Below, piece after piece: positions 1-32,233 of a DNA stretch of 32,233 nt. This DNA comes from Bacteroidota bacterium (GTDB taxonomy: Bacteria > Bacteroidota > Bacteroidia > Chitinophagales > Saprospiraceae), in the NCBI GenBank assembly GCA_003648285.1, contig QMOR01000004.1, positions 1 to 32,233 on the forward strand, in the 5' to 3' direction. The notes under the pieces are model-generated. The model was not told the origin of the DNA. It did no database searches and saw only the letters and a program-made list of their open reading frames with translations. Every line of letters starts with the position of its first letter. The stretch's first letter is position 1. The position numbers and the translations under genes were made by a program.

Positions 1-1
1 G

Positions 2-733
2 CCTGTTATTACGATTGTACTGATCAAGTTGTGGGGCCCTATGCCAAGTGTTGCACTGGGACTGATCATGATAGCCTCGTGTCCGGGGGGGAATGTGTCA
101 AACTTTGCCGTGCACCTCGGAAAAGGCAATACCGCACTCTCCATCACATTGACATCTATTGTGACCCTCTTTGCGATCCTCATTACACCTTTAAGCTTTT
201 CGTTATGGTCCAGGCTTCTGCCGGAAACGCAAACGATACTCGCCAAAATCCAGGTAGATCATCTGAGCATGCTTCGCGTCATTGGATTGGTATTGCTGGT
301 ACCACTCATCGCGGGCATGTTGTTTAACAGACGGTTTGCGAAAATCACTGCCCGGATTAAAAGGCCGGTTCGCAGTATCTCTCTCGTCATGTTCGCTTCA
401 TTTATCTTCTTCGCTGTGTTTGCCAACCGCGTCAATATTGTAAAATACCTCCAACTCGTTTTTGCTCTTGTCATAGTGCACAATATTCTTGCTCTGGGCG
501 CCGGATACGCATTTGCCCGATTGAATCAACGATCTGTCAAAGACGCCAAGGCCATTTGTATGGAAACCGGTGTGCAGAATGCAGGATTGGGCCTCATCCT
601 CATCCTCAATTTTTTTGGGGAATATGGGGGCATGATGCTGGTCGCTGCCTTTTGGGGGGTATGGAATCTTATTGCGGCACTTACACTGGGATTATATTGG
701 AACTTCAGGAGTAAGTACACTGCCCGCGCATGA
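2..733 (+). CDS. Bile acid:sodium symporter family protein (C-terminal part, cut by window edge)
   Basis: The frame is open from the left edge, so the N-terminus lies outside the window; the TTG at 29 is internal, not a start. About 243 residues are visible. They are strongly hydrophobic and form roughly seven membrane segments. The stretch SCPGGNVSN followed by membrane helices, and the later ETGVQNAGLGLIL, match the two conserved crossover regions of the bile acid:sodium symporter (BASS/SBF) family, where Na+ is coordinated near ExGxQN. Family members move bile acids, pantoate, pyruvate or other organic anions with Na+ across the inner membrane; the substrate cannot be told from sequence alone. 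The C-terminus is short and basic (FRSKYTARA) and ends in TGA. The next gene begins about 95 bases downstream after a short repeat array. Confidence 0.87.
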   Translation, partial: PVITIVLIKLWGPMPSVALGLIMIASCPGGNVSNFAVHLGKGNTALSITLTSIVTLFAILITPLSFSLWSRLLPETQTILAKIQVDHLSMLRVIGLVLLVPLIAGMLFNRRFAKITARIKRPVRSISLVMFASFIFFAVFANRVNIVKYLQLVFALVIVHNILALGAGYAFARLNQRSVKDAKAICMETGVQNAGLGLILILNFFGEYGGMMLVAAFWGVWNLIAALTLGLYWNFRSKYTARA

Positions 734-751
734 CAGCTTTTAGTCATCTCT

Positions 752-820
752 AGCTCTGTGTACTTGAGCAGTTAGCACCAGTTCTGTTTACTTGAGTGGT
801 TATCTCCAGTTCTGTGTACT
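752..820. repeat. 28-bp direct repeat array (three copies, last one partial)
   Basis: Copies start at 752, 780 and 808 with an exact 28-base spacing. The conserved core is AGTTCTGTGTACTTGAG, with a few substitutions per copy; the third copy diverges after TGTACTT and runs into the start of the OmpA-like gene. There are no spacers, so this is a minisatellite and not a CRISPR. Each copy contains a TTG that could serve as a -33 element for the promoter-like box at 817-824. Confidence 0.85.
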
Positions 821-824
821 TTTG
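792..824 (+). promoter_or_regulatory. Possible Bacteroidota promoter of the OmpA-like gene
   Basis: TACTTTTG at 817-824 matches the Bacteroidota -7 consensus TAnnTTTG, and a TTG at 792-794 lies 22 bases upstream, as expected for -33. The -7 box ends only five bases before the ATG at 830, so the transcript would begin close to the start codon and be nearly leaderless. The box arises from the third, diverged copy of the 28-bp repeat; the other copies read TACTTGAG instead. Confidence 0.4.
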
Positions 825-829
825 AATCA

Positions 830-1414
830 ATGACAGCGTCGCCATCTAAACCAAAAAAAGATTCCAAACCGCTACCCTTATGGACAAAAATTCTCCCTTG
901 GGTTATTCTCATATCGACTGCTGTCGTATTGTTTTTCGTTGTGCAAAAAGGCTGCGTTTCGAATGTATTGCAAGCAGATCCAGATGAAACTGTAACGTCA
1001 GGCCAGTCAGATTATCCCAGCCAGGGAGTTCATGATATAACGGTTGCTTTGGAAAAGTCGAGTACCAAAGACAGGGAATTTGTACTGGACGGGATCACTT
1101 TTCTTCAGGCTTCCGGATTATTAGAGGCATCCTCGATGCCGGCACTCCAGCAATTATTGACGATGATGAAGAACCATCCTACGGCGCACATCAGGTTGGA
1201 AGGATATTGCCGAATGCAGGAAAACACAAAGGCAAACCTCAGGGTATCGCATCAGAGAGCTGCGGCTGTTGCAAATTTTCTCGAAGCAAAAGGTATTGAT
1301 GCCGGTAGGCTAAGAACTGTAGGGCGTGGAGATAGCCGTAGACGGACTACTGGTGCATCGTCGCAAAGTGCCTCCCAAAGCGCACTTCTTGGATTGTACG
1401 TTGAGCGCATTTAG
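830..1414 (+). CDS. Membrane-anchored OmpA-like (peptidoglycan-binding fold) protein
   Basis: A 194-residue protein with a lysine-rich cytoplasmic N-terminus (1-19), one membrane segment (about 20-38, WTKILPWVILISTAVVLFF) and a periplasmic OmpA/MotB-like C-terminal domain (about 83-194). The domain is recognised from the N-x-x-[LV]-S-x-x-RA pattern (NLRVSHQRA, 136-144) followed by FLEAKGIDAGRLRTVGRGD. Proteins of this form usually tie the cell envelope to peptidoglycan. The Asp that normally contacts diaminopimelate in the GHTD motif is replaced: the sequence reads EGYCR, with Arg128 at the aligned place, exactly 15 residues before the conserved Arg143. Binding may therefore be changed or lost. 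The start ATG is the only good one, since the frame is closed just upstream. Confidence 0.8.
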   Translation: MTASPSKPKKDSKPLPLWTKILPWVILISTAVVLFFVVQKGCVSNVLQADPDETVTSGQSDYPSQGVHDITVALEKSSTKDREFVLDGITFLQASGLLEASSMPALQQLLTMMKNHPTAHIRLEGYCRMQENTKANLRVSHQRAAAVANFLEAKGIDAGRLRTVGRGDSRRRTTGASSQSASQSALLGLYVERI

Positions 1415-1416
1415 GC

Positions 1417-1557
1417 AAATCATCATATAGGTCTGCGTCCCCAACAAATCATCATATAGGTCTGCGTCCCCAACAAATCATTATGTCGGTCTGCGTCCCC
1501 AACAAATCATCATGCAGGTCTGCGTCCCCAAATCATGTAGATCTGCGCCCCCAATAG
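1417..1557. repeat. 29-bp tandem repeat array carrying copies of the permease 3' end
   Basis: Copies begin at 1417, 1446, 1475, 1504 and 1530. The first two are identical over 29 bases, the third and fourth differ by a few, the fourth lacks three bases, and the fifth is shortened and lies inside the end of the permease gene. Read on the minus strand, every copy contains TGGGGACGCAGAC (or a close variant) followed by six bases and a stop. That is W-G-R-R-x-x-stop, the same as the true C-terminus YYWGRRST-stop. The array fills the whole gap between two convergent genes. Confidence 0.9.
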
Positions 1558-2846
1558 TAAATTGGTAATCCGAGGACGAGTAGTCCGATTCCCCACAATG
1601 CTTGTTCGGGTCGCCCAATTAGCATGTAAATGACAAACCATACTGAAATGCCAATAAAGATGAGTGGCACTACGGGATAACCAGGTGTCCTGAATGAGGA
1701 CCTGGCATCAGAATTACGACGAAAAACGAATACGGTCACTGCACCAATTATCATAAACACCCAGTCAATGAAAACGACGGAAGCGATCACTTTTTCAAAC
1801 GACCCCCAGATGAAGAGGATCACAATAGCCCAGCCAGACTGCAGAAGGATTGCATTGGCCGGGGTCCCGTATTTGGGATGAATCCTGGAAATCAAATCGA
1901 AAAATTTCCCATCCTGTGCCATAGCGAGATAAATCCTTGGCGCGGTCATCGTGAATATGCCGATGCTCCCGAAGGTGGAAATGAGAATCAGAACGGTTAC
2001 CAGATGGGACCCTGATGGCAGTACTGACTTCAGTGCATCTGAGGCTACAGCTTTTGATTGAGCCATCTCTTCTAATGGAAGCAGGCGCATATATGCCACG
2101 TTTGCCATCACATAAGTCACAGTCACAATCAGGGCTCCAAGGATCATGGCCCGTGGCACAACGTACTCGGCATTTCGGGTTTCCGCACTCAGAAACGAGG
2201 CGTGTTGCCACCCTCCAAATGACCAAAGCACACCAATCATGGCAAGCGCAAATAATCCGATACTGCTTGTATCTGAAGTCAATTCAGATGCCACTTCTAT
2301 TTCCGTAACTCCAGACACTGCATTTCCCAGTGCGATTCCCGCCACGACAATGATTAATATACCAATCAGCTTGAAGGATGTGAACAAGTTTGAGAATACC
2401 TCGCCCCATTTCACCCCAAAAACATTGATCACCGTAACTGAAGTAATTACCGATATACCAACGATGATCATCCCGGTCTCATCAAGTTCTATATATGCGC
2501 TCAGATACCTGGCAAAAGTGAGGCTTAGCGCGGCGATTGCACCCGAAGTAATCACTGTAAGCGTACTCCATCCATAGAGAAAAGCCCACAAATCGCCGAA
2601 AGCTTCACGGATATACACATATACACCACCCACTTTGGGGTAGAGCGCTCCCAGCTCCGCAAAAGTCAGTGAGCCTGTGACTGCCACTACACCACCAAGC
2701 AGCCATGCTGCAATGATCAGATCAGGACTTTTCAACAAAGCGGCGATATCACTCGGCACAACAAAAATCCCTGACCCTATGCATGAGCCAACGGCTACCA
2801 TCGTCAGACCATAAAAGCCGATTTTCTTTTTGAGGTGTCCTTTCAT
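1533..2846 (-). CDS. APC superfamily amino acid permease
   Basis: A 437-residue polytopic inner-membrane protein with about twelve hydrophobic helices. The N-terminal signature GSCIGSGIFVVPSDI is the unwound helix 1 substrate-binding motif (GSxIGxGIF) of the amino acid-polyamine-organocation family, and ELGALYPKVGGVYVYIREAFG follows as in the LAT/APA branch. It should import or exchange an amino acid; the substrate is not predictable. The length is normal for the family. The last codons (WGRRST, TGA at 1533-1535) lie inside the 29-bp repeat array, so the extreme C-terminus may itself be part of the repeat expansion. It is divergent from the protease gene at 2914 with only 67 bases between the two starts. 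Confidence 0.9.
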   Translation of the reverse strand: MKGHLKKKIGFYGLTMVAVGSCIGSGIFVVPSDIAALLKSPDLIIAAWLLGGVVAVTGSLTFAELGALYPKVGGVYVYIREAFGDLWAFLYGWSTLTVITSGAIAALSLTFARYLSAYIELDETGMIIVGISVITSVTVINVFGVKWGEVFSNLFTSFKLIGILIIVVAGIALGNAVSGVTEIEVASELTSDTSSIGLFALAMIGVLWSFGGWQHASFLSAETRNAEYVVPRAMILGALIVTVTYVMANVAYMRLLPLEEMAQSKAVASDALKSVLPSGSHLVTVLILISTFGSIGIFTMTAPRIYLAMAQDGKFFDLISRIHPKYGTPANAILLQSGWAIVILFIWGSFEKVIASVVFIDWVFMIIGAVTVFVFRRNSDARSSFRTPGYPVVPLIFIGISVWFVIYMLIGRPEQALWGIGLLVLGLPIYYWGRRST

Positions 2847-2857
2847 CTATAAATTTG
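2829..2857 (+). promoter_or_regulatory. Promoter of the aspartyl protease gene
   Basis: TAAATTTG at 2850-2857 fits the TAnnTTTG -7 box, with TTTG at 2829-2832 seventeen bases upstream. The -33 part overlaps the first codons of the divergent permease gene. The predicted transcription start near 2863 is upstream of both candidate start codons (2914 and 2935). Confidence 0.55.
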
Positions 2858-2913
2858 GATATTAGGTGCTATTCATAGTGTAGGGGGCCGAAAATCCTCT
2901 TTCTTTACCTTGA

Positions 2914-4176
2914 TTGAGAATAATACCGTGTAGTGTGTATGTAATATACCTCCTTCGATTCTTTTTTACGCTGGTCGCCGCATGTTATTTCTCATTTGCG
3001 GCGGCACAAAACATCACTTTCGATATCCTGAATGGCGAGGATAAGATTGAAGTTCCTTTTTCCTTTACGCATAATTTTATCATCGTTGAAGTGCGGCTAT
3101 TCGGGATGATGCCTATGAATTTCATCTTTGACACGGGAGCTGAAAACACAATACTTTTTACACGCCAGTTTGCAGATTTCCTTGATGTGAAATACGATCT
3201 GCGCATCCCTATCATAGGTTCGGACATGAGTAGAAAGCTCTATGCTCTAGTCGCGCGGTCTATAGAATTTGAGCTTGTTGGCTTACCCACGCAAAAGAAG
3301 GATATTCTTGTATTGGAAGAGAACCCATTCAACTTGTCTGAAATAACAGGTATTCAAATTCACGGGATTTTGGGTGGTAGCTTCTTTAAGAATTCGGTCA
3401 TTGAAATTGACTTCAGGAAGCAAAAACTCATTTTTCACAACCCTGTGACATTTAAGGCTCCGGGCAAGGCATATTCGAGGCTCAATGTAGAAATCCTTGG
3501 CAATAAACCATACCTCAAAGCTAAAAGCACTCTGATGAACGGGACAGAGGCCGATCTGAAATTACTGGTCGACACGGGAGCCGGGCTGCCATTGTTGCTG
3601 CACAACAACTCCCATCCAAGCCTGGTACTTCCAGAGCACTACATCCTTGGCAAACTGGGCTTTGGCCTGGGAGGATATATCGAGGGTTATGTCGGTCGTA
3701 CACGCAAGTTGAGTATTGAGGGGATTACATTTGACAACGTGCTCACAAGCTTTCAGGATATTAGTGAAGCGGTCACCATGGGTACGATATGGCCAAGAAA
3801 TGGTCTCATTGGAAATCAGCTTTTGCTTCGGTTTGATGTCATTATAGACTATGTAAAGGAATTGATGTACCTCAAACCAAGATTGCGCTATAATCGCAAG
3901 TTCAAAATGGACAAAAGCGGGCTGATCCTGGTTGCCATTGGTCCCAATCTGAACAATTTTATGGTACAGGGCACGATAGCGAACTCACCTGCGGCAAATG
4001 CCGGATTAGTGCGTGGAGACAGGCTTGTGAGAATCAATGGCTTGCCGGCGAGGGGATATTCACTTGATCAGATCCATCGTGTATTCCAAAAACGCACCGG
4101 CAAACAAATTAAATTGGTGATCTATCGAAACGGAGAAACAATCAAACTGCGATTTGACTTGAAGGATCTGATATAA
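2914..4176 (+). CDS. Exported retropepsin-like aspartyl protease with PDZ domain
   Basis: 420 residues from TTG 2914; GTG 2935 is an equally reasonable start and would give 413. The N-terminus is a signal peptide (IYLLRFFFTLVAACYFSFAAA, then QN), so the protein acts in the periplasm or at the surface. Two copies of the clan AA catalytic motif are present: FIFDTGAENT (Asp73) and LLVDTGAGLP (Asp220). They indicate two retropepsin-fold halves in one chain, enough to build a complete active site without dimerising. A PDZ domain follows (about 332-415: GTIANSPAANAGLVRGDRLV), as in other Bacteroidota proteins with Asp_protease_2 plus PDZ. The target peptide is unknown. The last codons (LKDLI-stop) form the first unit of a 30-bp repeat array downstream. 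Confidence 0.88.
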   Translation: MRIIPCSVYVIYLLRFFFTLVAACYFSFAAAQNITFDILNGEDKIEVPFSFTHNFIIVEVRLFGMMPMNFIFDTGAENTILFTRQFADFLDVKYDLRIPIIGSDMSRKLYALVARSIEFELVGLPTQKKDILVLEENPFNLSEITGIQIHGILGGSFFKNSVIEIDFRKQKLIFHNPVTFKAPGKAYSRLNVEILGNKPYLKAKSTLMNGTEADLKLLVDTGAGLPLLLHNNSHPSLVLPEHYILGKLGFGLGGYIEGYVGRTRKLSIEGITFDNVLTSFQDISEAVTMGTIWPRNGLIGNQLLLRFDVIIDYVKELMYLKPRLRYNRKFKMDKSGLILVAIGPNLNNFMVQGTIANSPAANAGLVRGDRLVRINGLPARGYSLDQIHRVFQKRTGKQIKLVIYRNGETIKLRFDLKDLI

Positions 4177-4256
4177 CGCACGTTAAACCTGAAGGAAATG
4201 TTATAGCTCACGTTAAACCTGAAGGAATTGATATTACTGACATTAAACCTAAAGCC
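4157..4256. repeat. 30-bp tandem repeat array starting inside the protease 3' end
   Basis: Units begin at 4157, 4187, 4217 and (partial) 4247. The shared core is ACCTGAAGGA, then a variable middle, then CACGTTAA. The first unit contains the protease stop TAA (4174-4176). Because 30 is a multiple of three, the frame is kept: unit 1 reads LKDLI-stop, unit 2 LKEML-stop (TAG), and unit 3 LKELI without a stop. The array therefore looks like duplicated 3' coding ends followed by drift. Confidence 0.88.
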
Positions 4257-4261
4257 ACCTC

Positions 4262-4291
4262 TTGACTAATAGCATAAAAAAGGTATCTTTG
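4262..4291 (+). promoter_or_regulatory. Promoter of rplU-rpmA
   Basis: TTGAC at 4262-4266 and TATCTTTG at 4284-4291 match the Bacteroidota -33 and -7 elements, with 19 bases between TTG and the -7 box. Transcription would start near 4297, about 27 bases ahead of the rplU ATG at 4324. Confidence 0.82.
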
Positions 4292-4323
4292 CGCTCCTAA
4301 TTTTTCGATCAAAGAGTATTGCT

Positions 4324-4632
4324 ATGTATGCAATTGTAAATATGAAAGGGCAGCAGATGAAAGTTGAGGAAGGAGCCGAGCTCTTTGTCAACCTCATTGA
4401 TGCCGAAAAAGGTGATCAAATTGCCTTTGACGAGGTCTTGTTGATTGATTCTGACGGCGACGTCAAGATTGGCACGCCTCACCTCAAAGCAAAGGTCAAT
4501 GCGACAGTGATTGAACACGCAAAAGGTGATAAGGTCATCGTCTTCAAAAAGAAGAGAAGAAAGGGCTACAAGGTGACCAATGGTCATCGTCAGCAATTCA
4601 CCAAGATCAAGATCGATTCGATAACAATCTAA
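4324..4632 (+). CDS. rplU: Large ribosomal subunit protein bL21
   Basis: 102 residues, the usual size. It begins [17 protein letters not shown], the conserved bL21 N-terminus (MYAIV-x-x-GGKQ-x-x-V), and ends with the basic segment [16 protein letters not shown] and FTKIKID typical of the rRNA-binding C-terminus. The third residue of the usual GGKQ motif is changed (KGQQ), as seen in many Bacteroidota. It binds 23S rRNA domain I in the 50S subunit. rpmA follows 11 bases after its stop, the standard rplU-rpmA operon. Confidence 0.97.
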
Positions 4633-4643
4633 ATCTCAGCCTC

Positions 4644-4967
4644 ATGGCACATAAAAAAGGTGCGGGTAGTACGGATAACGGACGCGACAGTAATAGTAAA
4701 CGACTGGGCGTAAAACTCTATGGTGGTCAGTTGGCCAGAGCAGGGAATATCATCGTTCGTCAGAGAGGAACGAAATTTCATCCGGGCGAACATGTCGGGA
4801 TGGGAAAAGACCATACCCTATTTGCATTGGTAGACGGTACAATTCATTATAAAACCAAAAGGAAGAACAGGAAATTTGTCAATGTGCTTCCCTTTGAAAC
4901 TGCAGTAGAAGAAACTATCGCTCCTATCGCAACACAAGCGGCGAAGGGTGCGAGTGAAGAAGAATAA
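4644..4967 (+). CDS. rpmA: Large ribosomal subunit protein bL27
   Basis: 107 residues. The N-terminus [20 protein letters not shown] is the bL27 signature; this arm reaches toward the peptidyl transferase centre. The core [29 protein letters not shown] is conserved. There is no N-terminal cleavage extension as in Firmicutes. The tail after about residue 85 ([20 protein letters not shown]) is longer and more acidic than in E. coli L27, as is common in this phylum. It is co-transcribed with rplU and is followed by a strong intrinsic terminator. Confidence 0.97.
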
Positions 4968-4987
4968 TTCTCAGTATTAACGAGAAT

Positions 4988-5021
4988 AAAAAAGCCCTTC
5001 GGATGACCGAAGGGCTTTTTT
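4988..5021. terminator. Bidirectional intrinsic terminator
   Basis: A perfect 15-bp inverted repeat: 4988-5002 pairs with 5007-5021 around the loop ATGA. The GC-rich core AGCCCTTCGG is flanked by A and T tracts, so each strand gives a hairpin followed by a U run. It ends rpmA on the plus strand and the giant gene at 5034 on the minus strand. Confidence 0.95.
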
Positions 5022-5033
5022 TATACGTATCAA

Positions 5034-8000
5034 TTATCTTATTAGCGTGATGTCACCAATGATCTCTTCGTTAAATCCACCATCATCGTGTACCACTTCA
5101 GCGTAAAAGACATATACGCCGGGCAACATCTCCTCTCCATTCCAGGTGCCATCCCATCCCTTGTTCACATCATTTGGGATCACATTATCTTCACTATACA
5201 CCAAATTACCCCATCTGTCAAAAACCTGTATCGTATTGACATTGGCAATGGATGACCCGAAAAGGTTGAAATAGTCATTTATCCCATCATCATTTGGAGA
5301 AAATACATTTGGGGCAAAAACATTGCGTTCAGAAATCACATTGAGTTGTAATTGCGTTGAGGCAAAACACCCATTCGTATCAGTAACCGAAGCTTCGACC
5401 AGGCCTGATATTTCAGCAATAAAACTTTGGGACAGACAATTATCACAAGGAGGCACGGGTCCAGACCAGACGATATTTGCAACGGCGCCTGGGTCAACAT
5501 TTGTGTTCAACAAGATTACAACACTGTCACCTCTGTTTACCGTAATGTCCGCTCCAAGATCCGCAGTGACCTTTGCCGGTTCGACGAGTGTGAAAGACTG
5601 TACAAACGAACATCCATTATTGTCCGTAACAGTCACCCCAAAATCACCACCTGTGAGGTCAGTGATCGCGGTACCAGTGGCACCCGTACTCCAGGCATAA
5701 ACAAATGGCATGCTCCCCCCATTGACTTGCACGATAGCAATCTTCCCATCAAAATCACCAAAACACGTTGGATCGTTTTGTTCGATATCAAGCGATGCGA
5801 TCACTCCGGAATCCGCCATCACCTCCACCTCGATGCTATCTTTGCATCCATTTTTCTGATCTGTAACGACGAGTTCATAAAACCCAGGACTGATCACCAC
5901 AATGTCGGGGCCATTTGCCGCACCATCGATTGTACCATCTGTGGTCGTCCAACTGTAATCATAATTTCCGTTACCACCTACTATGGTTGAACTGATCGTT
6001 ACTTTTTGCACTTCACAAGTCAAAATACCACTCACATCGACCATTGGGACCGGTGTATCAATATCTTGAGTGACAACAACAGATCCTGGCGTATTACATC
6101 CATTAGACACGTCAGACACAAGCAGGTCATATACACCAGCCGCATCCACAGTGATCATCGCGAGCGTAGGATCAGTCATGATATTGCCATCTGCCGTAGA
6201 CCACAGGTACTCTATCGAAGGTCCTGAAGATGATGCTCCACCTAGTTCTACAACAGTAACAAGACAATCGAGCGCTTTATCCTCACCGGCATCTGCTATC
6301 GGTGAATTGGCATCTTTCTGCAGCGTCACTGATGTCGAATCGCTACACCCGGACACCGGATCAGTAACCACCAACTGATATGTACCAGCGGCGCCTGCTA
6401 TGACCTCCATTGAATCTGGTCTGGTCACAAGAAATCCATCACTCGTACTCCACAAGAATACTGGAGCACCCAATGCCGCACTGGACTGCGTACCGTCCAG
6501 TGAAAGCTCATTGTTATTGGCACATGTCAATATTAAATCTGTATTTGAAATCACCGCCTGCGGAACATCGTAAACCTCGATTGAAGTCTGTGCAGGGAAC
6601 TGGCAGCTTTGATCCACATACGTGTATGTTACTATATAGACACCAGCACCTACAGCGACAGGATCAAATGTGCCAGAAGGCGTGATTCCCGTTCCGCTCC
6701 ATTCTCCTGCCCCACTACCACCTGTAACATTCACTTGCATGTCAAAAGCGCTTGTAGAAGTATAAAGACACATTGTTGTATCCATCGGTCCGATTTCGAT
6801 CACCACTGCCGGGCAGTCCTGAGCCTCACATTCAATTGAATCAATCACCGGTGGACACATCCCGGAACCGGTAGCTGTAAGCTGGAGTTTTACCATATCC
6901 CCGGGGCTCAAACCATCTACTGTATAGGTATTTCCCGTTCGAACTCCAGATGGGCCGGACAGGATGACCACTTCGTGCATCACAGCATTCAAAACATCAT
7001 CCCAGCTAAACGTAATTGAAGTAGTGCTTGTACTACAGCTGAGGTCTATATCTCCTAAAAGAGGATCCAGTACGACCATTTGAGAAAACAACTCAGATGT
7101 ACATCCATTTTCCACAACAGTAAGTGTGATCGTCTTTGTCCCTGGAGTATTCCACGTGATTACATATGGCCCCTGATCTACACCTGACTGAACCTGTCCA
7201 TTATCAAAGTCCCATGTGTACATGGCGCCTGCTCCTGCAGCCCCCATATACGTCACGTTCACATCCGCATCTTCACAAACATTCATGTCCGCGACAAAAT
7301 CTGCAGTTGGCTGTGCAAACACCTCTATCGTTAAAGGAAACGAATATGGACACAATCCGTTATCGTAAACAAATCCAATCTGATGCATTCCGGGACCTGC
7401 GATCGCAGGATCGAAGGTGCCATTGACCGGATCTGTAATTCCCGGACCGGACCACATACCCACGACCGCGCTTCCTTCCACTGTTGCTGTCAAATTGAAA
7501 GGTGGATCATTTTCGCAAATGAGTCCCGGGTCATCAATACCTCCATTGATCGGCGGGCAGTCTTCTGCAAAACACTCTAGCGTGTCTCTTTGAGCAGGAC
7601 ACACCCCATTGCCCAATGCCACCACTTCGAGGGTCACACCTTCGCCATTTGCGAGTCCTGTCACTTCATATGTTGTATCATCCAGACGTATTCCCGTACT
7701 TCCATCGAGCACATTCACTTCAAATCCGGTTGATCCCGGTACAGAAATCCAGCTAAACGTCACAGATGATGTTGTAGACGTACATCCGATCTGTGGAGCA
7801 CCAAGGCTCTCAATCATGATTTCCTCAAGAGCCATGGATGTATCACAACCAGGCTCCAGAAGTTTAAGTATCACCTCATGCGTACCGGTAGTACCCCAAG
7901 ATATCTCATAAGGCCCGGGACCAGGTCCTCCGGAGACTATCGTTCCGGCACCAAAATCCCAAAAGTACTCTGCTGCATCAGTAGCAATTCCGTTGAATTC

Positions 8001-9731
8001 TACAATCACAATTTCATCCGTACAAGCTGTGACGACAATATCAAATAATGCCAGCGGCTGAGGTATGACCCGTACCTCGATACATGTCATCTCACTTTCG
8101 CCACAATGATTTGTCCAAAACACACAAATTTCACCACCTATAGAGCTGGACCAGTCTATTGCAAGCTCGTCCGTGCCATCGCCGGAAACGATTGTCGCAT
8201 CGAGAGGTACTTGCCAGATATAATCCAATATATCCCCCGGCACTCCCGGTTCGACAGCATATACGCCTATTTCAAGCGAGCAAATAACAGTATCAGCTTG
8301 TATAAAGACCGGGGCATCCGGGACAATATCAGCAAGAACAATATCAACCGACCATACGGATCCATCATTTGGAAATACGCAGGTCACCCCATTGACGACA
8401 ACGCTGATTTCCAAAATATACAGCCCGGACATTTCAGTCATCCAATCTTCATCAGTCGATACAATGGCGCCTGTTGAATCTCTCCATAAGTATTCAGCTA
8501 CGCCAGAAGACGGTACCAGTCCAGAAGGATTTGAAGTAATCACAAATGTTCCAAAATCACACACAAAGGCAGGTTCGGCCTCGATGTACGCAAAATCAAC
8601 ATTCAGAACCGCCGTGCTATCACATCCATTGATTGACCCATCGCCATAAAACAAATCATACGCATCGGCAGTGGTATAGGTCATTCCCTCATATACTAAT
8701 TCCTGGCCACATATCACCGTGTCGATTTGTCCCGGTGTGACATCGGGATATGCCTCAAATAGCTTAATACTATCGTAAGGGCATCCCTCAGGTGTATAAA
8801 ACTCTTGTGTAACAGTTCCGGGGCCATTAATGGTCATTGTCCCCCATAAAATTCCGTCTACATACTCCTCTGGGCAGTGTATCACTGGCGGGGCGTCAAA
8901 ATCGTCAACTGCAAATATTTCAAACTCAAAACATGGCTTTACCGTCCCTGTGTCACAACCTGAAAATGGAGTGACGCATACTGTATAAATACCAGGCTCA
9001 GCATCGGGTGGTATACCGTTAAATCCAGCTGTGGTATTGTTAAGATTCACAGTGGTACTCGTGACGTCTCCCCATGGAAAGCCAGCCCAGATATATCCGT
9101 GTGCCTCTCCAATCGGTGGTCCCGTCCATGCCTCCCATGTAGAATCTCCCGGGCATGCTGAAGGAATACTCCCCGTTAATGCCTGATCCAGATCTCCCTG
9201 AAGTGAAGGCTCAAAAATCCCGTCTGCCTGATCAATTGTGTATTGGCATGTTGCGCCATTCGATCCGTCGATGAGCAAGAGATACGTATTACCTATGATC
9301 AATGGTTCAGCTGTCATAGTTGTAGCCCCACTAAATCCCGGATCGCAAACTATGACATCATCATTTACCCAGTCCGTACATCCAGCCTGATCATTTTGGA
9401 TTTCAATGATTGCAGACTGAAGTGCCGTTCCTCCAGTACAGTTATCAATCGATATGGCAATTGTGACAGTCGTGTCAGTGGCGATAAATGCAAAATATTG
9501 TGGGTTATGCACCAGGGTGAAATCTCCGCAAAATTCCGAATGACCTTGATTTGAAACATTATCGGTGGAATAGCATGCATTACTCAGGCATGTGATTGGT
9601 GCATCTACGCACTGCGGCGTAGGTACTTCTCCGGGTGGATCGCATTGGCCATATAAGTTAGCTCCAAATCCAGTTATCACCACACACAATACACCCATTG
9701 CAGCGCGTAGGGATGAAACGCAATTCCACAT
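5034..9731 (-). CDS. Giant secreted multi-repeat protein A with T9SS gliding-type (CHU_C) C-terminus
   Basis: 1565 residues. A signal peptide (1 to about 28, ending NLYG-QCDP) is followed by a Cys-rich N-terminal domain (about 30-170). An internally duplicated block of about 250 residues follows: PKD-like (560-640; WDFGAGTI), Fn3-like (644-725; VTFSWISVPGSTGFEV) and a domain with MWSGPGITD; then again PKD-like (810-890; WDFDNG), Fn3-like (894-975; ITFSWDDV) and EWSGTGITP. Next come Ig-like repeats with one Cys near each end (from about 1069), a SprB-type repeat (about 1314-1379; GDFDGKI, WSTGATGTAI) and CHU_C (1469-1565; VFAPNVFSPNDDGIND ... GWDGTWNG ... GDITLIR). By the family rule, CHU_C directs export by T9SS and surface retention. 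Function is likely adhesive or structural, possibly a gliding adhesin; no catalytic domain was seen. Confidence 0.9.
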   Translation of the reverse strand: MWNCVSSLRAAMGVLCVVITGFGANLYGQCDPPGEVPTPQCVDAPITCLSNACYSTDNVSNQGHSEFCGDFTLVHNPQYFAFIATDTTVTIAISIDNCTGGTALQSAIIEIQNDQAGCTDWVNDDVIVCDPGFSGATTMTAEPLIIGNTYLLLIDGSNGATCQYTIDQADGIFEPSLQGDLDQALTGSIPSACPGDSTWEAWTGPPIGEAHGYIWAGFPWGDVTSTTVNLNNTTAGFNGIPPDAEPGIYTVCVTPFSGCDTGTVKPCFEFEIFAVDDFDAPPVIHCPEEYVDGILWGTMTINGPGTVTQEFYTPEGCPYDSIKLFEAYPDVTPGQIDTVICGQELVYEGMTYTTADAYDLFYGDGSINGCDSTAVLNVDFAYIEAEPAFVCDFGTFVITSNPSGLVPSSGVAEYLWRDSTGAIVSTDEDWMTEMSGLYILEISVVVNGVTCVFPNDGSVWSVDIVLADIVPDAPVFIQADTVICSLEIGVYAVEPGVPGDILDYIWQVPLDATIVSGDGTDELAIDWSSSIGGEICVFWTNHCGESEMTCIEVRVIPQPLALFDIVVTACTDEIVIVEFNGIATDAAEYFWDFGAGTIVSGGPGPGPYEISWGTTGTHEVILKLLEPGCDTSMALEEIMIESLGAPQIGCTSTTSSVTFSWISVPGSTGFEVNVLDGSTGIRLDDTTYEVTGLANGEGVTLEVVALGNGVCPAQRDTLECFAEDCPPINGGIDDPGLICENDPPFNLTATVEGSAVVGMWSGPGITDPVNGTFDPAIAGPGMHQIGFVYDNGLCPYSFPLTIEVFAQPTADFVADMNVCEDADVNVTYMGAAGAGAMYTWDFDNGQVQSGVDQGPYVITWNTPGTKTITLTVVENGCTSELFSQMVVLDPLLGDIDLSCSTSTTSITFSWDDVLNAVMHEVVILSGPSGVRTGNTYTVDGLSPGDMVKLQLTATGSGMCPPVIDSIECEAQDCPAVVIEIGPMDTTMCLYTSTSAFDMQVNVTGGSGAGEWSGTGITPSGTFDPVAVGAGVYIVTYTYVDQSCQFPAQTSIEVYDVPQAVISNTDLILTCANNNELSLDGTQSSAALGAPVFLWSTSDGFLVTRPDSMEVIAGAAGTYQLVVTDPVSGCSDSTSVTLQKDANSPIADAGEDKALDCLVTVVELGGASSSGPSIEYLWSTADGNIMTDPTLAMITVDAAGVYDLLVSDVSNGCNTPGSVVVTQDIDTPVPMVDVSGILTCEVQKVTISSTIVGGNGNYDYSWTTTDGTIDGAANGPDIVVISPGFYELVVTDQKNGCKDSIEVEVMADSGVIASLDIEQNDPTCFGDFDGKIAIVQVNGGSMPFVYAWSTGATGTAITDLTGGDFGVTVTDNNGCSFVQSFTLVEPAKVTADLGADITVNRGDSVVILLNTNVDPGAVANIVWSGPVPPCDNCLSQSFIAEISGLVEASVTDTNGCFASTQLQLNVISERNVFAPNVFSPNDDGINDYFNLFGSSIANVNTIQVFDRWGNLVYSEDNVIPNDVNKGWDGTWNGEEMLPGVYVFYAEVVHDDGGFNEEIIGDITLIR

Positions 9732-9980
9732 ATCAAGTCAGACTCTGTAAAAATAAATATATGCACCCAAGATAAGAATTATCCCAAAAGATGGTTATCG
9801 CTCTTACGACATATCCCGTGTCATTAACAAGCTTTAACTTAGGCATCTATACGTGGACAAACAGCTGCTAAAAGCCATTTAAGGTTGGTTCTGACAAACA
9901 ATCATGTGGATGTACTCTATTTCTTGCTTGCCCAAAGAATCCCTCCTGAGTCAGTTCTCTCCTGAGTCAGTAAGCTGACA
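9732..9980. other. Intergenic region between giant genes A and B
   Basis: 249 bases with no credible gene. It holds the 5' leader of gene A at the left and the 3' end of gene B at the right. TATCTTGG-type sequence on the minus strand, about 40 bases ahead of gene A, differs by one base from the -7 consensus but lacks a well-spaced -33. A 13-base exact direct repeat (CTCCTGAGTCAGT) occurs at 9943-9955 and 9959-9971, a 16-base period, just downstream of the gene B stop. Confidence 0.6.
9943..9971. repeat. Short direct repeat after gene B
   Basis: Two exact copies of CTCCTGAGTCAGT with 16-base spacing, ten bases beyond the stop codon of gene B on the minus strand. Unlike the arrays at 1417 and 4157, these copies do not resemble the coding end of the gene. 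Confidence 0.7.
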
Positions 9981-12900
9981 CTATCTCAACAACGTGATAT
10001 CACCAGAGTGAACTTCCACGCGACCTGTAATGAGGACCAACTCCAGCACATAGGCATAGACTGTCGGATTCAGTTCATTCCCATTAAACTTGCCATCCCA
10101 TGCTATTTGCTCGTCATGCGGATTTACATTTTCTACCCCAAACACCTGATTCCCCCAACGATCGATAATTCTGAAAAAATTCACGAACTCTACACCAGGG
10201 TGTGCATTCAGCGTCAAAAAATCATTGACTCCGTCACTATTCGGGCTGAAAATATTCGGCACATACACTTGACCTCTCTCTCGTACAAACACGGTAATCT
10301 CATCAGATGCCAGGCAGCCTCCCGCATCACGAACTTCTATCGTAAATCTCTGTGTTTCTTTTGGATAGATAGTGTTACTTAAACAAGAGTCACAAGGCAT
10401 TTGTGGAGTCCATGCAATCGAAGTCAGGATACTTGAATCCACATTGAGGGTAGCCATGAGAGGAGCCGGATCACCAAGTAGAATATCGAGATCCGGGCCC
10501 AGATCTACGGTTTCATCACTCGTTTCTGATAGTACAATCAAACTGTCAACACTACACCCAAAACTATCAATCGCGGAAACGAGGTATTCACCCTTGGGCA
10601 GGCTGTCGAATACCGGATTAGTTGACCCGCCATTCAGGCCTATTGAGTAAATCAGTCCTGTTTCAGCATCAATTACGTCATCAAAAATGATGGCACCACC
10701 CAGATCGCCCAGGCATTCCGGGATGATCGTCAGTACGAGGGACGCGAGGGTGCTCGGTTGTTCGGTGATCATGATAGTATCTGTGCTGGTACAGTGATTG
10801 ACCACCTCCTCCACACTCAGAACATACTGCCCTTGTCCATGTACGAATACAGAATCAGATGTTGCACCGATCAGAATACGACCATTGGGGGTACTCCAGC
10901 TATAGAGCAATGAGTCGCCAATAGACGCATCCGCAGTCAGATATATATCCTGAATCAGGCACTTTACAACTTCACCAGTCATCGCTACAGCAATCGGGCG
11001 CATTGTATCAATATGCACAAATACCGTTGTGTCAAATGCACAACCATTTGTCCAGGCACCCTTGAGACCATAGAGGCCCGGTGCTGAAACAGAAATACTC
11101 GGACCTACACCAATACTATCTCCCTGAGTATCCAGCCAACTGAAATTGACATTGCTGCTATCGCTTATGGCAGTGAGCACTACAGATGCATCTCTGCAGT
11201 TGATAGTATCCTCCATGGCGCTTACCGTCGGTGTGACCGGAGAAGTGACAGCTAGCGTATCGAATGATTTGCAGTTGTTCTGTGCCGTTGCCTCGACCAT
11301 GTACTGACCCGGACTTTCCACAGTAAGCGAGGCGCTATCACTTACTTCAATATTCATGGCAAACCACTTAAAGGTGACTACCGTATCCGGGCTTGCGACA
11401 GTCAATACCGCCATCGAATCTATACAATCGAGCAATTCTGAAGTTGTCACTATCACAGGTGGATCCACATCCGGGTCTACCATGATGTCCTTCGTACTCG
11501 TACAACCATTTGGTCCGGTGGCAACAAGCGAGTACGTTCCTTCCTGATAGATATACGGATCGGGGTCATTGCTTGCAAAACCTCCGGGGCCCGTCCACTG
11601 CAGTGATCTTATCGAGTCGGGTAAGAATGTTGCCAACTGGATGGAGTCGTAGCAGCCGTATGACGCGGGCTCAATGAAGATCAAAGGCTTAATCGTATCA
11701 ACAGACACCTCGACCCATCTGACCCTGGCGCACCCATTTTCACCGACTACAGTTAAAAAATAACGATCGCCAGTTGTGACCGAAAGAATTGAGTCGGTTA
11801 CGACTTGAGAATTTGGGAGTAACCATTCAAAATACTTGACAGTTCTATTAGGCCTAAACGTGAGACTTGCCACTGGATTATCACAGGTAATCGTGTCCGA
11901 AATAAACCAAAACCAAATTGTCACAGTATTGCGTGCCACTTCTACAGAAGCTCTCTGGACACACCCTGCAATATCCGTCATCTCCACTTCGTAGATTCCT
12001 TCCCTGACCACTCGAATGAAACTGGTGGTAGAGTCAACCAGACCGGGTCCCGTCCATCGATAGCTAATCACCTGCCCCAATGAGATGACACCAATCGACA
12101 CAGTGTCCTTGTCGCACGTGATGGTATCTGTAAAGGTAAGGACATTAGATAGTCCGTCACCCGGATACAAGGTCAGTGTATCAATTGCCTTACATAAGTT
12201 TGGGGCAATGCCTTCAACGATGTACTCTCCTGGCCCGGTTGCGCTCATCATATTCGTATCCGGGATGCTGCCACCAGCTCCTGACCAATTAAATACTGTC
12301 GGAATTGAAGATGAGGTGGCAGTTAGAATCACAGTTTCACCACAGTCTATTGAATCCTTTGCTGGCACAATTTCAATATCCGGGATGGTATAGTCGTGCG
12401 ACACGGTGATCGAGTCAATAGCAATGCAACCATTCGTCTGAGTAATCCCAACCACATATGTTCCGGCCGTTGGTGTGACGATAGCCCGGTTTGGCGATGT
12501 AAAACCAGCAGGGCCATTCCACAAATACGCTTGTTGAGAAGCCGGGTCTGCAACGATGACGGTTCTTTGTGTCTCACAGTTCTTTATTACACGCACTCTC
12601 GTATTTATAACCAGCATTGTATCCCAGCTCACCTCCGCTTGCGCTACAGTCTGACAGCCTGACGCATCAGTAACCGTCAGGAAGTACATACCGGCATCGG
12701 TCACACTGGGGTTCTGCACGGAATCCGTAAACCCACCGGGTCCGGCCCACTCGAATAACACATCTACAGGAAAGACGATCGTTTCAAAAGTGAAGACTGT
12801 ATCACTACAGGTAATTGCCCCATCTGGAACGAGCACAAATGGTTCGGAGCCATCTGTGATCGCCGCCCTGGATACGATGTCCGTACATCCACTTTGAATA

Positions 12901-14204
12901 TCAGTCACAGTGACTGTATAGACGCCCGAAGATCCTATCACCAGTGAGGCCTGATTCGTTGCTCCGATGATGATACCACTTGATGTGCTCCAATTATACT
13001 TGGGTGTGCCTGGCACATTACTCCCACCAGCGCTGAGTATAGTCGTCTGATCGCTACAGGATAGCGTATCCAGCTGAGTGATACTCGCACTGACTTGCAC
13101 GACACTCAAGTCAAGATGCACAACACTGTCACACCCCCCACTACTTACCAGATCAATGAAATACTCCCCGGGCTGTGAAAAAATCTCACCTCCTACCTGA
13201 TAGATTGTCCCATTACAAATAGACTCCACAAGTTGTGTTGTGTCTGGAATAGGGTGTACAATGATACTGATGCAGGGAATAGAAAATTCTGCACAATAAT
13301 CGATCGCATCAGTATTAAATGCAAGCTGTACCTCGCCAAAAGTCATCGTGTCAAGTTGTTGAAACAATTCACTCGAATCTACTCTTGCATATGACAAACC
13401 GCAAATGGTATATGTTCCTTCCGGCCAGCCGGTTCCGGTCAAATTGCTTTGAGCCGTATATGATACATTGTCCGATGATAAAAGGTATACATAGTTATAA
13501 AGTGCCGGGTCAGGGATATCCTGTGTATAGTTTGGAATAAAAACAGAATCATGCATACTTCCACCATCGCAAATCTGAACGTCCGTCAAATCAAATACAC
13601 CGGCATCGGCATCGCATATGGAGCATTTCAATCCAGTGTTATCACAAAATATCAGTTCTGCGCTGAGTAATATACCAGTCGCATTCTGATCGGCATCAGT
13701 CAACGTCAATTCCCACTTCCCATTGGCACTTCCGATATTGAAGTCTTGCAAACAACCAGAGGAAGGATAGTACGTGCCGGTATATGATGCAAACACGGCC
13801 CATGCCTGTTCGTTATCCCAGGTATCCGCAAATCCGGCATCCGGCGCCACAGGGCTTGAGCACTGAACGAATCCAATATCCCAGGTTGTCAAGTTGGTTG
13901 GGTTGATCTGGTCCGTAACCGGCCCTACGAGTCTTACCGTCTGACCCGACGGAGATGTGAGTTCGATAGTGAGGTCACCAACATAATCATGTTTAAAAGT
14001 CACTTTGACCCCGCATAGTGCCTGACCTGCACTCAGATCATCAATCAGAAGGTCGTCGACTTCGAGAAATAAGCTGATCGAGCTATCATCAGGTATGTCC
14101 TGATCAAACACAAAGTCACATTGTGCAAAGGATTGCTGGCCCACTCCCAACAGGAAGCAGATGACAAAAGCACGAACGATGGCTTGATGCGTCAGCATAT
14201 CCAT
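9981..14204 (-). CDS. Giant secreted protein B: P domain, ten Cys-paired Ig-like repeats, CHU_C
   Basis: 1407 residues. A signal peptide (1-28; VICFLLGVGQQSFAQ) leads into a proprotein-convertase P domain (about 29-190; VTFKHDYVGDLTIELTSPSG ... SANGKWELTLTDAD). This jelly-roll domain normally follows a subtilisin or metalloprotease domain, but no protease domain is present here. From about 380 to 1150 there are ten repeats of about 75-85 residues, each opening with a Cys (LSC, ITC, NC, DC) and closing with a Gly-Cys, Asn-Cys or similar Cys after a Y-x-V-x-x-T/A strand; a disulfide within each repeat is likely. Then come a SprB-like segment (about 1160-1230), a domain with MPCDSCLSN, and CHU_C (about 1310-1407; NIFSPNSDGVND, DRWGN, AWDGKFNG, GDITLLR). 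It is predicted T9SS cargo on the cell surface. Confidence 0.9.
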   Translation of the reverse strand: MDMLTHQAIVRAFVICFLLGVGQQSFAQCDFVFDQDIPDDSSISLFLEVDDLLIDDLSAGQALCGVKVTFKHDYVGDLTIELTSPSGQTVRLVGPVTDQINPTNLTTWDIGFVQCSSPVAPDAGFADTWDNEQAWAVFASYTGTYYPSSGCLQDFNIGSANGKWELTLTDADQNATGILLSAELIFCDNTGLKCSICDADAGVFDLTDVQICDGGSMHDSVFIPNYTQDIPDPALYNYVYLLSSDNVSYTAQSNLTGTGWPEGTYTICGLSYARVDSSELFQQLDTMTFGEVQLAFNTDAIDYCAEFSIPCISIIVHPIPDTTQLVESICNGTIYQVGGEIFSQPGEYFIDLVSSGGCDSVVHLDLSVVQVSASITQLDTLSCSDQTTILSAGGSNVPGTPKYNWSTSSGIIIGATNQASLVIGSSGVYTVTVTDIQSGCTDIVSRAAITDGSEPFVLVPDGAITCSDTVFTFETIVFPVDVLFEWAGPGGFTDSVQNPSVTDAGMYFLTVTDASGCQTVAQAEVSWDTMLVINTRVRVIKNCETQRTVIVADPASQQAYLWNGPAGFTSPNRAIVTPTAGTYVVGITQTNGCIAIDSITVSHDYTIPDIEIVPAKDSIDCGETVILTATSSSIPTVFNWSGAGGSIPDTNMMSATGPGEYIVEGIAPNLCKAIDTLTLYPGDGLSNVLTFTDTITCDKDTVSIGVISLGQVISYRWTGPGLVDSTTSFIRVVREGIYEVEMTDIAGCVQRASVEVARNTVTIWFWFISDTITCDNPVASLTFRPNRTVKYFEWLLPNSQVVTDSILSVTTGDRYFLTVVGENGCARVRWVEVSVDTIKPLIFIEPASYGCYDSIQLATFLPDSIRSLQWTGPGGFASNDPDPYIYQEGTYSLVATGPNGCTSTKDIMVDPDVDPPVIVTTSELLDCIDSMAVLTVASPDTVVTFKWFAMNIEVSDSASLTVESPGQYMVEATAQNNCKSFDTLAVTSPVTPTVSAMEDTINCRDASVVLTAISDSSNVNFSWLDTQGDSIGVGPSISVSAPGLYGLKGAWTNGCAFDTTVFVHIDTMRPIAVAMTGEVVKCLIQDIYLTADASIGDSLLYSWSTPNGRILIGATSDSVFVHGQGQYVLSVEEVVNHCTSTDTIMITEQPSTLASLVLTIIPECLGDLGGAIIFDDVIDAETGLIYSIGLNGGSTNPVFDSLPKGEYLVSAIDSFGCSVDSLIVLSETSDETVDLGPDLDILLGDPAPLMATLNVDSSILTSIAWTPQMPCDSCLSNTIYPKETQRFTIEVRDAGGCLASDEITVFVRERGQVYVPNIFSPNSDGVNDFLTLNAHPGVEFVNFFRIIDRWGNQVFGVENVNPHDEQIAWDGKFNGNELNPTVYAYVLELVLITGRVEVHSGDITLLR

Positions 14205-14242
14205 TAAAGCGTTTGATGATCCGGTTGGTGAGTGTCTGAATA

Positions 14243-14279
14243 ATTAAGGGCAGACCAAAGATAATGATCTGCCCTTAAT
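14243..14279. terminator. Stem-loop between giant genes B and C
   Basis: A perfect 12-bp inverted repeat: ATTAAGGGCAGA (14243-14254) pairs with TCTGCCCTTAAT (14268-14279) around a 13-base loop. On the minus strand it lies about 70 bases after the stop of gene C and could end its transcript, but no long U run follows, so it is a weak intrinsic terminator or an mRNA-stabilising hairpin. Confidence 0.6.
14256..14263 (-). promoter_or_regulatory. Possible -7 element for gene B, in the hairpin loop
   Basis: On the minus strand this reads TATCTTTG, an exact match to TAnnTTTG, 52 bases ahead of the gene B start. No well-placed TTG was found 17-23 bases upstream. The box lies in the loop of the stem-loop at 14243-14279. 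Confidence 0.4.
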
Positions 14280-14348
14280 GGATTTCGTTTATTCGCTTTA
14301 TCTCGTAATTCGATAATTAGCTGTCCAATTAACACCCGTATCGAGAAA

Positions 14349-17300
14349 CTACCGTATTAAGGTAATATCCCCTTTCACGATCTCATCTACTGTGTCGCCC
14401 GGATAACGCACTTGCGCATGAAACACAAATACGCCAGGCTGCATCTCATCTCCTGCAAATCTGCCATCCCATCCGAGCTCCTCTATATTGACCGGAATAT
14501 CAGGATCACTGGCAAATACCTTTTCTCCCCATCTGCTGAATACCTCAAATTTACGAATGACCGTTCCCACAGGGGCATATACGGTTACGTAATCATTGAT
14601 ACCGTCTCCGTCAGGTGTAAAGACATTCGGGACATAAACCTCCCTTACGATTTTTACAAACAGTGACACCGACAAAGTGATATGACATCCATTCTCATCA
14701 TAGATCGTCACGAACACGTCCATCGCAGTAATTGCCTCTATTCTAATCGAATCACACTGCACACACAACGGATTGCCATCGGCATCAGTCCAAACGATAG
14801 AATCCGCCACTCCCTTGATAAGGTTTAAACTCAGGACGAAATCATCCCCCTGATCAATGACTGTCTCCCCAGCAATCTGGCCGTCAACTGACGTAGTTGG
14901 ATTCACCGTAAATTCAAATCTATCAGAGCATCCGTTAGCATCCACTACGACCAATGTGTAATCACCCGCAGGTAAATCAGAAAAACTTCCAATCTCATTT
15001 GCATCGGTGCCATTGAGCGTATAAGTATATGGCGCTGTCCCACCACTAATACTTGCCACACTTACTGTGGCTGGGCCATCACCTTCACACACCGGCAAAA
15101 ACAAGTTAGTGATCAAAACAGGAATATCTCCATTGATGCTCACATCCACATCGTCAAAACTCTTACATCCAGTCGATGTATTTATCACCTCAAGCTCATA
15201 TGTTCCTGCATCGCTGACATTCAGATTCATAGATCCTGAAGATACTATGGCACCATTCAGTCTCCAGTTATACTCGAAGCTACCTCCCTGGCTACTACCA
15301 CTTCCATCAAGGTCGGCCGAAGGTGCGTCACAGGTGATTTCTCTGTCGGAACCCGCATCGGCGAGAGGCACATCCTCTATGACCACTTCGATTGTTGTCG
15401 AAACGTCAGGACAAGGCGTTGTCCCCTGCAAGATGTACTCAAACGTATACGTGCCTGGCATTTCCAGTTCCGTGTCAAAAGTACCGGTGCCAGCATCAAA
15501 TCCAGTCTGACTCATCGTGGAAGATGTTTCAATCCACAAACCACCTGACTCAGCTCCAATGATCAAGTCAGTCAATGCGACGATTGTATCTTCTGCGGCA
15601 CAGACTTGTGCAGGCTCTCCTGCCAAACCAGCATCAGCAGGCGCATTTACAAGAATCTGCTGTACGTTGTTATCATTACAATTTGCCGGAATACCCGAGA
15701 TGGTATACTGGATGTCATATACTCCCGGATCTGCTCCAGTCGCATTAAACACAGAGCCACTCAATGTTGCCGGATTACTTCCTGTTGGTACATTAATGAT
15801 CGCCCATACTCCACCGAGCAGTGTACTATCATTAAAGAGTGTTTCAAGATCAAGCATACCCGCATCAGCACAAATATCTGCCGGTGGGTCAATCAGAGGA
15901 CTTGGGCAAACACAATCCCACACTGTGATCGTCACAGGATATGTTTGGTCCTTACATGGCCCCTGAGCACTGCTCGTCGTGTATTCAAACTGATAATCTC
16001 CAGGCACCACACCCGTAAAGTCAAGTTTTGGGAACACGCCCGTCGCACCGGAATTATCGACATCTTTCCAACTCCCGCCCTGATCACCACCTGTGACCAA
16101 TGTACTGAAGTCGACAATCGAGATCACGCCACCAACCGATGTATTGCAAGCCTCCGAAGTGTTCTTCACAGTCGCAAACGGTTCTGCGAACTCAGTGACA
16201 ACAATGACCGTATCTCCTGAGCAGCCAAAGGCGTCTGTAACGGTAACTGCATAACTACCTCCTGCACTCGCGATAAATGTTGGTGCTGTACTCCCATCGA
16301 ACCACTTGTATGTATCAAAGTTTCCTACTACCAGTTCGACAACCTCTCCCTCACAAATTGCTGTATCCTGAATATTCAGGGTGAGGAATGTATTTTCTGT
16401 AATCATCACCGATGCAATACCCGTACAACCGTTTGTATCTGTAACCGTCACAGAAACAGCCCCCTCGACAGAAATCGAAACAGCCTGCACAGTCTGTCCG
16501 TCAGACCAGAGATAATCCGTAAAACCCGGACCGGCATCGAGATTAGTAAAACCACCGACACAAAATGAAGTCGATCCGTTGATATTCGGAACTGGGTTGG
16601 GATTTATTGCAAAATCAAAACTTGCTACACCGGTACAACCGAGTGCATCAGTCACAGTGACATCATAGATTCCTGTAGCATTCACATCGATAGTAGAAGT
16701 TACTTCAGAAGTTGACCATTCATACTTCGCAAATCCAGCATCTGCAGTCAGTGTCTCAATTTCGCCCTGGCAGGCTTCATCCAGTCCGTTTATGACAGGC
16801 ATCGGATTGCCTGCTTGTACGACTATCTGATCCGTCCCGGTACAACCATTTGCATCTGTAACAGTCACGATAAATGTACCCGCCGTGTCAGGTTGGATGC
16901 CGGCACTAGCCTGGCCTGATGACCATAAATAACTGACATAACCTGGTCCGGAGGCATCAAGTGCCACCGCGACATTATTACATATCACGTTATCACCCAA
17001 TATCTGGGGAGTCGGTGGATCCAGTAGTTTTACGAGAATCGTATCATACCCCCTGCAACCGAGTGCACTTGTAACTATCACTGTAATCGTACTGGTCGCA
17101 TTGACGTCGATCGTCTGACTTGTCTCGCCAGTTGACCATAGATAGTTGTCATACGGCCCACCTGCATCCAGGGTTGATGATGTTCCCGGGCAGAAACTTG
17201 TAGCTCCTGTAATGAGTGGTTCCGGTGCAGCTTCCTCTGTAAGTACAAATGGTGCACTGACAGCTGTGCAATTTAGAGCATCGGTTACTGTCACTGTAAA

Positions 17301-20300
17301 TGTACCGGCCGTGTCTGTTGTGATCGTCGAAGTCGTCTCACCTGTAGACCATTCGATACTCGTCCATGTCCCTACATCGAGTGTTGAAGATTCTCCATCA
17401 CATATTGCTTGTGTTCCGTTGATATCCGCAACAGGGTCACTCTCATAAATCTGTATGGAGTCTTTACCGAAGCAACCATTGCCATCCGAAACCTCAATAA
17501 AATACAATCCAGCATCAGTTGCTGTTATCATTGTTCCACTTGCGATAAAATCAGTGAGTTCTGTATTGGAGTACCAATTCGCAATCGGATAAGGATTTAT
17601 CGAAATTTCGACAGGAGTGCCACTGCAAATCACCGTATCTGCAATAAATACCACAGGCAAATTGGCAGACTCTACTACCTCGATCTCCTCTTCACGCGTA
17701 CAGCCATTAATATCTGTGATCAATACGAAAATGACGCCTTCCTGCGTGGCGAGATAGAATGATCCGGTAGATGTAAAATTCCACTCATACGAATAATTCG
17801 GATCACCGTTGATATCAGAAGTACCACCCGGACAAATCCATACTGTATCTACAAACAAGTCGGGAATCGGATCATATACGGATACAGAAACCGAGGCCGA
17901 GCTCGTACACCCACCATCGTTTGTCACAGTCACTGTATAGGTACCGACATCCGTAATATTTATAGTTGGGCCGGTTTCAGAGGTAGACCAGTTCCACTGT
18001 ATAAAGCTAAAGTCATCATCCACTTCAATGTCTACGCCCTGGATCAAATCTGCTTCACACTTGATGATATCCGGAGGCAGAACGACATTTGGACTCTCCC
18101 TCTCTTCAACCTGAAATGCTTCCACCGCAGTACATCCGTTAAAATCGGTCACGGTGACACTATAATTCCCAATCTCGTTTACCACAATAAATGACGTGGT
18201 AAACTCCTGAGATGGTGTCATCCAAAAGTATTCGTACGGAGCCTGTCCATTTTCAACAATGGCAATGATCTGCTGCGTATTTGGGTTATTTAAACAGATC
18301 GATACAGGATCGACCGATATATCCGGTGACTCAAAAAACTCAAGACTCACAGAGTCAGCTCCCATACAACCTTCGTTATCAGTAACCAGAACATTCCACT
18401 GGCCTGTTTCGTCGACCTGGATACTTGGTCCGGACTGATTATTACCCATCGGAGAAGTCCATTCAAAGGTATAAGCCGCAATGCCTCCATCCGCTGATGC
18501 GTTAAGATCAATATCGCCTTCAACGGCACAAATCTCCAGTAATGACGCGTCTATATCTACCTCAAACGTCTCATATACATCGAGAAGAATTTTTGTAGTT
18601 GCGCTACAACCGGTAGCATCCGTGACAGTCAAAGTATAAAACAGATTGGCTTGTGGCATATCTATCGACAAGGTTGGATCCGTAGATCCATCCTGCCATT
18701 CGTACGAGTACGTGCCGTCTCCACCTGATACGGTAGGGATCAGAATATATGGATTCGTTGGTGTCGCACAGGCTCTGAATGGTTCCAGTTCAAGAGTGAT
18801 TTCAGGAAATATTTCAACAGTAACTTCCCAGATCACAGCGGGGCATTCTCCACCGTCAAAACCGAGTATGGTGTAGGTTACAAATTCTGTAGAAGCGCCC
18901 GGGTTTACAAGATTATCAAGAATGATGCTCAAGTTAGCACCTTCCCCATCAGTCGCACCTGTTACAACACTGGCATCATTTGTCCACTCCCAGAAATCGA
19001 TATCTGGCTGATCAATCAGCCAATTGAATAATCCACCTGAACATATCGGATCATGCTCATCAAACAGATAGACGAGTTCCACACAACAACCGGGCAGACG
19101 CACATCAACTGGCTCATCATTTGCACAAACACTGGGACCACCGTTCCAGGAACCAACCTCTCCGTCAGCTACTGTGACGAAACCCAGAGACAAGTCCATC
19201 GTTGTTTCGTCTTCCTGACATTCGGGATATGGCCTTACCGTGAGATCAAAGCAGAAGTTCCATGGACCCATGTTACAACTACAACAGGTTCCGTCACCAT
19301 AATCTACCGTCGGATGACCAGGTGTAGCGCACAGTCCGTTAATACCATAAGCAAACCATCCATATGGTAAAGGATTTCCCGGAGTATCCTGCCAGCATGG
19401 CCCTGTCGAGCCTCCGGTCAGTCCGGGTCCTGTACATTCGTCATCATATAGTGCATTGCAGATATCAAGAGTTCCGTTCCCATCAAAGTCCCCAACATTA
19501 TAAAAACAATTGTCATGGTGATAGGTCACATCTCCAAACCACTCCCAAGTCGTTCCTCCTGAGATTCCAGGAGCGGGAAAGGCACTACCGTTTAGTGTCG
19601 CACCGATTGGCATTCCATCCCCGTCAAAAGAGGAGGGATCCCATCCATTTCCGAAAGTCGGAATAACTCCCTGTATCCACTGGCAATTATTCCCAGACGA
19701 AGTATATGTGTTCACATTCATACATACACTGACTACCTCTGTTGGGAAAAAAGGCCCCTCTAGCGATCCGTCAAATGACCTATTGGTTACTGTCACATCG
19801 GCGTCAAGTGTACATGAACTCAAATTTTCCAAAATCGAAATACATAATTCAAAATCCCCACCTACTGTCAGAATTCCTCCAACAGCGATGTAATATATCT
19901 GTCCGGCTCCTACGTCCTGACCCGTGAGGCTAGCCTCTCCTCCAGAGCCAGTCGTACAATTCCCTATCGGCTGTAAATCGCCGCATGTTCCATCAAGCGC
20001 AAGAAACAACTGGAATGCAGGCGCATCAATGTCATCACTCGTCATGATGATATTAGCGATTGCCGCATTATCATCTGTTGTAAAAGTGTACCATACCACC
20101 GGGTCGTTGTTACCGAGGCAATTTGTATTTACCTCAACATCATCGGCAAAAACATTACATCCTTCCACACATGCGAAGGGGTCACCATTTCCGGCACAAT
20201 TTCCCGTTCCATCAGGACTGACAGTGATCAGCTCACCCATGTCATTTGCCGAACTGATTCCAAGTGGATCCTCGCAAAAATTATTATCAAAACATGGTTC

Positions 20301-22064
20301 TATCTCATCTATGCAGATTGAAAATGTTCCTTCATCAACTTCCTGCGTACCAACTATGATATAGTAAGTCTCCGTTTCGTCAACTGGTCCAAATTTGATC
20401 GTATCGGGAACACTACAGTAGAAGGCTTTAGGATCAAACTGGCCTGTACAATCATCGAGCAATCCGATTATCGCCCCCAAATTCTGCCCAGTTCCCTCTT
20501 CAATAATAATATCAAATCCAACATTATTCGGATCGGCCAATTGCATCGTAAACCAGACCGTGTTCTCTATAAATGGCATACAATCCGGGGTGACACCATT
20601 CGGTGTTGGCGAATCATCAGGATTCGCATATTCCGTGGTAAAACAATCATTTATACATGCCGGGCCCGCATTTGCATTACAAGAACCGTTTGTCTCCAAT
20701 GGTATTGCGGCACATGCCGTATCATTATCCGGCGGCATCGGATTGAAGATGTTAATACAGTAGTCACCGATATCGTTGTCATCAAATCCCACGACTACGT
20801 AATAGATATTTCCAATCTCGAGTTCATCATCTATTTCAAGATCTTCACCTACTGTACACTCGAGCACTCCCGCACTTGGGCCATCACAAATATTTCCACC
20901 GGCAAATTCGACGACTGCAATCTGCTCATCACTGCCAAAGGTGGAAGTCACTTCGATATCCACATCCGGTCCCTGGGCGACAAACCAAAACCACACACTG
21001 AATGTGGCATTGGGGTCCCAACAAGGGGGAAAGCCGAGATCAGTTGACGGCCAGTCATTATTGAGGGTTTCTACTCCAATACTTGTCAGACAATTATCCT
21101 CTTCTGAGAGTTCCAGTACAGGATACTCAACTGCACTCATGCAATCATCATTGAATGCCGGCTCCGGGGCATCCAGACACACATCAAAAGGACCGATTGC
21201 ATCATTATCAAATGTGACTTCGATATAGTACTCCTGACCTATCACCAGAAGATTATCCATTGTGATAGGGTTGTTCACGTCGACATCATTCTGACAAGTC
21301 ATCAGAGTCCCAGCAGCCAGATCACATCCTGCCACTCCTGCAAAATCCCATACTGCGACATTTGCAACATCCGGAGCACCTTCGATATGCAGGTCTGCTA
21401 TGCTGACACCTTGTGCAGTAAATTTAAACCACACTGACTGTGTCGCTGTGCCAAAACATGCTGGCACATTTGCCTCAGAAGATGGGTAGTAATAGTTTTC
21501 CAAAGGCACCGTATTGCAATTGCCATCAATGTCCGGCAGTGGCATGGCGCCAAGACATTCGTCATTATCGGCTGGTTCGGGATTAAATACACAGAGATCG
21601 AACGATCCAGGTGTATTGTTAGCAAATGCAACAATGACATAGTACGTATTCCCTATGGTCAGGTCATTGTCAAACACGATTGGTGCATTGTCACCACACC
21701 CCCATTCAGTAGCATTGGTACCATCACACGCGCCGGCATTAAACTCTACAACTGTAATGTAGTAATCATCAGGGCCATTCAGCACCTCAATAGAGGCACT
21801 CACACCCTGCGCCTGAAAAGGAAAAAACACCACATTTAGGGTGTCTGCTCCGTTCCAACAATTTCCAATGTAGTTTGCACCTGCGACATCCCAGGGTGTA
21901 GCATCGACTGTCGTACCGGGCTGAGTTGCCTGACAACTCCCATTGTCGTCATCCAGATCACCGGAGCTTATCAAGACGGCATCGAGACACACGTCGTTCA
22001 CAGGCTGAGCTATCGCAGCATGCGTCAATACTGCACATAGCAGAAAAAATAAGATTCTTTTCAT
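14349..22064 (-). CDS. Giant secreted protein C (2571 residues) with T9SS gliding-type (CHU_C) C-terminus
   Basis: Start chosen at ATG 22062-22064, where a signal peptide begins (MKRILFFLLCAVLTHAAIA-QPVND); an upstream GTG would add 18 residues ahead of it with no purpose. Five N-terminal modules of about 140-150 residues (about 20-750) each open with ND-x-C-x-x-A, contain a V-W-F/Y-x-F strand and end G-x-F-x-L/I-C-I/V. A Cys-rich domain follows (about 750-990) with a Ca-loop-like DFDGNGTLD and CCSC. Then come about twelve Ig-like modules, each with an opening and a closing Cys; the seven best conserved (about 1475-1960) share TLDAG, Y-x-WSTGET and VTVTDALGC. A SprB-type repeat (about 2318-2381) and CHU_C (about 2475-2571; NVFTPDGDGINDY, GWDGRFAG, KGDITLIR) close the protein. 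No enzyme domain was seen; an adhesin or surface-fibre role is inferred. Confidence 0.9.
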   Translation of the reverse strand: MKRILFFLLCAVLTHAAIAQPVNDVCLDAVLISSGDLDDDNGSCQATQPGTTVDATPWDVAGANYIGNCWNGADTLNVVFFPFQAQGVSASIEVLNGPDDYYITVVEFNAGACDGTNATEWGCGDNAPIVFDNDLTIGNTYYVIVAFANNTPGSFDLCVFNPEPADNDECLGAMPLPDIDGNCNTVPLENYYYPSSEANVPACFGTATQSVWFKFTAQGVSIADLHIEGAPDVANVAVWDFAGVAGCDLAAGTLMTCQNDVDVNNPITMDNLLVIGQEYYIEVTFDNDAIGPFDVCLDAPEPAFNDDCMSAVEYPVLELSEEDNCLTSIGVETLNNDWPSTDLGFPPCWDPNATFSVWFWFVAQGPDVDIEVTSTFGSDEQIAVVEFAGGNICDGPSAGVLECTVGEDLEIDDELEIGNIYYVVVGFDDNDIGDYCINIFNPMPPDNDTACAAIPLETNGSCNANAGPACINDCFTTEYANPDDSPTPNGVTPDCMPFIENTVWFTMQLADPNNVGFDIIIEEGTGQNLGAIIGLLDDCTGQFDPKAFYCSVPDTIKFGPVDETETYYIIVGTQEVDEGTFSICIDEIEPCFDNNFCEDPLGISSANDMGELITVSPDGTGNCAGNGDPFACVEGCNVFADDVEVNTNCLGNNDPVVWYTFTTDDNAAIANIIMTSDDIDAPAFQLFLALDGTCGDLQPIGNCTTGSGGEASLTGQDVGAGQIYYIAVGGILTVGGDFELCISILENLSSCTLDADVTVTNRSFDGSLEGPFFPTEVVSVCMNVNTYTSSGNNCQWIQGVIPTFGNGWDPSSFDGDGMPIGATLNGSAFPAPGISGGTTWEWFGDVTYHHDNCFYNVGDFDGNGTLDICNALYDDECTGPGLTGGSTGPCWQDTPGNPLPYGWFAYGINGLCATPGHPTVDYGDGTCCSCNMGPWNFCFDLTVRPYPECQEDETTMDLSLGFVTVADGEVGSWNGGPSVCANDEPVDVRLPGCCVELVYLFDEHDPICSGGLFNWLIDQPDIDFWEWTNDASVVTGATDGEGANLSIILDNLVNPGASTEFVTYTILGFDGGECPAVIWEVTVEIFPEITLELEPFRACATPTNPYILIPTVSGGDGTYSYEWQDGSTDPTLSIDMPQANLFYTLTVTDATGCSATTKILLDVYETFEVDIDASLLEICAVEGDIDLNASADGGIAAYTFEWTSPMGNNQSGPSIQVDETGQWNVLVTDNEGCMGADSVSLEFFESPDISVDPVSICLNNPNTQQIIAIVENGQAPYEYFWMTPSQEFTTSFIVVNEIGNYSVTVTDFNGCTAVEAFQVEERESPNVVLPPDIIKCEADLIQGVDIEVDDDFSFIQWNWSTSETGPTINITDVGTYTVTVTNDGGCTSSASVSVSVYDPIPDLFVDTVWICPGGTSDINGDPNYSYEWNFTSTGSFYLATQEGVIFVLITDINGCTREEEIEVVESANLPVVFIADTVICSGTPVEISINPYPIANWYSNTELTDFIASGTMITATDAGLYFIEVSDGNGCFGKDSIQIYESDPVADINGTQAICDGESSTLDVGTWTSIEWSTGETTSTITTDTAGTFTVTVTDALNCTAVSAPFVLTEEAAPEPLITGATSFCPGTSSTLDAGGPYDNYLWSTGETSQTIDVNATSTITVIVTSALGCRGYDTILVKLLDPPTPQILGDNVICNNVAVALDASGPGYVSYLWSSGQASAGIQPDTAGTFIVTVTDANGCTGTDQIVVQAGNPMPVINGLDEACQGEIETLTADAGFAKYEWSTSEVTSTIDVNATGIYDVTVTDALGCTGVASFDFAINPNPVPNINGSTSFCVGGFTNLDAGPGFTDYLWSDGQTVQAVSISVEGAVSVTVTDTNGCTGIASVMITENTFLTLNIQDTAICEGEVVELVVGNFDTYKWFDGSTAPTFIASAGGSYAVTVTDAFGCSGDTVIVVTEFAEPFATVKNTSEACNTSVGGVISIVDFSTLVTGGDQGGSWKDVDNSGATGVFPKLDFTGVVPGDYQFEYTTSSAQGPCKDQTYPVTITVWDCVCPSPLIDPPADICADAGMLDLETLFNDSTLLGGVWAIINVPTGSNPATLSGSVFNATGADPGVYDIQYTISGIPANCNDNNVQQILVNAPADAGLAGEPAQVCAAEDTIVALTDLIIGAESGGLWIETSSTMSQTGFDAGTGTFDTELEMPGTYTFEYILQGTTPCPDVSTTIEVVIEDVPLADAGSDREITCDAPSADLDGSGSSQGGSFEYNWRLNGAIVSSGSMNLNVSDAGTYELEVINTSTGCKSFDDVDVSINGDIPVLITNLFLPVCEGDGPATVSVASISGGTAPYTYTLNGTDANEIGSFSDLPAGDYTLVVVDANGCSDRFEFTVNPTTSVDGQIAGETVIDQGDDFVLSLNLIKGVADSIVWTDADGNPLCVQCDSIRIEAITAMDVFVTIYDENGCHITLSVSLFVKIVREVYVPNVFTPDGDGINDYVTVYAPVGTVIRKFEVFSRWGEKVFASDPDIPVNIEELGWDGRFAGDEMQPGVFVFHAQVRYPGDTVDEIVKGDITLIR

Positions 22065-22668
22065 GAGATCAATTTCCCCAATTAAAATGTATACATCTGT
22101 CGGTATCCAAGCCCACACCCTTACCGAATGGAAAAGATAGCGCTAAGCTAATGATTTTCAGTGCAATATTTACCTGATTATAGCCTATCACCGGACCAAC
22201 ATACCTGACACTTTACTCTTTTGATTTTTCTTATGAATACAAAACGTTTTTACCGCATATAAAGATGCCCGCAAAATATCATATGGCAATCTGTACTTTC
22301 AACACCACTTCCTCCCATTCACACAACATGTTTGCCTATTGTTAATCCTTGTTAACGACAACTCCACTTTCCTCATTCTGCTCCGATCCATTTTCCCCGA
22401 ACATGATTTTGCTCCTTCACATTCCTGCAGACTTTATACGCCCAAGAGTAATCTCGGTCGATTACTCACCGGTACAAAAACAAACGATACTTCAAGCCCA
22501 TAAGAAGTATTGTCCATTAATACCCGAAACAATCAAGACATTAATGACAAATAGAAAGAAAATCATTCGACGGAAAAGGCCGGAATCAGAGTCTGCCCCG
22601 AGGATATCGATTACAAGGGATGATTTGCCCGCCTACTAGTGCTGTCACTATACTGGTGCAATCTCTGA
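22065..22668. other. 604-base intergenic region between giant gene C and the metalloprotease
   Basis: No supportable gene. It contains a possible minus-strand -7 element for gene C at 22132-22139 (TATCTTTT, one mismatch to TAnnTTTG, TTG 24 bases upstream), a perfect 8-bp inverted repeat GAGTAATC/GATTACTC at 22446-22453 and 22460-22467, and a 7-bp inverted repeat TGGTGCA/TGCACCA at 22654-22660 and 22673-22679 that spans the stop of the metalloprotease gene. A 96-codon plus-strand frame at 22349-22639 has no family features, and its composition does not look coding. Confidence 0.6.
22132..22139 (-). promoter_or_regulatory. Possible -7 element for giant gene C
   Basis: Minus strand TATCTTTT, 68 bases ahead of the chosen ATG at 22064, with a TTG (22164-22166) 24 bases further upstream. 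It has one mismatch to the -7 consensus and spacing at the long end. If real, transcription begins upstream of both candidate start codons. Confidence 0.3.
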
Positions 22669-25600
22669 CTACTGCACCACCACCCGCATCACCTCTCTGA
22701 CATTTGCACCCTGTATCACGACATGATAAAGTCCGGGAGCAAGTGCATCCTTCAGTGATAATTCGATGCGCGCTGGGGCTTGAATTGATTCGGCATGCAC
22801 AGTGCGGCCTGTGATATCAACAATCGTGATATTCAGGTCGCCATTGTAGCTTTGAAAATCAATGCTGAAGACACCGTTGTTCGGATTTGGCCATAACTCA
22901 ATGTGTATGCCATCTGCGGGATCTGTTGTTGCCGTAGTTGTCACGACTACCTCGATACTGGAGGTGTCACTTCCACAACTATTTGACACGATGAGCACAA
23001 CCGTATATGTTCCTGAAGCCGCGTACACATGTACCGGCTCTGCAATGGTATCTGTCTCGCCATCACCGAAATCCCAAAAATATGCATCGGCATCCATCGA
23101 AAGATTCAAAAATGTTGCTTCATCTTCTTCTGTTTCAGCACTAAATTCGGATACAGGACGGTCGCCTACAACGATATACTCTTCTCTGACAAGTGATTGC
23201 GCTCCGGCAGCATTCGAAACTTTCAAGGTGATATCATAGATACCCTGGAGGTCATATGTCACAACAGGATTCTGCACATTCGAGGTGGACGGGGTTCCGC
23301 CTGGAAAGCTCCAGTCCCACGTTTCAGCTCCATTTTGCGAAGCATCGACAAACTCCACTACGAATGGGGCACAGCCCACTTCTGAAACCGCTGTAAACCA
23401 TGGCACTGGCAACGCTGCAAGTTGAAGTTGCAGAATCAGGGTGTCCGCCCCACATGCATTCATTGCGATAAGCAGTACTTCGTATTCTCCAAACTCCCCG
23501 TAATCATGGACAGGATTTTCTTCTTCGGATGAACTGCCATCACCAAATAACCAGAGATAGCTCGTTGCATCGACAGATGCATTTCCAAACTCAACCTCCG
23601 TTCCGCTTTGCAGCGTTCCAAAATCTGCTTCGGGCAAAGGGTCGACGGTGATCAGATTATCTATTGTCAGGTTATCAGTTCCCGCAGCACTTGTCACCGT
23701 CAGGCTCACACTATACACTCCCGGCACAGCATATGTCACCAAGGGATTTGGGGCATTCGAAGTCGCCGGGCTTCCGCCTGGAAAGCTCCATGCCCAAGCA
23801 ATCACATTGCTCGTCGACTGATCCTGAAACTGGACAACAAACGGCTCACATCCGCTCGTGGCTGATGCACCGGCACCTGCTACAGGTAGTGTTGAAATAG
23901 TAATACTCTGTACCACAGTATCCGATCCGCATGGTCCCGTGACAATGAGTTGAGCCAGATACACTCCATCTTCACTAAAGACGACAGTTGGGTTTTCTTC
24001 TGTATACTCAAAACCCGCAATCTCCCATACAAAAGACTCCTCACCCATCGATTCGTTTATGAAGTCGACGGTTGATCCATTGATGTCAAATGAGAAGGCA
24101 CCAACAACAGGCTCTTGCACAATCACAGCATTTGTTATTAAAATCGTATCTGAACCAATGGCATTTGTCACAATCAATTCAGCATCATATACTCCGGGCG
24201 TACTATACGTCACGACAGGATTCATCTCAGTAGAAGATATCGGATTGCCACCTGGAAATGACCAGGCGTAAGTCTCAACATCACCAGTGCTCGTACTACT
24301 ATATATCACTTGCAGCGGACTGCACCCCATCGATTCCGATATACCAAATCCAGCTACAGGAATAGCAGCCACTGATATCACTTGAATCGCCGTATCACTT
24401 GCGCAGTCATTTTCAGAGATTAACATGATCGTGTATAAGCCACCGCTCTGATAGTCATGCAACGGGCTTGCCTCTGTAGATCCATTACCATCTCCAAAGT
24501 CCCAGGTGTAGGCGTTGGCATTCTCAGACTGATTGTCAAAATCGGCCATTGAACCGGCTATGAATACTTCAAAATCTGCTACAGGGAGCGGATCGACAAT
24601 AACTGCGTCATCTAATGCCAGCACACTTTCACCAGCTTCATTTACAACGGTGAGTGATACCCCATAAACTCCAGCAAGATGATATATAACCACCGGGTTT
24701 TCAAGTGTAGACGAAGAGGGATCCCCACCGGGAAACTCCCACAGGTATGCATCTACATTATTCGAGGAAGCATCGAAAAAATTCACGACAAGAGGAACAC
24801 ACCCCTCACCGGGGGTATAAGAGAAATCTGCGTTTGGTACACTCACCACATCTATGACTACCGTATAGTCGATCTCCCCGCATCCGTTTGTCGCCGTAAG
24901 TGTCACATCATAAAGACCATCCGTGGCATATGTATGGACCGGGTCCACCTGATTGCTCGTATTCCCATCTCCAAACTCCCAGAAATAGCTATCTGCATTG
25001 ATTGAAAGATTCACGAAAAATATCGTGAGTTCATCACTCGTGAACGTAAAATCAGACTCCGGATCAGGAAGTACAGTAACATAATCCTGAAGTGTAATGA
25101 TGTCACTCCCCACTCCATTAAACACTTCGAGTGTCACATCATAAGTGCCTGGGGTCAAGTAGGTAACGATCGGATTCTGCGAGTTACTGAATCCCGGAGT
25201 CCCGCCTTCAAACTCCCAGTTCCAGGTGTCAGGTGAGCCTACGGAGAGGTCATTAAACTCTATTGTTAGTGGACTACACCCCTCTTGCAAATCTGATCCA
25301 ATCAAAGCAACAGGAGGTTGTCCTGATGCACACAGAGCAAGGCAGCCAACACTTGATACATAACTGTTTATCTGATTGACAGATGATCCAGACCATGTGC
25401 TTGTATTGTTGATTGTAGGTGACATGATCGTTCCTGATCCTGATGGATCATGGCCCGAACCGAAGTTATGACCCAATTCGTGTGCCTGAAGTACACGCAG
25501 GAAATTTGCATTTCCCGTAAAATCCTGAAGGACATTGTACTTAAAAGAAGTTTGACACACGGCATCCAGCCATGCCAGCCCTATAGTAGATCCGCTAAAA

Positions 25601-26520
25601 TTGCGATCTGACCACAGACTGCCCACGTCGTGGGCTGCACCAAATCCCGCGCCTGCCCAGTTTCCAAAACTATTGAGGAGGGTGCCCGCATTGGTCGATG
25701 AAGGCCACGGGTCGCAAGTGCTGCAAGTCGAGACAAAAATCTCAACAACATTAAACATCAACTCATCGGCAAATTCGTCATCATAGTTCGCCTGTACGTT
25801 ATTTATGACAGCCATATTATGGTTCTCGACGTCGGTGAGGTTTTCATTGCGCTCTTCGTACATCAGCCAATCGTCTGCCAATGCGATCTCAACCTCCAGG
25901 CAATCACCAACTGATCGCTCAGAAGTACTTGCCGGCTCCTCATTTGAGAAATGTCCCGGGGTTTGCATCGGCTCACAATCAAATATAAATTCCTCTGTGA
26001 TGCTCGATTTCTTATAGACCAGGATTTGATCCGATGGTGTCCCCTTCTTCCTGAACCGTACGGATTCGAAATAGAGTTCATCCTCCGGGAGTTCAATAAA
26101 TCCATTGATAAAGTCTTCATCAATAGTGAGTCTCACTTCGTATTGACCACCCGCGACGTAGCCCATAAAGGTTTTTATCTTACCATCATCGGGAATGGTT
26201 TCAATACCAGTAGCTGTCTTGATTCTGATGTGATAGTTTTCCGCCTTGAGTGGATTGTGAAAAAGGTCGATATCAAACACACCATAACCCGGCAAATTCA
26301 ATACGATATGATTGTCGTAAGCGTCTGACTGAACGTATCGGTTCAACTCAGGCAGATCAAGAGAATATAGCTGGTAAGCATCCAGAACATCACTCAGATC
26401 GACACGCCGCTCATCAACCACCTTTCCGCTGAATGGGTCGTGCTGTGCGTTTGAAATAAAGGGGGAAAGACAAATTAACAGAATCAAAGCTTTCTGCAGA
26501 AAGCACCAATTGTTACACAT
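22669..26520 (-). CDS. Secreted metzincin metalloprotease with ten PKD domains and T9SS type A sorting tail
   Basis: 1283 residues from ATG 26518-26520, which leads directly into a signal peptide (LQKALILLICLSPFISNAQ); the frame stays open 32 codons further, but a promoter box falls inside that stretch. A propeptide region (about 25-185) is followed by a reprolysin-like zinc protease: HELGHNFGSGHD gives zinc ligands His347, His351 and His357 with catalytic Glu348, and GTIMSP supplies the Met-turn. Ten PKD domains follow (about 400-1197), strictly alternating between a form with GC-x-P and W-x-FPGG and a form with WDFGDG and N-x-CG. The C-terminus (about 1208-1283; LWPNPNNGVFSID ... GLYHVVI) is a T9SS type A sorting domain. 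It is likely an extracellular proteinase; the PKD array may bind substrate or act as a spacer. Confidence 0.92.
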   Translation of the reverse strand: MCNNWCFLQKALILLICLSPFISNAQHDPFSGKVVDERRVDLSDVLDAYQLYSLDLPELNRYVQSDAYDNHIVLNLPGYGVFDIDLFHNPLKAENYHIRIKTATGIETIPDDGKIKTFMGYVAGGQYEVRLTIDEDFINGFIELPEDELYFESVRFRKKGTPSDQILVYKKSSITEEFIFDCEPMQTPGHFSNEEPASTSERSVGDCLEVEIALADDWLMYEERNENLTDVENHNMAVINNVQANYDDEFADELMFNVVEIFVSTCSTCDPWPSSTNAGTLLNSFGNWAGAGFGAAHDVGSLWSDRNFSGSTIGLAWLDAVCQTSFKYNVLQDFTGNANFLRVLQAHELGHNFGSGHDPSGSGTIMSPTINNTSTWSGSSVNQINSYVSSVGCLALCASGQPPVALIGSDLQEGCSPLTIEFNDLSVGSPDTWNWEFEGGTPGFSNSQNPIVTYLTPGTYDVTLEVFNGVGSDIITLQDYVTVLPDPESDFTFTSDELTIFFVNLSINADSYFWEFGDGNTSNQVDPVHTYATDGLYDVTLTATNGCGEIDYTVVIDVVSVPNADFSYTPGEGCVPLVVNFFDASSNNVDAYLWEFPGGDPSSSTLENPVVIYHLAGVYGVSLTVVNEAGESVLALDDAVIVDPLPVADFEVFIAGSMADFDNQSENANAYTWDFGDGNGSTEASPLHDYQSGGLYTIMLISENDCASDTAIQVISVAAIPVAGFGISESMGCSPLQVIYSSTSTGDVETYAWSFPGGNPISSTEMNPVVTYSTPGVYDAELIVTNAIGSDTILITNAVIVQEPVVGAFSFDINGSTVDFINESMGEESFVWEIAGFEYTEENPTVVFSEDGVYLAQLIVTGPCGSDTVVQSITISTLPVAGAGASATSGCEPFVVQFQDQSTSNVIAWAWSFPGGSPATSNAPNPLVTYAVPGVYSVSLTVTSAAGTDNLTIDNLITVDPLPEADFGTLQSGTEVEFGNASVDATSYLWLFGDGSSSEEENPVHDYGEFGEYEVLLIAMNACGADTLILQLQLAALPVPWFTAVSEVGCAPFVVEFVDASQNGAETWDWSFPGGTPSTSNVQNPVVTYDLQGIYDITLKVSNAAGAQSLVREEYIVVGDRPVSEFSAETEEDEATFLNLSMDADAYFWDFGDGETDTIAEPVHVYAASGTYTVVLIVSNSCGSDTSSIEVVVTTTATTDPADGIHIELWPNPNNGVFSIDFQSYNGDLNITIVDITGRTVHAESIQAPARIELSLKDALAPGLYHVVIQGANVREVMRVVVQ

Positions 26521-26559
26521 AAAATCAGTTTGTAAGACCTTTTCGAATCGTTCGCGGCT

Positions 26560-26567
26560 CAAATATA
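26560..26567 (-). promoter_or_regulatory. -7 element of the metalloprotease gene
   Basis: Minus strand TATATTTG matches TAnnTTTG exactly, about 40 bases ahead of ATG 26520. No clear TTG sits at the usual distance. Its position inside the longer open frame supports the downstream start codon. Confidence 0.5.
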
Positions 26568-26672
26568 TCCAAATAATCTCGGTTACGTTGATTACTGATT
26601 GCCACATAATTGTCAATTAGATTACATATTTGACGTCATAAATACGTTTCAAGTGTTAGTAAAATATTAATG

Positions 26673-26706
26673 TTGATACTACACATCATGTGAACGTGTA
26701 CTTTTG
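26673..26706 (+). promoter_or_regulatory. Promoter of the outer-membrane protein gene at 26726
   Basis: TACTTTTG at 26699-26706 matches the -7 box, and TTG at 26673-26675 lies 23 bases upstream. The predicted start near 26712 leaves a leader of only about 14 bases before ATG 26726. Confidence 0.65.
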
Positions 26707-26725
26707 TGTATCATAACACAATTCA

Positions 26726-27379
26726 ATGAAACGCTGGATATTTTTCATATTCTTACTTGTACTGGCTCTACCCGGAATGGCCCAAACCGGATATTCCAAA
26801 AAGAGCAAGAAAAAAAAGACACGAAGTGAAAGGACGAACAGGCCCCTGGAGTCAGATAATTTTCTCGATAAGGTATGGGTCGGAGGTAATCTAAGTGACC
26901 TAAGTTTTTTCAATAATAGCTTTAGGTTTGGCCTGACTCCTGTTGGGGCTATTCAACTTAACAAAACAGTTTCTGCTGGCGTCATGGTGCGGATGGCCTA
27001 TCGGTATGAGCGGCTATATGACTTCTATGGCAATTCCTATAAATTTGAATCCTTTGACGTCGGTCCGGGCATCTTTGCACGGTTTGATATCATGGACAAA
27101 TATTTTGCCCACATCGAATTCGAACACGCTTTTATTGAGCAACCCGTGGCTGGTCCGGGGGGGATTATAGTTGAAAACGGTAAAGTTGTCACAGTTAGTA
27201 CGACTGAAAACTATGTCTACATCGGCATCGGCTTCTTGTCTGGTGGAGAAAAGGCTAAATTCCTCACATCCCTTCACTACAACGTACTGGACGATATCAA
27301 CTATTCGCGGATACCCTGGGACTTCAGGATAGGTATGCTGTGGAATCTGGGCACTCCAAGTGCATCAAAAGAGAAGTGA
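26726..27379 (+). CDS. Small outer-membrane beta-barrel-like protein, uncharacterised
   Basis: 217 residues. The signal peptide (MKRWIFFIFLLVLALPGMAQ) is followed by a strongly basic linker (YSKKSKKKKTRSER, about 23-37). The rest shows alternating hydrophobic and aromatic strands (VWVGGNLSDLSFF, FRFGLTPVGAIQL, SAGVMVRMAYRYERL, FDVGPGIFARFDI, YFAHIEFEHAF, NYVYIGIGFLSGG, FLTSLHYNVL, DFRIGMLWNLG), which fits an eight-stranded outer-membrane barrel. No named family was recognised. The Lys/Arg cluster just after the signal peptide is unusual for such proteins. Its 3' end overlaps that of the convergent TonB receptor by 15 bases. Confidence 0.75.
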   Translation: MKRWIFFIFLLVLALPGMAQTGYSKKSKKKKTRSERTNRPLESDNFLDKVWVGGNLSDLSFFNNSFRFGLTPVGAIQLNKTVSAGVMVRMAYRYERLYDFYGNSYKFESFDVGPGIFARFDIMDKYFAHIEFEHAFIEQPVAGPGGIIVENGKVVTVSTTENYVYIGIGFLSGGEKAKFLTSLHYNVLDDINYSRIPWDFRIGMLWNLGTPSASKEK

Positions 27380-29806
27380 TAATCCAACCAGCAGGTTGCG
27401 CCCTGACTGTGGGAAGTAACCGCGTTCGTGATAGACATCCCCACTTTCAAGTTCTACGTACGGATTGTCAGCAGTGTAATCTGCCCCTGATTTAAAACGA
27501 TAATTCCAGGCGTTGGTGTGATATTTACTGTCAAATATATTTCTCACTAACACATTGACCTTCAATATCTTTTCACTCTTCCACTTGAAGGCATACTGCA
27601 ACTGCAAATCGCTAAATGAGTATGAGTCAATGCGCGAAGCGGGGTTACCCGTATTGTCGACATATTGTTGTCCTACGAGTTTTGTCATCAGGGCTATCAT
27701 TGCCGCGTGCTTGTCCAGCTGCAAAATCTGATATCCAATGCTCCCTGTGATGAGTGTCGATGGAGAAAATGCCAGATCCACGTCCGTGTGGGTTACGACA
27801 ATTGGGATCCCCGTGTCAAAATCTGCGATGTGCTCATCAAACTCTTTAATCCTGTTTTGACTTAATGTCGCCCCAAGCGAAATATCCCATCTGGTGGTTG
27901 GCGCATAATGCCCATTGATCTCGATTCCCAACCTGTAGCTGTCATCAACATTCACCCGTGTGGGCGCGCCAACATCGTTTATTTGTCCAGTGACAGCAAG
28001 CTGATCCTTATACTTCATGAAATACCCTACGGCTTCGAATTTCAGGTTTTCAAGATTGTATGTCAGGATCAGCTCATTATCATATAGACGCTCATGCAAC
28101 GGCCTGTCTGGCTCCAACGCAGCAATATAGTCTTCGCGATTAGGCTCCCTGTTTGCGATACCGAAGTAGTAATTGACCGTCAGATGCTCTGTCCATTGGT
28201 AGCCTATGCCCACTTTGGGATTAAAAAATTGATGTTTGACACTTTCAGATAAAATTGCTCCGTCAGAATCCAGGCCGTCTATGTCATATTGCACAGCACG
28301 ATATTGCAAATCAATCATGTATCGCAATCTGTCGCTGATATTGTAATTCAGCTTTGCAAATATGTTACTGGCGGTTTTTGTAGCATCATTGAAGTAGTAA
28401 TATGGTAGATCTGCTACATCTGCGTCAGTGGCAGACCAGATGATTTCGCCAAAATGATCACCCGCATACTTGTTGTAGCCACCACTTATTCTGAATGTAT
28501 ACTTGTCTGCCGGATCAGTAAAGTGCAACCCTCCGATGATCCCGTAGAAATCATTATCCAGCCATCTGCGCCTGATCACATCATCATTCTCGAGATTGTA
28601 TTGTGCAAGAAAATCGCTGAACGCTGAATCGAAGTACTCTGCATTCTTGTATTGCTCAAAAAATCCATTGCCGTGCGTGTAATGTAATGTCAGAAAGCCT
28701 TGAAGCTGTGTAAAAATTGACTGATTGACATGCAATTGGTAATGTGTCTGTGTGTAATCATCCACCTCATTGTCATAGGGATCGCCCGGCTTCTCCATTC
28801 CTGCGGTATTGAATGTACGGAGTTCGGGATCATTGATATACTGTGCTGGCACACCATTCCAGGCCTGATAAGTCACCTCGCTCCCACCAAATGTGGTAAA
28901 TCGAACTGAGGTCTTCGAGCCGATGTATGCGGCCGACGCAAAGTAGGATTTCAAATCAGCCGAAGCGCGATCGATATATCCATCTGATTGAATGATGCTC
29001 GCCCTCCCGTCTATTGTCCAGTGATTTCCCAATAGTCCTGTTCCAAATCCAACACTGCCCTTATAGGTACCAAAAGAGCCAACCGTACCTCCAATCCGAC
29101 CATAGGGCTCAATATGCGTGTTGTTCGTATTTAAGTTTATTGTCGCACCAAATGCACCGGTGCCGAATGTGGACTCACCCACTCCGCGCACGATCTGTGC
29201 ACTTTCTGTAGAACCCATTACATCCGGCAGATCGACCCAGAAGACATTTTGTGATTCAGCATCGTTGAGGGGTACGCCATTAATCGTCACATTCGTCCGT
29301 GTGGGGTCGGTTCCGCGAATACGTATTCCCGTGTAGCCTATGCCTGTGCCTGCATCAGAAGTGGTGGTCGTCGATGGCGTCCATTTTAGTAAAAAAGGCA
29401 CATCCTGACCCAGATTGCGTTCACGGATTGCATCTTCATCAAGGTGCATTTTTACGATAGGTGCTGTATCATCTGAGCGCACTGCGCGTACAACGACTTC
29501 GTCCATTTTGACATTGCGAGACCTCTGCAAGTGAAGCTCAAGACTTGTCCTCACGGTTATTTTCTTTTCGATCAGGCCATAATCGGTGATCACAAGTATT
29601 GCGTACTCACCTCGTACGACATCGTGAAACTCAAACCTACCTTCCAGATCTGTATGTGTAACCATCTTTCCCTCTCCACCCGTCAGTCGCACTTCCGTAC
29701 CGATAAATGGGTCTTCGGCCGCATCGTACACGAATCCAATGATTCTGTACTGCGCGTGGATTACTTGCGCCACAGACAAAAATACAATGCAAATTAGCAG
29801 CCGCAT
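27365..29806 (-). CDS. TonB-dependent outer-membrane receptor under TPP riboswitch control (thiamine uptake)
   Basis: 813 residues from ATG 29804-29806, which begins the signal peptide MRLLICIVFLSVAQVIHA-Q. A longer frame reaches 29893 but would start inside the riboswitch, so it is rejected. Domains in order: CarboxypepD_reg-like (about 19-95; IIGFVYDAAEDPFIGTEVRL), plug (about 100-230; GYTGIRIRGTDPTRTNVTINGVPLND ... VRGVGESTFGTGAFGATINL) and a 22-strand barrel to the C-terminal Phe (NLLVGLSLLF). The plug and barrel form is that of TonB-dependent transporters powered by ExbBD-TonB. The receptor motif alone does not fix the ligand; the TPP riboswitch in the leader does, by inference: thiamine, its phosphate or a precursor. 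It corresponds to the omr1-type receptor linked to thiamine in Bacteroidota. Confidence 0.9.
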   Translation of the reverse strand: MRLLICIVFLSVAQVIHAQYRIIGFVYDAAEDPFIGTEVRLTGGEGKMVTHTDLEGRFEFHDVVRGEYAILVITDYGLIEKKITVRTSLELHLQRSRNVKMDEVVVRAVRSDDTAPIVKMHLDEDAIRERNLGQDVPFLLKWTPSTTTTSDAGTGIGYTGIRIRGTDPTRTNVTINGVPLNDAESQNVFWVDLPDVMGSTESAQIVRGVGESTFGTGAFGATINLNTNNTHIEPYGRIGGTVGSFGTYKGSVGFGTGLLGNHWTIDGRASIIQSDGYIDRASADLKSYFASAAYIGSKTSVRFTTFGGSEVTYQAWNGVPAQYINDPELRTFNTAGMEKPGDPYDNEVDDYTQTHYQLHVNQSIFTQLQGFLTLHYTHGNGFFEQYKNAEYFDSAFSDFLAQYNLENDDVIRRRWLDNDFYGIIGGLHFTDPADKYTFRISGGYNKYAGDHFGEIIWSATDADVADLPYYYFNDATKTASNIFAKLNYNISDRLRYMIDLQYRAVQYDIDGLDSDGAILSESVKHQFFNPKVGIGYQWTEHLTVNYYFGIANREPNREDYIAALEPDRPLHERLYDNELILTYNLENLKFEAVGYFMKYKDQLAVTGQINDVGAPTRVNVDDSYRLGIEINGHYAPTTRWDISLGATLSQNRIKEFDEHIADFDTGIPIVVTHTDVDLAFSPSTLITGSIGYQILQLDKHAAMIALMTKLVGQQYVDNTGNPASRIDSYSFSDLQLQYAFKWKSEKILKVNVLVRNIFDSKYHTNAWNYRFKSGADYTADNPYVELESGDVYHERGYFPQSGRNLLVGLSLLF

Positions 29807-29848
29807 ACTCTTCGATTGAATCGTTCCCAATTGTTCTTTTCTTTTATA

Positions 29849-29940
29849 TCCCTTCCCGGCATTACCCGGGCAGGTTCCTGTTCTGACATACATCTGAACG
29901 CGGGTTTGATCTCAGCCAGAAATATATTAGGCACCCCACT
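29849..29940 (-). promoter_or_regulatory. TPP (thiamine pyrophosphate) riboswitch, THI element
   Basis: On the minus strand the conserved TPP aptamer elements occur in order with correct spacing: GGGGTGCC, then GGCTGAGAT, ACCC, a variable P3 arm, GAACCTG, GGGTAATGCC and AAGGGA. The first and second elements pair (GGTGCC loop with GGC), and CCCGG/CCGGG closes the helix around TAAT. The aptamer ends 43 bases before the TonB receptor ATG. No terminator hairpin follows, so control is probably translational, shutting off expression when TPP is plentiful. Confidence 0.95.
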
Positions 29941-29948
29941 TGATGCGA

Positions 29949-30491
29949 CTAAGGTATGTTTTTTTGAATCAACGTGCTGACCTGCTCGAGTGCTCGTGAC
30001 ATGCGTTCCTCCCCTTCTCCTTCGACTATCACAAATGGTATCCCGGATGATTTGACATGCTTCAGGTATTCTGCAAACAGCGCATCGCGATCACGTGCAT
30101 TTTCACGGAGTGCATCTTTGACCCACGGCATATCCGGTCTACACAAAACGTAAACATCCGGCTGGTATGCCGTATATAGATGCTTCACCTCCTCCGATAT
30201 TTTGTTGTACTTGTGCATGGACCATATCCTTACCACCAACAAGAAGGTATCCGTGATCACAAGACTTGTCAGATCTCGGCTGTCGGCTGGAGTAGAACAA
30301 CCAGCTTCGTTGACAAGTCTCAGCTGCCCACGGGCTATCACATCCAAATCATGAAATCCGTATACTCCATCCCTGTCGCTTAAATACGCCCGTGCAAATT
30401 CTAGTACAGGTGTTGCGTCTAGATTACGCGCCAGGTAATTTGTCAACGTCGTCTTTCCCGAGCATTCAGGTCCGGTGATGGATATCAGCAC
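29949..30491 (-). CDS. NadR-like P-loop kinase (AAA_28 family)
   Basis: 180 residues from GTG 30489-30491; no ATG in frame precedes the P-loop. The Walker A motif GPECSGKTT is at residues 7-15. LEFARAYL and VITDTFLL (a D-T-D-like acidic motif) follow, then the lid PWVKDALRENARDRDALF, which matches the PWVxDGLR motif of the ribosylnicotinamide kinase domain of NadR. Such stand-alone proteins in Bacteroidota often lie near PnuC/PnuT vitamin transporters and phosphorylate an imported nucleoside-like vitamin. The neighbouring TPP-controlled receptor is suggestive, but this gene lies upstream of the riboswitch (9 bases away), so it is not itself under that switch. The substrate is unproven. Confidence 0.82.
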   Translation of the reverse strand: MLISITGPECSGKTTLTNYLARNLDATPVLEFARAYLSDRDGVYGFHDLDVIARGQLRLVNEAGCSTPADSRDLTSLVITDTFLLVVRIWSMHKYNKISEEVKHLYTAYQPDVYVLCRPDMPWVKDALRENARDRDALFAEYLKHVKSSGIPFVIVEGEGEERMSRALEQVSTLIQKNIP

Positions 30492-30530
30492 AATAAAATA
30501 ATTCTCTTAATGGTTGGACTCATAGATAAA

Positions 30531-30550
30531 AATCTTGTAAAATCAAGATT
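30531..30550. other. Small inverted repeat in the divergent region
   Basis: AATCTTG (30531-30537) and CAAGATT (30544-30550) form a perfect 7-bp inverted repeat with a 6-base spacer, between the divergent starts at 30491 and 30588. It could be an operator or a weak hairpin. No matching -7 box was found for either gene. Confidence 0.4.
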
Positions 30551-30587
30551 GAAAGTTGCGAAGTTTTTACTCATTTTTGACTTATAA

Positions 30588-31175
30588 ATGCACGACATAG
30601 AACCATATTACAAATGGCGGGACCGATATATCGCTGCTGAGGATGACCAATCGCCATTCTATGGGCAACAATACGATGAGTTTCAGTATTCTAAAAAGAT
30701 TTACAACTACTTTATTCATCCGCAATGGGATGAGTTTGGCAGTGCTACATTATATGCCAAGATTCTGATAGTGGATTACGATGCGCATTATGCTATCATC
30801 GAGTTTATTGGAGAATGGAATGATTGCCTTACAAATGACATCATGCATCTCAAACGAAACGTGATCGATGTCATGATGGGGCAAGGCATTTGCAAATACC
30901 TGCTCATATTTGAAAATGTCCTCAACTTTCACGGGTCAGATACAGACTACTACGAAGAGTGGTACGAAGACGTAAGCGAAGTAAACGGCTGGGTGACGAT
31001 GGTCAATATGCTGGACCACGTCGAGACTGAAATAAGGGAGACTGGAATCCACAACTATGTACTGCTCGGTGGCCCATTTCAAGATTTAAACTGGCGTATG
31101 ATAAAACCTCATACACTTATCAACCAAATTGATGAACTTTGCGGTGTAACAATACGGACTCTACCATCGCAGTGA
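30588..31175 (+). CDS. Uncharacterised acidic protein coupled to era
   Basis: 195 residues with no signal peptide or membrane segment; predicted cytoplasmic. It is rich in Asp, Glu, Tyr and Trp (YYKWRDRYIAAEDD, YYEEWYEDVSEVNGW). The pattern suggests an alpha/beta domain with strands AKILIVDYDAHYAIIEFI and YLLIFENVLNF and the C-terminal YVLLGGPF. I do not recognise a named family. The TGA stop (31173-31175) overlaps the era GTG (31172-31174), so it is translated together with era and probably belongs to the era-der operon. A role linked to ribosome assembly or GTPase function is only suggested by position. Confidence 0.75.
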   Translation: MHDIEPYYKWRDRYIAAEDDQSPFYGQQYDEFQYSKKIYNYFIHPQWDEFGSATLYAKILIVDYDAHYAIIEFIGEWNDCLTNDIMHLKRNVIDVMMGQGICKYLLIFENVLNFHGSDTDYYEEWYEDVSEVNGWVTMVNMLDHVETEIRETGIHNYVLLGGPFQDLNWRMIKPHTLINQIDELCGVTIRTLPSQ

Positions 31176-32074
31176 CAACACAACAGGAACACAAAGCAGG
31201 CTTTGTAAACATACTTGGCAATCCCAATGTCGGTAAATCGACGTTGATGAACGTGCTTGTCGGCGAGCATATGTCTATCATAAATCGCAAACCGCAGACC
31301 ACGCGCCATCGGATTCTGGGAATTGTAAATACTGATGATTTTCAGATCATATTCTCCGATACTCCTGGTCGTATTCACGATCCGCAATATGAGATGCAGG
31401 TGGCCATGAATCGATTCATCCGCTCATCATACCAGGATGCGGACGTAGTCCTGTTTATTACCACGGCTCTCGAAAAGGGCGAAGCACTGGAAGCGCATGT
31501 TGAGGAAGTTTCCAAACTCGATGTACCGAAGTATCTGATACTAAACAAGTGCGACCTCGTGGATAAGGAGCGGATCGATACTCTCGTATCACATTATACG
31601 GACCTCGGCACATTTCAGCAGATATTTCCCATCTCTGCCATGCACAAAAGAGGCATTGGTGAGATTTTGCCTTCGATTGTAAAAAACCTGCCGGATCATC
31701 CACCTTTCTATCCAAAAGATCAGCTCACCGACAGACCTGAAAGATTCTTTATCACAGAATTTATCAGGGACAATATTCTTGACCTTTACCATCAGGAAAT
31801 CCCCTATTCGTGCGAAGTGGTCGTCGAAGACTTTAAGATTGGAGAATCCAGACAGGGAGAAATCACCCGAATACGAGCCGTGATCTACGTGAATCGCAAG
31901 TCGCAAAAATCGATACTGATCGGAAAGGGCGGCGAAGCAATAAAACGGCTGGGTACCCGGTCAAGAAAAGATATTGAATCATTTTTACAGACACGTGTCT
32001 TTCTCGATCTCAACATCAAGGTGAGAGAAAACTGGCGTGACGATGAAGCGTCACTCAAGAGGTTTGGATACTAA
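31172..32074 (+). CDS. era: GTPase Era, ribosome small-subunit assembly
   Basis: 300 residues from GTG 31172; a TTG 33 bases upstream would overlap the previous gene without need. GTPase motifs: G1 GNPNVGKST, a G2 Thr in [10 protein letters not shown]3 DTPGRI, G4 NKCD and G5 SAMHKRG. The C-terminal KH domain carries [11 protein letters not shown] and the family ending [15 protein letters not shown]. Era binds the 3' end of 16S rRNA and helps mature the 30S subunit, at the inner face of the membrane. The GTGA overlap shows translational coupling to the upstream gene, and der follows eight bases after its stop. Confidence 0.96.
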
Positions 32075-32082
32075 ATAGAATT

Positions 32083-32233
32083 ATGGCAAATGTAGTCGCG
32101 ATTGTTGGCCGGCCGAATGTCGGAAAATCAACACTTTACAATCGCCTCTTAGGAGAGCGTAATGCAATAGTAGATGATCTGAGCGGTGTCACCCGGGACA
32201 GGCTCTACGGCACTTGCGAATGGAATGGCAAGA
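32083..32233 (+). CDS. der: GTPase Der (EngA), N-terminal part, cut by window edge
   Basis: ATG 32083, then [20 protein letters not shown], the G1 motif of the first GTPase domain of Der. [21 protein letters not shown] follows, containing the conserved DxxGVTRDR of switch I. The frame is open to the right edge. Der is a tandem-GTPase factor for 50S assembly. The eight-base gap to era shows the usual Bacteroidota era-der operon. Confidence 0.95.

Follow-up and report, generated by a model that had tools for sequence, protein, structure and literature searches.

An array of tandem repeats lying between two convergent genes of a Saprospiraceae-like bacterium is very probably a neutral, locus-specific tandem repeat of the VNTR type, born by slippage from the 3' end of one of the two genes, which codes for an amino-acid permease. 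It looks like a footprint of mutation and not a device, because events of the same kind have affected further genes in the genome roughly as frequently as chance would allow.

Anatomy and origin of the array

Within the window (the whole stretch of DNA analysed, 32,233 nt), positions 1416–1554 consist of four tandem copies, of 29, 29, 29 and 27 nt, together with the permease gene's own 3' end (Table 1). The array fills the 118-nt gap between the stop of the OmpA-family gene (1414) and that of the permease (1533–1535). The initial annotation had rightly placed a tandem array at the permease 3' end, but its five units are four copies and the gene's own end, and they are unequal. TRF reports the array as 1416–1531, with a period of 29, 4.0 copies and 93% matches, and gives a second, overlapping row at 1509–1554 with a period of 23; the step from the permease stop to the next copy is indeed 23 nt, not 29. 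Five matches to a 15-mer of the unit occur in the window, against a maximum of 3 in 100 shuffles, and the permease gene end aligns locally with the downstream copy at a score of 29. In each copy the letters corresponding to the final six codons are retained, as is a stop (TGA or TAA). Read on the permease strand, the copies are TTGGGGACGCAGACC..CATGA, ..CATAA, ..TATGA and ..TATGA (in full TTGGGGACGCAGACCTGCATGA, TTGGGGACGCAGACCGACATAA and, twice, TTGGGGACGCAGACCTATATGA), and the gene end is TTGGGGGCGCAGATCTACATGA.

Table 1. Positions of the genes, array copies and repeats discussed in the text.
Feature	Sequence	Position	Strand	Basis
Copy 1 (OmpA side), 29 nt	window	1416–1444	-	sequence; TRF
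Copy 2, identical to copy 1	window	1445–1473	-	sequence; TRF
Copy 3, copied stop is TAA	window	1474–1502	-	sequence; TRF
Copy 4, 27 nt, adjoins gene end	window	1503–1529	-	sequence; TRF
Gene-end unit: permease stop and the six codons before it (WGRRST); likely source of the array	window	1530–1554	-	
Amino-acid permease, 437 aa	window	1533–2846	-	PF13520, 8e-50
OmpA-family protein, 194 aa, convergent neighbour	window	830–1414	+	PF00691, 2.5e-14
Second instance: period-30 array, first unit holds last codons and stop (TAA, 4174–4176) of aspartyl-protease/PDZ gene	window	4157–4254	+	
Aspartyl-protease/PDZ protein, 420 aa, gene at second instance	window	2914–4176	+	
Stop-crossing array, period 32, 4.1 copies, 96% matches; unit holds both stops of a convergent pair	L059	3431–3562		
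Stop-crossing array, last 11 codons copied	L126	2751–2824		
Stop-crossing array, own unit	L144	4359–4448		
Stop-crossing array, own unit	L132	2921–2978		
Stop-crossing array, own unit	L083	4833–4923		
Stop-crossing array, own unit	L146	7958–8034		
Stop-crossing array, own unit	L071	12354–12403		
Octamer array at a stop	L033	7590–7618		
Octamer array at a stop	L036	16717–16745		
Octamer array at a stop	L042	260–272		
Octamer array at a stop	L051	16554–16566		
Octamer array at a stop	L055	3324–3400		
Octamer array at a stop	L058	7522–7550		
Octamer array at a stop	L077	919–931		
Octamer array at a stop	L146	4016–4069		
Octamer array at a stop	L148	9270–9338		
Octamer array at a stop	L149	2578–2643		
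Octamer arrays at stops	L158	7210–7270, 7806–7866		
Dispersed sequence GCATTGTCCACCGAAGCTTTAGCGAAGG	L042	232–259		
Dispersed sequence GCATTGTCCACCGAAGCTTTAGCGAAGG	L046	17121–17179		
Dispersed sequence GCATTGTCCACCGAAGCTTTAGCGAAGG	L130	1134–1161		
Dispersed sequence GCATTGTCCACCGAAGCTTTAGCGAAGG	L142	4996–5023		
Dispersed sequence GCATTGTCCACCGAAGCTTTAGCGAAGG	L158	7875–7902		

The permease tail, IYYWGRRST, aligns at the usual end of 25 homologues, where a membrane helix gives way to a short cluster of basic residues (for example VYFGFRKKG and VYFFWKRKGSNP). Because these homologues share a similar basic tail and no such array was found with them, comparison of the sequences suggests that the gene end is likely the source and the array the copy. 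No second locus for the 29-bp unit was found in the 2.76-Mb assembly (from which about 27% of the genome is missing), either by alignment or by a pattern search allowing up to 3 mismatches, and the copies that are identical to each other lie at the OmpA side, distal to the permease. The gene-first direction, the locus-specific unit and these identical copies all favour the slippage duplication seeded in the coding end that the initial annotation had put forward.

If the copies are removed, only some 5 nt separate the convergent genes, and the duplicated segment would have carried CAA at each of its ends; this may have been the ancestral arrangement of the pair. A slip or short-homology duplication, plausibly between the two CAA triplets, would first have duplicated the final six codons together with the stop and the small gap. 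As such a unit would contain the stop codon, the permease would keep its complete frame and its stop, and the extra copy would be an untranslated spacer. Later slippage or unequal exchange would have added further copies, probably the latest of them at the OmpA end; the stops within the copies would then be hitch-hikers whose decay is still to come, and the same kind of event would have taken place at other genes of the genome with a different unit each time. A duplication that holds a stop should be tolerated, unlike most duplications inside coding sequence, because the first gene copy stays complete.

Arrays at other stop codons

An array of the same anatomy is found only 2 kb from the permease array, at the end of the aspartyl-protease/PDZ gene (81% matches by TRF). 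The sequence is TTGAAGGATCTGATATAA in the gene and CTGAAGGAAATGTTATAG in the first copy, and the stop is lost (TTA) in the next. A third array of the window (755–821, period 28, 2.4 copies) lies between a bile-acid:sodium symporter-family gene and the OmpA start, and crosses no stop and no start.

Across 1.41 Mb, about nine further arrays, the one near the permease included, cross a stop, each with its own gene-derived unit. The array on L059 is a clear-cut candidate for use in strain typing or in a slippage assay. Intrusion of the long-period arrays into coding sequence is less than one period in nearly all cases, as it must be if every unit is to include the stop. For each of 971 genes we also aligned the final 36 nt locally, and blindly, with the 150 nt that follow, and obtained 7 matches at a score of at least 28; five rounds of 971 mismatched gene/flank pairs gave none at this score, and no gene-end/flank matches were found among 148 and 259 genes of the relatives G025 and G031. 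The genome-wide search for arrays at stop codons proposed in the initial annotation, run on 1.41 Mb, does find that they recur, but with a different unit at each gene and at roughly the neutral expectation.

That expectation derives from a null of random duplications of the observed periods, kept if every open reading frame of at least 80 aa is preserved, with statistics from 1.41 of the 2.76 Mb. For 59 arrays the null, which is rough in that array extents are compared with unit placements and the reading frames are plain calls, predicts 9.5 stop-crossing, 6.8 start-crossing and 42.8 wholly intergenic arrays. TRF extents gave 14, 2 and 43, and moving the permease array by hand to the stop class gives 15, 2 and 42. 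The stop-crossing class is thus mildly high when octamer and heptamer arrays are included (15/59 against 9.5 expected, P = 0.04), which counts against the neutral reading, but this excess is gone once they are left out (10/54 against about 8.6, P = 0.36). Start-crossing arrays are rarer than expected (P = 0.03), consistent with selection acting on promoters and ribosome sites. The wholly intergenic arrays comprise 25 between co-directional, 10 between convergent and 6 between divergent genes, against about 25, 7 and 10 from intergenic base pairs.

Octamer arrays anchored at stops

In the 1.41-Mb sample, 17 noncoding arrays consist of the octamer GGAGTNNA, and their placement is far from random: 12/17 begin in the interval from -40 to +12 around a stop, where placement alone predicts 21.5% (P = 2e-5), and all 12 of these are on the coding strand of the gene concerned. 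Stop codons within the octamer may, however, themselves terminate the reading frames and in this way account for part of the bias. The octamer has 41 overlapping matches in this genome and is rare or absent in most relatives. The relative G023 has 207 matches to the reversed control pattern TGAGGANNTGAGGANNTGAGG, spelling TGAGGANN, a stop-containing octamer of its own, and its permease orthologue (L010 2795–2850) ends in a different octamer array (GAGGAATT) across its stop. This octamer pattern is more surprising than the permease array; it beats the placement null and may merit its own study.

Two further repeats were noted in this genome. The dispersed sequence GCATTGTCCACCGAAGCTTTAGCGAAGG often adjoins octamer arrays, and the two are perhaps parts of one larger REP-like intergenic element. 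A long degenerate heptamer/ATG-rich array (TGAATGA, about 27 copies; L036 8624–8802) lies in a doubtful 108-aa reading frame.

It is conceivable, if rather unlikely, that repeats in this lineage arise preferentially at gene 3' ends, by a process linked to the stop codon or the mRNA 3' end, with the long-period arrays as its mild expression and the strand-specific, stop-anchored octamers as its strong one.

Other explanations for the permease array

The position of the array between convergent genes raises the possibility of an RNA 3'-end or bidirectional termination/stability element under selection, with one signal per unit, as the initial annotation had suggested in part. RNA of the permease strand folds somewhat better than shuffles (z of -2.6 with flanks, a weak signal, and -1.95 for the array alone), which speaks against a purely neutral array. 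We found no intrinsic terminator (a GC-rich hairpin followed by a T run) at the array, and no match to the Rfam 15 covariance models up to an E value of 0.5 in the window at 700–4400. A single unit reaches only -3.7 kcal/mol on one strand and forms no fold on the other, and the sister stop-crossing arrays, with z from -2.4 to +2.1, have no common structure. We consider such a signal improbable.

Somewhat less probable still is the reverse order of events, in which a repeat array extended as far as the permease and gave the gene the 3' end it now has. Some octamer arrays do extend into coding sequence by several units (L158 7806–7858, and that on L010 in G023), but just one 23-nt unit lies inside the permease gene and the tail YYWGRRST matches those of the homologues in length and basic character; the C-terminal alignment with homologues thus disfavours an array-first origin.

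That selection maintains the copies as a store of backup stops, another proposal of the initial annotation, appears highly improbable. Stops are kept in 13/15 copies over seven genes, slightly more than neutrality predicts, but 9.9 are expected (P about 0.075, with array copies that are not independent), and over the same genes the stop triplet has diverged as much as the rest of the unit (15.6% against 14.7%). The copied stops moreover offer no backup in each unit, because neither the first step of 23 nor the period of 29 is a multiple of 3: a ribosome reading through the permease stop would travel 26 codons to the next in-frame stop, a longer way than the ~21 expected in random DNA. This frame argument leads us to reject backup stops in every copy. 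Equally improbable is a mobile or dispersed repeat inserting at gene 3' ends (MIRU- or REP-like), also considered in the initial annotation: many arrays of this genome lie at stops and the octamer is truly dispersed and stop-anchored, but each long-period array has its own unit, and we reject a mobile element for the 29-bp unit, which occupies a single locus of the assembly.

Relation to known repeats

As a probable product of neutral duplication, the array would belong to a known kind, the locus-specific intergenic tandem repeats of VNTR type, with unit copies head to tail at one locus. A search of the literature for VNTRs seeded at stop codons gave near matches only in papers on Borgs, on MIRU/fpg loci and on TAACTGA repeats. 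The tandem-repeat regions of Borgs have locus-specific units of about 20 nt that arose independently, intergenic unit lengths that are mostly not multiples of three, and flanking partial repeats suspected as seeds, like the 23-nt gene-end unit here (PMC9879509); the permease array likewise starts inside the 3' end of a reading frame with a partial repeat as possible seed. Borg units are, however, perfect and A-rich and the elements archaeal, whereas the units here are diverged (93% matches, and 81% in the second instance) and the host is bacterial.

At the MIRU-VNTR/ETR loci of Mycobacterium tuberculosis, similarly, intergenic arrays span hundreds of bp where other mycobacteria have a gap of only a few bp, as at rnc-fpg1 (VNTR3239), which has widened from a few bp to 358 bp, and copy number differs between isolates (PMC2734929). 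MIRU is one dispersed family of 40–100 bp found at many loci, in contrast to a 29-bp unit copied from a gene end and present at a single locus at up to 3 mismatches, and VNTR3239 begins 40 bp past the rnc stop and not within the gene. The TAACTGA heptamer repeats of Beggiatoaceae, Cyanobacteria and some Bacteroidetes are also short intergenic arrays, some of which overlap the stop of the upstream gene, but they share one heptamer and lie mostly upstream of starts (PMC4679880), unlike the gene-derived 29-nt unit; the octamer GGAGTNNA is closer to this class than is the permease array.

The genome is rich in repeats, with about 42 noncoding arrays per Mb (period 12–120), compared with 9.1 and 2.6 in the portions sampled (0.22 and 0.38 Mb) of two family relatives. 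Other relatives, G023 among them, are also array-rich where seen, around the permease locus only, and repeat load is therefore uneven across the family Saprospiraceae. For the seeding of intergenic VNTRs, a duplication that contains the stop spares the protein, making gene tails a natural nursery for tandem repeats, and this provides a simple, testable null model that any functional claim on stop-adjacent repeats has to beat.
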